Part shown: positions 1 through 64,000 of the stretch, one piece after another | How positions within the stretch are numbered: position 1 is the first letter of the stretch | Layout: each line of letters opens with the position of its first letter | Source of the DNA: Pseudorhodobacter antarcticus | GTDB lineage: Bacteria; Pseudomonadota; Alphaproteobacteria; Rhodobacterales; Rhodobacteraceae | DNA length: 64,000 nucleotides | Direction: 5' to 3' | Assembly (NCBI RefSeq): GCF_900110135.1 | Contig: NZ_FOCO01000004.1 | Location: 1 to 64,000 of the forward strand | The notes under the pieces: model-generated | The model's input: only the letters and a program-made list of their open reading frames with translations | Databases searched by the model: none | Told to the model about the DNA's origin: nothing | Position numbers and translations under genes: made by a program

Positions 1-218
1 CGCGACTTCCCAGCTTCAGTTTTTAGCCATCCGGCCAATTTATCAGCAAAAAGATCAAGCTTGCTCTGCCGATCTGGCGTCGTGAACTGCGGCTCAATCG
101 TGCCCGCGTTCAAATGCTTCGTAATCGTGTTGCGCGACAAACCAGTCCGGCGCGAAATCTCCCGGATCGATAGCTTCTCGCGCAAAGACATGCGTCGGAT
201 TATGTTCAAAAGTCCCAT
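1..218 (-). CDS. istA: IS21-family transposase IstA, N-terminal fragment (cut by window edge)
   Basis: The first 72 codons of an open frame starting with ATG at 218 and running off the window at base 1. The protein begins MGLLNIIRRMSLREKLSIRE and then shows an N-terminal helix-turn-helix (RRTGLSRNTITKHL, about residues 24-37). This is the well-known start of IS21-family IstA transposases, which carry a DDE catalytic core further downstream (not visible here). No stop or frameshift is seen in the visible part, so the transposase may be intact. Its product would bind the two terminal repeats upstream and act with the ATPase IstB. Confidence 0.85.
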   Translation of the reverse strand, partial: MGLLNIIRRMSLREKLSIREISRRTGLSRNTITKHLNAGTIEPQFTTPDRQSKLDLFADKLAGWLKTEAGKS

Positions 219-271
219 GTGTATCACTCCATTGCTCCCCGTGGCGCAGCGCGCTGGGGGAAGGGTCGCAT

Positions 272-326
272 GGCTCAATTCTCAGTGGAAATTATTCGAT
301 AAACCGGCTCACTTCTAAGTGGAAAT
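272..326 (-). repeat. IS21 terminal direct repeats (two 21-bp copies)
   Basis: Two near-identical 21-base copies, GGCTCAATTCTCAGTGGAAAT at 272-292 and GGCTCACTTCTAAGTGGAAAT at 306-326, differ at two positions and start 34 bases apart. They sit between istA and the element tip. Repeats in this place are the usual transposase-binding sites of IS21 elements. Confidence 0.75.
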
Positions 327-331
327 CAACA

Positions 332-564
332 CTCTATGGGTTTTGTCGTGGTGAGGTACTTCAATGGGTCTTGTCACCTCCTTTTCACTCAGGGTCTTCG
401 AGAGTGAGCAATGCTCTCACGTTTCCTGAGCATCGCACCGACATATTCTGTAGCGATAGCTTGAGCTGATCATCAGTAGGTCGATCTTTCCACAGATGCT
501 CAATCTTAGGTTTAAGCCTAGGTGTCCCTCCTAAAGGTACTGATGACGCTTTTGCGTTTCTCAC
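332..564 (-). pseudogene. Possible small gene plus the stump of a second gene truncated by the IS21 element
   Basis: Reading leftwards on the minus strand, a 59-codon frame can start at GTG 562-564 and stops at TGA 385-387. Immediately after it is a perfect ribosome-binding sequence AAGGAGGTGA (383-374), and nine bases later a TTG start (364-362). This second frame runs 11 codons (MKYLTTTKPIE) to base 332 and is ended by the IS21 tip at 331. The arrangement looks like a two-gene operon whose second gene was broken by the insertion. Neither product is recognised. The 59-codon frame lacks a well-spaced ribosome site of its own, so its reality is doubtful; the strong Shine-Dalgarno sequence is the best evidence that something was translated here. 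Confidence 0.3.
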
Positions 565-669
565 CTTCCTCTTCAGTCATACGGCCAACTGCTCCGCCCA
601 ACCGGGATGGGTGCTTTGTCGCGCATAGATATGCCGCAGCTGAGGAGCAATCCTCAAAGAAAGCAATCC

Positions 670-1179
670 ATGTCCAATATCCCCGCTTCCATCACATGCC
701 CTCATTGCGGTGACGAATTCCCATTCCGCAGTAACAAGAAGTTCTGTTCGCCCAGCTGCCGCAAACTCAGTGCGCAACGAGATCAAAGGAAAAAACAGCC
801 TGTGAACGCGACCAATAGTCCTGACGAGAAACGCAAGCAACACGAGGTGTTCGAACTGGCCGCTAGAATGGCTGAGACGCTATACTCAATGCCGCCGTTT
901 CAACGTCTTGGATACATCGAAGAGGTCGTTCAGCTTGCCAGAAGTGGGAACTGTCCAAGGGTCCGACAAATCCTAACAATGCCAGCACTGATACGCCCAA
1001 ACCCTGACAAGAAGCACCTGTTCCCTAGGGGGTGCCGAAGCTACTGCACAATCTCTCAAGCAGCTGACCGTTACTGTCTCATCTCTCCATGGAACTCAGG
1101 TGTCGCCGCAGTAGTTCGAGGGAAAGTATCAGAGCCTCCTACTGGTGAGATTAACGAAGTCATGGCTTTGGCGGCCTGA
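670..1179 (+). CDS. Unrecognised 169-residue protein with N-terminal cysteine (zinc-ribbon-like) motif
   Basis: I do not recognise this gene. The start at ATG 670 follows the purine-rich stretch AAAGAAAG; an in-frame ATG at 607 would add 21 residues with no ribosome site. The protein opens with a four-cysteine pattern, CPHC (residues 10-13) and CSPSC (27-31), which would suit a small zinc-binding knuckle, followed by a basic stretch (RDQRKK). A helical middle part and two more cysteines in GCRSYC (near 121-126) follow. Codon choice is richer in A/T-ending codons than in the core genes to the right, and it lies beside an IS21 end, so it is probably an acquired gene. A nucleic-acid-binding role is a guess from the cysteines and basic residues only. 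Confidence 0.5.
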   Translation: MSNIPASITCPHCGDEFPFRSNKKFCSPSCRKLSAQRDQRKKQPVNATNSPDEKRKQHEVFELAARMAETLYSMPPFQRLGYIEEVVQLARSGNCPRVRQILTMPALIRPNPDKKHLFPRGCRSYCTISQAADRYCLISPWNSGVAAVVRGKVSEPPTGEINEVMALAA

Positions 1180-1585
1180 TGCATCGGGTTGCTTTTGGGG
1201 GTAAAAATGTCACAGGCTATATCTATACACGGCTCATGGTATTCTCCCCCGTCACCTCAACAGACCCACAGGGGTGACAGAACGGACGCTGCAGGACCAA
1301 GTCTAGTTGATACTGCACACAGACCCCGGGGACCGAAGAGGGTCTCAAAGGCCCGCTGAGGGGCTGCATGAGCCACCGTAGACCATTCCGTAGACCATCT
1401 GGTGCCTATTGACGCCGGGTGGTCCACCACGCTACCCCTTGTTTTGCTGGTACTACCACCTGAAGAAGTGCCTGTAACGGGAATACAACTACCGTCTTGG
1501 GGCACCAGTTTTCACGGGCAAGCCAAAACCCCTTTCGCCCCTCGCCTTGGTTTTGTAGGGTCGGGGCGCAACCAGGGGGTCCATT
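1180..1585. other. 406-base gene-free stretch upstream of mutS
   Basis: No convincing gene is seen on either strand. It contains a tandem 12-base repeat, CCGTAGACCAT at 1376-1386 and 1388-1398, and several short G/C-rich inverted segments, but no hairpin with a T-run that I can call a terminator and no tRNA cloverleaf. A small open frame on the minus strand (1257-1505) has no ribosome site and low-complexity content. The stretch separates the accessory patch from the conserved genes that begin with mutS, so it could contain an old integration junction, but nothing shows this directly. Confidence 0.4.
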
Positions 1586-4210
1586 TTGAACACAGAAACC
1601 GTCACGCCCATGATGGCGCAATATCTGGAAATCAAGGACCGCAACCGCGATGCCCTGCTGTTTTACCGCATGGGCGATTTTTATGAGATGTTTTTTGACG
1701 ATGCGGTCAACGCCGCCGCCGCCCTCGACATCGCGCTGACCAAGCGCGGCAAACATCTGGGTGAAGATATCGCCATGTGCGGTGTGCCCGTCCATGCCGC
1801 CGAAGGCTACTTGCTAACCCTGATTCGCAAAGGGTTCCGCGTCGCAATTGCCGAACAGATGGAGGACCCGGCCGCGGCGAAAAAGCGCGGCGGCAAATCT
1901 ATTGTGGCCCGCGATGTGGTGCGCCTTGTCACCCCCGGCACCCTGACCGAGGACACGCTGCTAGACGCCCGCCGCCATAACTTTCTGGCCGCTTTTGCCG
2001 AGGTTAGAGACGTTTGCGCCCTGGCATGGTGTGATATTTCCACTGGTGAATTTCGGGTAATGCCCTGCCCTGCCGTGCGCCTTGGCCCAGAACTCGCGCG
2101 CCTTGCCCCAAAGGAATTGCTGGTCGCGGATGGGTTCGATTTGGGCTTGGATGATGGGCCTTCCCTAACCCGTCTGGCGCAGTCCAGCTTTGACAGCACA
2201 GGCGCGGACCGCAAGCTGTGCGATCTGTTCGGCGTCTCGTCGCTGGAGGGGTTTGGCCAGTTTGACCGCGCCGAAGTGTCCGCCATGGGCGCGCTGGTCG
2301 ATTATCTGGACCTGACCCAACGCGGCAACCTGCCCCTGCTGCGCCCCCCGATAAAAGAAGATCCGGGCGGTTCGGTGCAAATCGACGCATCGACCCGCCG
2401 CAACCTTGAAATCACCGCGGCACTGTCGGGTGGCAAGGATGGGTCGCTGCTGGCGGCGGTGGACAAAACCCTGACAGCGGCGGGCGGTCGCCTGCTGGAA
2501 CGCCGCCTGTCCGCCCCGTCCCGCGACCTGAACGTGATCCAATCGCGATTGGATACAGTAGCTTTTCTGCTGGAACAGAGCCGTTTTCGTGTTGATCTGC
2601 GCGATGCCCTGCGCCGCTGCCCCGACATCGACCGCGCCCTATCCCGCCTTGCGCTGGACCGGGGCGGCCCGCGTGATTTAACGGCAATTCGGTCGGGACT
2701 GGAACAATCGCAACGCTTGTCTGACCAGATCGGAGGCAAAGGCCCCACCCTGCTGCAACGCGCCGCTGCCGACCTTACAGGCCACACCGACCTGCACGCC
2801 CTGCTGGATGCGGCTTTGGTTGCCGAACCGCCCCTTTTGGCGCGGGACGGCGGCTTTATCGCCCCCGGATACGACCCCGACCTGGATGACGCGCGCAAAC
2901 TGCGCGATGATGGGCGCGCGGTGATCGCCGCCATGCAGGCCGATTACATCACCCTGACAGGCATCACAGCGCTAAAAATCAAGCACAACAATGTGCTGGG
3001 CTATTTCGTGGATGTCACCACAACCCATGCAGAAAAAATGCTGTCCGCACCCCTGTCCGAAACCTTCATCCACCGCCAAACAACAGCGGGGCAAGTGCGG
3101 TTCACCACCGTGCCATTGTCAGAAATGGAAACCAAAATTCTGAACGCGGGCAACCTGACGTTGGAGATTGAAAAACGTCACTATGCGACCTTAAAAGCGC
3201 ATATTTTGGCCCATGCCGCCACCCTGTCGGCCACCGCCCGCGCGATTGCCGAGGTGGATCTTGCCGCCAGCTTTGCAGACCTTGCAGCCGAAGAAAACTG
3301 GGCCGCACCCATCGTGGACAACAGCCGTGCCTTTGCCATTACGGGCGGCCGTCACCCGGTTGTGGAACGCGCATTGCGCAAACAAGGCAGCGCGTCCTTT
3401 GTCGCCAATGATTGCGATATCACGGCTGATGGTACAGCAGCAATTTGGTTGCTAACAGGGCCAAACATGGCGGGTAAATCCACGTTCTTGCGCCAAAACG
3501 CCATTATCGCACTGCTGGCGCAGGCGGGCAGCTTTGTTCCTGCCAAAACGGCCCATATCGGGCTGGTCAGCCAATTGTTCAGCCGGGTGGGCGCTGCCGA
3601 TGATTTGGCGCGCGGACGGTCCACCTTTATGGTGGAAATGGTGGAAACGGCAGCAATTTTGCACCAAGCCGATTCGCGCGCTTTGGTTATTCTGGACGAA
3701 ATCGGGCGAGGCACGGCCACTTATGATGGGCTGTCGATTGCCTGGGCCACGCTGGAATATCTGCACGATAAAAACCAATGCCGCGCGCTGTTTGCCACGC
3801 ATTACCATGAAATGACATCGCTGGCGGGCAAGCTGGCCGGGGTGGAAAACGCGACCGTCACGGTAAAGGAATGGGAAGGTGACGTGATTTTTCTGCATGA
3901 AGTGCGCAAAGGGGCGGCGGACCGATCCTATGGTGTGCAAGTTGCGAAACTGGCGGGCCTGCCCGATGCCGTGACAGACCGAGCCCGCGTGGTGCTGGAG
4001 GCGTTGGAAAAAGGCGAGCGGGAGGGCGGCAAACAGCGGGCGCTGATCGACGATTTGCCCCTATTTCGCGTGACCGCCCCCACACCCGTGAAACCAACCA
4101 AAGCGTCCGAGGTGGAAACGGCGCTGCGTGACATTCTGCCAGATCAACTGACCCCGATGGAGGCACTGCGCCTGATCTATGACCTGAAAGCCAAGCTGAA
4201 AGCGCCGTAA
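1586..4210 (+). CDS. mutS: DNA mismatch repair protein MutS
   Basis: MutS binds base mismatches and small loops as a clamp-shaped dimer and recruits MutL in an ATP-dependent way. The 874-residue length is normal. The mismatch-wedge motif is present as GDFYE (F32 and E34 in LLFYRMGDFYEMF), and the ATPase has Walker A GPNMAGKST (about 625-633), with the downstream DEIGRGTATYDG signature. The start is TTG at 1586, chosen because AGGGGG lies 7-10 bases upstream and the protein then has the usual short lead before TPMMAQYL; ATG at 1610 is the alternative. It is a single gene facing hrcA-grpE, with a shared terminator at its end. Confidence 0.95.
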   Translation: MNTETVTPMMAQYLEIKDRNRDALLFYRMGDFYEMFFDDAVNAAAALDIALTKRGKHLGEDIAMCGVPVHAAEGYLLTLIRKGFRVAIAEQMEDPAAAKKRGGKSIVARDVVRLVTPGTLTEDTLLDARRHNFLAAFAEVRDVCALAWCDISTGEFRVMPCPAVRLGPELARLAPKELLVADGFDLGLDDGPSLTRLAQSSFDSTGADRKLCDLFGVSSLEGFGQFDRAEVSAMGALVDYLDLTQRGNLPLLRPPIKEDPGGSVQIDASTRRNLEITAALSGGKDGSLLAAVDKTLTAAGGRLLERRLSAPSRDLNVIQSRLDTVAFLLEQSRFRVDLRDALRRCPDIDRALSRLALDRGGPRDLTAIRSGLEQSQRLSDQIGGKGPTLLQRAAADLTGHTDLHALLDAALVAEPPLLARDGGFIAPGYDPDLDDARKLRDDGRAVIAAMQADYITLTGITALKIKHNNVLGYFVDVTTTHAEKMLSAPLSETFIHRQTTAGQVRFTTVPLSEMETKILNAGNLTLEIEKRHYATLKAHILAHAATLSATARAIAEVDLAASFADLAAEENWAAPIVDNSRAFAITGGRHPVVERALRKQGSASFVANDCDITADGTAAIWLLTGPNMAGKSTFLRQNAIIALLAQAGSFVPAKTAHIGLVSQLFSRVGAADDLARGRSTFMVEMVETAAILHQADSRALVILDEIGRGTATYDGLSIAWATLEYLHDKNQCRALFATHYHEMTSLAGKLAGVENATVTVKEWEGDVIFLHEVRKGAADRSYGVQVAKLAGLPDAVTDRARVVLEALEKGEREGGKQRALIDDLPLFRVTAPTPVKPTKASEVETALRDILPDQLTPMEALRLIYDLKAKLKAP

Positions 4211-4234
4211 TTGGGGGCCGCGACCCCCAATTTT
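4209..4234. terminator. Bidirectional Rho-independent terminator between mutS and grpE
   Basis: Perfect 9-bp stem AATTGGGGG / CCCCCAATT with a six-base loop CCGCGA, starting inside the mutS stop codon and followed by TTTT. Between two convergent genes it can serve both. Confidence 0.8.
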
Positions 4235-4240
4235 AATCGC

Positions 4241-4810
4241 TTAGCTGGTCGAGGAGGATACGCCAACCTGCGCAGGCCGCAGCAATCGGTCATGCAGCAA
4301 GAACCCTTCGGTCATCACCTGAATGATCTGACCCGCTTTGGTGCCCTGAACCGGGGCCTCAAACATCGCTTGGTGCATCTGCGGATCAAACTGTTCCCCA
4401 ATCGAAGGGATAATCGGTGTCATATTATGCTTTGTCATCACGCTCAGAAGTTCGCGCAAGGTCAATTCCACGCCCGTGATCAACGCTGGCGCCTCGGCCC
4501 GGTGTTGATCGGTGGCAGTGTCCAGCGCGCGGCGCAAGTTGTCATAAACGGGCAGCAAATCACGCGCCAATTTGGATCCGCCATATTGCTCCGCCTCACG
4601 GCGATCGCGATCACCCCGCTTGCGGGCGTTTTCAGCATCGGCCAGCGCACGCATAAACCGATCGCGAAAATCATCACGCTCTGCGCGCAGGGCGTCCATT
4701 TCGGCCGAAGCCGCCCCGCCAAATTCGGACATATCCAAATCCGCGTCGTTCATTTCTGGGTTTCCTGCTTGTTCTTGGGCCATGTCGTCGTCTTTCCTTT
4801 TGTCACTCAT
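4241..4810 (-). CDS. grpE: Nucleotide exchange factor GrpE
   Basis: GrpE releases ADP from the chaperone DnaK, completing the DnaK-DnaJ-GrpE cycle in the cytoplasm. At 189 residues it has the family layout: an acidic, disordered N-terminus, a long helix forming the dimer coiled coil (roughly residues 30-85, rich in RAERDDFRDRFMRALADAEN), and a C-terminal beta domain with the typical GEQFDPQMHQAMF sequence. It starts at ATG 4810, six bases after the hrcA stop, so the two are transcribed together as hrcA-grpE, a common alphaproteobacterial pair. Confidence 0.95.
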   Translation of the reverse strand: MSDKRKDDDMAQEQAGNPEMNDADLDMSEFGGAASAEMDALRAERDDFRDRFMRALADAENARKRGDRDRREAEQYGGSKLARDLLPVYDNLRRALDTATDQHRAEAPALITGVELTLRELLSVMTKHNMTPIIPSIGEQFDPQMHQAMFEAPVQGTKAGQIIQVMTEGFLLHDRLLRPAQVGVSSSTS

Positions 4811-4816
4811 CTTGGC

Positions 4817-5896
4817 TTATCCCCGCGATCGGTCCGAAATCAACCGACCGACAAGTTGGGCCGTATAATCAACGATGGGAACGATGCGGCCATAATTCAA
4901 CCGCGTCGGGCCAATCACACCCACAGCACCAATGATCTTTCGATCAGCGTTCATATAGGGGGAAACGACCAGAGACGACCCCGAAAGTGAGAACAACTTG
5001 TTTTCAGAGCCAATAAAAATGCGCACGCCCTCGCCGTCCTCGGTCAGCTCCAGAAATTCGGCGATGTCACGTTTGCGTTCCAGATCATCGAACAAATGGC
5101 GGATGCGCTCAAAGTCCAACGCCTCGGTACTGCCATCCAGCAGATTGGCACGGCCGCGCACGATCAAACGCTCGCTTTGTTCACCCGCGTTTTGCCAATC
5201 GGCAAGGCCGGTTTCAACCAACTCCCGCGCCAAACGGTCAATTTCCTGCCGGCGGGTTTTAATCTCGGCTGTCACGGATTTGCGCAGTTCTGACAGGGTT
5301 TTCCCCTCGGCCAGCGCGTTCAAAAAATTCGCCGCTTCCCGCATCGACGACGGGGTTTGACCGGGGGGTGGGGTGAAAACACGGTTTTCCACATGATTGT
5401 CAGCAAACACCAAAACGACCAGCGCGCGGTCCGCGCTAAGGCTGACAAATTCGATATGCTTGATCGGTGCTTCATGTTTTGGCGTCAGGACCAAGCTGGC
5501 GCCTTGCGTGATGCCCGACAGCGTTTGACCGACACGGTCCAAAAGGCTGGCCACACCGGTTTGATTGTCGCCCAACGTGGCATCAATCAAATTGCGGTCT
5601 TCTGACGCGACCTCCCCCACTTCCAGCACACCGTCCACGAACAAGCGCAGGCCAATTTGAGTGGGAATACGCCCAGATGATGTGTGTGGGCTGCCCAAAA
5701 GCCCAAGATGTTCTAAATCCTGCATAACGTTGCGGATGGTGGCCGCGCTGATCTTCTCAGACATTGTGCGGGTCAGGGTGCGCGAGCCAACAGGATCGCC
5801 CGACGCCAGATACCCTTCGACAACAAGCCGAAACACCTCGCGCGAGCGCTGGTTCATGTCGGACATCAGGGCAGCACGGTGTTTTGGATCGGTCAT
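4817..5896 (-). CDS. hrcA: Heat-inducible transcription repressor HrcA
   Basis: HrcA represses chaperone genes by binding the CIRCE element (TTAGCACTC-N9-GAGTGCTAA) and is kept active by GroEL. The 359-residue protein has an N-terminal winged helix (RSREVFRLVVEGYLASGDPVGSRTL, with ATIRNVMQDLE as recognition region) and the large HrcA dimer/GAF-like domain. I start it at ATG 5896 because GGAAG lies ten bases upstream; an in-frame TTG seven codons earlier has no such site. No CIRCE element is visible upstream of this gene, so its own operon may not be autoregulated through CIRCE; targets such as groESL are outside the window. Confidence 0.93.
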   Translation of the reverse strand: MTDPKHRAALMSDMNQRSREVFRLVVEGYLASGDPVGSRTLTRTMSEKISAATIRNVMQDLEHLGLLGSPHTSSGRIPTQIGLRLFVDGVLEVGEVASEDRNLIDATLGDNQTGVASLLDRVGQTLSGITQGASLVLTPKHEAPIKHIEFVSLSADRALVVLVFADNHVENRVFTPPPGQTPSSMREAANFLNALAEGKTLSELRKSVTAEIKTRRQEIDRLARELVETGLADWQNAGEQSERLIVRGRANLLDGSTEALDFERIRHLFDDLERKRDIAEFLELTEDGEGVRIFIGSENKLFSLSGSSLVVSPYMNADRKIIGAVGVIGPTRLNYGRIVPIVDYTAQLVGRLISDRSRG

Positions 5897-6014
5897 ATCT
5901 CTGCTTCCAAAGGGCAAGGTACACTAAGGAGACTGGCACACATTCGTCAATGACGCTTGCATCCTTATCCACAGGGCGGGTAATTGTGCATGACACAGAA
6001 TTAAGGAGCATCCC
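5897..6014. promoter_or_regulatory. Divergent hrcA / rph intergenic region with a perfect DnaA box
   Basis: 118 bases between the starts of hrcA (minus) and rph (plus), so promoters for both must lie here or overlap the genes. A perfect 9-base DnaA box, TTATCCACA, is at 5965-5973. I saw no other perfect copy in the window. The rph ribosome site AAGGAG is at 6003-6008. Confidence 0.55.
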
Positions 6015-6728
6015 ATGCGACCATCAGCAAGACACCTAGACCAAATGCGCAGCGTTTCCATCGAAACCGGCGTCATGAAGCACGCAGAAGGGTCTTGCCT
6101 GATCAAGATGGGCGATACGCATGTGCTGTGTTCCGCGTCGATAGAAGACAAAGCACCATCATTTTTGAAAAATACGGGGCAAGGCTGGGTCACGGCGGAA
6201 TATGGGATGCTGCCGCGTGCGACCAACACCCGCAACCGCAGGGAAGCGGCGGCTGGCAAACAGTCTGGGCGGACACAAGAAATTCAACGCCTTATTGGGC
6301 GCGCTTTGCGGGCGGGTGTAGACCGGCGCGCACTGGGGGAACGGCAAATTGTGATTGATTGTGACGTGCTGCAAGCCGATGGCGGGACGCGGTGCGCTGC
6401 GATCACCGGGGGCTGGGTCGCGCTTCGTTTGGCCGTAAACAAGCTAATTAAGGCGGGCATAGTGACGTCTGACCCAATCTTGGATCATGTGGTTGCGGTG
6501 TCTTGCGGAATTTATGCAGGCCAACCCGTGCTGGATCTGGACTATGCCGAGGATTCGAACGCGGGGACCGACGCCAATTTTATCCTGACCGGTGGCGCAC
6601 GCTTGATCGAAGTGCAGATGTCCGCGGAGGGGGCCAGCTTTTCGCGGGTGGACATGGGCCAATTGATGGATTTGGCAGAACTTGGTTGCACAGAACTGGT
6701 GGCAGCACAAAAATTGGCGCTGGTATAA
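6015..6728 (+). CDS. rph: Ribonuclease PH
   Basis: RNase PH is a phosphate-dependent 3'-5' exoribonuclease that trims tRNA 3' ends, working as a hexameric ring. The 237-residue protein matches the family length and carries the conserved block [22 protein letters not shown] (about residues 75-96, written here as a description of the phosphate/RNA-binding region) and the [12 protein letters not shown] segment. The start ATG 6015 has AAGGAG seven bases upstream. It is followed after three bases by rdgB, and the pair rph-rdgB-hemW forms a plus-strand operon conserved in alphaproteobacteria next to hrcA-grpE. Confidence 0.95.
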
Positions 6729-6731
6729 GAG

Positions 6732-7340
6732 ATGCGGCAGTTTACCGAGAAAACTCTGCTGGTCGCCACACATAACGCCGGGAAACTGACGGAGATATCA
6801 CAGCTGTTGGCCGCATTTGATCTTAACGTTATTTCGGCAGCGTCGCTTGGTTTGCCAGAGCCTGACGAAACGGAAGATAACTTTGTCGGCAATGCCCGCA
6901 TCAAAGCGCACACCGCAGCGCGCGCCACAGGATTTGTTACTTTGGCCGATGACTCTGGAATCAGCGTTGACGCATTAAGCGGCGCGCCGGGTGTTTACAC
7001 CGCAGATTGGGCTGAGACGCCGGCAGGGCGTGATTTTGAGATTGCGATGAAGCGGACATGGGCGGAACTGGAAGCCATCGAAGCGCCCTATCCCCGTTGC
7101 GCTCAATTTCGTTGCACCCTGGTTTTGGCTTGGCCGGATGGCCACGATGAAGTGTTTGAAGGCGTGATGCCCGGCGCCGTGGTATGGCCCATGCGCGGCA
7201 CTATGGGCCATGGCTATGACCCCATTTTCAAACCAGACGGGTACGACCTTACGTTCGCTCAAATGGCACCAGAATTGAAAAACAACATCAGCCATCGCGC
7301 CGATGCCTTTCGAAAGCTTGTTGCCGGGTGTTTCACGTGA
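6732..7340 (+). CDS. rdgB: dITP/XTP pyrophosphatase (RdgB/HAM1 family)
   Basis: Hydrolyses non-canonical purine triphosphates (dITP, XTP) to monophosphates, preventing their incorporation into DNA. The 202-residue sequence has the nucleotide-binding start THNAGKLTEI (residues 13-22) and the signature LADDSGISVDAL (about 75-86), plus GYDPIF and the SHRADAFRKL tail typical of the family. It begins three bases after rph. Its TGA stop (7338-7340) lies inside a perfect parS site that also supplies the GTG start of hemW. Confidence 0.95.
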   Translation: MRQFTEKTLLVATHNAGKLTEISQLLAAFDLNVISAASLGLPEPDETEDNFVGNARIKAHTAARATGFVTLADDSGISVDALSGAPGVYTADWAETPAGRDFEIAMKRTWAELEAIEAPYPRCAQFRCTLVLAWPDGHDEVFEGVMPGAVVWPMRGTMGHGYDPIFKPDGYDLTFAQMAPELKNNISHRADAFRKLVAGCFT

Positions 7341-7344
7341 AACA
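7329..7344. promoter_or_regulatory. parS centromere site 1 (perfect 16-bp palindrome)
   Basis: TGTTTCACGTGAAACA, identical to the bacterial parS consensus recognised by ParB. It spans the end of rdgB and the start of hemW. parB and parA are encoded 1.2 kb to the right. Confidence 0.92.
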
Positions 7345-8506
7345 GCTCGTGGATGAGGATTGGAAAACTGGTGGCTTTGGTTTGTACCTGCACTGGCCAT
7401 TTTGCCAATCAAAGTGCCCGTACTGCGACTTTAACAGCCATGTTTCCGCTCATATTGACCAAAATCAATGGGCAACGGCCTATATATCCGAACTAGACCG
7501 CCTCGGTATGGAAACCAAAGGCCGCCTTTTGCAATCAGTATTTTTTGGCGGCGGCACGCCCTCTCTTATGTCACCCGATCTGGTGCATAAGGTCATAGAG
7601 AAAATCCGCAACACTTGGACATTGGCAAATGACATTGAAATCACAATGGAGGCAAACCCAAGTTCGGTAGAGGCAGGGCGGTTCCGGAGTTATCGTGATG
7701 CGGGCGTTAATCGCGTTTCTGTAGGGGTCCAGGCGTTGAACGATGCGGACCTAAAAGCTTTGGGACGGCTCCACAGTGTTGCAGAGGCACGAAAAGCTGT
7801 CGACGTAGCACATGCGAACTTTGACCGCGTCAGCTTTGATCTGATTTATGCGCGTCAAAGCCAAACCCTTGCCAATTGGCGCGTCGAATTAAAAGAAGCG
7901 CTTGAGATGGCGGGAAGCCACCTTTCACTTTACCAATTGACCATCGAAGAAGGCACCGCGTTCGGTGACCGCTTCAAAAGAGGGCTGCTGCGCGGCTTGC
8001 CGAACGAAGACCTTGGCGCTGATATGTATATCGCAACACAAGAAATGACTGCCGCCGCTGGCTTTGACAGCTATGAAGTCTCTAACTATGCTAAAAGTAG
8101 CCAGATTTCACAGCATAATTGCATTTATTGGGATGCTGGCGATTATATTGGGATTGGACCAGGCGCACACGGCAGGCTTACACTTAACGGTACGCGCTAT
8201 GGATCTGAAGCTATTTCAAATCCATATGCGTGGCTAAACGCAATCAAAACCGGCACCCTACCAGAGAGAAGAAACATTATTTCTCGATCTGACCAGGGGG
8301 TAGAGTATCTAATGATGGGCCTGCGCCGCGATAATGGCATCGACCTAAATCGATACTATGGATTGACAGGCAGTCGCATCGACGAAGAAAAACTGCTGCA
8401 TCTTGAAGCCATCGCAATCACAGCTCGAAAAAACAACCGTCTTTTCGTTACGCAAAAAGGGCGGATGGTCCTTAATTCTGTTATTGATACCTTAATGGAC
8501 CCATAA
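7337..8506 (+). CDS. hemW: Radical SAM heme chaperone HemW (formerly HemN-like)
   Basis: HemW is a radical-SAM protein that binds heme and is thought to deliver it to respiratory proteins; it is often mislabelled as oxygen-independent coproporphyrinogen oxidase. The radical-SAM cysteine motif CQSKCPYC lies near residues 24-31, preceded by GLYLHWPFC, and VFFGGGTPSL follows. I place the start at GTG 7337, giving a GTGA overlap with the rdgB stop; an in-frame GTG at 7328 would add three residues. The protein is then 389 residues, normal for HemW. It converges on parB with 20 bases between and no obvious hairpin. Confidence 0.9.
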   Translation: MKQLVDEDWKTGGFGLYLHWPFCQSKCPYCDFNSHVSAHIDQNQWATAYISELDRLGMETKGRLLQSVFFGGGTPSLMSPDLVHKVIEKIRNTWTLANDIEITMEANPSSVEAGRFRSYRDAGVNRVSVGVQALNDADLKALGRLHSVAEARKAVDVAHANFDRVSFDLIYARQSQTLANWRVELKEALEMAGSHLSLYQLTIEEGTAFGDRFKRGLLRGLPNEDLGADMYIATQEMTAAAGFDSYEVSNYAKSSQISQHNCIYWDAGDYIGIGPGAHGRLTLNGTRYGSEAISNPYAWLNAIKTGTLPERRNIISRSDQGVEYLMMGLRRDNGIDLNRYYGLTGSRIDEEKLLHLEAIAITARKNNRLFVTQKGRMVLNSVIDTLMDP

Positions 8507-8526
8507 CAAGTAAAGCAACACTAGAC

Positions 8527-9435
8527 TTAATCCCGATCCATCATGGACAATGTTTGGCACAAATTATCTAGATCTTCCAATGTGTTATACCGAATAGACA
8601 ATATTCCGCTGTCACCGCCTCGTTCGTGACTAATGATGACGCCCATCTTCAAATTTGCGGAAAGATCAGCTTCAAGTGCGCGCGTATCCGCATCCTTCTC
8701 ATAACGCACGCCACCGCCCCCCGACTTAACACGCGGCGGTGTGGACGAGGTTTCTTTCGCCAAAGCTTCGGTCTCTCTGACAGTCAAGCCTTTCTCGACA
8801 ACGGCTTTTGCCAAAACGGATGGGTTAGATGTTGTGATCAGCGCCCTCGCGTGACCAGCTGACAGCTTTCCGTCACGAATGAGGCACTGCACGTCATCAG
8901 GAAGGCTCAAAAGGCGTAGCATATTAGCGACATGGCTACGGCTTTTGGACAGCGCTTCTGCGATTTTTTCCTGCGTATGACCGAACTGGTCCATCAAATG
9001 GCGAAATCCCGTTGCTTCCTCAATGGCATTAAGATCAGCCCGCTGAATATTTTCAATTATGGCCACTTCCAACACTTCGGTATCATCGAAATCACGAACG
9101 ACCACCGGCAAGCTGTGCAATTGCGCCATCTGCGCTGCACGCCAACGTCGTTCGCCAGCAACGATTTCAAACCTGTCCGTTCCCGCAATCGGACGCACAA
9201 TCAAAGGCTGCAACACGCCTTTTTGGCGAATAGATGCTGCAAGATCATCCAAGGCGGCGGCAGTAAAATCACGCCGAGGCTGGTTTGGATTCGGAAAAAT
9301 CTTTTCAACAGCAATCACTTGCCCCAAGCGGCGGCTTTCGGGCGTGATTGCGCCTTGATCAGCCGTCACATTTATATCCGCCATCAGCGCGGAAAGCCCC
9401 CGACCCAACCCGCGACGCTCTTGTTTCTTTTCCAT
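8527..9435 (-). CDS. parB: Chromosome-partitioning protein ParB
   Basis: ParB binds parS, spreads along DNA as a CTP-dependent clamp and stimulates ParA to move the origin region to the cell pole. The 302-residue protein starts with the chromosomal-ParB signature LGRGLSALMAD, has the CTPase/ParB box (IFPNPNQPRRDF, then GERRWRAAQ, residues about 49-120), a helix-turn-helix that reads parS (SHVANMLRLL region), and a C-terminal dimerisation part. Its ATG overlaps the parA stop by one base (TGATG). Three near-perfect parS sites lie within 4 kb. Confidence 0.95.
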   Translation of the reverse strand: MEKKQERRGLGRGLSALMADINVTADQGAITPESRRLGQVIAVEKIFPNPNQPRRDFTAAALDDLAASIRQKGVLQPLIVRPIAGTDRFEIVAGERRWRAAQMAQLHSLPVVVRDFDDTEVLEVAIIENIQRADLNAIEEATGFRHLMDQFGHTQEKIAEALSKSRSHVANMLRLLSLPDDVQCLIRDGKLSAGHARALITTSNPSVLAKAVVEKGLTVRETEALAKETSSTPPRVKSGGGGVRYEKDADTRALEADLSANLKMGVIISHERGGDSGILSIRYNTLEDLDNLCQTLSMMDRD

Positions 9436-10262
9436 CAGACACCGCTTTCCTGCAATTTGCTGTCAACACCATAACGCCGGGCAATTTCAAGTGAAAGGGC
9501 GCGATACGCTTCTGAACCCTTTGACGCTGAATCATACGCAAGAACAGGCAACGCATAGGATGGCGCCTCACTTATCCGAACATTCCGGGGAATCATCGTT
9601 TCAAACACAAGCTCGCCCAAATTTTCGCGTGCATCCGCCTCAACCAATTGGGCAAGGTTGTTTCTTTTATCGTACATCGTTAACAAAACGCCTTCGATAC
9701 GCAGTTCACTGTTCGCAGTTTGTCGCACCTCACGAATGGTCAACATCAATTGTGACAGCCCTTCCAACGCAAAAAACTCGCTTTGCAGCGGAATCAAAAC
9801 CGAATGACTGGCCACAAGCGCGTTCACAGTCAGCAAGCTAAGCGATGGTGGGCAATCAATCAGTATAAAATCAAAACCAAAAGCATCCATTGCTGGCTGA
9901 CGCAACGCATCGTGCAAAAGGTGGCTCCGCTTCTCATTCGCAATCAGCTCCATATCAGCCGAAGATAAATCAGAGTTTGCAGGACAAATTGAGACACCAA
10001 CTATGCCTGTATCGTGAATAACCAAGTCCAACGGCGACTCGTCAACCATCAAATCATATGTCGTCAGGCTGCGTTGAGCGACCTCAATGCCAAGACCTGT
10101 TGACGCGTTTCCTTGCGGGTCAAGGTCTACCACAAGAACTTTCGCACCCAACTCCGCAAGCCCCGCCGCCAAGTTTATGGTGGTCGTCGTCTTCGCAACT
10201 CCGCCTTTTTGGTTCGCCAAAGCCATGATTCGCGGTGCGCCATGAAAAAGAAATTCAGACAT
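9435..10262 (-). CDS. parA: Chromosome-partitioning ATPase ParA (Soj family)
   Basis: ParA is the ATPase partner of ParB in origin segregation, forming DNA-bound dimers that ParB disassembles. The 275-residue protein has the deviant Walker A motif as KGGVAKTT (residues 19-26), Walker A' VVDLDPQGNASTGLG and Walker B FILIDCPPSL. The usual glycine before the catalytic lysine (KGGxGKT) is alanine here (A23, codon GCG). Start choice: ATG 10262, overlapping the rsmG stop by eight bases; an in-frame ATG at 10274 would add four residues and has GAAG four bases upstream, so it remains possible. It is part of the mnmG-rsmG-parA-parB run. Confidence 0.94.
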   Translation of the reverse strand: MSEFLFHGAPRIMALANQKGGVAKTTTTINLAAGLAELGAKVLVVDLDPQGNASTGLGIEVAQRSLTTYDLMVDESPLDLVIHDTGIVGVSICPANSDLSSADMELIANEKRSHLLHDALRQPAMDAFGFDFILIDCPPSLSLLTVNALVASHSVLIPLQSEFFALEGLSQLMLTIREVRQTANSELRIEGVLLTMYDKRNNLAQLVEADARENLGELVFETMIPRNVRISEAPSYALPVLAYDSASKGSEAYRALSLEIARRYGVDSKLQESGV

Positions 10263-10881
10263 TTTCAATCCCATAAATCTTCAAAATCGCACCTTTTAGG
10301 TCTGTCTTGCTGTTAAGCACTTCATATTCAAAAGAAAATGCCATTCTTGCTACGTCAAGCTCTTGCAAATACATCTCGCCCTTTGGAAAAAAACAAACGC
10401 CGTCTGGGCGCAAATGATAGGCTGCGTGCGCCACAAGTTTCGACAATGGCGCTAAGGCACGGGCAGAAATGACGTCTGCGCTGTGGGGGGGCAATTTCTC
10501 AATCCGGTCTGAAATTACGGTTACATCAAGACCTATGGCACGCGCTACCTCCCGCAAGAAAACGCATTTACGCTGGTCGGATTCAACCAATGAAAAATGT
10601 CGATCTGCGCTCAATTCATGCGACAGAATGGCGAGGACAAGGCCTGGCAAACCAGCGCCGCTTCCTATGTCCAAACACTGCTTCGCTTCCACAGGCAGCA
10701 TTGGAAAAATCTGCGCCGAATCCACAATGTGGCGATCCCAAATATCCGCAACACTCGACTTTGAAACTAAGTTAATCGCCGGGTTCCATTTTTTTATCAA
10801 ATCCGAAAAGCGCAACAATCGCTCTTCTGTTTCACGTGAAACATCAAACCCAAGGACTTGGGACACATCAAAACCCGCCAT
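10255..10881 (-). CDS. rsmG: 16S rRNA (guanine-527-N7) methyltransferase RsmG (GidB)
   Basis: RsmG methylates N7 of G527 in 16S rRNA using S-adenosylmethionine. The 208-residue protein has the SAM-binding segment CLDIGSGAGLPGLVLAI (about residues 69-85) and the NPAINLVS motif typical of GidB. Its ATG overlaps the mnmG stop by one base (TGATG), and its stop lies inside the parA start region, so translation is probably coupled along the operon. Codons 12-18 (FDVSRET) contain a perfect parS site, a feature seen in related genomes. Confidence 0.95.
   Translation of the reverse strand: MAGFDVSQVLGFDVSRETEERLLRFSDLIKKWNPAINLVSKSSVADIWDRHIVDSAQIFPMLPVEAKQCLDIGSGAGLPGLVLAILSHELSADRHFSLVESDQRKCVFLREVARAIGLDVTVISDRIEKLPPHSADVISARALAPLSKLVAHAAYHLRPDGVCFFPKGEMYLQELDVARMAFSFEYEVLNSKTDLKGAILKIYGIENV
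10828..10843. promoter_or_regulatory. parS centromere site 2 (perfect 16-bp palindrome, inside rsmG)
   Basis: TGTTTCACGTGAAACA within the rsmG coding sequence, where on the minus strand it encodes the peptide DVSRET. It is identical to the site at 7329-7344. Confidence 0.92.
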
Positions 10882-12746
10882 CAGCGCGCCACCCTTTGTG
10901 TTTGCCGTGATCGAATCCGCGACAAGACCAACACAAGTGCTGCAGGCGTCATCCCCTCAATTCGACCGGCTTGCGCGATCGTACTTGGCCTGTGCTGAGT
11001 CAATTTCGCACGCAGCTCCCCCGACAACCCAGGCAAGACTGCATAATCGAAATCGGCCGGAATCCGCAAATCCTCATCCCGCTTCAGGTTTTCGGCCTCG
11101 GCTGACTGACGATCAGCATAATTTGAATACAGCGATTCCCGCCACAGCTGGGCCAAAACCGCCTCAGGCATCTGGGGGAAATCAAAAAGCCGCAGCGCAA
11201 CCTCCTGATAAGGTGTGTCTAATTGCGACAGCGCACCAAATGCTGTGCGCCGCGCGCCATCCTGACGAACTTTAAACCCAAATCCCGCCAACTGATTTGA
11301 GGTATAGGTTTTTTCTTCCAATTCCGATTTGTAACGCGCCAACAGCTCCGCTTTTTCTTCGAATCGACGACGGCGCGCTTCACCAACACATCCCAGCGCA
11401 ATCGCTTGCGGGGTCAGTCGCTGGTCCGCATTATCTGCCCTCAAAATTAATCGGTACTCCGCCCGCGACGTAAACATCCGATAGGGCTCCGTCACCCCCC
11501 GCGAAATCAAGTCATCCACCATCACGCCGATATAACTCGACGTCCGCGTAAACAGCACCTCCGCACGCCCCAATGCCATCGCCGCTGCATTCAGTCCAGC
11601 GACCAACCCCTGCGCCGCGGCCTCTTCATAACCTGTGGTTCCATTGATTTGCCCGGCAAAAAACAGCCCATCAAACCCTTTCACCGCCAAGCTCGGCGTC
11701 AAACAGCGTGGATCAAAAAAGTCATATTCAATCGCGTACCCAGGCTGCAAGATAACCGTATTTTCCAACCCCCGAATTGAGCGCACATAAGCCGTCTGAA
11801 CCTCAGCGGGCAGCGACGTCGATATCCCATTCGGATACACCGTCGTGTCATCCAGCCCCTCCGGCTCCAAAAACACCTGATGCGATGTTTTGTCCGCAAA
11901 CCGAACGATCTTATCCTCTATAGATGGGCAATATCGCGGACCCACACCAACCACATGCCCGCCATACATCGCCGAACGTTCCAAATTTTCGCGCACTATA
12001 TCATGCGTCCGCTGATTGGTTTCCGTAATACCGCAACCAATCTGGCGGGCCTGCGGCTGATCGTTCAAAAACGACAACATCGTCGGCTGCTCATCTGCGT
12101 GTTGCAACTCCAGGTGCGCCCAGTTGATCGTTGATCCATCCAGCCGTGGCGGCGTGCCCGTTTTCAGACGTCCCCGCGGCAAATTAAAGGCCACTAGCCG
12201 GTCCGCCAGCCGGATTGACGGCAATTCACCCACCCGGCCGCCCGATGTCCGCTTGTCGCCAACATGGATAACACCATTCAAAAACGTCCCCGCTGTCAAA
12301 ACAATAGCACGCGCCTGTATCTCGCTGCCATCGGCCAAAACAGCACCCGTTACTGCTTGCCCATGCCGAATGAAATCAACAACTTCACCTTCGATCACCG
12401 TCAAATTCGGCTGCGCTGCGATCAAGTCTTGAATGGCACTTTTGTACAGTTTTCGATCCGCTTGCGTGCGCGGCCCCTGCACCGCCGGCCCTTTGCTGCG
12501 ATTCAACAGCCGAAATTGTATTCCCGCCTTATCGCCCGCAACCCCCATCAACCCGTCAAACGCATCAATCTCGCGAACCAGATGCCCCTTTCCCAATCCA
12601 CCAATGGCCGGGTTGCACGACATCATGCCCAAACCCGCTTTTTGCAGGGTCAGCAGCGCCGTTTTTGCCCCCATGCGTGCCGATGCAGCCGCAGCCTCAC
12701 AGCCTGCATGCCCACCACCAACAACAACGACATCAAAATGTTTCAC
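10881..12746 (-). CDS. mnmG: tRNA uridine 5-carboxymethylaminomethyl modification enzyme MnmG (GidA)
   Basis: MnmG, with MnmE, installs the cmnm5 group on wobble uridine 34 of several tRNAs, using FAD, glycine and a folate one-carbon unit. The 621-residue protein begins with the FAD-binding Rossmann motif [12 protein letters not shown] (residues 8-19) and has the conserved [20 protein letters not shown] block and the family's C-terminal helical domain. The start is a GTG (12746-12744) lying inside a parS site: GTG AAA CAT. It is 11 bases downstream of the mnmE stop, so the two partner proteins are co-transcribed. Confidence 0.95.
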
Positions 12747-12754
12747 GTGAAACG
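12739..12754. promoter_or_regulatory. parS centromere site 3 (15 of 16 matches, at the mnmG start)
   Basis: TGTTTCACGTGAAACG, one base off the consensus in the last position. The CACGTG core contributes the GTG start codon of mnmG on the minus strand. Confidence 0.88.
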
Positions 12755-12757
12755 TCC

Positions 12758-14047
12758 CTATTTTCCGATACAGAAACTTGAAAAGATTTCTCCCAACAAA
12801 ACCTCTACATCAATTCGCCCCAACAAAACATCCAGCGCACGCGCAGCCGCCCGCAATTCTTCTGCAGCAATCTCAACTACCGCAAATTCGCTCTCAACCT
12901 CACGCTGCGCCAACTCCAGCGCCGCCAGGGCCTTCACTACTGCAATCCTGTGCCGCTCGCGCGTCAGCACGCCATCACCAACAGACCGCAGCGACAGCCC
13001 GTCAGATATCCGCCCCAACAGATCAGACACGCCTACACCCGTCAAACCAGATACCGCAAATTCCGCCCCATTCGCGATCATATCCGCTTTCCCCTGAACC
13101 AGCAAATCGCCCGGTCGCACGGCAATGCCTTCGAATGGCCCCTCTGCATCCAACAAAAACACGCGAATATCCGCTGCCACAGCCCGCTCAATCGCCAGAT
13201 CAACACCCAAGGCTTCAACAATATCTGTGGTTTTGCGAATCCCCGCCGTGTCCAAAAACGTCACAGCCAACCCACCAAGGTCCATCCGAACTTCAATCAC
13301 ATCACGCGTGGTTCCCGCAATCTCTGACGTAATGGCGGCTTTTCTTCCCGCAAAAGCATTCAAAAGCGTTGATTTTCCCGCATTGGGCCGCCCAACAATC
13401 GCCACCTCAAACCCGTCGCGCACCCGCTCCGCACGCTTCGCCCCCTCAACCTCCGCCCGAAACGCCACAATCAACCCACCAAGGATCTCACGCACCTCCG
13501 GCATCACATCAACCGGCACATCCTCGTCCACAAAATCAATCGTGGCCTCCAACAGCGCGCCAGCCCTAATCAGCGCGCGCCGCCAAACCTCAACCTTCGC
13601 CCCAATTGCACCAGACAGCACCCGCAACGATTGCACCCGCTGCGCTTCCGTCTCGGCGTCAATCAAATCCGCAAGCCCCTCCACCTGCGTCAGATCCAAA
13701 CACCCGTTTTCCAACGCGCGCCGGGTAAACTCCCCAGCCTCCGCCATCCGCAAACCTGGCATTTCTGAAAGTGCAACCAACACCGCCTGCACAACGGCCC
13801 GCCCCCCATGCAGATGCAGCTCCACACAGTCCTCGCCGGTAAAACTGGCACCTTGCGCAAACACCAACACCAGCGCTTCGTCCAAAACCACGCCTTGCCA
13901 TTGCAACCGCCGCACAGACGCCCGCCGCACCTCTGGCACCGATGCCATGCGCCCCAACGCGTCATGCGCGCGCGGCCCAGACAGTCGCACAACAGCCACC
14001 CCAGCCTTCCCCGTCCCCGAGGCAAGCGCAAATATAGTCTCTAACAT
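12758..14047 (-). CDS. mnmE: tRNA modification GTPase MnmE (TrmE)
   Basis: MnmE is the GTPase partner of MnmG in wobble-uridine modification. The 429-residue protein has the N-terminal tetrahydrofolate-binding domain ([21 protein letters not shown]), a G domain inserted in a helical domain with G1 GRPNAGKST (about 220-228), the EIAGTTRD switch region and DTAG, and ends with the invariant FCIGK, whose cysteine is functionally required. ATG 14047 is chosen because GGAGG sits seven bases upstream; a TTG two codons earlier would be too close to it. It lies 25 bases downstream of rho. Confidence 0.95.
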
Positions 14048-14072
14048 CGCCAATCCTCCGGATCAGAAACCG

Positions 14073-15371
14073 TCAGCTGTTCATGGAATCAAAGAAATCA
14101 GAATTCGATTTGGTCTGTTTCAGCTTGGAAATCAGGAACTCAATCGCATCCGTCGTCCCCATCGGGTTCAAAATCCGCCGTAGCACATAAGTTTTTTGCA
14201 GATCAATCTTATCGACCAACAAATCTTCCTTTCGGGTGCCAGATTTCAAAATATCCATCGCCGGGAACACACGCTTATCGGCCACCTTACGGTCCAACAC
14301 GATTTCCGAGTTGCCCGTGCCTTTGAATTCTTCAAAGATCACTTCGTCCATCCGGCTGCCCGTATCAATCAGCGCCGTCGCAATAATCGTCAACGACCCA
14401 CCCTCTTCAATATTGCGCGCCGCCCCGAAAAACCGCTTCGGCCGCTGCAACGCATTGGCATCCACGCCCCCGGTCAACACCTTGCCCGATGATGGCACAA
14501 CCGTGTTAAACGCACGCCCCAACCGGGTGATGCTGTCCAGCAAGATCACAACATCCCGCTTATGCTCCACCAACCGCTTGGCCTTCTCAATCACCATCTC
14601 CGCCACCGCCACGTGCCGCGTCGCAGGCTCATCAAACGTCGAGGCGACAACTTCGCCCTTAACCGTCCGCTGCATGTCCGTCACTTCTTCCGGCCGCTCG
14701 TCAATCAACAGCACAATCAAATAACACTCGGGGTGATTCGTGGCGATCGAATGGGCAATATTTTGCAACAACACCGTTTTACCCGTGCGCGGCGGCGCCA
14801 CAATCAACCCACGCTGGCCTTTGCCAATCGGGGCCACCAAATCAATAATCCGCGCTGATCGGTCCTTCAACGTCGGGTCATCCACTTCCATCTTAAACCG
14901 CTCATCCGGATACAACGGCGTCAAGTTGTCAAAATGCACCTTGTGCCGCGCCTTTTCCGGATCATCAAAATTAATCCGCGTGACCTTCGTCATGCTGAAA
15001 TACCGCTCCGTCTCACGCGGGGCCGCAATCACACCTTCAATCGAATCGCCTGTGCGCAACGAAAACTGCCGAATCATCTCTGGCGAAACGTAAATATCAT
15101 CCGGCCCCGGCAAATAGTTCGCAGAGGGCGAGCGTAAGAACCCAAACCCATCCTGCACAACCTCCAGCACCCCGTCGCCGCCAATTTCCCAACCCTCTTC
15201 CGCATGCTCCTTCAACAGGGAAAACATCATCTCCCCTTTGCGCATCGACGGGGCGTTTTCAACATCCCATTCTTCGGCCATCGCCAACAAATCCGCAGGC
15301 GTTTTCGCCTTCAAATCCGCTAAATTCAGGCGCTGCACATCATCGGCTGCGATCAAAACATCATCATTCAT
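14073..15371 (-). CDS. rho: Transcription termination factor Rho
   Basis: Rho is a ring-shaped RNA-dependent ATPase that ends transcription. The protein has the N-terminal Rho domain ([20 protein letters not shown]), the RNA-binding cold-shock-like fold ([21 protein letters not shown]), Walker A ([10 protein letters not shown]) and the Q/R-loop region. I take ATG 15371 (432 residues), which gives the usual short lead before RLNLADLK; two earlier in-frame ATGs at 15383 and 15380 have no room for a ribosome site. Rho leads the run into mnmE and mnmG on the minus strand, with hemJ 133 bases upstream. Confidence 0.95.
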
Positions 15372-15504
15372 GGGAAACATCATCCTTGGCCCACAGCCCA
15401 CACACGGGCTGCAGCATCAGTCGCAAAAGGGGAACAGCATCACAGACCGGACGGCCCAGCTGACTGCCACTTAAGCCAACCTTCCCAATTTGTCAATTAT
15501 TCCC

Positions 15505-15951
15505 TCAAAACTTCACAATTACCGCCAGCACAATCACCACCATCAAAACTGTCGGCACCTCATTCATCAACCGATACCTGCGCCCCGTCAGCACATTCTC
15601 TCCCGCCGCAAATTCCCGCCGCCGCCCCGCCAGCCACATATGGAACCATGTCATCGCCAGCACCGCCCCCGCCTTCGCCCAGGGCCACACCATCGACCAA
15701 TCCACCACCCCCGGCGTCATCACCAGCGCCAGCCCCGCCACCCATGTCACAATCATCGACGGGTTCATAATCAACCGCAGCAGCTTCATTTCCATCGTCT
15801 GAAACAAAACATCCGTGGGCTCCCCCACCTGCACCTTCTCCGCATGGTACACAAACAATCTTGGCAAATAAAACAGCCCCGCCATCCATGACATCACCGC
15901 CATCACATGCAGCGCCTTCACCCAAAGATACACATCCGCCAAAAACCCCAT
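15505..15951 (-). CDS. hemJ: Protoporphyrinogen IX oxidase HemJ
   Basis: HemJ is the membrane protoporphyrinogen oxidase of many proteobacteria that lack HemG and HemY, acting on the penultimate step of heme synthesis before ferrochelatase (hemH, 46169-47251 here). The 148-residue protein has four predicted hydrophobic helices, the conserved histidine in KALHVMAVMSWMAGLFYLPR (H15) and the family's FVYHAE and GRRYRLMNEVPT segments. It is the first gene on the minus side of the proposed origin region; the related gene hemE takes a similar place beside the Caulobacter origin. Confidence 0.9.
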   Translation of the reverse strand: MGFLADVYLWVKALHVMAVMSWMAGLFYLPRLFVYHAEKVQVGEPTDVLFQTMEMKLLRLIMNPSMIVTWVAGLALVMTPGVVDWSMVWPWAKAGAVLAMTWFHMWLAGRRREFAAGENVLTGRRYRLMNEVPTVLMVVIVLAVIVKF

Positions 15952-16343
15952 CGTCCAATTCCCTTGCTGCTCTTCTTCTTAATAATAGAATATATATAGA
16001 AAGATGAAGTAATAGATGGCCCTATGGATATCAGGATATCTTCACTTACCCCCCAACTTGTACACAACCACCCCCCTGTGCGTATCTCATGGGATGATCT
16101 GCTAAAAACCTAAATAACCCATAATTATCATATTACTAACACCCAAAACGGCGCCCTCATTCCATCAACGCCCCACCCCCTTTATCCCCTTATCCCGCCC
16201 TCAAAAATTCCGCCGCCCACAGGTGGATATCTCCCCCCCATCCTTGACAAAACATCCCCCTTACCCACACCAACGTGCCAAGCTCGGCTTACCCCCATTC
16301 CCGTAAACCGGAACATATCAAGATTTTCCACAGGACTGCGCAC
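15952..16343. other. Candidate chromosomal replication origin (A+T-rich divergent intergenic region)
   Basis: 392 bases without a gene between hemJ (minus) and maf (plus). It holds a very A+T-rich tract (about 15977-16015, with AATAATAGAATATATATAG) and a second one near 16100-16140. There are degenerate DnaA-box-like sequences: TTGTACACA at 16058-16066 and TTTTCCACA at 16324-16332, and two TTATCC repeats near 16180-16195. Known: in alphaproteobacteria such as Caulobacter, the origin lies beside heme genes with parAB nearby, and maf-aroE-coaE-dnaQ point away from it. Inference: this is oriC. Against it, no perfect DnaA box is present and the strand-composition switch is elsewhere (near 31.7 kb). 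Confidence 0.55.
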
Positions 16344-16943
16344 ATGCACCCACCCCTCATCTTGGCCTCCGCTTCTGCCACCCGCCTCCAAATGCTGCAT
16401 GCCGCGGGCCTCACCATCACGTCGGCCCCCGCCCGGATTGACGAATCCGCAATCCGCAACAGCCTTACCACCGATGGCGCAAAACCCCATGACATCGCCG
16501 ACCTGTTGGCCGAAATGAAGGCCCGCAAAGTGGCCGACAAACACCCCGATGCTTTCACCATGGGCTGCGATCAAATCCTCGAATTCAAGGGTCAATCTTT
16601 CGGCAAACCCGATACCCCAGATGATGCCATCGCCCAACTCACCCAGTTGCGCGGCCAAACCCATCAACTCCTGTCCGCCATCGTCGCCTACCACGGGGGC
16701 GAACCCGTATGGCGTCACACTGGCCGCGCCCGCCTCACCATGCATGATTTTTCCGATGCTTGGCTGGCCGCCTACGTCACCCGCAACTGGCAAACCATCC
16801 GCCACTCCGCAGGCTGCTATCTGGTGGAACACGAAGGCATCCGGCTGTTCTCCAAAATTGACGGCGATCATTTCACCGTCCTCGGGCTTCCCCTTTTGCC
16901 CCTCTTGGGGTATCTACGAATAAGGGGGTTCATAGACACATGA
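16344..16943 (+). CDS. maf: Maf-family nucleoside triphosphate pyrophosphatase
   Basis: Maf proteins hydrolyse non-standard or pyrimidine nucleoside triphosphates to monophosphates. The 199-residue protein starts LILASASATRLQMLHAAG, the signature of the family (S/R/L phosphate-binding start), and has the catalytic-acid stretch GCDQIL (about residues 73-78). The first part is somewhat divergent from typical Maf (IDESAIRNSL instead of VDE), so the exact substrate is open. ATG 16344 is chosen; earlier in-frame starts would reach into the A+T-rich intergenic region. It overlaps aroE by four bases (ATGA). Confidence 0.88.
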   Translation: MHPPLILASASATRLQMLHAAGLTITSAPARIDESAIRNSLTTDGAKPHDIADLLAEMKARKVADKHPDAFTMGCDQILEFKGQSFGKPDTPDDAIAQLTQLRGQTHQLLSAIVAYHGGEPVWRHTGRARLTMHDFSDAWLAAYVTRNWQTIRHSAGCYLVEHEGIRLFSKIDGDHFTVLGLPLLPLLGYLRIRGFIDT

Positions 16944-17779
16944 TCGACCATCCGCGCATTCCGCTTGCAGGCGTTATCGGCTCGCCCATCGCGCACAGCC
17001 GCTCGCCCATCCTGCACAATTACTGGCTAAAACGTTACGGCATCAAGGGGCATTACATCCCGATGGACGTGGCCCAAGCTGACCTGCCGCAAGCCCTCCA
17101 CATGCTGCCGAAAATGGGCTTTGTCGGCTGCAACGTCACCTTGCCGCACAAGGAAACCGTGCTGGCCCTTGCCGATGTGGTCACCGACCGCGCCGCGTTG
17201 ATCGGGGCCGCCAACACCCTCATTTTCCGTGCCGATGGTAAAATCCATGCCGATAACACCGATGGCGCGGGCTTCATGGCCAACCTGCGCCAAAACGCCC
17301 CGCATTGGGATCCAAAATCCGGCCCCGCCATGGTGTTCGGCGCAGGCGGTGCCGCCCGCGCCGTTATCGCCGCGTTAATAGAGGTGGGCGTCCCCGAAAT
17401 CCGCCTCGCCAACCGCACCCGCGCCCGCGCCGATGCTCTGCGCACCGATTTTGGCGCAAAAATAACGGTGGTCGATTGGGTCCAATCCGCCCACAACCTC
17501 CACGACGCTGCCACCGTCATCAACACCACCTCCCTTGGCATGATCTCCAAACCTGAATTCAACGTCTCGCTGGCGCAGATCAACCCAAAGGCCGTGGTCA
17601 ACGACCTCGTCTACACCCCCATCCAAACCGAATTTCTCACCGCCGCTGCCAATGCTGGCTGCACCACGGTTGATGGGCTAGGGATGCTCCTCCACCAAGC
17701 CGCCCCGGGGTTCGAGCGTTGGTTCGGCCACCGCCCCGATGTGGACGAGGAAACCCGCGATACGGTCATGGGGCTGTAA
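16940..17779 (+). CDS. aroE: Shikimate dehydrogenase (NADP+)
   Basis: AroE reduces 3-dehydroshikimate to shikimate in the aromatic amino-acid pathway. The 279-residue protein contains the substrate-binding SPIAHSRSPILHN (residues 15-27), the catalytic lysine in NVTLPHKE (near 67-74) and the NADP-binding GAGGAARAV (about 134-142). It starts four bases inside maf and ends TAA directly followed by the ATG of coaE, so maf-aroE-coaE-dnaQ are one transcript. Confidence 0.95.
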   Translation: MIDHPRIPLAGVIGSPIAHSRSPILHNYWLKRYGIKGHYIPMDVAQADLPQALHMLPKMGFVGCNVTLPHKETVLALADVVTDRAALIGAANTLIFRADGKIHADNTDGAGFMANLRQNAPHWDPKSGPAMVFGAGGAARAVIAALIEVGVPEIRLANRTRARADALRTDFGAKITVVDWVQSAHNLHDAATVINTTSLGMISKPEFNVSLAQINPKAVVNDLVYTPIQTEFLTAAANAGCTTVDGLGMLLHQAAPGFERWFGHRPDVDEETRDTVMGL

Positions 17780-18370
17780 ATGCCCTATCTCCTTGGCCTC
17801 ACAGGCTCCATCGGCATGGGCAAATCCACCACCGCTGCGATGTTCGCAGATGCAGGCATCCCCGTGTGGGACGCCGACGCCGCCGTCCATCGCCTTTACG
17901 CCATGGGCGGGGCCGCCGTTGCCCCCCTCACCGCAATCTGGCCCCACGCGGCCATAAACGGCCAAATCGACCGCCAAACCCTAAAATCCATCATCGCCGC
18001 CGATCCCACGGCCCTGCCCAGCATCGAATCCATCGTCCACCCCCTCGTCGCAATCGACCGCGCGCAATTTCTCAAAGCCACCAAAACTGACATCGCCCTC
18101 CTCGACATCCCCCTCCTGTTCGAAAACCAAACCGAAACCACCCTAAACGCCACCCTCCTCGTCACCGCTCCCCCCGCCTTGCAAAAATCCCGCGTCCTCG
18201 CCCGCCCCGGCATGACCGATGCACATTTCCAAACCATCCTCGCCCGCCAAATGCCTGATGCGGAAAAACGCAAACGCGCCACCCATATCATTGAAACGCT
18301 TGATATAATCGCCGCCTGCGCCTGCGTAACTGCCCTCATCGCCTATATCCGAAAGCAGCTTTATGCGTGA
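17780..18370 (+). CDS. coaE: Dephospho-CoA kinase
   Basis: CoaE phosphorylates dephospho-CoA, the last step of coenzyme A synthesis. The 196-residue protein has the P-loop GSIGMGKSTT (residues 9-18) and the following DADAAVH sequence. It abuts the aroE stop with no gap and overlaps dnaQ by eight bases. Confidence 0.94.
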   Translation: MPYLLGLTGSIGMGKSTTAAMFADAGIPVWDADAAVHRLYAMGGAAVAPLTAIWPHAAINGQIDRQTLKSIIAADPTALPSIESIVHPLVAIDRAQFLKATKTDIALLDIPLLFENQTETTLNATLLVTAPPALQKSRVLARPGMTDAHFQTILARQMPDAEKRKRATHIIETLDIIAACACVTALIAYIRKQLYA

Positions 18371-19055
18371 AATCGTCCTCGATACCGAAACCACAGGCTT
18401 TGAACCGACCGAAGGCGACCGCATCGTCGAAATCGGCGCGGTGGAACTTTTCAACCACATGCCCACGGGCCGCACCTTTCACCAATACATCAACCCCCAA
18501 CGCACCATGCCCAAAGCCGCGTTTGAGGTGCATGGGTTGGGCGATGATTTCCTGCGCGATAAACCCCTGTTTCGCGACATCGCGCAATCCTTCCTCGATT
18601 TCATCGGCCCCGATCTGATGATCATCCACAACGCCAGCTTCGATATGAAATTTCTCAACCACGAACTTGGCCTCGTGAACTTGCCCAAATTGCCGATGAC
18701 CCAGGCGCTTGATACCGTGCAAATGGCGCGCAAAAAATTCCCCGGCTCGCCTGCCTCCCTCGATGCCCTCTGCCGCCGTTTCGGCGTCGACAATTCGGGC
18801 CGCGAAAAACACGGCGCGCTGCTGGATTCAGAGATTTTAGCCGAGGTTTACTTGGAACTCATCGGCGGCCGCCAACCCGATTTCGCCCTCGCCCCAACCA
18901 ACACGCGCAGCAGCGACACCGACACTTCCACCGATTGGCGGCCAAAACCCCGTCCCGCGCCGCTGCCAACCCGCCTAACGCAGGCCGAAACGGACGCCCA
19001 TCAAAGTTTCATCACCAAATTGGGTGACAGCGCGATCTGGGCCAAACGCCAATAA
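18363..19055 (+). CDS. dnaQ: DNA polymerase III epsilon subunit (proofreading exonuclease)
   Basis: DnaQ is the 3'-5' exonuclease of the replicative polymerase. The 230-residue protein has ExoI LDTETTG (metal ligands D7 and E9), ExoII around the HNASFDMKFLNHEL segment, and ExoIII with histidine and aspartate in HGALLDSEILAEVYLEL. The C-terminal stretch from about residue 180 is proline/threonine-rich and then ends with the polymerase-binding tail. It is the last gene of the maf operon and is followed by a strong terminator. Confidence 0.94.
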   Translation: MREIVLDTETTGFEPTEGDRIVEIGAVELFNHMPTGRTFHQYINPQRTMPKAAFEVHGLGDDFLRDKPLFRDIAQSFLDFIGPDLMIIHNASFDMKFLNHELGLVNLPKLPMTQALDTVQMARKKFPGSPASLDALCRRFGVDNSGREKHGALLDSEILAEVYLELIGGRQPDFALAPTNTRSSDTDTSTDWRPKPRPAPLPTRLTQAETDAHQSFITKLGDSAIWAKRQ

Positions 19056-19056
19056 A

Positions 19057-19085
19057 AAAGGCCGGGCGCAAACCCGGCCTTTCTC
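19057..19085. terminator. Bidirectional Rho-independent terminator between dnaQ and secB
   Basis: Ten-base-pair stem AAAGGCCGGG / CCCGGCCTTT with loop CGCAAA, flanked by an A-run on one side and T-rich sequence on the other, between two convergent genes. Confidence 0.9.
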
Positions 19086-19101
19086 AAAGATATCAATGAC
19101 C

Positions 19102-19605
19102 TTACGCCACAGGCGCGGCCTCTTTCTGCTCTTCCACCCGCCGCGCCAACTCCGCGCGATACAGGGCCAAAAAGTCCACGGTGTCGATGTTCAACGGTGG
19201 AAAGCCACCATCCCGCGTCACGTCCGAAATAATCCGGCGCACAAAGGGGAACAACATGCGCGGACATTCGATCAGCAAAAACGGATGCATCTGGTCCTCT
19301 GGCACACCTTCCACATGGAAAATCCCGCCGTAATCCAGCTCCACCACGAACAGCACTTCGCCGTTCACTTTGTTTTTCGATGTGATCTTGAACTTGGTGA
19401 TCACTTCAAACTGGTGGTCCGCCGACCGCTTGCGCGCGTCCAAACTTACCGCAACTTGCGTGTCGGGCTGCACATCGCTGCCCTGCATCCCGCGCTGCGC
19501 CACCGCATTTTCAAACGACAGATCGCGCATGAACTGCCCCAAAACCTGCATTTTCACTTGCTCAGGTGCCGCCGCTGCGGGCGCTGCCCCATTTCCCTCG
19601 GTCAT
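19102..19605 (-). CDS. secB: Protein-export chaperone SecB
   Basis: SecB holds precursor proteins unfolded and passes them to SecA; it works as a tetramer. The 167-residue protein has the family's core FMRDLSFENAVAQ, the FEVITKFKITSKN strand region and the LLIECPRMLFPFVRRIISDVTRDGGFPPL block. ATG 19605 begins MTEGNGAAPAAAA, an alanine-rich lead common in alphaproteobacteria. It is placed next to dnaQ in the conserved origin-side gene order. Confidence 0.95.
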   Translation of the reverse strand: MTEGNGAAPAAAAPEQVKMQVLGQFMRDLSFENAVAQRGMQGSDVQPDTQVAVSLDARKRSADHQFEVITKFKITSKNKVNGEVLFVVELDYGGIFHVEGVPEDQMHPFLLIECPRMLFPFVRRIISDVTRDGGFPPLNIDTVDFLALYRAELARRVEEQKEAAPVA

Positions 19606-19659
19606 ATCAACTCTCCCAAAAATACGTTGCGGATGGTCTAGCAGGGCCGCGCCCCCGCT

Positions 19660-20109
19660 TCAATGTTTCGTCCAACCCGATGGCGGTTTCTTTGGCCCCG
19701 CATCGCGCACCACCTCAGAAAACGCGCCTTCAATCACATCGTCGCGCCGCTGCGGCGTCACCACAACCATGCGTGCGACAATCCGCGCAATAATCAACTG
19801 GCGCAGGGCAGGCACCAACAGCAAAAACCCAATCGCATCGGTGAAAAACCCCGGCGTCAGCAACAACAACCCCGCGAATACAATCATCGCCCCATGCGCC
19901 AGCGGCGACACGGGGTCGCGCATTTGCTCCATGGATTGTCGCAATTGCGCCAACACCCGCAGGCCTTGCGCGCGCACCAAAACCATCCCAATCATCCCGG
20001 TCGCCAGCACAATTCCCAGCGTCGGCCACAGCGTCAGCCACCCCCCCACTTTGATGAACAAACCGATCTCAATCAACGGCACGGCGATAAAAGCCAACAA
20101 CAGCCACAT
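19660..20109 (-). CDS. fxsA: FxsA-family inner-membrane protein
   Basis: FxsA is a small membrane protein; in E. coli, raising its level relieves exclusion of phage T7 by the F plasmid, but its normal job is unknown. The 149-residue protein has three or four hydrophobic segments and the family sequence PLIEIGLFIKVGGWLTLWPTLGIVLAT and LLLTPGFFTDAIGFLLLVP. I start at ATG 20109 because AAGGAGG lies seven bases upstream; an upstream in-frame start adds 15 residues without such a site. It is divergent from the Tim44-like gene, with 153 bases between. Confidence 0.9.
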   Translation of the reverse strand: MWLLLAFIAVPLIEIGLFIKVGGWLTLWPTLGIVLATGMIGMVLVRAQGLRVLAQLRQSMEQMRDPVSPLAHGAMIVFAGLLLLTPGFFTDAIGFLLLVPALRQLIIARIVARMVVVTPQRRDDVIEGAFSEVVRDAGPKKPPSGWTKH

Positions 20110-20262
20110 AATCTGGCCTCCTTTTTCGGGGTTTTGCGCAATTTCTTTGCACATGGGGCGGTAGACTTGCCGCCCCCCACGCCCTACATAAGGTCAAAGC
20201 GGTGTCACACCAACACCCAAAACCTATATCGGGACCATTCCCCCGGCATCTTGAGGGCCATA

Positions 20263-20922
20263 ATGAATTCTTCGCTCATCCAACTTCTCGTTCTTGCAGG
20301 CATCGCGGTGTTCCTGATCCTGAAGCTGAAAAGCGTCTTGGGCACCCGCGAAGGGTTCGAAAAACCCGACGCCCCAACCGACACCCCAACCCCCACCGCT
20401 CGCAAAGGGTTTGAGGTGATTGAGGGCGGCCCAGACCGCGACATCATCGACCACGTCCCCGATGGCAGCGCCGCCGCCAAGGCGCTGGCCGCGATGAAAT
20501 CCGCTGAACCCAGCTTTAACGTGGGCGAATTCTTGGGCGGCGCGCGTGGTGCCTATGAAATGATCTTCATGGCGTTTGAAAAAGGCGAGGTGGACAGTAT
20601 CAAACCCTTCCTCTCGCCCGACGTGTTCGAGTCGTTCTCTGAGGCGGTCGCAGCCCGCGAAGCGCAAGGCCTGACGGTAGAGGCGAAATTCATCGGCATC
20701 GGTGAAGTGACGCTGCAAGCCGCCGAATTTGACGCAGCCACGGGCGAAGGTGAAATCTCCGTCCGTTTGGCTGCCGAACTCCATACCGAAGTGCGCAATA
20801 AAATTGGCGAAGTGGTCGAAGGCAATATGTCCGAAGTCAAACGCCAGCGTGATATCTGGACCTTTGCACGCCGCATGGGGGCCGATAATCCAAATTGGCT
20901 GCTCGTCGCCACCGGGGACTGA
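20263..20922 (+). CDS. Tim44-like domain protein, membrane anchored
   Basis: The 219-residue protein starts with one hydrophobic segment (SLIQLLVLAGIAVFLILKL, residues 4-22) and a proline/threonine-rich linker, followed by a Tim44-like domain (about 85-219) with the sequence RGAYEMIFMAFEKGEVDSIKPFLSP. Tim44 domains bind unfolded proteins or membranes; the mitochondrial version tethers Hsp70 to the import channel. The bacterial role is not settled. It starts at ATG 20263 after GAGGGCC and overlaps mltA in TGATG fashion, in a set (Tim44-like, mltA, smr) that is conserved next to secB in alphaproteobacteria, suggesting an envelope-related task. Confidence 0.85.
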   Translation: MNSSLIQLLVLAGIAVFLILKLKSVLGTREGFEKPDAPTDTPTPTARKGFEVIEGGPDRDIIDHVPDGSAAAKALAAMKSAEPSFNVGEFLGGARGAYEMIFMAFEKGEVDSIKPFLSPDVFESFSEAVAAREAQGLTVEAKFIGIGEVTLQAAEFDAATGEGEISVRLAAELHTEVRNKIGEVVEGNMSEVKRQRDIWTFARRMGADNPNWLLVATGD

Positions 20923-21971
20923 TGCGTGGCGCGGCCCATATTTTTGCCTGTCTGGCCGCCCCAGTTTTGGCGATTGGCCTGACCATGGGCACCGCCTCCG
21001 CACAAATGCTGGATTTCAAGGACCTTGACGGGTGGGCGGCCGATGATCATAGCGCCGCCCTGTCCACTTTCCTTGATACCTGTTCCTTGCTCAAAGACCC
21101 CGAATGGTCCCCCATTTGCCGCCTTGCCCCCAATGCAATGGCGTCAGATGCCGCCGCGCGCAGCTTTTTTGAACTGCTGTTCCGCCCGGTCCAAGTCGGC
21201 GTATCCCCCGCCCTGTTCACCGGATATTATGAACCCGAACTCGCAGGCTCGCGCACCCGCACCCCGCGTTTTGCCTATCCCGTCTATGCCCGCCCGCCCG
21301 AACTTACCGATGGTCAGCAATGGCTGGACCGCGCCGCGATTGAAAGCACAGGCGCGCTGCGCGGCCGGGGCCTAGAGATTGCATGGCTGGAGGACCCGGT
21401 TGAGGTGTTTTTCCTGCAAGTCCAAGGGTCTGGCCGCATCCGCCTGCCCGATGGTGGCGTTCTCCGCGTCGGTTACGCAGGCCGCAATGGCCATGCCTAT
21501 AAATCCGTGGGTCAGGAAATGATCCGCCAAGGGTTGATGGATGAACACAGCGTTTCCGCCCAGGGCATCAAATCCTGGGTCCGCGCCAACCCCGAAATGG
21601 GCGCGGGCCTGTTGCACCACAACCCGTCCTTTGTGTTCTTTCGCCGCTTGCCTGATTTGGCTGCAGAAAAAGGGCCAATCGGCGCGATGGGCCGTTCCAT
21701 CACCACCATGCGCAGCGTGGCCGTAGACCCCGCTTTCACACCCTTGGGCATCCCGATCTGGCTGGAAAAAGACGGTCACAACCCGATGCGCCGTCTGATG
21801 ATCGCCCAAGATACCGGCGGCGCTATCAAAGGTGCGCAGCGTGCTGACATCTTTTTTGGCACAGGCGTCCAAGCGGGCGAAGATGCGGGCACGATCAAAG
21901 ACGGGGGGCGCATGATCCAACTTTTGCCCATCGACCGCGCATTCGCACTGGCCGAAATCGAAGGTCAATAA
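20922..21971 (+). CDS. mltA: Membrane-bound lytic murein transglycosylase A
   Basis: MltA cleaves peptidoglycan glycan strands with formation of 1,6-anhydro-muramic acid. The 349-residue protein has an N-terminal signal peptide (AHIFACLAAPVLAIGLTMGTASA) without a lipobox cysteine, the MltA domain (FTGYYEPELAGSRT, about 90-105) and the C-terminal 3D domain, with DTGGAIKGAQRADIFFGTG containing the catalytic aspartates. The start is the ATG overlapping the previous stop (TGATG at 20921-20925). Its stop overlaps the start of smr by one base. Confidence 0.93.
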   Translation: MRGAAHIFACLAAPVLAIGLTMGTASAQMLDFKDLDGWAADDHSAALSTFLDTCSLLKDPEWSPICRLAPNAMASDAAARSFFELLFRPVQVGVSPALFTGYYEPELAGSRTRTPRFAYPVYARPPELTDGQQWLDRAAIESTGALRGRGLEIAWLEDPVEVFFLQVQGSGRIRLPDGGVLRVGYAGRNGHAYKSVGQEMIRQGLMDEHSVSAQGIKSWVRANPEMGAGLLHHNPSFVFFRRLPDLAAEKGPIGAMGRSITTMRSVAVDPAFTPLGIPIWLEKDGHNPMRRLMIAQDTGGAIKGAQRADIFFGTGVQAGEDAGTIKDGGRMIQLLPIDRAFALAEIEGQ

Positions 21972-22540
21972 TGTCGCGCCGCCGCCCCCTGCACCCGGAT
22001 GAGGAGGCGCTGTGGCGCGCCGTCGCCCGCACCGCCACCCCCATGCACGCCCCCATATTCCGCCGTAACCTGCCCGATGTGGCCGTCGAATTTCCCGCCG
22101 CCCCGCCAAGGCCGCAAACCCACAGCATCGCCCCTTTCCGCATGGGCGAAAAACCCAGCACCCCCAAACCCCAAACCGCCCCGCCCCCCAGCCTGCAAAT
22201 GGATGCCAAAGCCTTTGGCAAAATGACTAAGGGCAAGCTGTCGCCTGAGGCGCGCATCGACCTGCACGGCATGACGTTGGCGGAGGCGCATCCCGAACTT
22301 ATCCGCTTTATCCTTAACGCCCACACCGCCGCATTGCGCCTTGTGCTGGTGATCACCGGCAAAGGCAAACCGGGCGAGGATATTGGCCTCATCCCCCGCC
22401 GCACCGGCGTGTTGCGCCAACAACTGCCCCACTGGCTGCGCCAACCACCCCTGTCCAACGCGATTTTGCAAGTCACCGAAGCGCATTTGCGTCACGGCGG
22501 CAGCGGCGCGTTTTATGTGTATTTGCGGCGGACGCGGTAA
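21971..22540 (+). CDS. Smr domain protein
   Basis: A 189-residue protein with a C-terminal Smr domain, recognisable by IDLHGMTLAEAHPEL (near residues 96-110) and the ITGKGKPGE turn; Smr domains of MutS2 and related proteins are nucleases or nucleic-acid-binding folds. The N-terminal 90 residues are basic and proline-rich and look disordered. Translation is coupled to mltA by a TAATG overlap. The standalone form is common in alphaproteobacteria; its target is not known. Confidence 0.88.
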   Translation: MSRRRPLHPDEEALWRAVARTATPMHAPIFRRNLPDVAVEFPAAPPRPQTHSIAPFRMGEKPSTPKPQTAPPPSLQMDAKAFGKMTKGKLSPEARIDLHGMTLAEAHPELIRFILNAHTAALRLVLVITGKGKPGEDIGLIPRRTGVLRQQLPHWLRQPPLSNAILQVTEAHLRHGGSGAFYVYLRRTR

Positions 22541-22555
22541 GTGATGGGGCCGGCA

Positions 22556-22601
22556 GCGGGGGCCAGCCCCCGCACCCCCTAGGTATTTTTGCCAAGATGA
22601 A
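22556..22601. terminator. G/C hairpin followed by a T-run, downstream of smr and hslU
   Basis: GCGGGG / CCCCGC stem (22556-22561 with 22568-22573) then, after a short C-rich spacer, GGTATTTTTGCCAAGATGAA. The T-run is 13 bases after the stem, so it is not a classical terminator, but it lies between the convergent smr and hslU genes. From memory, similar hairpin plus TATTTTTGCCAAGATGAA modules recur downstream of genes in Rhodobacteraceae. Confidence 0.45.
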
Positions 22602-22605
22602 TAGG

Positions 22606-23907
22606 TTATAGAACGTAGCGCGATAGATCGGCAGACCGTGAGAGCTCGCCCAAATGTTTTTCCACAAAGGCCGCGTCCACCTCTACCGCCTCGCCGCTAC
22701 GGTCTGGCGCGGTGAAGGACAGTTCTTCAAACACCCGTTCGATCACTGTGTAAAGCCTGCGCGCGCCGATGTTTTCCACGGCTTGGTTCACCTCGGCCGC
22801 GATCCGCGCCAAGGCTTTGATGCCATCCTCGGTAAAGGTGACGTTGACCCCTTCGGTCCCCATCAAGGCTGAATATTGCAACGTCAGCGCGTTGTCGGTT
22901 TCCGTCAAAATCCGCACAAAATCGCCTTCGGTCAGGGCGCGCAATTCCACCCGAATGGGCAGGCGGCCTTGCAATTCCGGCAGGAGGTCCGATGGTTTGG
23001 CGGTGTGAAACGCGCCCGATGCGATGAACAGAATATGGTCAGTTTTCACCGGGCCATGCTTGGTTGAAACCGTCGTCCCTTCGATCAGCGGCAGCAAATC
23101 GCGCTGCACGCCTTCACGTGAAACATCGGCGCCGCGCGCATCGGCCCGCGCGCAAACCTTGTCAATTTCATCAATGAAAACAATGCCGTTTTCCTGCACC
23201 GCCTCCAGTGCTGCCAGCTTCACCGCTTCATCATCCAAGAGCTTGTCGGCTTCCTCGGACACCAGCAGGTCATGGCTTTCCGCCACAGTCAGCCGCCGTT
23301 TTTGGGTCCGCCCCATTTTGCCAAACAGATCGCCCAGCTGCATCATCCCGCCCATTTGCCCGCCTTGCCCATTCGGGTCAAACGCCGCAAAGGGGTTTGT
23401 GGCATCGGCAATTTCCAATTCAATCACCGTATTGTCCAATTCGCCCGCTTTCAGCTTGCGGCGAAACATCTCGCGGGTTTGTTCGCGCGCATCCTTGCCC
23501 GCAATCGCCTCAATCACCCGTTCCTCGGCTGCTGCTGCCGCCCTTGCGCGCACGTCTTCGCGCATCCGCGCGCGCGTGTCGATCATCGCGGCATCCACTA
23601 GATCGCGGATAATGCTGTCCACATCGCGGCCCACGTACCCAACTTCGGTAAATTTCGTCGCTTCAATTTTCAAAAACGGCGCTCGGGCCAGCTTTGCCAA
23701 CCTCCGGCTAATCTCGGTTTTGCCCACCCCGGTCGGCCCGATCATCAAGATGTTTTTCGGATACACCTCATCGCGCAAATCATCGGCCAATTGCTTGCGC
23801 CGCCAGCGGTTGCGCAGCGCCACGGCCACGGCCCGCTTGGCATCATTTTGCCCAATGATGTGGCGGTCCAACTCAGAAACAATCTCGCGCGGGGTCAGGT
23901 CAGTCAT
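22606..23907 (-). CDS. hslU: ATP-dependent protease ATPase subunit HslU (ClpY)
   Basis: HslU is the AAA+ unfoldase that feeds substrates to the HslV peptidase. The 433-residue protein has Walker [10 protein letters not shown] (residues 57-65), the HslU-specific insertion domain in the middle, Walker B FIDEIDKV, the [13 protein letters not shown] block and the C-terminal YVL-type tail that activates HslV (ends SADLSRYVL). ATG 23907 is chosen because GGAG stands six bases upstream. It follows hslV by 12 bases, forming the usual hslVU operon. Confidence 0.95.
23109..23124. promoter_or_regulatory. parS-like site 4 (13 of 16 matches, inside hslU)
   Basis: On the minus strand TGTTTCACGTGAAGGC: the first 13 bases match parS and the last three do not, leaving the ten-base palindromic core TTCACGTGAA intact. 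It encodes DVSREG of HslU. ParB binding is possible but not assured. Confidence 0.5.
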
Positions 23908-23919
23908 CAAAAACTCCAA

Positions 23920-24483
23920 TCAAACCGCAGGGCGGATGGTTTCAACGGTCAAACGCCCGTTGGTGTAAACGCAAATATCGGCAGCAATTGCCATGGCTTG
24001 GCGCGCCACCGCCTCGGCAGGCAGATCGCCCGCCATTAGGCCGCGTGCGGCGGCCAGCGCAAAGTTGCCACCAGACCCGATCGCGGCCACATCATGCTCA
24101 GGCTCCAAAACATCGCCCGCACCTGTGATAATGAACAATTCCGCCCCATCTGTCACAATCAGCATCGCTTCCAGATTGCGCAAATACTTGTCCATCCGCC
24201 AATCTTTCGCCAAATCCACGCAGGCGCGCGCCAATTGCCCCGGTGCCGCCTCCAGCTTTTTCTCCAGCCGTTCCAACAGGGTGAACGCATCGGCGGTCGA
24301 CCCCGCAAACCCGCACACCACATCACGGCCCCCCGGTGACAGCCTGCGCACCTTGCGCGCCGACCCTTTGATCACCGTCTGGCCCAGGCTCACTTGCCCA
24401 TCGCCGGCCACAACCACCTCACCGCCACGCCGCACGGCCAAAATGGTGGTGCCGTGCCAACCGGGAAATTTATCCTCTGCCAT
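23920..24483 (-). CDS. hslV: ATP-dependent protease peptidase subunit HslV (ClpQ)
   Basis: HslV is the proteasome-like threonine peptidase of the HslUV protease. The 187-residue product has a short leader followed by [11 protein letters not shown]; the catalytic threonine is T12 or T13 after leader removal, and the conserved [14 protein letters not shown] and [14 protein letters not shown] segments are present. The start at ATG 24483 gives the standard alphaproteobacterial lead ([11 protein letters not shown]). It is first in the hslVU operon and is divergent from a glycosyltransferase gene. Confidence 0.95.
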
Positions 24484-24610
24484 CTTCAGTCTCCAAACCG
24501 TTTGGGCTCCAAATCGCTCCCCCTTTATATGGCGGCCCTGCCCGCGCCACACAACCCTAGCCCCCGCGCGCAAACCAGTGCATCCTGTCCCACCAACCCC
24601 CAAAGGCCCC

Positions 24611-26335
24611 ATGCGCAACCAAATCAGCTTTCACCAACCCCCGCAGGATCTGTTCCTGAACCCGGCGATTGACGCGGGGCTGTCCCTGCAGGCCCCCGCC
24701 GAATTTTTCTGGCGCCCCACGCCGCCCGCCTTGATCACGGGCTTTTCCGCCAGCGCCTACCCTGAAATGAACCAGCGGATTGACAGCTTTCTCACCCTCA
24801 CCCGCCGCCATAAAACATTCGCGCAACCTGTGGAATTCAACACCGCCCCTGTGCTGCTGCAAAACGCGTCTTTTCGCAAATCCTATGCGCTGGCACAGGG
24901 CCGTTGCGTGCTGTCGGGCGCGTCCGGCACCCGCCTTCTCAACCGTTATTGTTGGGAAAACGAAGATCAGGCCTTTGACCCAGAGGAAGCGCTGGTCGCC
25001 TATTTCCACGCCTGCCAAGCAGCCAATGCCCACGCCTCCATCCCCGTAAAACCTGCGCCCAAAAACCTGCCCATCGCCATCGAATGTCGCAATACCTTCA
25101 ACTATTATCACTTTATCACCGAATCCTTGTCGCAACTCGCCGCCCTTGTGGCGCAGGGCCACCAAGGCGATGTGCATTTTCATTTCCCCAACGACCCCGA
25201 AAAAACCCGCGCTTTTGTGCTGGATTTCGCCACGGCGCTGTTCCCCGAATTTGCGGGCCGCATCCACCTGCACCGCGCCCCGGTTGATTATGATCAGGTC
25301 CTCACCGCCTTTGATCTGTCTTGTGCCTATTACCAATTTCCGGCCAGCATCGTGGGCGATCTGGCCCCTCTCGCGCCCTCAGATGCGATGTTTCGCGGCC
25401 ATGATGCGTACCGTGGCGCGCATGCAATCCTCTCAATGAACAGCTTTACCTCTGGCCTTGCCGCCCTGCGCACCCGCGCCTTGCAAGCGATCAAAGGCCA
25501 TGATTTCACCCACCTGCCCAAACGGTTTTTCGTCGGTCGCGATGATCGAAAAAGCCGCAAACGTGATATGGTTGGCGACGCCGCCCTTTGCGAAATGCTG
25601 GCTCTGTTCGGCTTTGAATATGTGGTGTTTGAAAACTTCACGCCTTTGGAACAAATTGCCCTTATGGCCAATGCGCAGGTGATGGTGTCTTATCACGGTG
25701 CGGGGTTCACGAATATGCTGTTCGCCAACCCCGATGCATATGTGATCGAACTTGGCACCCTGCAAACCGCCATCCACCGCTGGGGCGATTTTTGGGGCGT
25801 GGCTCATGCCTCCGGCTGCCGTTACATCAGCTTTTTCGCCGATTTCAATCAGCCCGATCCGCTGGCCTTGCCCAGCTTTGATCTGCACGGCATCGTCCCC
25901 GTCGCCCTGTCCAACCAAGCGGTGGCCGAGGTGTCCAGCTTCATCGTCACCATCCTTGGCCACCTTCCCGATCTGCCCAGCGCTGCCGCGCTGCACACCT
26001 TGGCCGATCGTCTTATCGCCGTGCGGGACCACCCCCGCGCGCTGCAATTGTTGGACCGCCACACAGATTTGGTCACGAACAACGCCGCGCTGTGCTTGCT
26101 TATGGCTGATTGCCACAAACACGCCGACACGCCCCACGCCGAACTCGTCGCCCTGCACATGGCCTATCAGGCGGATAAAACCCGCTGGCAAACGCTGGTG
26201 CGCCTTGTGTGGTGCGCCAAACGCTGCGATCTGCCAGATGTGCTGGATTGGGCGCTGTCGCAATTGCAGCATGATTTTCCGGGCCGCTACGCCGCCTTGG
26301 TCAAATCCAAACCGTGGTTGCGCAAACGGTTATAG
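24611..26335 (+). CDS. Glycosyltransferase family 61 (DUF563-type) with helical C-terminal extension
   Basis: The 574-residue protein carries a GT61 domain (about residues 115-415): [19 protein letters not shown] is the typical start, and [29 protein letters not shown] the diagnostic end with its conserved HGAG. GT61 enzymes add xylose, N-acetylglucosamine or other sugars to polysaccharides or proteins. The last 130 residues look like a helical, TPR-like tail ([24 protein letters not shown]). The start ATG 24611 is chosen by the fit to the frame; no strong ribosome site is visible (CAAAGG lies seven bases upstream). No neighbouring polysaccharide genes suggest its acceptor. Confidence 0.8.
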
Positions 26336-26398
26336 CATTGGCATTGTGCCGCAAGGGTCGCCTGTCTAAGATTGTGAAAATTTGCAAGGAAATGCCCC

Positions 26399-28657
26399 AT
26401 GACCTCAAAAACCCGCATCACCCCCGAAGAGGCGTTGGCGTATCACCTTGAACCCAAACCCGGCAAATATGAAATAACGCCCACCACACCCATGGCCACC
26501 CAGCGCGACCTGTCGCTCGCCTATTCCCCCGGTGTCGCCGTCCCCGTCCAAGCAATCGCAGACAATCCCGCATCGGCCTATGATTACACTGTCAAAGGCA
26601 ACATGGTCGCCGTCATTTCCAACGGCACCGCAATCCTTGGCATGGGCAACCTTGGCGCATTGGCGTCCAAGCCGGTGATGGAGGGCAAAGCCGTCCTCTT
26701 CAAACGTTTCGCCGACGTAAACGCCATTGATATCGAACTGGATTCTGAGGATGCCGACGACATCATCAAAGCCGTGGCCATGATGGGCCCCACTTTCGGC
26801 GGCATCAACCTTGAAGATATCAAAGCCCCCGAATGTTTCATCATCGAACAGCGGCTCAAGGAAATTATGGACATCCCGGTGTTCCACGATGACCAACACG
26901 GCACCGCCGTGATCTGCGCCGCGGGCCTCATCAACGCGCTGGAACTGTCGGGCAAGAAAATCGGCGATGTCCGCATCGTGCTGAACGGGGCAGGGGCCGC
27001 AGGCATCGCTTGCCTTGAACTCCTCAAATCCATGGGCGCAAAACACGACAATTGCATCATGTGCGACACCAAAGGCGTGATCTACCAAGGCCGGGTTGAA
27101 GGCATGAACCAATGGAAATCCGCCCACGCCGCCAACACCCCCCACCGCTCGCTTGAACAGGCGATGATCGGCGCAGATGTGTTCCTCGGCGTCTCCGCCA
27201 AAGGGGCCGTGACCCCCGAAATGGTGTCTAGCATGGCCGAAAACCCCGTCATCTTCGCCATGGCCAACCCCGACCCCGAGATTACGCCCGAGGAGGCTCA
27301 CGCCGTCCGCCCCGATGCCATCGTCGCCACAGGCCGCTCCGATTACCCGAACCAAGTCAACAACGTCCTCGGCTTTCCCTACCTGTTCCGTGGCGCGCTC
27401 GACATCCACGCCCGCGCCATCAACGATGAAATGAAAATCGCCTGCGCCCACGCCCTCGCAGCCCTCGCACGCGAAGACGTGCCAGATGAAGTCGCCATGG
27501 CCTACGGCCGCAAACTCTCCTTTGGCCGCGATTACATCATCCCCACCCCGTTTGACCCCCGCCTTATCTACGTCATCCCGCCCGCCGTCGCCAAGGCGGG
27601 CATGGACACTGGCGTCGCCCGCCGCCCCATCGTCGATATGAACGCCTATATCCTCAACCTCAAATCACGGATGGATCCCACCGCTTCCATCCTCCAAGGC
27701 ATCCATGCCCGCGCCAAACAGGCCCAAGCCCGCATGATCTTTGCCGAAGGTGATGATCCCCGCGTGCTGCGCGCCGCCGTCGCCTATCAACGCGCGGGCC
27801 TTGGCAAATCAATCGTCGTGGGCCGCGAACTGGACGTGATGGAAAAACTCAACACCGCTGGCCTTACCGATGCGCACCGCGAACTTGAAATCGTCAACGC
27901 CGCCACCACGCCCCACCTCGAATCCTACCGCGATTTCCTCTACAAACGCCTGCAACGCGAAGGGCATGATCGCCAAGATATCCACCGCCTCGCCGCCCGT
28001 GACCGCCATGTGTTTGCAGCATTGATGCTCGCCCACGGCCACGGCGATGGCCTTGTCACCGGGGCCACCCGCAAATCCGCGCATGTCCTGTCGCTGATCA
28101 ACCATGTGTTTGATGCAAAGGCGACCGATGGCGCGGTCGGCGTCACGGCGCTTTTGCACAAAGGCAAAATTGTCCTCATCACCGACACGCTGGTGCATGA
28201 ATGGCCCGAACCCGATGATCTGGCCAATATCGCGATCAAGGCCGCGGGCGTCGCGCGCAATCTCGGCCTTGAACCCCGCGTTGCTTTCGTCTCCTTCTCC
28301 ACCTTCGGCTATCCGGTTTCCGAACGCGCCACCAAAATGCACGCCGCCCCAAAGGTGCTGGACGCGATGAACGTCGATTTCGAATACGAAGGCGAAATGA
28401 CCGTCGATGTCGCCCTCAACCCCGAAATCGCCGCCAATTACCCCTTCAACCGCCTCACCGGGCCGGCCAATATCCTCGTCGTTCCGGCCCGGCACTCCGC
28501 GTCCATCTCGGTCAAACTGATGCAGGAAATGGCGGGGGCCACGGTGATTGGCCCCATTCTTACGGGCGTCCCCCACCCCATCCAAATCTGCACCAGTTCC
28601 TCCACGGTGAATGACATCCTCAACATGGCCGTGCTGGCCGCCTGCAAAGTCGGCTAA
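26399..28657 (+). CDS. maeB: NADP-dependent malic enzyme with C-terminal phosphotransacetylase domain
   Basis: Decarboxylates malate to pyruvate, forming NADPH. The 752-residue protein is the long MaeB form: malic domain with the [12 protein letters not shown] and [12 protein letters not shown] motifs, an NAD(P)-binding domain with [14 protein letters not shown] (about 196-209), and a phosphotransacetylase-like domain from about residue 430 to the end that is usually regulatory (acetyl-CoA sensing) and not active. Start ATG 26399 follows AAGGAAATG. Ends five bases before the sugar kinase gene. Confidence 0.94.
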
Positions 28658-28662
28658 CCAAA

Positions 28663-29529
28663 ATGGCCATCTACTCCCTCGGCTCGATCAACATCGACCA
28701 CATTTACCGCGTGCCGCACCACACCCAGCCCGGCGAAACGCTGGCGGCAACCGACTACACGCGCGGCTTGGGCGGCAAGGGCGCAAACCAATCTGTCGCC
28801 GCTGCCATGGCGGGCGCAAAGGTGTTCCACATCGGTGCCATCGGGCGCGATGATGCGTGGACGCTGGACCTTTTGCGCGATTACGGCGTCGATACCGCCA
28901 ACATCCAACAGATCAAAACCGCCACGGGCCACGCGATCATTCAGGTTGACCCTTCAGGCGAAAACGCCATCACCCTCTACCCCGGCGCCAACCGTCAAAT
29001 CTCTGATGCCCAAGTCGCGCGCGTGCTGGCAAACGCCCGCCCCGATGATACGCTTTTGTTGCAAAATGAAACCTCTGCGCAATTCGCCTCTGTTCGGCTT
29101 GCCGCCGATATGGGCCTGCGCGTCCTCTATTCCCCCGCGCCGTTCGAACTCACCCCGCTTCAGGATGTGATACCCTTCACCACCCTCCTCGCGATGAACG
29201 AAGGCGAGGCGGCACAGATGATATCCACATTCGGCGGCCTGCCCGATTGCGATGTGATCATTACCAAAGGAGCGCAGGGCGCAGAATGGCACCGCCTCAA
29301 CGCGCAAACCCTCACTATCCCCGCGTTTGATGTTCACGCGGTTGATACCACGGGCGCGGGCGATTGCTTTGCAGGCACCATCGCGGCCGCCCTTGATGCG
29401 GGTATGGACCGCGAACAGGCCCTCACCCGCGCCGCCGCCGCCGCCGCAATCCAAGTCACGCGCCACGGCGCGGCCAGTGCCATGCCCAGCCGCGCGGACG
29501 TGGATGAATTTCTGGCCCCTATCCTTTGA
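28663..29529 (+). CDS. PfkB-family carbohydrate kinase (ribokinase-like)
   Basis: The 288-residue protein has both PfkB signatures: GGLGGKGANQSVAAAMAG-type GLGGKGANQSVA near residues 37-48, and DTTGAGDCFAGT (about 225-236) with the catalytic aspartate. The first signature, with GGKGANQ, is close to ribokinase, so ribose or a related pentose is the most likely substrate, but the gene is next to maeB and not in a sugar-uptake cluster, so the true substrate is uncertain. Its stop is immediately followed by the stop of the convergent msrA gene. Confidence 0.85.
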   Translation: MAIYSLGSINIDHIYRVPHHTQPGETLAATDYTRGLGGKGANQSVAAAMAGAKVFHIGAIGRDDAWTLDLLRDYGVDTANIQQIKTATGHAIIQVDPSGENAITLYPGANRQISDAQVARVLANARPDDTLLLQNETSAQFASVRLAADMGLRVLYSPAPFELTPLQDVIPFTTLLAMNEGEAAQMISTFGGLPDCDVIITKGAQGAEWHRLNAQTLTIPAFDVHAVDTTGAGDCFAGTIAAALDAGMDREQALTRAAAAAAIQVTRHGAASAMPSRADVDEFLAPIL

Positions 29530-30165
29530 TCACTTCACAAAGGGTGCTGCACTGCCCCACAATTCGCGCACCCGCGCATCGCGGCCACACGACACGCGGT
29601 AAAACTGATACGCCTCCGACTGCCGCTTTGGCCCGGCGCGCGTAATCACAAAATTGCTGCCTTTGTAATAATCCTGATGGTACGCCTCGGCCTCATAAAA
29701 CGGCTTGGCCGCCAAAATCGGCGTCACAATCTTCTTGCCCAAATCCCGCCCAGCATCCGCCTTGGCCCCTTCGGCAATCGCGGCCTGTTCAGCGTTCAAC
29801 GGGAAAATCGCGGTGCGGTAACTGTCACCCCGGTCACAAAACTGCCCCCCCGCATCCGTGGGGTTAACCGAGCGGAAAAACATATGCAAAATCTGGCCAT
29901 AACTGATCTTGGCCGGGTCAAACGCAATCTCCACCGCCTCATAATGCCCGGTGCCCTTGCGCGTCACTTGCTCATATGTCGGGTTCTCAGTGGTCCCGCC
30001 AGTGTACCCTGAAACGACGGATTTCACCCCCGCCACCTTTTCAAAATCCGCCTCAACGCACCAAAAACACCCGCCCGCCACAACGGCCTTTTCCGTGGCC
30101 GCCTGCACCGCCCCCGCCGCCAGCCCCGCACTCAACACCGCCGCCGTCAAAACCCATTTCAACAT
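29530..30165 (-). CDS. msrA: Peptide methionine sulfoxide reductase MsrA, probably exported
   Basis: MsrA reduces methionine-S-sulfoxide in proteins. The 211-residue form has a signal peptide ([19 protein letters not shown], residues 4-22), so it probably works in the periplasm. The active-site motif GGCFWCVE (C33 and C36) and the [15 protein letters not shown] segment are intact, and a third cysteine near the C-terminus (VSCGRDARV) may act as resolving cysteine. ATG 30165 has GGGAG eight bases upstream; longer in-frame starts are rejected. Confidence 0.92.
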
Positions 30166-30397
30166 AACACGCTCCCAATTCAAGTTGCGTTTAACCTGCC
30201 TGATGCACCCCACCCCAACAACGCACCACCCCGTGATGTCACGCAATGGTGAAGCGCGGCCCTGCCCATTCGGCTTGGTCCAAATACCTGAAACCCTCTG
30301 CGAACCGCGCGATACAAATGTTAAGATCGCGTAAACAAAATACGCGACCTTAAACAATTTCAATAGGTTATCTGTCGCATCGCGCGCGAGCCGCGCG
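30166..30397. other. Intergenic region upstream of msrA and downstream of argG with an imperfect inverted repeat
   Basis: 232 bases. It contains TTAAGATCGCGTA (30321-30333) and TACGCGACCTTAA (30341-30353), a 13-base inverted repeat with a single mismatch and a seven-base loop. It is not followed by a T-run on either strand, so a protein operator or an RNA structure at the argG 3' end are both possible. Otherwise nothing is recognised. Confidence 0.5.
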
Positions 30398-31636
30398 TCA
30401 CTTCACCCGCGCATTTCGCGTCGCAATCAACTTCAACCGCAGCGCGTTCAACCGAATAAACCCGGCCGCATCTTTCTGATCATACGCCCCCGCATCGTCC
30501 TCAAACGTAACATGGGCCTCAGAATAAAGCGAATGTTCGGACCATCGCGCCACACAACTCGCCATCCCTTTATACAGCTTCAACCGCACTGTCCCCGAAA
30601 CATGTTCCTGGCTTTTATCAATCAAAGCCTGCAACATTTCCCGCTCGGGCGAGAACCAAAAACCATTGTAAATCAGCTCGGCATAGCGTGGCATGATGCT
30701 GTCTTTCAAATGCCCCGACCCGGCATCCAGCGTGATCTGTTCAATCCCGCGGTGCGCCTCCAGCAAAATCGTGCCGCCGGGGGTCTCATAAATCCCGCGC
30801 GATTTCATCCCGATGAACCGGTTTTCCACGAAATCCAAACGCCCAATCCCATGCGCGCCACCAACTTCGTTCAGCTTGGTCAAAATCGTGGCCGGGCTCA
30901 TCGCCTCGCCATTGATCGCCACCGCATCGCCGCGCTCAAACGTCACTTCAATATACTCTGGCGTGTTCGGCGCCTCCTCGGGCGAAACAGTCCGCTGGTA
31001 CACATATTCGGGCGCTTCCTCCGCCGGATTCTCCAACGCCTTCCCCTCGGACGATGTGTGCAGCAAATTCGCATCCACAGAAAACGGCGCTTCGCCGCGC
31101 TTATCCTTGGCGATCGGAATCTGGTTCGCTTCAGCAAATTCCAGCAGCTTGGTCCGGCTGGTCAAATCCCACTCCCGCCACGGTGCAATCACCTTGATCG
31201 ACGGGTCCAGCGCATAGGCGGACAGTTCAAACCGAACCTGATCGTTGCCCTTGCCCGTCGCGCCATGCGCCACCGCATCGGCCCCATGTTTGTGGGCCAA
31301 TTCCACCAGATGCTTGGAAATCAACGGCCGCGCGATGGAGGTGCCAAGCAAATACAGCCCCTCATACAGCGCGTTTGCCCGGAACATCGGGAACACGAAA
31401 TCGCGGACAAATTCTTCGCGCACGTCAACGATATGGATATTTTTGGGGTCAATCCCCAGCAACACTGCCTTGGCGCGCGCAGGCTCCAGCTCCTCACCCT
31501 GGCCCAGATCGGCGGTGAAGGTGATCACCTCACAGCCATATTCGGTCTGCAACCATTTCAAGATGATCGAGGTATCAAGCCCGCCGGAATAGGCCAGCAC
31601 AACCTTTTTCGGGGCAAATTTTGGGGCAGCGGACAT
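30398..31636 (-). CDS. argG: Argininosuccinate synthase
   Basis: ArgG joins citrulline and aspartate with ATP to form argininosuccinate. The 412-residue product has the N-type ATP pyrophosphatase motif AYSGGLDTS (residues 15-23) and the conserved [17 protein letters not shown] segment (about 129-145). The start ATG 31636 has AAGGAGA five bases upstream; the open frame extends much further upstream but without a ribosome site and over the divergent ilvA gene. It stands alone on the minus strand and is divergent from ilvA, with 111 bases between their starts. Confidence 0.95.
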
Positions 31637-31747
31637 ATGCGTCTCCTTGGCGATTTCCCTGCAATTACTGGGTATCGCCCCCAAGGGCAAGCGGTGCCGC
31701 GTGTTTCCTTTCCTTGCCTTTATCGCCCGCTTGGGTTTAATCGGGGG

Positions 31748-32995
31748 ATGCATGATTTTCCAACCGCCGCCCGCCTTGCTACGCATGCCCTGCGCGATCT
31801 GTTCGATCCGACGCCGTTGCAGCGCAATGACCACCTTTCCGCCCGCTATGGTGCTGAAATTTGGCTGAAGCGAGAGGATCTGTCGCCCGTCCGGTCCTAC
31901 AAGATCCGGGGTGCCGTCAATGCGATGCGCAAAGTCCGCAGCACCAATCCGGGGCAGGAAAAATTTGTGGCGGCTAGTGCGGGCAACCACGCCCAAGGGG
32001 TGGCCTACGCTTGCCGTCATTTCGGCGTGCGGGGCACAATTTTTATGCCCGTCACCACGCCGCAGCAAAAAATCGACAAAACCCGTGTTTTTGGCGGCGA
32101 CAGCATCGAGATTGTGCTGACGGGCGATTATTTTGACCAAACCCTGACCGCCGCGCAAAAGTTTTGCAGCGACCAAGGCGCGCATTTTCTGTCACCGTTC
32201 GACGACCCCGACGTGATTGAAGGCCAATCCAGTGTCGCGGTCGAAATTATGGAACAGCTGGGCCACGCGCCCGATTTTGTGGTGCTGCCCGTGGGCGGTG
32301 GCGGCCTTGCCTCGGGCGTCACAGGCTATTTGGGAACGCAAGCACCGGACACGCAGTTTCGCTTTGTGGAACCCTTGGGCGGGGCCAGTTTGACTGCCGC
32401 TTTGGCCTATGGAGGGCCTGTGACCCTACCCAAAATCAACTCTTTTGTTGATGGGGCGGCGGTGGCCCGGCTGGGAGCTTGCACCTATCAGATGCTAAAA
32501 TCGGTCGATCCCGCGCATGTCTTGCTGGCGCCCGAGGATCGGATTTGCGTAACCATGCTGGAAATGTTGAACGTCGAAGGCATCGTTTTGGAACCCGCAG
32601 GCGCACTGTCGGTTGATGTGTTGCCAGAACTGGCTGATCAAATCGTCGGAAAAACCGTTGTTTGCGTCACCTCCGGCGGGAATTTCGATTTTGAACGTCT
32701 GCCCGAGGTAAAGGAACGTGCCCAGCGTTACGCCGGTTTGAAAAAGTATTTCATCCTGCGCATGCCGCAACGTCCCGGCGCGTTGAAAGAGTTTTTGATG
32801 ATGCTGGGCCCCGATGATGACATCGCCCGGTTCGAGTATTTGAAAAAATCGGCACGCAATTTTGGGTCGGTCCTGATCGGGATCGAAACAAAGAATGCCG
32901 ATAATTTTAGTCATCTGTTTGGCAATATGGAAAAGGCCGGGTTCGCCTATCGCGATATCACCGCGGATGAGGCGCTTGCCGAATTCCTGATCTAA
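31748..32995 (+). CDS. ilvA: Threonine ammonia-lyase (threonine dehydratase)
   Basis: A PLP enzyme that converts threonine to 2-oxobutanoate, the first step of isoleucine synthesis. The 415-residue protein has the PLP lysine in [11 protein letters not shown] (K52) and the glycine-rich phosphate-binding [10 protein letters not shown]. The C-terminal 85 residues ([16 protein letters not shown]) form one ACT-like regulatory domain; the E. coli biosynthetic enzyme has two, so this is the shorter form. The start at ATG 31748 places [19 protein letters not shown]-like lead at the usual distance, but the ribosome site is poor (GGGGG adjoining the ATG). Confidence 0.93.
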
Positions 32996-32997
32996 CC

Positions 32998-33327
32998 CTA
33001 GGCTGCATATCTGGCCTTACCCGCTGTAAAAGCTGATTTTGATCGTTCATAAACGGCGACGACCTGCGCAAGGTTAACACCGCCCACATCCCCCAAAGAA
33101 GCCGCTTTTTCCCCGATTTGGCACAGCTGCGCCAGTTCCCGAAAGCCAAGGTTCAAAGCGCTGCCTTTCAGGAAATGCAGGGCGGATTCCACCGCATCCG
33201 GCGTGATATTGGCTGCCATCGTAGCTGCCACCTCATCCGCCTCCTCTAAAAACATGTCGACAACTTCGGCAAAATCATCTGCCCCAATTTCATGGCGCAA
33301 TTCGGCCACGCGATTCCAATCAATCAT
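32998..33327 (-). CDS. Histidine phosphotransfer (HPt) domain protein
   Basis: A 109-residue single-domain HPt protein. The helix with the phospho-accepting histidine is visible as ALHFLKGSALNLG (H51), in a four-helix bundle length. HPt proteins shuttle phosphate between hybrid kinases and response regulators. It is divergent from a response-regulator/phosphatase gene (33493), with 165 bases between, which suggests the two work in one phosphorelay. It overlaps nothing and its stop is two bases after the ilvA stop on the other strand. Confidence 0.85.
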   Translation of the reverse strand: MIDWNRVAELRHEIGADDFAEVVDMFLEEADEVAATMAANITPDAVESALHFLKGSALNLGFRELAQLCQIGEKAASLGDVGGVNLAQVVAVYERSKSAFTAGKARYAA

Positions 33328-33492
33328 AGCAACCCCCAACGGTTCACAGTTTTCACCCCACACAACACGCAGGATGCCGCCAAAGATTTAACAATCGGTA
33401 ATCCCATGCAGGCTGAAAACCGCAAACTTTACGCTTTACCGGGCTTTAAGACTTTGGCGGCTATCAACGCAGACATTAGCAAAGGAAACCTG

Positions 33493-34761
33493 ATGTTGAC
33501 CGTCGCACCACAGAACATGACCCATGGGTTCCCGCTGCCCGAAGCGCTGCCGCGTCATGTTTTGGTTGTTGATGACAGCAGGGCGCAGCGGCGGATTTTG
33601 ACAATGTCGCTGGCCCGCAGTGGCTACCGCGTCACAGAGGCCGATTCGGGCATGTCCGCATTGGCCCTGTGCCGCGAAACGGCCTTTGATATTGTGCTAA
33701 GCGATTGGATGATGCCTGAAATGAACGGCCTCGATTTTTGCCGCGAATTCAAGGTTTTGCCGCGTGATGGCTATGGGTATTTCATCCTGCTAACGTCGAA
33801 ATCCGAAAAGGCAGAAATTGCAGACGGGCTGGATTGCGGGGCGGATGATTTTTTGGCGAAACCTGTGAACCTTGATGAATTGCGGGCCCGGTTGCGCGCT
33901 GGGGAACGGATTTTGGGCATGCAGGCGGAGTTGATGGAAAAGAACCGCCTTGTCGGTTCCACGCTGGATGAATTGCAGAAAATATATGATTCGCTTGACC
34001 GCGATTTGATTGAGGCGCGGAAACTGCAACAAACGCTGGTTCGCGAACGGTTCCGCGACTTTGGCGGGGGCGAAGTGTCGGCCATGCTACGCCCGTCTGG
34101 CCATGTGGGCGGTGATTTGGTCGGGTTTTTTCAAATAAATGAACAGCGCATCGGTGTGTATTCGGTCGATGTGTCTGGGCATGGCGTTGCATCCGCAATG
34201 ATGACTGCGCGGTTGTCGGGGCTGTTATCCGGCTCCACCCCCGATCAAAATGTCGCCCTTAGGGTGGATGAAACGGGCGCGCGCGATGCCCACCCGCCAG
34301 AGGTGGTGGCAGCCCGCCTGAACCGCATGATGTTTGATGACATTCAGGTGGAGCAGTATTTCACGCTGGCCTATGCCGATATTAATTTGGAAACCGGGTT
34401 CGTCGAATTGGTGCAGGCGGGCCACCCCCACCCCGCCGTGATTCGCAAAGGTGGAACGGTGGAATATGTGGGCACTGGTGGCCTGCCGATTGGCCTGATC
34501 CCTGATGCGGAATACGACCGGGTGCAGACATGGCTGACCACAGGCGACCGTTTGTTTTTAGTATCTGACGGCGTCACCGAATGTCCATCACCGGGCGGGG
34601 AGGAGTTGGGCGAAGAGGGGCTGACCCGGATTTTGCTGGCGAATCAATCCATGTCAAACCCAGCTTTGCTGGAGGCGCTGATCTGGGATCTTGCTGCCTA
34701 TTTTGGCGGTGAGGATTTTCCCGATGACGTGTCGGGCGCATTGTACAAGATGAAAGGTTAA
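33493..34761 (+). CDS. Response regulator with C-terminal PP2C/SpoIIE-type serine phosphatase
   Basis: 422 residues. Residues 22-140 form a receiver domain: acidic pocket D27/D28, phospho-acceptor D71 in VLSDWMMPEMNG and conserved lysine in LAKPV. A short helical linker (KNRLVGSTLDELQKIYDSLDRDLIEARKLQQTL) leads to a PP2C SpoIIE phosphatase domain (about 190-422) with GGDLVGFF, VDVSGHG and the metal-binding VSDGVTE. Proteins of this build switch anti-sigma/anti-anti-sigma partners; RbaY of Rhodobacter capsulatus is of this type. The start at ATG 33493 has AAAGGAA six bases upstream; an in-frame ATG at 33406 has none. No anti-sigma partner genes are in the window. Confidence 0.88.
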   Translation: MLTVAPQNMTHGFPLPEALPRHVLVVDDSRAQRRILTMSLARSGYRVTEADSGMSALALCRETAFDIVLSDWMMPEMNGLDFCREFKVLPRDGYGYFILLTSKSEKAEIADGLDCGADDFLAKPVNLDELRARLRAGERILGMQAELMEKNRLVGSTLDELQKIYDSLDRDLIEARKLQQTLVRERFRDFGGGEVSAMLRPSGHVGGDLVGFFQINEQRIGVYSVDVSGHGVASAMMTARLSGLLSGSTPDQNVALRVDETGARDAHPPEVVAARLNRMMFDDIQVEQYFTLAYADINLETGFVELVQAGHPHPAVIRKGGTVEYVGTGGLPIGLIPDAEYDRVQTWLTTGDRLFLVSDGVTECPSPGGEELGEEGLTRILLANQSMSNPALLEALIWDLAAYFGGEDFPDDVSGALYKMKG

Positions 34762-35204
34762 GCGAATTGCCCTGCGAACCGCGCCATCATCGCGCGGTCG
34801 CCGGGGTTTCCCAAAACCTGTGATGCGGACCCAAGCGGCAGCCACAGCGCTTCATGTCCCGGTTCGGTTGGCTTTGACACTTGCAGGGTTGGGCGGGCCA
34901 CATAAATCGTGCACAGCTTTTCCGCCCATAAATCGTATTCGGGCATATAGGTGAATCGCCGAAAGGCGCCAAATCTGTATTGCATCGCCATGCGCCATCC
35001 CGTTTCCTCCATCACTTCGCGGTGAAGGGCGGCGATGGGGTGTTCGCCTTTGTCAATTCCGCCACCCGGCAATTGAATTTCAGGCGTCGGTTTCGCTTGA
35101 TAGGTCGCCAAAACTTCGTGGTTGCGCAGCAAAATCGCATAGACGCCGGGGCGGCGTGTATAGCGTTTTCCCGGCTTTGGCGCATCACCATATGATTTGA
35201 TCAT
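34758..35204 (-). CDS. NUDIX hydrolase
   Basis: A 148-residue enzyme with the complete NUDIX box GGIDKGEHPIAALHREVMEETGW (about residues 49-71, the G-x5-E-x7-REUxEExGU pattern). It cleaves a nucleoside diphosphate linked to another group, but the particular substrate cannot be told. Its stop overlaps the convergent phosphatase gene by four bases, and it is divergent from hslO with 77 bases between. Confidence 0.85.
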   Translation of the reverse strand: MIKSYGDAPKPGKRYTRRPGVYAILLRNHEVLATYQAKPTPEIQLPGGGIDKGEHPIAALHREVMEETGWRMAMQYRFGAFRRFTYMPEYDLWAEKLCTIYVARPTLQVSKPTEPGHEALWLPLGSASQVLGNPGDRAMMARFAGQFA

Positions 35205-35281
35205 CGATTTGCCCTTGGTCCTTTGGTTGCCGTGCCTATATCAACGCGGTATGCCAAGGCTGGCTTGCCAAGGGAACCCCC

Positions 35282-36268
35282 ATGACCATCGGAACAAAAA
35301 TCGCCTGGGACGACACCGTCCTGCCATTCCAACTTGACCACTCTGACATCCGGGGCCGCGTTGTGCGGCTGGATGGCACGTTGGAGTCTGTTTTGAAACA
35401 ACACGCCTACCCACCGCAGATTGAGGCGCTGGTGGCTGAGGCCACGCTGCTGACCGCGTTGATCGGTCAGGCCATCAAACTGCGCTGGAAATTGTCGCTG
35501 CAGATTCGCGGCGACGGCCCGGTGCGCATGATCGCCACCGATTATTACGGCCCAACCGATGATGGAGAGCCGGCGCGCCTGCGGGCCTATGCCGGCTATG
35601 ACCAAGACGCGGACCTGTCGGGTGCTGCGCCTTTCTCTTTGATTGGAAAGGGATTTTTTGCAATTTTGATCGACCAAGGCGAAGGGATGGTGCCGTATCA
35701 AGGCATCACGCCCATCACCGGAACCTCTTTGGCGGATTGTGCAGAAACGTATTTTGCCCAGTCCGAACAATTGCCAACCCGGTTTCAGCTAAGCTTTGGC
35801 AAAAGCACGTTGCCGGGTGAAATGGCCGTGTGGCGTGCGGGCGGTGTGATGTTGCAGATGATGCCAAAGGCGTCGCCATCTGCGCTGGGTGATGGCGGGT
35901 CGGGAGCTGATGGGCTGTTGGCGCACCAGGATTTGCTGGACGGCGATGAAGGCGAAAACTGGAACCGCGCCAACACATTGCTGGACACGGTTGAGGATCT
36001 TGAACTGATTGGCCCAGAAGTTGCGCCCACAGATTTGCTGGTTCGGTTGTTCCATCAAGAACAGCCGCGCGTGTTTGATCCGCAACCCATTCGTTTTGGC
36101 TGCACTTGTTCAGCCGAACGTGTGCGCCAGTCGCTGTCGATTTATGGCACAGACGACATTGCAGAAATGACAACGGATGAAGGCGTTTTGACCGCCGATT
36201 GTCAGTTTTGTGGCTCGCATTATGTGCTGGACCCGAAAACGCTTGGGGTGGGGGCCGATGAAGGCTGA
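35282..36268 (+). CDS. hslO: Redox-regulated chaperone Hsp33
   Basis: Hsp33 is activated as a holdase when oxidants release its zinc and form disulfides. The 328-residue protein has the C-terminal four-cysteine zinc site as CTC (near residue 277) and CQFC (near 310), and the N-terminal substrate-binding domain. The start ATG 35282 has AAGGGAA eight bases upstream. It overlaps the next gene, the CoA-type NUDIX hydrolase, by 11 bases, so hslO-nudix-cca-ABC form a tight plus-strand run. Confidence 0.94.
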   Translation: MTIGTKIAWDDTVLPFQLDHSDIRGRVVRLDGTLESVLKQHAYPPQIEALVAEATLLTALIGQAIKLRWKLSLQIRGDGPVRMIATDYYGPTDDGEPARLRAYAGYDQDADLSGAAPFSLIGKGFFAILIDQGEGMVPYQGITPITGTSLADCAETYFAQSEQLPTRFQLSFGKSTLPGEMAVWRAGGVMLQMMPKASPSALGDGGSGADGLLAHQDLLDGDEGENWNRANTLLDTVEDLELIGPEVAPTDLLVRLFHQEQPRVFDPQPIRFGCTCSAERVRQSLSIYGTDDIAEMTTDEGVLTADCQFCGSHYVLDPKTLGVGADEG

Positions 36269-36845
36269 CGCGCTGCGCCGCGCGCTGATTGGCGGTGGCG
36301 CATCTTCGGATTTTGATTTGAACCCCGGCACGGTTTTGCCGCCGGGTCGGATACTGCGCGCTACTGCCGTTTTGGTGGCGATGCAGGATTTTCCGGGCGG
36401 CCCGCGCTTGTTGTTGACCAAACGGTCGTCGCACTTGCAGCATCATCCGGGCCAGATCGCCTTTCCGGGCGGCAAGTTGGATGAAACGGATGCCAGCCTA
36501 ACCGCCGCCGCCCTGCGTGAGGCGCAGGAGGAGGTGGGTTTGCCCCCCCATTGCGTGCAGGTTCTGGGCGAATTGCCCAGCCATGAGACGGTGACAGGTT
36601 TCACCATCACCCCGATTTTGGCCCAAATCACCGCCCCCTTTACCCCCAAGCCCGAGGCGGGCGAGGTTGATGAAGTGTTCACCGTACCGTTTGATTTCGT
36701 CACAAACCCCGCCAATTTTAAGGTAGAACAGCGCATTTGGCGCGGTGTTTTGCGCAGTTATTACACTGTGCCTTATGGGCCCTATTATATTTGGGGGGCC
36801 ACAGCCCGCATTTTGCGCGGTTTGGCCGAAAGGTTGAGCAGATGA
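36258..36845 (+). CDS. CoA pyrophosphatase-type NUDIX hydrolase (NudL/UPF0035)
   Basis: 195 residues. It has the CoA-specific signature LLTKRSSHLQHHPGQIAFPGG (LLTxRxxxLxxHxGQIxFPGG pattern) directly before the NUDIX box GGKLDETDASLTAAALREAQEEVGL (about residues 73-97). Such enzymes split CoA into 4'-phosphopantetheine and 3',5'-ADP. It starts inside the end of hslO and its stop overlaps the start of the tRNA nucleotidyltransferase gene (ATGA). Confidence 0.88.
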   Translation: MKADALRRALIGGGASSDFDLNPGTVLPPGRILRATAVLVAMQDFPGGPRLLLTKRSSHLQHHPGQIAFPGGKLDETDASLTAAALREAQEEVGLPPHCVQVLGELPSHETVTGFTITPILAQITAPFTPKPEAGEVDEVFTVPFDFVTNPANFKVEQRIWRGVLRSYYTVPYGPYYIWGATARILRGLAERLSR

Positions 36846-37969
36846 AATTACAAGGCGCTTGGTTGGACCATTCGGGCACGCAAGCGCTGTGCCGCGCGCT
36901 GCAAGGCGCGGGGTTTCAGGCGTTATTTGTGGGCGGCTGCGTGCGCAATGCGCTGATGGGCGCTGCGGTGAATGATGTTGATATGGCGACCGATGCGCTG
37001 CCTGAAAACGTCACGAACATTGCCCAAAATGCCGGATTCAAGGTCATCCCAACCGGAATCGACCACGGCACCGTCACCGTGATTGCCCAAGGGTTGCCAC
37101 ATGAGGTGACGACGTTTCGTCAAGACGTCAGCACCGATGGTCGTCATGCGGTCGTCGCGTTTTCTACCGATGTGATGCAGGACGCAATGCGCCGCGATTT
37201 CACCATGAACGCGCTTTATGCCCGCGCCGATGGGTCGGTTGTGGACCCGCTGGGCGGCTTGCCCGACTTGCTGGCGCGGCGTGTGCGTTTTGTTGGCGAC
37301 CCTGATTTGCGGATTACAGAGGATTATCTGCGCATCTTGCGGTTTTTCCGGTTTTTCGCGTGGTACGGTGACCCCGAACAGGGCCTTGATGCCGATGGGC
37401 TTGCCGCCTGCGCCGCAAATTTGGCGGGAATAGAGACGCTTTCGCGCGAGCGCGTGGGAGCAGAGATATGCAAACTGTTGGCCGCCGAAAACCCATCGCA
37501 AGCCGTGGCGGCGATGGCGCAATCGGGGGTTTTGGCCGCCGCCGTGCCGGGGGCGGATGCAAAATCGTTGCCCCTCGCTGTGCATTTTGGCGCGATAGCT
37601 TGGCAATCGCGGCTGGCGGTTTTGGGCGGTGCCATTCAAACCCTGCGCCTGTCGCGCGCAGATATTTCGCAAATTGCGTTGATCCGCGATGAATTTGGCA
37701 GCACCCGCGGGCCGGGCGAATTGGCGTATCGTCACGGCATGCAAACCGCCACCGCCGTTATCCTTGGCCGTGCCGCGCTGTTTGAAACCCCACCCCACAC
37801 AGGTTGGCACGCAGCCGCCGAAACAGGTGCGACTGCGGTTTTCCCTGTCACCGCCGCCGATCTGATGCCCGCCTTGCAAGGTCCAACACTGGGCACCGCG
37901 TTGCGCGATTTGGAAAGCCGCTGGGTCGCCTCGGGCTTTGTGCTGACAAAATCCGACCTGCTAGGTTGA
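36842..37969 (+). CDS. cca: CCA tRNA nucleotidyltransferase
   Basis: Adds or repairs the CCA end of tRNAs. The 375-residue protein has the class-II nucleotidyltransferase head FVGGCVRNALMGAAVNDVDMAT (about residues 29-50, catalytic D45 and D47), the RRDFTMNALYARADGSVVDPLGG block and the RRILRFFRFF-type helix, here LRILRFFRFF. It could also be a poly(A) polymerase of the same superfamily, but the length and the neck/body layout suit CCA-adding enzymes of alphaproteobacteria. It overlaps the previous gene by four bases. Confidence 0.88.
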   Translation: MKLQGAWLDHSGTQALCRALQGAGFQALFVGGCVRNALMGAAVNDVDMATDALPENVTNIAQNAGFKVIPTGIDHGTVTVIAQGLPHEVTTFRQDVSTDGRHAVVAFSTDVMQDAMRRDFTMNALYARADGSVVDPLGGLPDLLARRVRFVGDPDLRITEDYLRILRFFRFFAWYGDPEQGLDADGLAACAANLAGIETLSRERVGAEICKLLAAENPSQAVAAMAQSGVLAAAVPGADAKSLPLAVHFGAIAWQSRLAVLGGAIQTLRLSRADISQIALIRDEFGSTRGPGELAYRHGMQTATAVILGRAALFETPPHTGWHAAAETGATAVFPVTAADLMPALQGPTLGTALRDLESRWVASGFVLTKSDLLG

Positions 37970-38033
37970 CTGTTTCCCTTTCCCGCGCGCGGCGCTATAT
38001 GATCCGGGTATCCCAATAAAGGACGAACACCCC

Positions 38034-39875
38034 GTGTTTCGGTATTTTGAGGGGCTGGTAAATCCATATGGCCCCTATCCCCAGACAGACACGCCCCCGC
38101 GTGAATTGTGGCCGTTTTTGCGCGCCTATATCCAGCCGTTTCAAAAGGTTTTCGCGGTAACGGCGCTGCTGTCCACGATCATCGCCGCGTCCGATGTGGT
38201 GATGATTTGGTATGTGGGCCGGTTGGTGGATTACCTTGCCACGGGCGGCCCGCAACAGGTCTGGGCAGAGCGCGGGAGCGAGGTTATTGCCGTGGCCCTT
38301 GCCATTTTGTTCATCCGGCCGGTGTTTGCCGGGCTGAACACGGCACTGTTGCACAACACCATTCTGCCGAATTTTGGCACGCTGATCCGGTGGCGCGCGC
38401 ATGCGCATGTGCTGCGCCAACCTGTAGGATGGTTCGAATCCGATTTTGCGGGGCGTCTGGCCAACCGCATTATGCAAACCCCGCCTGCGGCTGGCGATGC
38501 GGTTTTTCAAACCTTTGATGCCGTGGCGTTTGCCTTTGTGATGTTTATTGGCGCGGGTATTTTGCTGGCCAATGCGGACCCGCGTTTGATTATTCCCTTG
38601 CTGGTTTGGTTTGTGCTTTACGCGCTGTTGGTGCGCTGGACCCTGCGGCGCGCGGGCCCTGCGGCCAAGGCGAGTTCGGATGCGCGGTCCACCGTGACGG
38701 GGAGGGTGGTCGATGCCTATACCAACATTCATTCGGTCAAAATGTTTGCGCATCATGATGGTGAGTTGGCCTATGCCCGCGACGCGATTGAAAATGCGCG
38801 CGCCACCTTTGCCCGCGAAATGCGGGTGATTACGACGATGGATGTGACGCTGACCATTTTGAATGGGGCGTTGATTGTGTCGGTCACGGGATATGTTTTG
38901 TACTTGTGGTATCTGGGTTCGGCTAGCGTTGGGGTGGTCGCCGCGACAACAGCCCTGGTGTTGCGGTTGAACAATATGACCTATTGGGTGATGTGGGCGA
39001 CGACCAGCTTGGTGCAAGCGCTGGGCGTGGTGGCCGAAGGGATGGAAACCATCGCGCAGCCGATCACGCTGGTGGATAGGCCCGGCGCAGCACCGCTGCA
39101 ACTGACCAAAGGCGAGATCGTTTTGGACGTCGTCAGCCATCATTACGGGCGCGGCAGTGGCGGGTTGCAAGACCTTTCGCTGACCATCGCGCCGGGGGAA
39201 AAGATTGGCGTTGTGGGGCGGTCGGGGGCGGGAAAGTCGACTTTGGTCAAGCTGATGCTGCGGTTCTACGATACCGAATCTGGCCGCATTTTGATTGATG
39301 GGCAAAGCATTGCGGACGTAACCCAAGACAGCCTGCGTCGCCAAATTGGCATGGTGCAACAAGACAGCAGCCTGATGCACCGTTCCGTGCGCGACAACAT
39401 TCTGTACGGTCGCCCCAACGCGAGTGAGGTGGAGATGGTGCAAGCCGCCAAACACGCCGAGGCGCACGCGTTTATCCTTGATTTGCAAGACCCGGAAGGG
39501 CGGCAAGGTTATGACGCGCATGTGGGCGAACGCGGTGTGAAACTTTCTGGCGGGCAGCGGCAACGGATTGGGCTGGCGCGCGTTATCCTGAAAGATGCGC
39601 CGATTTTGATTTTGGATGAGGCGACGAGTGCGCTGGACAGCGAGGTGGAGGCGGCGATTCAAGAAACGCTGTATGGTGTGATGCAGGGCAAAACCGTGAT
39701 CGCGATTGCGCACCGCCTGTCCACCATTGCAGCGATGGACCGGATTGTGGTGCTGGAAGGCGGGCGCATCGCCGAGATTGGCAACCATGCGGCGCTTTTG
39801 GCGCAAGATGGGCTTTATGCCCGCTTTTGGGCGCGCCAATCCGGTGGATTTTTAGGAACTGAGGATTTGGGATGA
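38034..39875 (+). CDS. ABC transporter half-exporter (ATP-binding/permease), first of a pair
   Basis: 613 residues: about six hydrophobic helices in the first 330 residues, then an ATP-binding domain with Walker A VGRSGAGKST (near 393-402), signature LSGGQRQRIGLARV and Walker B ILILDEATSALD. Type-IV (MsbA/MdlB-like) exporter fold. GTG 38034 is used as start, ten bases after AAAGGAC. It overlaps the second half-exporter by four bases, and the pair has the look of a heterodimeric exporter. Substrate unknown; lipids, peptides or drugs are exported by relatives. Confidence 0.9.
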   Translation: MFRYFEGLVNPYGPYPQTDTPPRELWPFLRAYIQPFQKVFAVTALLSTIIAASDVVMIWYVGRLVDYLATGGPQQVWAERGSEVIAVALAILFIRPVFAGLNTALLHNTILPNFGTLIRWRAHAHVLRQPVGWFESDFAGRLANRIMQTPPAAGDAVFQTFDAVAFAFVMFIGAGILLANADPRLIIPLLVWFVLYALLVRWTLRRAGPAAKASSDARSTVTGRVVDAYTNIHSVKMFAHHDGELAYARDAIENARATFAREMRVITTMDVTLTILNGALIVSVTGYVLYLWYLGSASVGVVAATTALVLRLNNMTYWVMWATTSLVQALGVVAEGMETIAQPITLVDRPGAAPLQLTKGEIVLDVVSHHYGRGSGGLQDLSLTIAPGEKIGVVGRSGAGKSTLVKLMLRFYDTESGRILIDGQSIADVTQDSLRRQIGMVQQDSSLMHRSVRDNILYGRPNASEVEMVQAAKHAEAHAFILDLQDPEGRQGYDAHVGERGVKLSGGQRQRIGLARVILKDAPILILDEATSALDSEVEAAIQETLYGVMQGKTVIAIAHRLSTIAAMDRIVVLEGGRIAEIGNHAALLAQDGLYARFWARQSGGFLGTEDLG

Positions 39876-41716
39876 ACATTACCACACGCATCGGCGGCTT
39901 GATTCAGGCATTTGCCCCGGCAGATGGCGCCCCGCCACAGCAATTGGGGCCGTTTTTTCGGTGGTGCCTAAAAGGCAGTTGGCCGATGCTGTGGGTGGCG
40001 GGGGCATTGTCCGCGATTGCGGGCGCGATGGAGGTGATTTCGGCGCTATTTCTCGGTTGGGTGATTGATGCCGCGCTGACATCGGGCGCGGATGTGTTTT
40101 TCACCGAACAGTTTTGGCTGTTGATCGCGTTTGTTGGGTTTTACCTTGTGCTGCGGCCATTGGCCTTTGCGGTGTCTGCCGCGTCGAACTCGATCATCGT
40201 GGGGCCGAATGTGCTGCCTTTGGTGCTGTCGCGACTGCACCGCTGGACGTTGGGGCAGGCGGTGACGTTTTTTGACAATGACTTTGCGGGGCGCATCGCG
40301 ACCAAACAAATGCAGGCCGCGCGGGCCGTGACCGATGTGGCGACCGAGGTGATTAACACCGTCTGTTTCGCGCTGGCATCGGTGATTGGGTCGGTCGTGT
40401 TTTTGATCGCGGTGGATTACCGCGTGGCGCTGGCGCTGGCGGTTTGGTTGGTCGCCTATGTGTTCACCATTCGGTTTTTCATGCCGCGAATTCGGGTCAA
40501 TTCGTCGGCGCGGGCGGCGGCGCGGGCCATGGTGACGGGGCAGGTGGTGGATACGATTACCAACATCAAAACCGTTAAACTGTTCGCCCATGCCGCGTTT
40601 GAGGACCGCGTGGCGCTGAAGGCGATGCAGGTGTTTCGTGACCGATCACTGGAATTTGGCGTTATTTCCACTGTATTCCGGTTGGTTTTGATGACGTTGG
40701 CGGGCGTGCTGCCGCTGTTGTTGATTGGTGGCACGCTGTGGCTGTGGGCGCATGATTTGGCAACGGCGGGCGCGATTGCCGCGGCGGGTGCGATTGCCAT
40801 GCGGATTGCGCAAATGTCGGGCTGGGTCAGCTTTACCCTGATGTCAATTTATACGGGCATTGGCGAGGTGGAGGATGGGATGCGCACCCTGTCCGTGCCG
40901 CACACACTGGCCGATAAACCGGATGCGATTGATCTGCCGCGCGTGCAGGGTGAGGTGACGTTTAAGGATGTCACCTTTGCTTACGGTCGCAAACGGGGCG
41001 GGGTGGAACACATCAACCTAACCATAAAAGCAGGGGAAAAACTGGGGATTGTGGGGGCGTCGGGCGCGGGGAAATCGACATTGGTTTCTCTTCTTCTCAG
41101 GCTCTATGACACCGAAAAAGGTGCTGTTTTGATTGATGGGCAGGACGTACGCGATGTGACCCAAGAAAGCCTGCGGCGCCAAATTGGCATGGTCACCCAA
41201 GAAACTGCGATGTTCAACCGGTCCGCCCGCGACAACATCAAATACGGTCGGCCCGATGCCGATGATGATGCCCTGATCGCGGCCAGCCGCGCCGCCGAGG
41301 CGGATGGGTTTATCACCCAAATGATCGACCACAATGACCGCAAGGGCTATGACGCGTTCCTTGGCGAACGGGGTGTGAAACTGTCGGGCGGGCAGCGCCA
41401 ACGCATCGCCCTTGCCCGCACTTTCCTAAAAGACGCGCCGATCTTGGTGCTGGATGAGGCGACATCAGCGCTGGACAGCGAGGTGGAGGCGGCTATTCAA
41501 ACCACCCTTGGCCGCGTGATGCAGGGCAAAACCGTGCTGGCCATTGCGCACCGCCTGTCCACAATTGCGGAAATGGACCGCATTGTGGTGCTGGACAATG
41601 GCCGCATTGTAGAGGAAGGCAGCCATGACGCGCTTTTGGCCTTGGATGGTCTGTACGCGCGCTATTGGAACCGGCAATCCGGCGGGTTCATCGGATTGGA
41701 AGAGGCGGCAGAGTGA
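39872..41716 (+). CDS. ABC transporter half-exporter (ATP-binding/permease), second of a pair
   Basis: 614 residues with the same layout as its neighbour: transmembrane part to about residue 330, Walker A VGASGAGKST (near 393-402), LSGGQRQRIALART and Walker B ILVLDEATSALD. The catalytic glutamate after Walker B is present in both halves (DEATSALD), so both sites should hydrolyse ATP. The start ATG overlaps the stop of the first gene (ATGA), and the stop overlaps the following RNA methyltransferase gene (GTGA). Confidence 0.9.
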   Translation: MNITTRIGGLIQAFAPADGAPPQQLGPFFRWCLKGSWPMLWVAGALSAIAGAMEVISALFLGWVIDAALTSGADVFFTEQFWLLIAFVGFYLVLRPLAFAVSAASNSIIVGPNVLPLVLSRLHRWTLGQAVTFFDNDFAGRIATKQMQAARAVTDVATEVINTVCFALASVIGSVVFLIAVDYRVALALAVWLVAYVFTIRFFMPRIRVNSSARAAARAMVTGQVVDTITNIKTVKLFAHAAFEDRVALKAMQVFRDRSLEFGVISTVFRLVLMTLAGVLPLLLIGGTLWLWAHDLATAGAIAAAGAIAMRIAQMSGWVSFTLMSIYTGIGEVEDGMRTLSVPHTLADKPDAIDLPRVQGEVTFKDVTFAYGRKRGGVEHINLTIKAGEKLGIVGASGAGKSTLVSLLLRLYDTEKGAVLIDGQDVRDVTQESLRRQIGMVTQETAMFNRSARDNIKYGRPDADDDALIAASRAAEADGFITQMIDHNDRKGYDAFLGERGVKLSGGQRQRIALARTFLKDAPILVLDEATSALDSEVEAAIQTTLGRVMQGKTVLAIAHRLSTIAEMDRIVVLDNGRIVEEGSHDALLALDGLYARYWNRQSGGFIGLEEAAE

Positions 41717-42933
41717 TACTGACCATCGAAAAACTGGGCCATTTGGGCGAGGCCATGACGCAGGGCGAAAATGGCCCGATCTTTGTCGCACAAATGCTGC
41801 CGGGTGAGGTGGTGGAAGGCGATCTTGTAGGCAACCGGTTGGAAAACGCGCGCATCCTCACCCCATCGGTCAATCGGGTCAAACCGCCCTGCGTTCATGC
41901 CCGCAGTTGTGGCGGTTGTCTGATGCAGCATGCCAATGATGATTTTGTGGCGGAATGGAAGACCGAGGTCGTGCGATCCGCGTTGGCAGGGCAGGGGTTG
42001 GCGGCGATTTTGCGCCCCATTCGCACCTCGCCCGCCAATTCGCGCAGGCGGGCCACGATTGCCGGGCGGCGCACCAAGGGCGGCGCACTGCTGGGCTTTC
42101 ATGCGCGCGGGTCCGATGCGTTGGTGGCGGTTCCCAACTGCCAATTGCTGCATCCCGACCTGATGGCAGCGTTCCCCGCGTTGGAGGCGTTGGTGATCAC
42201 CGGTGGGTCGCGCAAAACCGAACTGGCGCTGACCATCACGCGCAGCCTTGCCGGACCAGATGTTTCCGTCACCGGGGGCAAGCCGCTGGACGGTCAATTG
42301 CGCCTAGAACTCGCGCGGGTGGCCGAGGCGCATGGGCTGTCGCGCCTGTCCTGGGATGCGGAGGTAGTGGCGCTGCGCGCATCACCGATGCAGGCCATGG
42401 GCCGTGCCCGTGTCGCCCCACCCCCCGGCGCGTTTTTGCAAGCGACTGAGGCGGGCGAGGCGGATTTGCTGGCCGCCGTGATGGACGCGGTGGGCAATGC
42501 CAAACGCATCACCGATCTTTTCGCAGGGTCCGGCACGTTTTCCCTGCCGCTGTCCGAACAGGCCGAGGTGCATGCGGTCGAAGGGGACGCTGCGATGATG
42601 GCCGCGTTGGACAAAGGCTGGCGCATGGCCGAGGGGTTGAAGCGCATCACAACGGAAACCCGCGACCTGTTTCGCCGCCCGCTGGAACCGGATGAGTTCA
42701 AGAATATCCAAGCCGTGGTCATCGACCCACCACGCGCAGGGGCCGAAGCGCAAACCAAAACGCTGGCCACGGCCCGCGTGCCTGTGATCGCCGCGGTGTC
42801 GTGCAACCCCGTGACCTTTGCGCGGGATGCCCGCATTTTAATTGCGGCGGGTTATCGCTTGGATTGGGTGCAACCTATTGATCAATTTCGCTGGTCATCC
42901 CATGTCGAACTTGCCGCCCGTTTCAGCCTTTAA
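41713..42933 (+). CDS. 23S rRNA (uracil-5)-methyltransferase, RlmC/RlmD/TrmA family
   Basis: 406 residues. It starts with a TRAM-like fold (TIEKLGHLGEAMTQGENGPIFVAQMLPGE), then the iron-sulfur cysteines CVHARSCGGC (C60, C66, C69), a SAM domain with DLFAGSGTF (about 272-280), IDPPRAG and the catalytic cysteine in VSCNP (near 363-365). These enzymes methylate C5 of uridine in rRNA. Which uridine is targeted cannot be told. The start GTG 41713 overlaps the ABC gene stop (GTGA). Confidence 0.88.
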   Translation: MILTIEKLGHLGEAMTQGENGPIFVAQMLPGEVVEGDLVGNRLENARILTPSVNRVKPPCVHARSCGGCLMQHANDDFVAEWKTEVVRSALAGQGLAAILRPIRTSPANSRRRATIAGRRTKGGALLGFHARGSDALVAVPNCQLLHPDLMAAFPALEALVITGGSRKTELALTITRSLAGPDVSVTGGKPLDGQLRLELARVAEAHGLSRLSWDAEVVALRASPMQAMGRARVAPPPGAFLQATEAGEADLLAAVMDAVGNAKRITDLFAGSGTFSLPLSEQAEVHAVEGDAAMMAALDKGWRMAEGLKRITTETRDLFRRPLEPDEFKNIQAVVIDPPRAGAEAQTKTLATARVPVIAAVSCNPVTFARDARILIAAGYRLDWVQPIDQFRWSSHVELAARFSL

Positions 42934-42953
42934 CCCCATCGGACCCCCACACC

Positions 42954-43748
42954 ATGACCCTGCGCCAGCGCGTTGCCCATTGGATTGACCACCCCCTGAC
43001 GCAACGCGTTATCATCGGGGTGATCTTGTTCAACGCAGTGCTGCTGGGGTTAGAGACGTCGCAAACCGTGATGGCGACGTATGGCCCTTTGATATTGCTG
43101 CTCGACACCCTGTGTTTGACGATTTTTATCGTTGAAATCACGCTGAAACTGTTTGCTCACGGCTGGCGGTTTTTCAAATCGGGTTGGAATATCTTTGATT
43201 TTGTGGTGATTGGCATTGCGATTATGCCCGGCGCACATTCGCTGTCGGTGTTGCGCGCGATGCGAATTTTGCGGGTGCTGCGGGTTATTTCGGTGGTGCC
43301 GTCCCTGCGCCGCGTGGTCGAAGGGTTTGTAACCGCACTGCCGGGCATGGGATCGGTGTTCGTGTTGATGGCGATTATCTTTTACATCGGCGCTGTCATG
43401 TCGACCAAACTGTTTGGCGCAGATTACCCGGAATGGTTCGGCACGATGGGCAGGTCCGCCTATTCGTTGTTCCAGATTATGACGCTGGAAAGCTGGTCGA
43501 TGGGCATTGTGCGCCCGATTATGGCTGATTTCCCCTATGCGTGGGCGTTTTTCATCCCCTTTATCATGATGACCACATTCGCCGTGGTGAACCTGTTGGT
43601 GGGTTTGATCGTGAATTCCATGCAAGACGCGCACAACGCCGCCGAGGTGGAACGCACCGACCAATACCGCGAAGACGTGATCAACCGTTTGGCAGAAATT
43701 GAACGGCATCTGGGGCGGCTGGACCGAGCTGACGGGCCAAAGCCCTAG
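42954..43748 (+). CDS. Bacterial voltage-gated sodium channel (BacNav/NaChBac type)
   Basis: A 264-residue single-domain ion channel with six membrane segments. S4 has arginines at every third position (R101, R104, R107, R110 in VLRAMRILRVLRV), the voltage sensor, and the pore loop carries the selectivity filter TLESWSM (177-183), matching the sodium-selective TLESW filter of NaChBac and its marine relatives. After S6 (FAVVNLLVGLIVNSM) there is a short coiled-coil tail (VERTDQYREDVINRLAEIERHLGRL) of the type that holds the tetramer together. It probably assists sodium-driven motility or pH/osmotic balance in a marine bacterium; this is inference. Start ATG 42954. Confidence 0.92.
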   Translation: MTLRQRVAHWIDHPLTQRVIIGVILFNAVLLGLETSQTVMATYGPLILLLDTLCLTIFIVEITLKLFAHGWRFFKSGWNIFDFVVIGIAIMPGAHSLSVLRAMRILRVLRVISVVPSLRRVVEGFVTALPGMGSVFVLMAIIFYIGAVMSTKLFGADYPEWFGTMGRSAYSLFQIMTLESWSMGIVRPIMADFPYAWAFFIPFIMMTTFAVVNLLVGLIVNSMQDAHNAAEVERTDQYREDVINRLAEIERHLGRLDRADGPKP

Positions 43749-43818
43749 TCACACAAAATTCATTCGCGCATCTGGGCAAATCGCGTATCAGGCCGTACAG
43801 AGGCGGTGATGGCGAAAC

Positions 43819-44331
43819 ATGGGGCGAATGATGCGGGTTCTAAAACTGGTTGCAGCACTTTTTGTGGTTTTGGGGCTTGCTGCCTGCGGGGGAGATTCCA
43901 AATTTCGCACCTATAATGGCCCAGCTGTGACCAAGGTCGTGGTGCATAAAGCAGACCGCGAAATGCAGCTGTTTCACAACGAAAAAGTGTTGAAAACCTA
44001 TAAAATATCGCTTGGGTTTGCACCTGTGGGCCACAAGCAGATTGAAGGCGACGGCAAAACGCCCGAGGGGTTGTATTACATCGACCGTCGCAATCCGCGC
44101 AGCCGGTTCCACCTGTCGATTGGCATCAGCTATCCCAACAAGGCTGATATCGCCTATGCCAAATCCATCGGCAAACAGCCGGGCGGTGAAATTTTTATCC
44201 ACGGTAAAACGGGGTACAAAGGCGATAACAAAGGCGATTGGACTTGGGGCTGCATCGCCGTGCCGGATCGCCAGATGGAAGATATTTATGCGATGGTGCG
44301 CGATGGCACCCCGATTTATATCAATCCGTAA
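43819..44331 (+). CDS. L,D-transpeptidase (YkuD domain) lipoprotein
   Basis: 170 residues with a lipoprotein signal (VLGLAAC, lipid-bearing C23) and a YkuD catalytic domain: the histidine of FIHGKTG (H128) and the catalytic cysteine of DWTWGCIAVPD (C145). It forms 3-3 cross-links in peptidoglycan or attaches proteins to it. ATGs at 43828 and 43831 are also possible starts. Its end is followed by a terminator shared with the convergent CAP-domain gene. Confidence 0.9.
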   Translation: MGRMMRVLKLVAALFVVLGLAACGGDSKFRTYNGPAVTKVVVHKADREMQLFHNEKVLKTYKISLGFAPVGHKQIEGDGKTPEGLYYIDRRNPRSRFHLSIGISYPNKADIAYAKSIGKQPGGEIFIHGKTGYKGDNKGDWTWGCIAVPDRQMEDIYAMVRDGTPIYINP

Positions 44332-44333
44332 AG

Positions 44334-44359
44334 AATGGGCGCGGTGACGCGCCCATTTT
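44334..44359. terminator. Bidirectional Rho-independent terminator
   Basis: Perfect ten-base stem AATGGGCGCG / CGCGCCCATT with loop GTGA and T-run after it, between the convergent L,D-transpeptidase and CAP-domain genes. Confidence 0.9.
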
Positions 44360-44361
44360 CA

Positions 44362-44874
44362 TCACGCACCCGTCACCATCGTCCACCAAATCTTGCCATT
44401 CGGCTCTTGGAACCAGGAAAAGCCCAATTCGCGAGCCGCTGGGTCCATGATGATTTCGCGTGTATCAGGCTTGATCATCCACGCTGACAGGGTTTCAAGC
44501 TCTGTTTCAAATGTTTCAGAGATATTCTCACCCACCAAGCGCCCGGCATAGCCAACACGGTTCACACGGTCCAAAGGCGACGATCCATCAGACCCGAAAT
44601 GCCACGGACGGTTTTGCACCGACATGTCGCGCGAATGGGTGGCCGCAGCCGCGTTCAGCTGCGCATTGTATTGCAAGGGTTGGGCCCCTTTGGCCGCGCG
44701 CAACGCATTCACAGAATCCAGCAAACGAAAGGGGATTTTATTCTCTTGCGAGCCCGAAATGGTGTAAACCTGCGGCAGGGGGCGGCCATCGCTGCCCACC
44801 CTGATTTGGTTTCCGGTCCCACATGCGGCAAGCGCAAATGCAGTACAGATTGCGACAACTGATAAAGCTTTCAT
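44362..44874 (-). CDS. CAP/SCP-domain lipoprotein
   Basis: 170 residues: lipoprotein signal with lipobox LAAC (C18), then a CAP (cysteine-rich secretory protein/PR-1) domain with the SVNALRAAKGAQPLQYNAQLNAAAATHSRDM helix, the HFGSDGSSPLDRVNRVGYAG segment and the GENI motif. The histidines of ATHS and WHFG are those that line the CAP cavity in relatives. CAP proteins in bacteria are extracellular and their role is largely unknown. ATG 44874 is chosen since longer starts would precede the signal peptide. Confidence 0.85.
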   Translation of the reverse strand: MKALSVVAICTAFALAACGTGNQIRVGSDGRPLPQVYTISGSQENKIPFRLLDSVNALRAAKGAQPLQYNAQLNAAAATHSRDMSVQNRPWHFGSDGSSPLDRVNRVGYAGRLVGENISETFETELETLSAWMIKPDTREIIMDPAARELGFSWFQEPNGKIWWTMVTGA

Positions 44875-45032
44875 TTCATTCCCATCCGGAGCAAGCCCTA
44901 TGTCTTTAGCGCTTTGCGCCGATATGAGCAAACGCAACTCTGCGTTACTCCGCCGATCCACGTCACTGTGATTTGAAATGCGGTCAAAAAAGAGTTATTT
45001 TTCGACCAGAGCTGTAATAAGGAGTCGTTCGG

Positions 45033-45626
45033 ATGAAAACCGGCCGCGCAATGAATATGAATCGCCGTGTGTTGATGGGTGCCGCCGCTGCCAGTCTTGG
45101 CCTTTCGGGCGTCCCGGGCTTTGCACAAACCGGCAGCACCGAATTTGAAACAAACGATTCCGTCCGCAACAACACGTCCAGCTTTCGGATGCTGGATTGG
45201 CGCCCATATTTCACAGATACGAAAAATGGCGCGATTCTGGTGGATACCACATCGCGGGCTTTGCATTTCTGGTCCGAAGATCAGACCACTTACAAACTGT
45301 ACCCCACATCTGTGCCCCTGACTGAGGATTTGACCCGTCGTGGCCGCACCGAGATTGTGCAAAAAGTTGTCGGCCCAACGTGGCGACCCACCCCGTCGAT
45401 GAAGGAACGCAACCCGGAATGGCCGGATGTTGTGGGGCCGGGGCCAGAAAACCCGCTGGGCACCCATGCGCTGTATCTGTCGTGGACCTATTACCGCATC
45501 CACGGCACCCATGACACGCGCAAGATTGGTCGTCGGTCGTCCAACGGCTGTGTCGGGCTTTACAACGAACACATCTTGGTTCTGTTTGGTTTGACCAAGG
45601 TTGGCACGCAGGTGTTGTTGATTTAA
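45033..45626 (+). CDS. L,D-transpeptidase (YkuD domain), exported
   Basis: 197 residues. An N-terminal twin-arginine-like stretch (MNRRVLMGAAAASLGLSG) suggests export. The YkuD domain shows the histidine of YRIHGTHD (H157) and the catalytic cysteine of RRSSNGCVGL (C173); the arginine that usually follows the cysteine by two positions is replaced by glycine (GCVGL), with the arginine pair coming before it. ATG 45033 follows AAGGAGTC by nine bases. It lies near the first L,D-transpeptidase (43819), which is not its close copy. Confidence 0.9.
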   Translation: MKTGRAMNMNRRVLMGAAAASLGLSGVPGFAQTGSTEFETNDSVRNNTSSFRMLDWRPYFTDTKNGAILVDTTSRALHFWSEDQTTYKLYPTSVPLTEDLTRRGRTEIVQKVVGPTWRPTPSMKERNPEWPDVVGPGPENPLGTHALYLSWTYYRIHGTHDTRKIGRRSSNGCVGLYNEHILVLFGLTKVGTQVLLI

Positions 45627-45647
45627 GGCCGCGTTAGAGCATGATGG

Positions 45648-45676
45648 GAAAGGGGGGGCTTTGGCCCCCTTTTTTC
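45648..45676 (+). terminator. Rho-independent terminator after the second L,D-transpeptidase
   Basis: Stem AAGGGGG / CCCCCTT with loop GGCTTTGG and a T-run (TTTTTT) after it, 22 bases past the stop codon. Confidence 0.85.
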
Positions 45677-45898
45677 TTGCCCAAAAGCATCGTCGCCCCA
45701 TCTTTGATCCATGGCGCGCGAAATGTGGCACAAGAGTGTTGCTAAATTGACGAAACCGGCGGTAAGCGCATTAGTTTTTCACAACCCAGATTGCAATCCG
45801 CACCCCAAGCTGATTAGAAACCGCTCACGAGGTATAGTCTTGGGTGCGCGTTATCGTCCTCTGAAAAATTCGGTGGCGCGCGAAAACTGGAGGTTACT

Positions 45899-46078
45899 AT
45901 GAAGAAACTTGCACTCGCCGCGGCTCTGTCCGTAGCAGCATCGACAGCATTTGCTGGTGGCATGGCTGAGCCAATGATGGAACCAACAATCGTTGAAGCA
46001 CAGACATCTTCGTCTGCTGGCGGTATCGTTGTTCCTTTGTTGCTTCTGCTTGTTATCGCAGCTGCTGCATCGAAGTAA
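45899..46078 (+). CDS. Small exported protein of 59 residues (unknown family)
   Basis: ATG 45899 is preceded by a near-perfect ribosome site (GGAGG, five bases before the start), and the gene is followed by its own terminator, so it is a real, free-standing, probably well expressed gene. The product has a signal peptide (MKKLALAAALSVAASTAFA, cleavage after about residue 19), a mature N-terminus GGMAEPMMEPTIVEAQ with a flexible Ser-rich link, and a C-terminal hydrophobic helix GGIVVPLLLLLVIAAAASK. It would be a periplasmic peptide anchored in the inner membrane by its C-terminus. I recall closely similar short proteins in other Rhodobacterales, sometimes mislabelled from the neighbouring ferrochelatase. 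Function unknown. Confidence 0.85.
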   Translation: MKKLALAAALSVAASTAFAGGMAEPMMEPTIVEAQTSSSAGGIVVPLLLLLVIAAAASK

Positions 46079-46104
46079 TCCTTAGGGATTGCAACGAAAT
46101 AAAG

Positions 46105-46133
46105 GACGGTAGGTTTATTCCTGCCGTCTTTTT
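46105..46133 (+). terminator. Rho-independent terminator of the 59-residue gene
   Basis: Stem GACGGTAGG / CCTGCCGTC (one T-G pair) with loop TTTATT and TTTTT after it, 26 bases past the stop codon. Facing the hemH 3' end, which lies 36 bases beyond. Confidence 0.88.
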
Positions 46134-46168
46134 ATTTTGTCTTGCGCGCTGTGGAAAACGGGCCGGGG

Positions 46169-47251
46169 TTATTTCACCCAGCCCGCAAGGTTTTCTTGAA
46201 TGATCGTGACCAGTGCCGCGACATGCGCATCGTCATCGTTCAAGCATGGGATATAGGTGAATCGTTCGCCGCCCGCGTGTTCAAACGCTTCGCGAATCTC
46301 ACCGTTAATCTCCTCCAGCGTTTCAATGCAATCGGATGAAAACGCAGGGGCGATCACCGCGATGTTTTTCTTGCCCTGCTTGGCCAGCTCCGCCACATGT
46401 TCGACCGTGTAGGGTTTCAACCACTCCTCGCGGCCAAACACGGATTGAAAGCTGGTATCAATCGCGGATTTGTCCCAGCCCAGCTTTTCGCGCAGCAGGC
46501 GCGTGGTTTTGGCGCAATGGCAATGGTAGGGGTCGCCTTCCATCAAATAGCGAATCGGCATGCCGTGATAGCTTGTAACCAACACATCCGGCGTGTGATC
46601 CAATTCCGCATAGGCGCGGGTGACCGATGCCGCCAGCGCGTCGATATACTGGGGGTGTTCAAAATATTCCGGCACAATGCGCGCGGTGGGTTGGCGTTTT
46701 TCCTTCATCAGCGCGGCAAAGAACGCATCATTGGCCGTGGCCGATGTGGCCCCTGCGTAATGGGGGTAAAGCGGGAAAAATAGGATCTTTTCACAACCCG
46801 CCGCTACCATCGCCTTTACCTTTGATTCGGTGGACGGGTTGCCATAGCGCATGCTGAAATCAACGATCACCTCGCCGCCGTAAGCCGCCGACAGGGCTGC
46901 GCTGATTTTGGTGGTTTGATCGCGCGTGGTCGTCAAAAGCGGGCTTTCGTTTTTCTCGGTGTTCCAGATCAGTTTGTAATTGGCACCCGATGCAAAGGGC
47001 CTGCGCGTCAGGATGACCAGCTGCAACAACGGCTGCCAAATCCAATCCGAGATGTCGACGACCCGTTTGTCGGACAAAAATTGGTTTAGGTAGCGGCGCA
47101 TCGACCAATAATCATAGCCGTCCGGCGTGCCAAGGTTGGCCACCAGCACCCCGATTTTGGGCGCTTTGACCACGGGGTGATCTGCGGGGGCATGAGCCAG
47201 CCGCCCGTGCCCGGGGGTAATATCGGGTTGGCTGTATTTTGCGTCCAGCAT
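46169..47251 (-). CDS. hemH: Ferrochelatase
   Basis: Inserts ferrous iron into protoporphyrin IX, the last step of heme synthesis, following HemJ. The 360-residue protein has the catalytic histidine in SYHGMPIRYL and the LFFPLYPHYA and APAFSSDCIETLEEI segments. The start at ATG 47251 follows AAAGGAG by six bases; ATG 47254 and an upstream in-frame start are alternatives. It follows the methyltransferase gene by 50 bases on the same strand. Confidence 0.94.
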   Translation of the reverse strand: MLDAKYSQPDITPGHGRLAHAPADHPVVKAPKIGVLVANLGTPDGYDYWSMRRYLNQFLSDKRVVDISDWIWQPLLQLVILTRRPFASGANYKLIWNTEKNESPLLTTTRDQTTKISAALSAAYGGEVIVDFSMRYGNPSTESKVKAMVAAGCEKILFFPLYPHYAGATSATANDAFFAALMKEKRQPTARIVPEYFEHPQYIDALAASVTRAYAELDHTPDVLVTSYHGMPIRYLMEGDPYHCHCAKTTRLLREKLGWDKSAIDTSFQSVFGREEWLKPYTVEHVAELAKQGKKNIAVIAPAFSSDCIETLEEINGEIREAFEHAGGERFTYIPCLNDDDAHVAALVTIIQENLAGWVK

Positions 47252-47301
47252 CATTCGCTCCTTTAGCATCGTATTGGCACATAACGCCTTACAGCGCAGG
47301 G

Positions 47302-48126
47302 TCAAGCATCGCCCTTGGTTTGCGGCAGCACAATCTCGGGCGCGTTCAAGGCATCGGCAAGGCGTTGCACCGCCGATCCGGGGCGCAGTGGCTTTTGCTG
47401 GCTGTCATGCGGGGCCCATCCGGTAAGAAAGACCATCTCAAAACTTGCTTTGATTTTGTCGTCCACGCCGTAAGCATGGGTATAGCGTTGCGCGGCATCG
47501 GTGAACACGGCGCGCGGTGTCGCAGTCCGCAGGCGGGCGTCCAGCGCGTTGCCTTCGCCCATGGCGCGCAGGTCGTGCATCAAGTGCCAAAGGTCGCGGT
47601 ACAAAACGGTGCGGGTGAAACTGTCGGCCACGGGCAGCGCAAACCCCGCGCGCTGCAGCAAACCGCCAAGGTCGCGAATTTCACCCATTGGCAGCACGCG
47701 GGGCGACAGGCCGCCAGTAACCGCCGCTTCCGCCTCGGCCAAACAGGCGCGAAGTTCGTGCAGGGTTTGGCCGCCAAACAGCGCGCCCAGAAACAAGCCA
47801 TCCGGCCGCAAGGCACGTTTACACTGAATAATCTGGCCAACCGGGTCATTGGCCCAATGCAGCGCCAATGCGTGGATCACCAGATCATGCGCGCCAGGTT
47901 GCAGGTTCAGCACCTCCTCATCCGGCACAATTGTCGCTGCGGGAAAGGTTTTGCGCCAAAAATCGGGAAACCCGGTCACAATCGCGATGTTTGTAAACGA
48001 CCTGTTAACCTCTGTCAGTCTTTCATTAACCTCGTCACGGACGTCCTCATGCAAGAACGTCGCGCCTTTTGCACGGGCGCGGTTGCGGGCAAGGGTGGTT
48101 GTGTCGGTCAATCGGGGCATTTTCAT
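47302..48126 (-). CDS. SAM-dependent methyltransferase-fold protein, NDUFAF5-like
   Basis: 274 residues of the class-I methyltransferase fold; the N-terminal LARNRARA and the HWANDPVGQIIQCKRALRPDGLFLGALFGGQTLHELRACL block (with the LAEAEAAVTGG segment) are typical of the alphaproteobacterial relatives of the human complex-I assembly factor NDUFAF5 and of BioC. The SAM-binding glycine motif is weak. NDUFAF5 itself hydroxylates an arginine of a complex-I subunit; I infer a respiratory-assembly link but the activity is unproven. The start ATG 48126 is 23 bases from the divergent comF start. Confidence 0.7.
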   Translation of the reverse strand: MKMPRLTDTTTLARNRARAKGATFLHEDVRDEVNERLTEVNRSFTNIAIVTGFPDFWRKTFPAATIVPDEEVLNLQPGAHDLVIHALALHWANDPVGQIIQCKRALRPDGLFLGALFGGQTLHELRACLAEAEAAVTGGLSPRVLPMGEIRDLGGLLQRAGFALPVADSFTRTVLYRDLWHLMHDLRAMGEGNALDARLRTATPRAVFTDAAQRYTHAYGVDDKIKASFEMVFLTGWAPHDSQQKPLRPGSAVQRLADALNAPEIVLPQTKGDA

Positions 48127-48149
48127 GCGCCGAACAATAGGAGGGATGA

Positions 48150-48872
48150 ATGGGATTGCAAGCCTTGCTGCACGCGGTTTATCCGCCAAAATGCATGGGC
48201 TGCGACACGCTGGTGACATCGGATTTCGGGCTGTGCGGCCCGTGTTGGCGCGCAACACCGTTCATTTCTGGCATGGTCTGCGACAGTTGCGGCATCCCGT
48301 TGCTGGGCGATGATACGGGCACGCTGGCACAATGCGATGAGTGCATGACGCTGGCGCGGCCTTGGTCGCAGGGGCGCGCGGCGCTGTTGTACAAGGACAA
48401 TGGCCGCAAGATGGTGTTGCAGTTGAAACATGGCGACCGACTGGATTTGGTGAAACCTGCGGGGGCGTGGTTGCTGCGGGCCGCGCGGCCCATTTTGCAG
48501 CCAGGAATGGTGGTGGCCCCCATCCCGCTGCATTGGTTTCGCCTGCTACGCCGCCGCTATAATCAGTCTGCGCTGTTGTCGCGTGAACTGGCCAAATTGG
48601 CGGGCTTGGACCATTGCCCCGATCTGTTGCTGCGGCGTCGTGCCACGCCCAGCCAAGGCGGGCGCGACCGCATTGCCCGGTTTGAAAACATGGCCGATGC
48701 GATCCGCGCCCACCCCCGGCGGCTGGCGCGGATGCAAGGGCGGCATGTGCTGTTGGTGGATGATGTGATGACATCGGGCGCGACCTTTGGTGCGGCGGCG
48801 GATGCGTGTTTGGCGGCGGGTGCGGCGCAGGTTTCGGTTCTGACACTGGCGCGCGTTGCGAAGGATGACTAA
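48150..48872 (+). CDS. comF: ComF-family phosphoribosyltransferase-like protein
   Basis: 240 residues. The N-terminal zinc ribbon has C15, C18, C29 and C32 (CMGCDTLVTSDFGLCGPC), a second pair C44-C47 and CDEC, and the C-terminal phosphoribosyltransferase fold has the PRPP loop VLLVDDVMTSGATF (about 198-211). ComF proteins take part in DNA uptake in competent bacteria; in non-competent ones the role is unclear. The ATG 48150 follows AGGAGGG by four bases. Confidence 0.85.
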   Translation: MGLQALLHAVYPPKCMGCDTLVTSDFGLCGPCWRATPFISGMVCDSCGIPLLGDDTGTLAQCDECMTLARPWSQGRAALLYKDNGRKMVLQLKHGDRLDLVKPAGAWLLRAARPILQPGMVVAPIPLHWFRLLRRRYNQSALLSRELAKLAGLDHCPDLLLRRRATPSQGGRDRIARFENMADAIRAHPRRLARMQGRHVLLVDDVMTSGATFGAAADACLAAGAAQVSVLTLARVAKDD

Positions 48873-48905
48873 ATCCCTATAGTGCGCTGAAAAAGGGGAC
48901 GTGTC

Positions 48906-49163
48906 ATGAAGCCTGTTGAAATCTATACCTCGCCATTGTGCGGTTATTGCCATGCGGCCAAGCGGTTGCTGACTGCCAAAGGGGCCGCTTTTACCGAACA
49001 CGATATTTCGCGCGACCCATCTTTGCGCGGGGTGATGATGGCGCGATCAAATGGTGGGCGCACGGTGCCGCAGATTTTCATCGGCAGCACCCATGTGGGC
49101 GGCTGCGATGATCTGCATGCGCTGGAAAGTGCTGGCAAACTTGACGCGATGTTGGCGGGATAA
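48906..49163 (+). CDS. grxC: Glutaredoxin 3
   Basis: 85-residue glutathione-dependent disulfide reductase with active-site CGYC (C12-C15), the cis-proline stretch TVPQIF and GGCDDL for glutathione binding. The usual proline in CPYC is glycine. Ends three bases before the nitrilase gene; in alphaproteobacteria grxC often stands directly before such a nitrilase and comF. Confidence 0.93.
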   Translation: MKPVEIYTSPLCGYCHAAKRLLTAKGAAFTEHDISRDPSLRGVMMARSNGGRTVPQIFIGSTHVGGCDDLHALESAGKLDAMLAG

Positions 49164-49166
49164 GCC

Positions 49167-50003
49167 ATGCGCGTTGGCCTTGTTCAACTGAATGTCAGCG
49201 ATGATCCGGCAGCGAATTTGCCGGATACGCTGGCATGGGTGCGCAAGGCGGCCGCGGGTGGTGCGCAGTTTGTCGTGACGCCGGAATGTACGAACGGCCT
49301 TTCCTCTAGCCGCGCGCATCAGGCCCGCGTGTTTCGCCATGAAGGGGATGACCCCACGCTGGCCGCCTTGCGCAGCGTAGCCGCAGAAATGGGGATTTGG
49401 CTGTTGATCGGGTCATTGGCGGTATTGACCCATGATGCCGATGGTCGCTTTGCCAATCGGTCGTTTCTGATTGGCCCGGATGGGGCGATCATAGCGCGGT
49501 ACGACAAAATCCACATGTTTGATGTCGATGTGTCCCCGACGGAAAGCTACCGCGAATCGCAGGGCTACCGTCCCGGTGACAGGGCGGTTTTGGCGCAAAC
49601 ACCGTTTGGCATGCTGGGGATGACCATTTGCTATGACGTGCGCTTTGCCGCCCTTTACCGCCGTTTGGCGCAGGCGGGTGCGCAGATTTTAACCATCCCC
49701 GCCGCGTTCAACCACATCACGGGTGCCGCGCATTGGGAGGTGCTGTTGCGCGCGCGTGCCATTGAAACGGGCTGTTTCGTGCTGGCCCCCGCGCAAACCG
49801 GCTTTCACGTTGAAACCAGCGGCGGCAAAGGGCGGCGCACTTGGGGGCACAGCATGGTCGTGGCCCCTTGGGGGGAGGTTGTGGTGGACGCAGGCACAGA
49901 CCCTGGCGTTTATTTCGCCGATATTGATATGGCGCAGGTGGCTGCCGCCCGCGCCCGCGTGCCATCGCTAACCCATGATCGCGCAATCGGGGGCCCCGAA
50001 TGA
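49167..50003 (+). CDS. Carbon-nitrogen hydrolase (nitrilase superfamily)
   Basis: 278 residues with the complete catalytic triad: E40 (TPECTNG), K114 (YDKIHMFD) and C155 (GMTICYDVRF). The relatives nearest by the sequence are the Nit1/deaminated-glutathione amidase branch, which would fit the glutaredoxin neighbour, but this is inference. It starts three bases after grxC and overlaps the MarR gene by four bases. Confidence 0.88.
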   Translation: MRVGLVQLNVSDDPAANLPDTLAWVRKAAAGGAQFVVTPECTNGLSSSRAHQARVFRHEGDDPTLAALRSVAAEMGIWLLIGSLAVLTHDADGRFANRSFLIGPDGAIIARYDKIHMFDVDVSPTESYRESQGYRPGDRAVLAQTPFGMLGMTICYDVRFAALYRRLAQAGAQILTIPAAFNHITGAAHWEVLLRARAIETGCFVLAPAQTGFHVETSGGKGRRTWGHSMVVAPWGEVVVDAGTDPGVYFADIDMAQVAAARARVPSLTHDRAIGGPE

Positions 50004-50443
50004 CCGAACGCCCCGAAGATCTTGCTGTCACCTTGTTCGGCGAATTGTTTATGGCCGATCAGTTGGCCCGCAACCGCATTTCCAAAGTCTTGCCGCGCGG
50101 GATGGAGCTGTCGCATTTTTCGGTCCTGAACCATTTGGCGCGTGTTGCAGATGAACGGTCCCCGGCGCAATTGGCACGGGCGTTCAACGTGACGCGGGGT
50201 GCGATGACCAACACATTGTCCAAGCTGCACTGGGCCGGGCATGTGCATATTCGTCCCGATTGGGATGATGCGCGGCGCAAATTTGTGGCGATCAGCCCCT
50301 CTGGCCGGGCGGCGCGCGATGCGGCGGTACAATCCGTGGCCCCTTTGATTGCGGAATTTGTGACCGATTTGGGAATGGAACGGGTGCGCGCCTTTATGCC
50401 CGTGCTGCGCGAATTGCGCGTGCGGCTGGAGGGGAATGAGTGA
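50000..50443 (+). CDS. MarR-family transcriptional regulator
   Basis: 147 residues with the winged-helix layout (LSHFSVLNHLARVADERSPAQLARAFNVTRGAMTNTLSKLHWAGHV, and the wing RPDWDDARRKFVAISPSG). MarR proteins bind small molecules or oxidise and lift repression. Its start overlaps the nitrilase stop (ATGA) and its stop overlaps the epimerase start (GTGA), so it is in the middle of the operon and probably regulates part of it or a distant target. Confidence 0.88.
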   Translation: MTERPEDLAVTLFGELFMADQLARNRISKVLPRGMELSHFSVLNHLARVADERSPAQLARAFNVTRGAMTNTLSKLHWAGHVHIRPDWDDARRKFVAISPSGRAARDAAVQSVAPLIAEFVTDLGMERVRAFMPVLRELRVRLEGNE

Positions 50444-51267
50444 GCGTGCCTTTGCTGGTGATGGGCACCACGGGTCGTATTGGCGGCGCCTTGCGCCAAA
50501 ACGGCGCGCCGCAATTGCGCCCGATCTGGCAAGCGCGGGATGCGCGGCCCGGTTTTTTGCATTGGGATATTTTGGCGGGGCCTTGCCCGGATGCGGCGGC
50601 CTCTGGCGTGGTTTTGTGCATGGCCGGGGTTATTCGCGGCGATGCAGCACAGCTCGATCACAACAGCGCGCTGGGCTTGGCGGCCTGCAATGCCGCGATT
50701 GACCAAGGGGCGCGGCATGTGTTTCTGGCCTCCTCCGCTGCTGTTTATGGCGCGTCTGATGGGGTGTTGGCCGAAGATGCGGTGCCTGCCCCAATGGGCG
50801 CATATGGTGCGGCAAAGCTGGCGATGGAACGTGCAGCGATGGGGCGGATGCAGGGTGCCGCGCCCGGCATAACCCTGCTGCGCATTGGCAATATTGCCGG
50901 GTTTGATGCGCTTTTGGGCAATGTTAGGCACGGTTTGACCGCACAGTTGGACCCTGTGGCGGGGCAGGCGGGGCCTGTGCGATCCTATATCGGCCCTGCC
51001 ACATTGGCGCGCGTTTTGGTGCAACTGGCGGGGTTGGCCGCGCGCGATGTGCCCTTGCCGCCTGTTTTGAACATCGCCGCTGCCACTGTCGCGATGGGGG
51101 ATTTGCTGGATGCAGCGGGCGCTGATTGGCGTTTTGGCCCGCAAAACCCCGCAGTTATCCCACGGGTGGAACTGGACATCACCCGCCTGCGGTCGCTTGT
51201 TGACCTGCCAGCACACGCGGGGCAAGCCGCTGCAATGGTTGCGGAATGGCGGGGGATGGCGACATGA
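50440..51267 (+). CDS. NAD-dependent epimerase/dehydratase (SDR family)
   Basis: 275 residues. The Rossmann start MGTTGRIGGAL (GxxGxxG) and the catalytic tyrosine-lysine YGAAKLAME (about 127-135) with ASSAAVYG are the extended-SDR pattern of nucleotide-sugar epimerases/dehydratases. The start GTG 50440 overlaps the MarR stop. It ends coupled to the sugar transferase gene, so the two probably make or use the same nucleotide sugar. Confidence 0.85.
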   Translation: MSVPLLVMGTTGRIGGALRQNGAPQLRPIWQARDARPGFLHWDILAGPCPDAAASGVVLCMAGVIRGDAAQLDHNSALGLAACNAAIDQGARHVFLASSAAVYGASDGVLAEDAVPAPMGAYGAAKLAMERAAMGRMQGAAPGITLLRIGNIAGFDALLGNVRHGLTAQLDPVAGQAGPVRSYIGPATLARVLVQLAGLAARDVPLPPVLNIAAATVAMGDLLDAAGADWRFGPQNPAVIPRVELDITRLRSLVDLPAHAGQAAAMVAEWRGMAT

Positions 51268-51896
51268 AGGCAAGCAAACGCGCGGTGGATTTGATCTTGG
51301 TCGCGGTGCTGTCGCCGATTCTGGTCATCCCATTTTCCATTTTACTGGTCGTCATGCTGGTGCGCGAAGGGTTGCCGCTGTTTTACGTCGCCGAACGGAT
51401 GCGCGGTGTGGGGCAGCCGTTTGACCTGTGGAAGCTGCGCACGATGACGGTGACATCCCGCGAACAGGGCGTTTCGGGCGGTGACAAAACCGGGCGCATC
51501 ACGCCGCTGGGTGCCTTTATTCGCCGCGCGCGGATGGATGAGGTGCCTCAACTGTGGAACGTGCTGAAAGGGGACATGAGCTTAGTCGGCCCCCGCCCGC
51601 CGTTGCGCGAATATGTTGAACGTTTTCCGAACCTCTATGCGCAGGTCTTAAAAAGCCCCACGGGCATCACCGGTCTTGCCAGCCTGCGCTATCACGCAAC
51701 CGAAGAAAGGCTGTTGGCGGCCTGCACCACGGCGGCAGAAACCGACCGCGTTTATGCGCAGATTTGCGTGCCCGCCAAGGCGCGGCTGGACATGATATAT
51801 CAACGAAACTGGTCGGTTTGTTTGGATTTGCTAATGATCTGGCACACTGGCACGGGCATTTTGATAAAACGGTTTTTCAAAGGGCGGTGGGCGTAA
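51264..51896 (+). CDS. Polyprenyl-phosphate sugar-phosphate transferase
   Basis: 210 residues: one hydrophobic membrane segment (VDLILVAVLSPILVIPFSILLVVMLV) then the conserved catalytic block of initiating glycosyltransferases, LWKLRTM, and RRARMDEVPQLWNVLKGDMSLVGPRPPL (residues about 90-118). It moves a sugar-1-phosphate from UDP-sugar to undecaprenyl phosphate, starting capsule or exopolysaccharide repeat synthesis. No polymerase or flippase genes are beside it. The start overlaps the epimerase stop (ATGA). Confidence 0.85.
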   Translation: MKASKRAVDLILVAVLSPILVIPFSILLVVMLVREGLPLFYVAERMRGVGQPFDLWKLRTMTVTSREQGVSGGDKTGRITPLGAFIRRARMDEVPQLWNVLKGDMSLVGPRPPLREYVERFPNLYAQVLKSPTGITGLASLRYHATEERLLAACTTAAETDRVYAQICVPAKARLDMIYQRNWSVCLDLLMIWHTGTGILIKRFFKGRWA

Positions 51897-51916
51897 CGGC
51901 CTTTCGTGCCTGCTTG

Positions 51917-51931
51917 TGTCAATTTGTGACA
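51917..51931. promoter_or_regulatory. Short inverted repeat upstream of the iron-type ABC importer
   Basis: TGTCAATTTGTGACA: five-base arms TGTCA/TGACA with a five-base spacer, 80 bases before the start of the binding-protein gene. It is not a recognised Fur, Irr or RirA box; it could be an operator for another regulator. Confidence 0.35.
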
Positions 51932-52010
51932 AAATAAGTTGCGTGGTGCCCCCGATCGTTGCAACCTATCGCCATAAGACACCAAAAAAGAAAATCCTGG
52001 GAGGGAAATC

Positions 52011-53039
52011 ATGCGTAACACCACACTCGCTGCGTCCGTTTTGGCGCTGTCCACGGGGCTGTCTGCGGGCGGCGCAATGGCGGATGGCAAACTGAACTTC
52101 TACTGCTCCGCACAAGAGGAATGGTGCCAGCTTATGGCCCGCAGCTTTGAAGAATTCAGCGGCGTTGATGTTGATATGACCCGCAAATCATCCGGCGAAA
52201 CCTTTGCACAGATGAAGGCCGAAGAGGCCAACCCAAAAGGCGATATCTGGTGGGGCGGCACCGGCGACCCCCATCTGCAAGCCGCAGAGGAGGATTTGAC
52301 CGAACCCTACGTTTCCCCCATGCGCGACCAGTTGCACCCATGGGCCATCGCACAGGCCACATCGGCGAATGACAAAACCATCGGGATTTATTCCGGCGCG
52401 CTTGGTTTTGGCTACAACACCAAACTGCTGGCCGATGCGGGCCTGACCGCCCCCGCCTGCTGGGAGGATTTGACCAAGCCCGAGTTCAAGGGGAAGGTCC
52501 AAATGGCCAATCCCAATTCGTCAGGCACCGCCTATACCGCCCTTGCTACCATGGTGCAGCTGTTTGGTGAGGAGGCTGGTTTTGACTACATGAAACGCCT
52601 GCACGCCAACATTAACCAATACACCAAGTCGGGTTCCGCCCCCATCAAGGCGGCAGGCACAGGCGAAACCACCGTCGGCATCGTGTTCTTGCATGACGCC
52701 GTGGCGCAAACCGTTGCGGGTTTCCCCATCGTCAGCGTCGCCCCGTGCGAGGGGACGGGCTATGAAATCGGCTCCATGTCCATCGTCAAAGGCGCGCGGA
52801 ATATGGATGAGGCCAAAAAGTTCTATGACTGGGCCCTGACCGCCGAGGCGCAGACATTGTCCCTGCAAGTCAACGCGTTTCAGGTGATGTCGAACATGGC
52901 CGCCACATCGTCTGACAAGGCGCCAGACATGTCCACGATTAAGCTGATTGATTACGATTTTACGAAATACGGATCGTCGGACGAACGCAAACGCCTGCTG
53001 GAAAAGTGGGATAACGAAGTGTCCACGCTGCCACAGTAA
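52011..53039 (+). CDS. ABC transporter substrate-binding protein (ferric-iron/AfuA type)
   Basis: 342 residues with a signal peptide ending AMA (about residue 24). The mature protein has the two-lobe layout: DGKLNFYCSAQEEWCQLM at the start, the WWGGTGDPHLQAAEE stretch and the FEFVNAFQVMSN-type end. It resembles the Fe(III)-binding AfuA/FbpA and the related 2-aminoethylphosphonate-binding proteins. The two cysteines at the start of the mature protein and no obvious tyrosine pair leave the substrate open. The ribosome site GGAGGG lies seven bases before ATG 52011. It is the first of three genes of a complete importer. Confidence 0.85.
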   Translation: MRNTTLAASVLALSTGLSAGGAMADGKLNFYCSAQEEWCQLMARSFEEFSGVDVDMTRKSSGETFAQMKAEEANPKGDIWWGGTGDPHLQAAEEDLTEPYVSPMRDQLHPWAIAQATSANDKTIGIYSGALGFGYNTKLLADAGLTAPACWEDLTKPEFKGKVQMANPNSSGTAYTALATMVQLFGEEAGFDYMKRLHANINQYTKSGSAPIKAAGTGETTVGIVFLHDAVAQTVAGFPIVSVAPCEGTGYEIGSMSIVKGARNMDEAKKFYDWALTAEAQTLSLQVNAFQVMSNMAATSSDKAPDMSTIKLIDYDFTKYGSSDERKRLLEKWDNEVSTLPQ

Positions 53040-53043
53040 ACCC

Positions 53044-55254
53044 TTGCGCACCGTCACATCAGAACGCACGTCTCACCCGGTCCTGATCTTTTGGGTCATG
53101 ATCGGGTGGGCGGGGTTCCTCCTCCTCCCCTGGTACGGGGTGGAGGATTTTTACACCTTTAAATGGCTGCTGGATGGCTGGCCGATGGACAGCGATTACG
53201 CCCCCGCGATTATGTTGATCGCGCAGGGGCAAAAGCTGTGGCTGGCCCCGATGCTGCTGGCGCTGGCCGCCCCTTTGCTGGTCATGCGCAGGCGCAAAAC
53301 CGATGCGATTTATGGTAAAGTGTTGATTGTCGCGGGCGGTTTTGGCTTTGCGTGGCTGGTGGCCCAAGGGCTTGGGATTGGTCTGCGCGGCTATGCCTAC
53401 GGTTGGATGATCGCGCTGTTTGGTGACCTTGGCGACCGTCAGTTTGGCATGGGTTATGGCGGTTTGCTGGTCGCGTCATCTTTCTTGTTTGTGTTCACCC
53501 AAGGCATCGCAGCACGCGGTGCGGTGAACGGCGATGTTTTCGTGACCGCGGCGATTGGTGGCGTGGTGGCTGTGGTCACCATCTTCGTGTTTTTCCCCAT
53601 CACCAAAATGTTGGGGGCTGCATTTATTTCCGATGATGGCGGCTATTCCATCATGGAATTTTTCGGCAAATTCGTGGACCGCCGCATCTGGGGGCTTGGC
53701 TGTTTCAGCGGCACCAACTGCGGGGCGGCGTGGAATTCGCTGTTTTTGGCGATTTTGGTGGGCCTGCTCACCACCACCCTTGGCCTTATCTTCGCGCTCG
53801 TCCTCACCCGGTCTGGTTTCAAATACAAACAATCCCTGCGCGCGCTGACTGTGTTGCCCATCATCACGCCACCGTTCGTGATCGGCCTCGCGCTGATCTT
53901 GCTGTTCGGCCTGTCCGGCACCGTCACCCAATGGGTCGCGGGGGTGTTTGATGTGCAGCCCACCCGCTGGCTGTACGGGATGCCGGGGATCTTGATCGCG
54001 CAAACGCTGGCCTTTACCCCCATCGCGTTTTTGGTAATGATCGGCGTCGTTGAAGGTGTTTCCCCAAGCATGGAGGAGGCGGCGCAAACCCTGCGCGCCA
54101 ACCGCTGGCAGACGTTTCGCACCGTATCCCTGCCCCTAATGCGCCCCGGTTTGGCCAACGCGTTTTTGCTGGGGTTCATCGAGAGCATGGCCGATTTTGG
54201 CAATCCCTTGGTCCTTGGCGGCAATTTCGATGTGCTGAGTACCGAGATCTTTTTCGCCATCGTCGGCGCGCAATATGATCAAAGCCGGGCTGCGATTTTG
54301 GCGATGGTTTTGTTGGGTTTCACCCTAGGCGCGTTTTATTTGCAGCGGTTCTGGCTGGGCAAGAAAAGCTATACCACCGTAACCGGCAAAGGCGATTCCG
54401 GCGTCCACCCACCGATGCCAAAGCGGATTGCGTTGCCCGTCTATGCCATCGCGGGCACTTGGGGCCTGTTCACGATCATGGTCTATTGCTACATCATTTA
54501 CGGCTCCTTCGTGCAGCTTTGGGGCGTCGATGACACGCTGACCTTCAAGCATTATATGACCGCATTCGCCGTGACTTGGGGGGATGGTGGCATGCGCTGG
54601 ACCGGGTCGGCGTGGGACAGCTTCTTTACCACCATCATGATCGCGACCATTGCGGCCCCGTTCACCGCCGTTATGGGTTTGATCACAGCGTATCTTTTGA
54701 CGCGGCAAAATTTCGCGGGCAAACGGTCGTTTGAATTTGGCACCATGCTGTCGTTCGCGATCCCCGGCACGGTGATTGGCGTGGCCTATATCCTTGCCTT
54801 CAACGTCCCCCCGATTGAGATTACGGGGACAGGCATTATTCTGGTCGTCAGCTTCGTGTTCCGCAACATGCCGGTTGGGGTGCGGGCGGGGATTGCGTCG
54901 ATGAGCCAGCTGGACAAATCGTTGGATGAAAGCAGCCTGACCTTGGGCGCAAATTCTTGGCAAACCTTCCGCCTTATCATTCTGCCTTTGCTGCGGCCCG
55001 CGATTTTGGCTGCGCTGGTGTACAGCTTTGTGCGCGCGATGACGGCGATTTCGGCGGTGATTTTTCTGGTGTCCGCACGGTATGACATGGCCACCAGCTA
55101 TATCATCGGGCGGGTGGAGAATAATGATTACGGGCTGGCGATTGCTTATTCGACCGCGCTGATTTTCGTGATGCTGTTCGCGGTGGGGATGCTGCAACTG
55201 GCGGTCGGGCGCACCAAAATTGGGCGGCGCAGTTCAAATTCCGGGGGGCACTAG
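53044..55254 (+). CDS. ABC transporter permease, fused double form (ferric-iron type)
   Basis: 736 residues holding two permease modules of about six helices each, so this single chain is equivalent to the FbpB dimer. Each module has an EAA loop (EEAAQTLRANRWQTFRTVSLPLMRPG near 345-370, and DESSLTLGANSWQTFRLIILPLLRPA near 625-650) that contacts the ATPase. The start TTG 53044 puts the first helix (HPVLIFWVMIGWAGFLLLPWYG) close to the N-terminus, but has no ribosome site; ATG 53098 is an alternative inside the first helix. It begins four bases after the binding-protein stop. Confidence 0.9.
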   Translation: MRTVTSERTSHPVLIFWVMIGWAGFLLLPWYGVEDFYTFKWLLDGWPMDSDYAPAIMLIAQGQKLWLAPMLLALAAPLLVMRRRKTDAIYGKVLIVAGGFGFAWLVAQGLGIGLRGYAYGWMIALFGDLGDRQFGMGYGGLLVASSFLFVFTQGIAARGAVNGDVFVTAAIGGVVAVVTIFVFFPITKMLGAAFISDDGGYSIMEFFGKFVDRRIWGLGCFSGTNCGAAWNSLFLAILVGLLTTTLGLIFALVLTRSGFKYKQSLRALTVLPIITPPFVIGLALILLFGLSGTVTQWVAGVFDVQPTRWLYGMPGILIAQTLAFTPIAFLVMIGVVEGVSPSMEEAAQTLRANRWQTFRTVSLPLMRPGLANAFLLGFIESMADFGNPLVLGGNFDVLSTEIFFAIVGAQYDQSRAAILAMVLLGFTLGAFYLQRFWLGKKSYTTVTGKGDSGVHPPMPKRIALPVYAIAGTWGLFTIMVYCYIIYGSFVQLWGVDDTLTFKHYMTAFAVTWGDGGMRWTGSAWDSFFTTIMIATIAAPFTAVMGLITAYLLTRQNFAGKRSFEFGTMLSFAIPGTVIGVAYILAFNVPPIEITGTGIILVVSFVFRNMPVGVRAGIASMSQLDKSLDESSLTLGANSWQTFRLIILPLLRPAILAALVYSFVRAMTAISAVIFLVSARYDMATSYIIGRVENNDYGLAIAYSTALIFVMLFAVGMLQLAVGRTKIGRRSSNSGGH

Positions 55255-55257
55255 GAT

Positions 55258-56325
55258 ATGGTCAAAATCAACGCCAAGGCGGCCTCGGTCAGTTTTCGGG
55301 GCGTCACCAAGATTTATGGCCGCGATGTGGTGGCCGTGGATGACATTGATTTGGAGGTGGCGGCGGGCACGCTGGTCACGCTGTTGGGGCCATCGGGCTG
55401 CGGGAAAACCACGACCTTGCGGATGATTGCGGGGCTGGAAATGCCCAGCCAGGGGCAGATTTTCATCGGCGACAAGGATGTGTCCACCCTGCCCGCGACG
55501 GACCGGGATGTGTCGATGGTGTTCCAAAGTTACGCCCTGTTTCCCCATATGACGGTAATGGAAAACGTAAGTTATGGATTGAAGTTTTCCGGCTTTGATA
55601 AATCGGAGACGAAGGACAGGGCGGTGGCGGGTCTGGGGCTGGTTGGCCTGACCGGCTATGGCGACCGCTTGCCCAGCGAGCTTTCGGGTGGGCAGCAGCA
55701 GCGGGTCGCGGTGGCGCGGGCGCTGGTGTTGGAGCCGCAGGTTTTGTTGTTTGATGAGCCCCTATCGAATTTGGACGCGAAATTGCGCCGGCAAGTGCGC
55801 GAGGAAATTCGGGAAATTCAGCAGAACCTTGGCCTGACGGTGGTTTATGTGACCCACGATCAGGAAGAGGCGCTGGCGGTATCGGATGAGATTGTGGTGA
55901 TGCGAAACGCTGGTATCGCCCAGAAAGGCACGCCGCGCGAATTGTATGAAGCCCCGGCGAGCGCGTTTGTGGCCGACTTTATCGGTGAGGCGAATTTGAT
56001 TCCTTGTGAGATTTTATCCGTGTCGGAGGGTATGGCGGAAATTGGGATTGGATCGTTTCGGCACCAGTTGGTGAGTCGGGGTTTGGCCCCCGGAAAGGCA
56101 CGGGTTGCGGTGCGGCCCAGCAGGGTTCGGATTGGGGCAGCGGGGCAGGGGATGCCCGCGAAAATTGCCAAGGCGACCTATGTGGGCAGCCGGATGGAAT
56201 ATACGGTTGAGGCCGAATTTGGCCAGCTATTTGCCGTGCTGGATGATGTGGCCAGCCCTTTGGAACCGGGGGCGGAGGTCATGATTTCATTTGCGGAGTC
56301 TGGTCCGGTTTTGGTGCCGGAATAG
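55258..56325 (+). CDS. ABC transporter ATP-binding protein (ferric-iron type)
   Basis: 355 residues: Walker A GPSGCGKTTTLRM (about residues 44-56), signature LSGGQQQRVAVARAL, Walker B VLLFDEPLSNLD and a C-terminal TOBE-like regulatory part. It is three bases after the permease stop and powers the importer. Convergent with the RTX-Hint gene, 85 bases before it. Confidence 0.92.
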   Translation: MVKINAKAASVSFRGVTKIYGRDVVAVDDIDLEVAAGTLVTLLGPSGCGKTTTLRMIAGLEMPSQGQIFIGDKDVSTLPATDRDVSMVFQSYALFPHMTVMENVSYGLKFSGFDKSETKDRAVAGLGLVGLTGYGDRLPSELSGGQQQRVAVARALVLEPQVLLFDEPLSNLDAKLRRQVREEIREIQQNLGLTVVYVTHDQEEALAVSDEIVVMRNAGIAQKGTPRELYEAPASAFVADFIGEANLIPCEILSVSEGMAEIGIGSFRHQLVSRGLAPGKARVAVRPSRVRIGAAGQGMPAKIAKATYVGSRMEYTVEAEFGQLFAVLDDVASPLEPGAEVMISFAESGPVLVPE

Positions 56326-56410
56326 GTGCGGTATCGCGCGCGATGCGTGGCGTAAGGCATTGAAAAGAAAAAACACTCCGAATTCTGTTAACCAAATTTT
56401 AACCTGCTGT

Positions 56411-58438
56411 TCACGCGGCGGCCAGCAGGGTGGCCGCCTCATACCCGCGCAGGGACAGGCGGGCGCTGGGGGTTTTGGACTGCGCCAGATCGGGGAACAG
56501 GGCGTGAAGTTCGGCCGCCACCTCGGCATCCGCGACCGCGGCGCTGTGGTGATAGCTTTCGGTGGCGATGCCTTCGGCATAGACAATTTCATGGCTGTCC
56601 AGCAGCAGGTGATAATAGGTCACGCGGGCGCAAGGCGCGCGGGTGATGGAGTGGTCGTTGAGCAGGGCGCGGGCGGTCACCAGCACTTCGCCTTCGCCAA
56701 ACAGCAACTCGGCGCGCCAATCGGTGATCATCATGCGATGCGCGGGCGAGGTAAGCATGTCGCGGGTGTTGCCCAATGCGCCTGCGCGAAACATCACCGG
56801 CGCATGGCGGCCATCGCCGGGCACATCGCGGCTGAGAACGGCGCGCAGGGGTTGCAGGCCATGATCGGCAGTGCAAACCAAGGTGCCGGGGGCCAGCGTT
56901 TCAATGGCGCGCGGGCCTGTGGCGGTGTCGATCAGCGTGCCAAGGGTGAAGCACGCGACATTGATGTTATCCCGCGTCAGATCGGTGGCCGAAATCCCTG
57001 TTAGGGTGATGGTGCCGCCCAGTGCCGTGGTGGTGGTATAATTGCCCACCGATTGGTTCAGGATACCATCATCCACAAAGTCATTTCGCAGATCGCGCAG
57101 GCTGGCATAATAGGCGCTAAGGTCCAGAAAGTCATTGTTAGACGGGTTGCTATCGGTGATCGAGCCCGAGTTGCCGAAGTTAAAATCGGTGATCGTCAGA
57201 GTGCTGCCGGGGGTATAGATGAATGTATCATCGCCCGCGCCGCCCGTCATCGTGTTGTTGCCAGCACCACCGTTCAGCGTGTCATTGCCAGTGCCCCCAA
57301 ACAGCAGATCGTTGCCAGCGCCGCCAAACAGTGCATCAGCCCCAGCATCGCCGTACAGCGTGTCATTGTTAATGCCCCCGTACAGCAAGTCATTGTCCGC
57401 ACCGCCAAACAGCAGGTCGTTGCCATCGCCACCGTTCAGGGTGTCGTTGCCCGCGTCACCGTACAACGTATCGTTGCCGACATCACCGTTTAGGCTGTCA
57501 GCGCCAGCACCGCCAAACAACAGGTCATTGTCATTGCCGCCGTTCAGGGTGTCATTGCCATCATCGCCGTACAGCGTGTCGGCCCCCGCATCGCCATTCA
57601 GCACATCGTTGCCGGTGCCGCCATACAGCAGGTCATTGTTGTTTCCGCCGAACAGCGTGTCGTTGCCGCCATCGCCATACAGCGTGTCATTGCCATCGCC
57701 GCCAAACAGCTGGTCATTGCCCTGCACGCCCATTGGGGTGCCTGTGACCGAATATTCCGGTGGCGGTGGCAAGCCCAGCATTGGCGAAGTCAGCAGGTTT
57801 TGCACCCCGCCCGTGGCAGGCCCGGAAATGGTCGCGGACAGCGTGTCGGCGCCTCGATTTTCCCAATAACGGATCTGAATGGTATAGGTTTCATTCGGAT
57901 TAAGCACCACATCGCCCCAGCGCGTGGTCGTGCCTTGGTGGAAGTCGTTGTTCAGATAGTTGCGAACACCGCCGGTCTGGTTGTTGAAGTTCAGCGCCAC
58001 GCCCGCTGAGTTGAAGATTTGCACGGTGGAGCCATCATCGGACGATGTGGTAAGCCGGAAGGTGCCGCCCAGTGTTGTGTTGAGGGTGGAGGTATAGATG
58101 ACCCCGAAATCCTCGGCGTTGGTGGATGCGGGTACGCCGCGCATGGTGTTGGTGATGCCGCCTTCGTTGAAGTCGGTGACATAGCCGGAGCCGGTGCGCG
58201 TGGTTGTGTTGAAGGCAGCGGGGTTGAACGCCTGACCGTTGGCCGAGGTGAAATCAAAGTTAAAAGTTTCATAGTGCCATGACCCCGGCACGCCCGTATC
58301 ACCGCGTAAAAAGTCGTTGCCTGCGCCGCCGTAGATGGTGTCATTGCCCAAGCCGCCCGTCAGCGTATCTGCGGTCGCCGTGCCATTAATAGTTTGGTTG
58401 GTCTGTGCGCCGGGATTGTCGAAGCTGTTTGTCGCCAT
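56411..58438 (-). CDS. Secreted PA14-like / RTX calcium-repeat protein with C-terminal Hint domain
   Basis: 675 residues. Order: two RTX-like repeats near residues 20-45; a PA14-like carbohydrate-binding region (about 50-225, with GTFRLTTSSDDGSTVQIF and YTIQIRYWENRGADTLSATISG); a long RTX array (about 235-405, GGxGNDxL nonapeptides that bind calcium outside the cell); and a Hint (hedgehog/intein-like) domain (about 492-632) starting ACFTLGTLIDTATGPRAIETL and containing the DMLTSPAHRMMI block. RTX proteins leave through type I secretion, whose genes are not nearby. The Hint domain suggests self-processing. ATG 58438 is used; a TTG 12 codons earlier has no ribosome site. Confidence 0.88.
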   Translation of the reverse strand: MATNSFDNPGAQTNQTINGTATADTLTGGLGNDTIYGGAGNDFLRGDTGVPGSWHYETFNFDFTSANGQAFNPAAFNTTTRTGSGYVTDFNEGGITNTMRGVPASTNAEDFGVIYTSTLNTTLGGTFRLTTSSDDGSTVQIFNSAGVALNFNNQTGGVRNYLNNDFHQGTTTRWGDVVLNPNETYTIQIRYWENRGADTLSATISGPATGGVQNLLTSPMLGLPPPPEYSVTGTPMGVQGNDQLFGGDGNDTLYGDGGNDTLFGGNNNDLLYGGTGNDVLNGDAGADTLYGDDGNDTLNGGNDNDLLFGGAGADSLNGDVGNDTLYGDAGNDTLNGGDGNDLLFGGADNDLLYGGINNDTLYGDAGADALFGGAGNDLLFGGTGNDTLNGGAGNNTMTGGAGDDTFIYTPGSTLTITDFNFGNSGSITDSNPSNNDFLDLSAYYASLRDLRNDFVDDGILNQSVGNYTTTTALGGTITLTGISATDLTRDNINVACFTLGTLIDTATGPRAIETLAPGTLVCTADHGLQPLRAVLSRDVPGDGRHAPVMFRAGALGNTRDMLTSPAHRMMITDWRAELLFGEGEVLVTARALLNDHSITRAPCARVTYYHLLLDSHEIVYAEGIATESYHHSAAVADAEVAAELHALFPDLAQSKTPSARLSLRGYEAATLLAAA
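57230..57735 (-). repeat. RTX repeat array in coding sequence
   Basis: About eighteen tandem 27-base units encoding GGxGNDxL nonapeptides. Units vary at third positions and between xND and xAD forms, as is normal for an old array. The array lies inside the RTX-Hint gene and is not a CRISPR locus: units are directly adjacent, with no spacers. Confidence 0.85.
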
Positions 58439-58623
58439 GGTTTGCGCCAGTTCTTGAAAAGGATTGCCGCCCAAAGGGAAGCCGTTGACGACGAAGTACC
58501 TTGGAAAAGCGAACGATTTGAGGGGTAATTATGTCAAATCCTTGGCATTGCTTCGATTTCCGCTACGGCAGCTTTTCTTTTGGCGGGGTGGCGGTATGGT
58601 AGGGTTTTTAGGGGAGTTTCTAG
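58439..58623. promoter_or_regulatory. Divergent promoter region between the RTX-Hint gene and a small unknown gene
   Basis: 185 bases between the starts of two genes on opposite strands. A short A/T-rich stretch is near 58520-58570. No repeats or known operator were recognised. The plus-strand ribosome site GGGGAG lies eight bases before 58624. Confidence 0.4.
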
Positions 58624-58959
58624 ATGTTTGTACGCTGTGCGTTTTTCAAAGGGCGAATCAAGCCGGGGATGGAGGCAGCGTTTCATGCCCATTGGCAGGA
58701 GCATGTGTTGCCCCATTGGCGTGCGTTCCCGCATTTGCTGGAGCTGCGGGTGATGCGCGACGTGGAAAGCGATGATGAGGAAAGCCGCTTTCCGCTGGTT
58801 ATGGCGATGCGGTTTGCCGAGCGCGGGCATATTGCCGAGGCGCTGGCATCGGACACGCGCTGGGCGAGCAAAGCGGCGTCAAAGCCGTTGATTGATATGC
58901 TGGATGGTTATGTCATCCACACCGTGTTTGCGGCCGATCAGTTTGACCCGTTGCCATAG
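58624..58959 (+). CDS. Small protein with EthD/YciI-like dimeric alpha-beta-barrel fold
   Basis: 111 residues. The pattern VRCAFFKGRIKPGMEAAFHAHWQEHVLPHWRAFPHLLELRVMR followed by SRFPLVMAMRFAERGHIAEAL resembles the dimeric alpha-beta barrels (EthD, Dabb and similar), with the histidine H22 near the start of the first helix. I cannot assign a reaction. It starts at ATG 58624 after GGGGAG and its last 22 bases overlap the convergent inositol-monophosphatase gene. Confidence 0.55.
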   Translation: MFVRCAFFKGRIKPGMEAAFHAHWQEHVLPHWRAFPHLLELRVMRDVESDDEESRFPLVMAMRFAERGHIAEALASDTRWASKAASKPLIDMLDGYVIHTVFAADQFDPLP

Positions 58960-59741
58960 GCGGCGTTGGCGAGCGCTGCGACTTGGGCAAAGGTTTCTGT
59001 GGTGGCCGTAACGACGCGGCCGCCATGGGTGATCATGTGGTCGGCGTCTTGGTCTTCGATGATGCCGCCTGCGCATTGGATGATCAACTGGCCCGCAAGG
59101 CAGTCCCAGGCGTTCATGTGTTCTTCGACATAGCCGAGCAATTTGCCTTGGGCGACATAGGCCAGCGACAAAGCACCCGAGCCGTTGCGCCAAAACACGC
59201 CGCCTTGTTTGGTGAGATCGTCGATCAAGGTGATCACTGCGCCACTGTCACGGGTGCGACCTGAAAAGCCGACACCGAGGGAGCCGTTTGTCAGCGTGCG
59301 ACCTGTCAGGGTGCGGATGGGGTTTTCGTTGCAAAAGGCGGGGTGGCCGCGCATGGCGTGGGTACATTCATCATGCACGGGGTCGTGGATAACGCCCGCG
59401 ACGGTTTGCGCGTTGTGGACAATGGCGATGGCCACGCACCACTGCGGGATGCCGTGGATGAAATTGGTGGTGCCATCAATCGGGTCGATGACCCAAGTGA
59501 AACCGGAGGTGCCGGGGGTGGGGTCGTCCTCCTCTCCCACCACGGCATCATCGGGGAATTGGGTTTTGATGGCGGCGCGGACAAGGGTTTCGACGTTGCG
59601 GTCCGCCTCACTCACGAAATCTTGGTGGGATTTTGAGGTGATGTTGAGGGTGTCAAACGACTGGAAATAGCGCAGGGCGAGCGCGCCCGCGTCCCGCGCG
59701 ATGGTTTGGGCGGCGGTGTAGCGGGTGGCGATGTCGGTCAT
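58938..59741 (-). CDS. Inositol-monophosphatase family phosphatase
   Basis: 267 residues with the family's metal site: GEEDD (near residues 68-72), DPIDGTTNF (about 86-94) and the C-terminal NAWDCLAGQLI. The class includes inositol monophosphatase (SuhB), histidinol phosphatase and 3'-phosphoadenosine phosphatase (CysQ); the last would fit sulfur metabolism, but the sequence alone does not decide. Its ATG overlaps the stop of the soxH-like gene (ATGA), so it is translated as the last gene of the sox operon. Confidence 0.85.
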   Translation of the reverse strand: MTDIATRYTAAQTIARDAGALALRYFQSFDTLNITSKSHQDFVSEADRNVETLVRAAIKTQFPDDAVVGEEDDPTPGTSGFTWVIDPIDGTTNFIHGIPQWCVAIAIVHNAQTVAGVIHDPVHDECTHAMRGHPAFCNENPIRTLTGRTLTNGSLGVGFSGRTRDSGAVITLIDDLTKQGGVFWRNGSGALSLAYVAQGKLLGYVEEHMNAWDCLAGQLIIQCAGGIIEDQDADHMITHGGRVVTATTETFAQVAALANAAYGNGSN

Positions 59742-60688
59742 TCAAATTCCATTTCTGTAAACACCACGCCTGCGTTTTTGGTGGCGAGTTCTTCAAACGT
59801 ATCCAGCAAGGTATAGGCGGATTGATCGACGTAATAGGCCCCGGCAAGGTCGCCGCCTACATCAAGGTGTTTGGCGATTTCACCGCGCAGATGCACAAGG
59901 TAATCGCGGGTATAGCGGGTGACTTGGGCAAAGTTGGTGGGGTGGCCGTGGCCGGGGATGATGTAGGTGGGGGAAAGGTCGGTTAGCGGCCCTTCCCATG
60001 TTTCAATCCAGCACAGGGTGCAAGTCCCTTCAAAAATCGGGGGCATGCGTTCGTGAAAGGCGATGTCGCCTGCGATCATCAGGCCTTGGTCGGGCAGCCA
60101 GACTTGGGTGTCGCCGGGGCTATGGGCGGGGCCGAGGTGCAGGATTTCAACGCGAAAATCGCCCATCGTGATGTCGCGGGGGTCGGTGAAGGTATCCGTA
60201 GGGCCCATCGGCTCCGTACCTGTCGCATTTTCGCGGGCATAGGATTTGAGCGCGGTCAGGGACTGGCCCGCGCTGTCGGCAAATTCGGTTGCGGCATCGG
60301 CGTGGGCCAGCACGGGTACGCCTTGTTCAATCCAGTAATTATTGCCCAGCATCGCGTGGCCTTGGCCGTTTTCATTGATCACCAGTTTCACGGGCTGGTC
60401 GGTTTGGATTTTAATTTCATCATGCAGGGCGCGGGCCAGCAGATAGGACGCGCCGGAGTTGACCACGATCACGCCATCCCCTGTGATGATGAAGGACAGG
60501 TTGTTGTTGTGGCCAGCGTTGTCATAGGTGGGCGGGGCCGTGGCCCCGATGGCGGTGAACACATGGGGGATCACCTCCACCGGTTTGGAATAGAGGAGGG
60601 ATTGGGGGTATTGGTCTGCAATATCTTCAGACGCGAAAAGCGGGGTGGCGAGGAGGAGTGCGGCGGGGAGGGCGAGAAAGCGCATCAT
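59738..60688 (-). CDS. soxH: SoxH-like metallo-beta-lactamase-fold protein
   Basis: 316 residues with a signal peptide ending near FAS (residue 20), so periplasmic. The fold is of the metallo-beta-lactamase type, with the later metal-site features kept (GPAHSPGDTQVW, AGDIAFHERMP, PGHGHPT). The first metal motif, normally HxHxDH, reads NENGQGHA (residues 105-112), so the first three ligands and the aspartate are changed. The length is close to that of SoxH of Paracoccus, and the position after soxF and the other hydrolase agrees. Gene name rests on position. Start ATG 60688, directly after the preceding stop (TAA-ATG). Confidence 0.6.
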   Translation of the reverse strand: MMRFLALPAALLLATPLFASEDIADQYPQSLLYSKPVEVIPHVFTAIGATAPPTYDNAGHNNNLSFIITGDGVIVVNSGASYLLARALHDEIKIQTDQPVKLVINENGQGHAMLGNNYWIEQGVPVLAHADAATEFADSAGQSLTALKSYARENATGTEPMGPTDTFTDPRDITMGDFRVEILHLGPAHSPGDTQVWLPDQGLMIAGDIAFHERMPPIFEGTCTLCWIETWEGPLTDLSPTYIIPGHGHPTNFAQVTRYTRDYLVHLRGEIAKHLDVGGDLAGAYYVDQSAYTLLDTFEELATKNAGVVFTEMEFE

Positions 60689-61579
60689 TTATCCTTCGAC
60701 GTAAGTGTAGCTGTCGCCTTGGCGGGTGACCGAACCGACACCGCCGCCGGGCAGATGGAAGCCCACGATCGCCAGATCATCGACGGTGATTTGGTCGAGC
60801 AGGGCCACGCGGGTTTGCGCGGCCAGTTCTGGGTCTTGGTCAGACGGAGAGGCATAGCCGGGCATTTCAAACGCGATGTGGTTGTTGGAAATGGCATCGC
60901 CCGTGACCAGCGCCTTGCCGCCAAGGATAAAGGCCATGTGGCCGGGTGTGTGGCCGGGGGTAAGGCGGGCGAACACGCCGGGCAGGGGTTCATCACCACC
61001 CTCGATAAACGTGAGCTGTTCGGCGATCACATCAAGGCGGCGGGCGGCACCCACGGCAAAGGTGGTGCGCGCCTCGCCAATCGAGTTCACCGTTTCGGGG
61101 TTGGTCCAATAGTCAAATTCGGCGCGGCCGATCAGGTATTGCGCGTTGGCAAATTGTACCTCGTCGAAATCATCCAAGAGGCCCCACAGATGGTCGGGGT
61201 GGGCGTGGGTGAAGACGACATGGGTGATGTCATCATGGGTGAGGCCGACGGCGGTGAGGGCATCGTCGATTTTACCCGCGGAGGGCATGAAATCGGGGCC
61301 GGAACCGACATCAAACAGGATGTTGCGCGTGGCATCTTGGTAAAGGGTGAGGTTGCAGGGCGGGGTGTAGCTGTTGGGATCAAGGTTGAATTTCTGGCGG
61401 ATCGCCTCGGCCTGCGTGGGGTCCATGCCGCCGAGGACGAAATCGCCGGGCAGGGTGAGAAACCCATCGGACAGGGTGATAAGTTTGGCATCGGGCAAGG
61501 CCAGTTCGGTGGCGGTGAACCCTGCATGGGGCATGGCCATTGCGGCGGCGGTTAGTGCCAGAAAGTCACGTCTTTTCAT
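60689..61579 (-). CDS. soxG: SoxG-like metallo-beta-lactamase-fold hydrolase
   Basis: 296 residues. It begins MKRRDFLALTAAAMAM, a twin-arginine-like signal for export, and has an intact metal site: THAHPDH (H125, H127, D129, H130), TPGHTPGH, GDAISNN and GFHLPGGGVG. It is a zinc hydrolase. In Paracoccus, soxG follows soxF and encodes a hydrolase of similar length, which is the basis for the name. The stop is followed at once by the next gene's start. 50 bases separate it from soxF. Confidence 0.65.
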   Translation of the reverse strand: MKRRDFLALTAAAMAMPHAGFTATELALPDAKLITLSDGFLTLPGDFVLGGMDPTQAEAIRQKFNLDPNSYTPPCNLTLYQDATRNILFDVGSGPDFMPSAGKIDDALTAVGLTHDDITHVVFTHAHPDHLWGLLDDFDEVQFANAQYLIGRAEFDYWTNPETVNSIGEARTTFAVGAARRLDVIAEQLTFIEGGDEPLPGVFARLTPGHTPGHMAFILGGKALVTGDAISNNHIAFEMPGYASPSDQDPELAAQTRVALLDQITVDDLAIVGFHLPGGGVGSVTRQGDSYTYVEG

Positions 61580-61629
61580 TGGATTGCCTTTTGGGGTGGG
61601 CTGGCCGTGGGTGCGGCCAGCCAAAGGGT

Positions 61630-62886
61630 TTAGCCGAACATGTCGGTGGTGATGCCTGCGTACCAGCCAAGGCTTTCCTCATACGTCGCTTTGCGCAGCG
61701 CCGCGTCTTCGCCCGTTTGGGAAACGAAACTTTCCACGCTCGCGATTTTCTCAGCCGTGGGTTCATAGCTGGCGCCCACTTTCACCCCATCATCCGGCGC
61801 GATCAGCGACCAGCAAGTGTTGGAATACTTCGCCGGGAACACGGTGGAGCCTGTCAGCGCGCCGCGAATGTGGTTGGCGGCGACTTTGGCCTGAGAATTG
61901 GCGGAAAAGCCGGATTTTGGCATGTCGCCTTGGTTCGTCGCATCGCCGAGGACGTAGATGTTTTCGTCGGCCTTGGACAGCATGCTGTCGGGATGCACGG
62001 GGGCCCAATTGCCATCGGTCACGCCCGCGATGGCCGCGATATTGCCGGCGCGCTGGGCGGGGATGACGTTGCAGACATCGACCTTTTCCGCCTCACCATC
62101 CACCACGATTTCCATGGTGTCTGGGCGCACCTCGATCACGCCGCCGCCCATATCGGGGCCGATGCGGGTGATCATGCCGGGGTAATGGATGTTCCAGCCT
62201 TCCTCAAACAACGCTTGTTTGGAGTAGGTTTCTTTGGGGTCGATCAGCAGGATTTTGGCGGTGGGGTTGTTGGTTTTGAAGTGATGCGCGACCATGGAGA
62301 TACGTTCATAAGGACCCGGAGGGCAGCGGTAGGGGTTGGGCGGGGCGACCATCGCAAAAGTGCCGCCTTGGGGCATCGCAGCCATTTGCGCCTGCAACAA
62401 CTGGGTTTGGCTGCCGCCTTTGTACGCGTGGGGCATGATGTGTTGCGCGGCGGTGGACCAGCCGGGGACCGCATTTTCCACGAAATCAATGCCGGGCGAC
62501 AGGACCAAACGGTCGTAAGACAAGGTGGTGCCAGAGGCGAGCGTGACGGATTTTGCATCCCGGTCCACGCCGACCGCGTAATCTTGGACCACGTTGATGC
62601 CGTATTCGGTGGCCAGTTTGCCGTAAGAATGGCCAAGGCTTTCATAGGTTTGAAAACCGCCGAGGTAGAGGTTGGAGAAAAAGCAGGTGTAATAGGTGCG
62701 GGCGGGTTCGATAAGGACCACGTCCAGCGCGCCTTTGCTGTCCTTGGCCAGATAGCGCGCGATGGTGGCACCGCCTGCGCCGCCGCCGACCACGACCACG
62801 CGGGGTTTGCCGGTTTGGGCCATCACCATGGGGGCGGCAAGGGTTGCGGTGAGCGTGCTGAGAAAAATGCGTCTGCTTAGGGCCAT
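61630..62886 (-). CDS. soxF: Sulfide dehydrogenase flavoprotein SoxF (flavocytochrome c, FccB type)
   Basis: 418 residues with a signal peptide (LSRRIFLSTLTATLAAPMVMA) and an FAD domain (VVVVGGGAGGATIARYLA, about 30-47). Cysteine C68 in TYYTCFFSN is at the place that binds FAD covalently in flavocytochrome c, and the redox-active cysteines of the sulfide site appear as YRCPPG (C188) and SNTCW (C358). It oxidises sulfide and passes electrons to the diheme cytochrome encoded next to it (SoxE). The start ATG 62886 follows GGAGG by about ten bases. Confidence 0.88.
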   Translation of the reverse strand: MALSRRIFLSTLTATLAAPMVMAQTGKPRVVVVGGGAGGATIARYLAKDSKGALDVVLIEPARTYYTCFFSNLYLGGFQTYESLGHSYGKLATEYGINVVQDYAVGVDRDAKSVTLASGTTLSYDRLVLSPGIDFVENAVPGWSTAAQHIMPHAYKGGSQTQLLQAQMAAMPQGGTFAMVAPPNPYRCPPGPYERISMVAHHFKTNNPTAKILLIDPKETYSKQALFEEGWNIHYPGMITRIGPDMGGGVIEVRPDTMEIVVDGEAEKVDVCNVIPAQRAGNIAAIAGVTDGNWAPVHPDSMLSKADENIYVLGDATNQGDMPKSGFSANSQAKVAANHIRGALTGSTVFPAKYSNTCWSLIAPDDGVKVGASYEPTAEKIASVESFVSQTGEDAALRKATYEESLGWYAGITTDMFG

Positions 62887-62908
62887 CTGGTCGTCCTCCC
62901 GTTATGTT

Positions 62909-63628
62909 TCAATTTTGGATTATAGCGTAATAGGCCGCGAGGGCGGCGATTTCTTCGTTCGACAGGCGGCCTGCCATCATTTGCATGACGGCATGGGGCC
63001 GCAATTTGGATTTATAGGCGTGCATGGCGGCGACAAAATCATCGGCGGGCCAGTTGGTGATGGAGGGGATGCCAGCGGCCGACCCATCGCGCAGGTGGCA
63101 GGTGGTACATTCCGCCGACAGGTATGCGCCATATTCGGGGTCGCCTTGCAGCGCCAGAATTTCGGGGGAAAGGGCTGGCCCCAGATCCGGCGCGGTGCGC
63201 AGGGCGGTGGGTTCCGCCTCAGGGATATTTTGCGGGCTGTCGGAGTAGTTGCGCAGGTAGGCCATCAGGTCGTGGCGTTGGGTGGGGTCTTTTAACCCGC
63301 GATAGGACATGCGGGTGTCGGACACCAAGGCGCGGGGATTTTCGATATAGGCATCAAGGCGTTCCAGCGTCCAATCCATCCCATCCGCGCCCATGCGGAT
63401 CATGGATTTGGAATATTGAAAGCCGTCGATGCCACCCGCGCGGCGACCGTACACGGAGTTGAGGTTGGGGCCGATGCGGTTTTGGGCATCCGGCCCCACC
63501 ATGTGGCATTGGGCGCAATCGCGGGCAAATATTTTTGCGCCGCTTTCCGTGTCGCCCAAGGTTTCTGCCGCGGCGCTGGTGGACAGCGCCGCGAGGAGGG
63601 GGAGGAGGAATTTGACCCCCCTGCCCAT
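62909..63628 (-). CDS. soxE: Diheme cytochrome c SoxE (flavocytochrome partner)
   Basis: 239 residues with a signal peptide ending AAA (residue 21) and two heme sites, CAQCH (C38-H42) and CTTCH (C174-H178), each in a class-I cytochrome c half. It would accept electrons from SoxF. The start ATG 63628 is two bases beyond the soxD stop, so the genes are translationally linked. A longer in-frame start overlaps the preceding gene and has no signal-peptide logic. Confidence 0.85.
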   Translation of the reverse strand: MGRGVKFLLPLLAALSTSAAAETLGDTESGAKIFARDCAQCHMVGPDAQNRIGPNLNSVYGRRAGGIDGFQYSKSMIRMGADGMDWTLERLDAYIENPRALVSDTRMSYRGLKDPTQRHDLMAYLRNYSDSPQNIPEAEPTALRTAPDLGPALSPEILALQGDPEYGAYLSAECTTCHLRDGSAAGIPSITNWPADDFVAAMHAYKSKLRPHAVMQMMAGRLSNEEIAALAAYYAIIQN

Positions 63629-63629
63629 G

Positions 63630-64000
63630 CTATTCGGCGAACGTGGCGAGATAGGCGATGACGGCATCGCGGTCTTCGACCTTGCGCAAACCGGCAAAGG
63701 CCATTTTGGTTTTCGCCACCACGGCGCGTGGTTTTTCAAGGAAAGCGTGTAGCGTTGCGTCATCCCAAATCATACCCCCCGTTCCTGCTGCAACCATATC
63801 AGCAGAATATTTGAAGCCGTCAACCGTGCCTGCGGTGCGGTTGATCATACCGTTCAACACGGGGCCAACGCGGTTTTTGGCTGTGTCCCCAACTTGGTGG
63901 CAAGCGGAGCATTTTTTGAACACCTTCTCCCCTTCCGCGATCAAGGCGGGGTCTGCGGCGGCGGCCTCAACTGCGGGTTCGGCGGCTGCTGGTTCGGCAA
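63630..64000 (-). CDS. soxD: C-terminal cytochrome c domain of SoxD (cut by window edge)
   Basis: The visible part is an open frame of 123 codons that enters from the right edge of the window. It starts in an alanine/proline/glutamate-rich linker and continues as a mitochondrial-type cytochrome c with heme site KKCSACHQVG, PVLNGMINRTAGTVDGFKYS and KMAFAGLRKVEDRDAVIAYL. SoxD, the cytochrome subunit of the sulfane dehydrogenase SoxCD, has just such a C-terminal domain after an acidic Ala/Pro linker, and the order soxD-soxE-soxF is standard. The start and N-terminal heme domain are not in the window; a free-standing membrane-anchored cytochrome c552 is the alternative. Confidence 0.6.
   Translation of the reverse strand, partial: AEPAAAEPAVEAAAADPALIAEGEKVFKKCSACHQVGDTAKNRVGPVLNGMINRTAGTVDGFKYSADMVAAGTGGMIWDDATLHAFLEKPRAVVAKTKMAFAGLRKVEDRDAVIAYLATFAE

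Follow-up and report, generated by a model that had tools for sequence, protein, structure and literature searches.

The micro-gene and its surroundings

The window, that is, the whole 64,000-nucleotide stretch of Pseudorhodobacter antarcticus DNA analyzed here, contains a gene for a 59-residue micro-protein. The gene lies downstream of two genes for YkuD L,D-transpeptidases (LDT1 and LDT2) and one for a CAP-domain lipoprotein, and it converges with hemH (Table 1). In agreement with a preliminary description of this DNA, the open reading frame is as written, it is preceded by a Shine-Dalgarno sequence and followed by a strong stem, hemH is next door and cell-wall genes are nearby. Because the terminator scan as a whole shows no excess (5 found versus 5.0 expected), the assignment of a terminator is based on the single strong stem at 46101–46132. 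LDT2 is followed by a terminator-like hairpin of its own, so the description of the micro-gene as free-standing is plausible.

Table 1. Features of the micro-gene locus, with positions in the window.
Feature	Position	Strand	Basis
LDT1, YkuD L,D-transpeptidase; RSP_1201 counterpart by order	43819–44331	+	PF03734, E 8e-21
CAP-domain lipoprotein; dalA (RSP_1200) counterpart by domain and order	44362–44961	-	PF00188, E 2e-19
LDT2, YkuD L,D-transpeptidase, proposed enzyme partner	45033–45626	+	PF03734, E 1.6e-20; RSP_1199 counterpart by domain and order
Terminator-like hairpin of LDT2, between LDT2 and micro-gene	45646–45677	+	-21.9 kcal/mol; not listed by terminator scan
Proposed promoter: TTGCAA (45791–45796), 17-nt spacer, TTAGAA (45814–45819)	45791–45819	+	Conserved spacing
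Conserved block ACGAGGTATAGTCTTGGGTG, read as mRNA 5' end	45827–45846	+	Positional conservation
Leader hairpin, 11 pairs (45846–45856/45871–45881)	45846–45881	+	Covariation; loop CCTC at 45858–45861
Shine-Dalgarno CTGGAGG	45887–45893	+	Read from sequence
Micro-protein gene, 59 aa	45899–46078	+	ORF, profile, dN/dS, hydropathy, structure model
Terminator-like hairpin and T run	46101–46132	+	13-pair stem; stretch folds at -25.4 kcal/mol
hemH, convergent, judged incidental	46169–47305	-	PF00762, E 9.7e-106

The 59-codon frame is a real, selected gene. Its dN/dS over eight close relatives is 0.135, the mark of purifying selection, with values of 0.10 for the signal peptide, 0.10 for the linker and 0.21 for the helix. 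The preliminary description had named loss of the frame in related genomes as grounds for discarding the gene; the frame is in fact conserved. Together, this conservation and the dN/dS value exclude a chance open reading frame.

A scan of one genome per species, covering 84,980 species, returned at least 47 loci with relatives of the micro-gene. Among the matches listed, 46 of the 47 loci belong, by the genus in their titles, to Rhodobacterales and one to an unclassified proteobacterial bin. The homologues at these 47 listed loci are 58–63 residues long, with one of 73, and nearly all have a GGAG-type ribosome site. A micro-protein profile built from 34 rows matches 211 of 246 sampled Rhodobacteraceae genomes. 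In a class-wide sample it matches 8 of 289 genomes, five of which are family members; the three weak matches outside the family span profile positions 1–23 (two) or 1–40 (one). No Pfam or NCBIfam family matches the micro-protein at E ≤ 1, and the passages covered of the open-licence literature name neither the micro-protein nor its leader. An origin in a mobile element or phage was considered and rejected, since neither plasmids (E ≤ 0.01) nor viral contigs gave a micro-protein match.

The micro-gene is repeated in tandem in some genomes, with two copies in G018, three in G011 and five between LDT2 and hemH in G135; profile matches number 7 in G020 and 12 in G204. This amplification had gone unremarked in the preliminary description, as had the structured leader, the Gly-Gly start common to Omp25-like barrels and the match to the dalA locus, all described below. 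The tandem paralogues of G020 contig 63 (L065, L070, L078) and of G011 (L062, L069, L077) have polar tails after the membrane helix, partly His- or Pro-rich (for example, SHHGHDDEPLQTGP), and no LDT2 match within 1.5 kb. Scattered paralogues, namely L067, L075 (G009) and L048, end in acidic or Pro-rich tails (DDDDAPASPAAPA) and point to a wider family of proteins composed of a signal peptide, an acidic linker and a helix.

The codon adaptation index of the micro-gene, computed against a reference of only four ribosomal genes that include rplK, is 0.747, near that of rplK itself (0.753) and above those of all 11 neighbors tested. The excess is modest, as 169 of 5000 null back-translations reach the micro-gene value. 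This result suggests high expression.

LDT2 is the usual upstream neighbor

Neighbors were counted within 3 kb to either side of the 47 loci. Among the matches listed, LDT2 precedes the micro-gene on the same strand in 41 of 47, the CAP lipoprotein gene is nearby in 44 of 47, and hemH lies downstream in 37 of 47, whereas no hemH turned up within that range in the other 10. Most loci have ~150 nt between LDT2 and the micro-gene; this gap is ~270–300 nt in relatives of the window and, in L013, ~720 nt. For 20 genomes that carry the gene, chosen among the strong profile matches, the best LDT2 match (E < 1e-80) is in every case the neighbor of the micro-gene, at a distance of 141–154 nt in 19 and of 270 nt in G048. 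Among 20 genomes without a profile match, LDT2 is matched at E ≤ 1e-10 in 14 and below 1e-80 in 8. The difference in close LDT2 matches, 20/20 versus 8/20, has a Fisher value of 4.5e-5 with phylogeny ignored.

Downstream of LDT2 in 13 of the 14 profile-negative genomes, a divergent open reading frame of the same layout is found in three; no such frame passed the filter in the other 10 of the 13 loci. Two of the stretches reach a contig end. The three divergent frames, read on the reverse strand of their stretches, have predicted mature starts of E (L249), Q (L256) and GG (L257). The paralogues L062 and L067 and the G020 array have no LDT2 match within 1.5 kb.

The domains and gene order upstream of the micro-gene are those of the dalA/RSP_1199/RSP_1201 locus of R. 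sphaeroides, with the genes of the window paired by domain and order rather than by sequence comparison. In the available passages, dalA (RSP_1200) is described as having 'SCP/PR1 domains', and the locus order with RSP_1199 and RSP_1201 is given (PMC9275681, PMC10470522). The same excerpts report that RSP_1199 and dalA have a CenR peak in common (PMC10470522, PMC9275681), that RSP_1199 co-precipitates with DalA (PMC10470522), and that its loss leads to greater sensitivity to aztreonam and lysozyme (PMC10470522, PMC9275681). The micro-gene is unnamed in the sections and passages of these papers that were covered.

A conserved putative promoter pattern and a structured 5' leader

The transcription start is predicted to lie near 45826–45827, downstream of a proposed promoter whose spacing is conserved. 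The pattern TTGC[AG]N, exactly 17 nt, TTA is present in 95 of 144 distinct upstream regions and in 0 of 144 after one mononucleotide shuffle; other spacings tried gave 0 to 6 regions of 144. The proposed promoter is absent from the sigma-70 matches of the promoter scan. The sequence TATAGT/TACAGT in the conserved block was considered as a -10 box and judged the less likely choice: a large clade has a block shortened by one base (TAAGT), and the upstream pattern fits better.

The block at the putative mRNA 5' end contains ACGAGG in 117 and CTTGG in 99 of the 144 upstream regions. Its positional conservation was assessed with 38 of 46 upstream regions anchored, 8 dropped for want of an anchor and L021 misplaced. 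Conservation of the block, ACGAGG...CTTGGGTG, extends to a clade that has no CCUC in its hairpin loop. The block may act as RNA or as a DNA operator.

The hairpin that follows is, by its covariation, a well-supported candidate for a cis-acting RNA. In alignment A2, built with MAFFT from 44 of 48 leaders (L011, a near-duplicate; L039, with a misplaced start; L048, divergent; and L049, cut, were left out), RNAalifold gave only 5 pairs, and the 11-pair helix was extended by eye and then tested. This helix has 103 double-change cells in A2 versus 40.9 ± 7.1 in shuffles (0/500), and 30–55 in slid controls. In alignment A3, with 98 leaders of which two (L149 and L168) repeat A2 members, there are 314 double-change cells versus 105.1 ± 10.7 in shuffles (0/500) and 79–103 in slid controls; these counts lean towards the hairpin because A3, unlike A2, was fitted to the model. 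The shuffles ignore relatedness, whereas the slid controls keep it.

A leader model, R1, matches the window locus with an E value of 3.2e-18, and its next best match in the genome has an E value of 1.9. Under strict filters, R1 matches 117 of 199 family genomes. Of 100 homologues sampled from the best listed profile matches, 98 have an R1 match upstream. Among the best R1 matches, a micro-ORF adjoins the match in all 29 other loci returned; R1 is tied to the micro-gene because the model includes the start-codon region. In the five-copy array of G135, the sole leader match under strict filters is at the first copy. Rfam 15 has no match to the leader, the best scores of 21.6, 19.1 and 13.1 bits comparing with gathering scores of 45, 45 and 81. 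The apparent single target gene makes the function of this candidate easy to test.

Two further pairings were evaluated. For a putative weak hairpin at the Shine-Dalgarno sequence, mean flank pairing is above that of all 1000 permutations; the stem threshold is reached by 49% of 142 sequences versus 31% when permuted, so this hairpin is not general. Pairing of the 5' GAGG with the loop CCUC, which would place the leader among H-type pseudoknots or riboswitches, was assessed by co-occurrence only. The counts of leaders with both, GAGG only, CCUC only and neither are 31/7/0/6 in A2 and 62/58/1/23 in the 144 regions, or 59/63/4/18 under another parsing rule, with phylogeny ignored. The p value for co-occurrence shifts with the parsing rule, from 7e-6 to 0.0098 (the 59/63/4/18 rule), and is 6e-5 after L024, L045 and L151 were judged by eye to be miscalled for GAGG. 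The GAGG persists in the clade without the loop CCUC.

A predicted N-terminal glycine on an acidic linker and helix

The 59-residue product is predicted to consist of a signal peptide (~1–19), a linker (~20–41) and a membrane helix (~42–58). As read from the sequence, its N-terminus resembles a signal peptide with cleavage at AFA↓GG, there is a Ser-rich link, and the C-terminal GGIVVPLLLLLVIAAAASK is hydrophobic. In the homologues, the best 17-residue window has a mean hydropathy of 2.73. A single-sequence structure model, computed with no alignment and of low confidence (mean pLDDT of 69.4), places helices at residues 3–21 and 40–57. The signal peptide, Ser-rich link and C-terminal helix of the preliminary description are therefore borne out as predictions, and its estimate of about 20 residues outside the membrane agrees with a linker of 21.5 ± 1.5 residues before the most hydrophobic 17. 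An export signal and a membrane anchor, as in tethers anchored by L,D-transpeptidases, are thus present by pattern and hydropathy only.

At +1 of the predicted mature chain, every homologue has Gly (56 of 56 distinct sequences, 59 of 59 rows), with an AxA-type site before it in each of the 56. The script sought Ala-Gly, which it found exactly once per sequence at positions 18–23, so that the 59 of 59 is partly built in. Under a looser cleavage rule, Gly is at +1 in 51 of 59 rows, and the remaining rows pick an earlier Ala. Independently of the Ala-Gly script, A19 and G20 are invariant in 34/34 rows of the alignment. The predicted mature start is Gly-Gly in 41, Gly-Asn in 7 and another Gly-X in 8 of the 56. 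With respect to the acceptor amine of known tethers (N-terminal Gly-Gly, Ala-Asp or a Lys box), Gly-Gly is thus found in 41/56 and other Gly-X in 15/56.

The linker varies widely in sequence. It has on average 3.7 acidic and 0.25 basic residues, with any basic residue in 7 of 59 homologues, and P46 at the helix start is present in at least 90% of alignment A1. The last residue is K or R in only 13 of 59 homologues (K in 9), so charge gives no help to an inner-membrane topology with the N-terminus out and the C-terminus in. CTERM sorting domains (GlyGly-, PEP- and VPLPA-CTERM) have a basic tail after the helix. A reading of the micro-protein as one of these was rejected, as no NCBIfam match was obtained at E ≤ 1 and no basic tail is conserved (K/R last in 13/59).

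Omp25-like barrels share the N-terminal start

In its own genome, the micro-protein has a single other match at E ≤ 1, to the start of an Omp25-like barrel (E 0.03, residues 4–39, a span that includes the signal peptides, which add to the score). The predicted mature start of this barrel is GGMNTPTPEPMITPV. The corresponding starts in the relative L074 are GGMAEPMAEPMI for the barrel and GGMAEPMMEPTI for the micro-protein. A barrel search of 61 genomes matched 33 and returned 30 loci, in which cleavage sites were read by eye. Gly is at +1 in 22 of the 24 barrels with a Pro-rich linker (the exceptions being L267 and L280) and in 1 of the 6 without one (L285; Fisher, 8e-4, for linker versus no linker). 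The Omp25-like barrel G000:C42:11045-11641 (L002, L240) has the mature start GGMNTPTPEP. Judged from this start, the linker-bearing barrels that begin with Gly may be wall-linked too.

A proposed membrane-to-wall tether

Tentatively, and with confidence a little short of even, we propose that the micro-protein is a minimal membrane-to-peptidoglycan tether that is wall-linked by an L,D-transpeptidase. Signal peptidase cleavage would leave a mature chain of ~40 residues that starts with Gly-Gly and has a short linker, acidic and containing Pro and Ser, and a membrane helix at its C-terminus. The N-terminal glycine would then receive meso-diaminopimelate from a peptidoglycan stem, transferred by an L,D-transpeptidase that is most likely the upstream YkuD enzyme LDT2. 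With the helix remaining in a membrane, by default the inner one, the result would be a minimal link from membrane to wall. The conserved structured leader at the start of the message probably sets message stability or translation. The preliminary description had given a conserved role as unknown to its author; the conservation holds, and the role is replaced by this testable proposal.

The tether is proposed because an acceptor motif, a membrane anchor, an adjoining enzyme and signs of high expression coincide in a clade that is said, in the available part of one report, to lack Lpp (PMC10470522). In the passages covered of a review and a second paper, L,D-transpeptidases join the N-termini of outer-membrane proteins to mDAP (PMC12729407, PMC11527210), and the acceptor motif is N-terminal Gly-Gly in Coxiella barrels and Ala-Asp in Hyphomicrobiales barrels (PMC12729407). 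An inner-membrane protein can likewise be wall-linked, according to excerpts of a third (PMC12274547), and outer-membrane proteins covalently bound to R. sphaeroides peptidoglycan are stated to be unknown in the sections available (PMC10470522).

Several points argue against the tether. The same sections report R. sphaeroides peptidoglycan with a Tri-Lys-Arg fragment, and their table of DalA co-precipitation does not name the micro-protein, a 4-kDa peptide that would be easily missed (PMC10470522). The Gly-Gly precedent is gammaproteobacterial, and Hyphomicrobiales use Ala-Asp. A close LDT2 persists in 8 of the 20 genomes without a profile match, and some paralogues have no LDT2 within 1.5 kb. 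Finally, look-alikes past LDT2 have predicted mature starts of E (L249) and Q (L256).

Many known small membrane proteins act as regulators or scaffolds. The main rival to the tether is a small regulatory or scaffold membrane protein that would bind the LDT2/DalA complex with no covalent link to the wall, a reading that we consider rather doubtful. It is consistent with LDT2 upstream in 41 of the 47 listed loci and with the co-precipitation of RSP_1199 and DalA in the available passages (PMC10470522), but it leaves unexplained both the constant Gly at +1 (56/56 distinct) and the sharing of this Gly with the linker-bearing barrels. An outer-membrane position of the helix, proteolipid-like and with or without a wall link, is improbable: the N-terminal module is common to outer-membrane barrels and the C-termini are mostly acidic or neutral, but hydrophobic anchors of the alpha-helical type are normally retained in the inner membrane. 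Somewhat less probable still is that an intramembrane protease cuts the helix and frees an acidic ~22-residue peptide as a signal. Small residues and the conserved Pro (P46, at least 90% of A1) at the helix start would suit such a cut, but the linker sequence varies widely, no NCBIfam sorting domain is matched, and none of the 7 neighbors checked is a protease.

A heme-related role tied to hemH is very unlikely. Although hemH is the convergent neighbor in 37 of the 47 listed loci, the other 10 keep the micro-gene with hemH not found within 3 kb, the genes are convergent and the micro-gene has its own terminator. The special link to heme raised in the preliminary description was dropped as the main idea because of these 10 loci, LDT2 being upstream in 41 of 47; the link to hemH looks incidental. 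Equally hard to sustain is a membrane toxin of a type I toxin-antitoxin pair. The small size and hydrophobicity of the product, its structured leader and the copies in tandem would suit a toxin; against this stand the signal peptide, whose cleavage site is conserved, the presence of the gene throughout the family at a single place on the chromosome, and searches of plasmids (E ≤ 0.01) and viral contigs that gave no match. That the RNA is the main product, as a 5'-derived small RNA with a secondary ORF, would account for the strong leader covariation but scarcely deserves credence given a dN/dS of 0.135 and protein conservation across the family.

The tether proposal can be extended to the family. 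In this fuller form, Rhodobacteraceae would staple the inner membrane to peptidoglycan through a 40-residue peptide, its N-terminal Gly joined by the adjoining L,D-transpeptidase, with an acceptor module common to outer-membrane barrels and a dose set by a new class of structured leader; taken as a whole, this is unlikely, if not strongly so. Were it true, one motif would tether both membranes, and the micro-protein would be, to our knowledge, the smallest covalent envelope tether. The micro-gene is a concrete single-gene candidate for a wall-bound protein and the linker-bearing barrels are further candidates, for all of which predicted muropeptide adducts are directly searchable.

Comparison with known tethers

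One of the closest parallels is with the Omp25, Omp2b and AopA/AopB barrels of Brucella and Agrobacterium, which, like the micro-protein, are secreted and alphaproteobacterial. In the available passages, their mature N-terminus is the acceptor that L,D-transpeptidases link to peptidoglycan (PMC11527210, PMC12729407), as is proposed here for the micro-protein. The micro-protein differs in having a single helix instead of a barrel and Gly-Gly instead of Ala-Asp, and its attachment is only proposed. Coxiella BbpA and BbpB have an N-terminal Gly-Gly acceptor motif in the excerpts covered (PMC12729407), the motif also seen at the predicted mature start of the micro-protein. These are barrels of a gammaproteobacterium, and the likeness is one of motif, with no homology claimed.

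Braun's lipoprotein, Lpp, is a tiny tether made by L,D-transpeptidases, a function that is only proposed for the micro-protein. In contrast to Lpp, the micro-protein has Gly rather than a lipobox Cys at +1 and no conserved C-terminal Lys (K in 9/59), and its proposed polarity is opposite, with the N-terminus to the wall and the C-terminus to the membrane. An inner-membrane precedent is OutB of Dickeya dadantii, described in the available part of its report as a membrane protein that L,D-transpeptidases attach to peptidoglycan (PMC12274547). OutB differs in that it is linked by a C-terminal Lys box and is the scaffold of a secretion system. If the helix of the micro-protein sits in the inner membrane, the tether would be a second kind of covalent link between inner membrane and wall after OutB.
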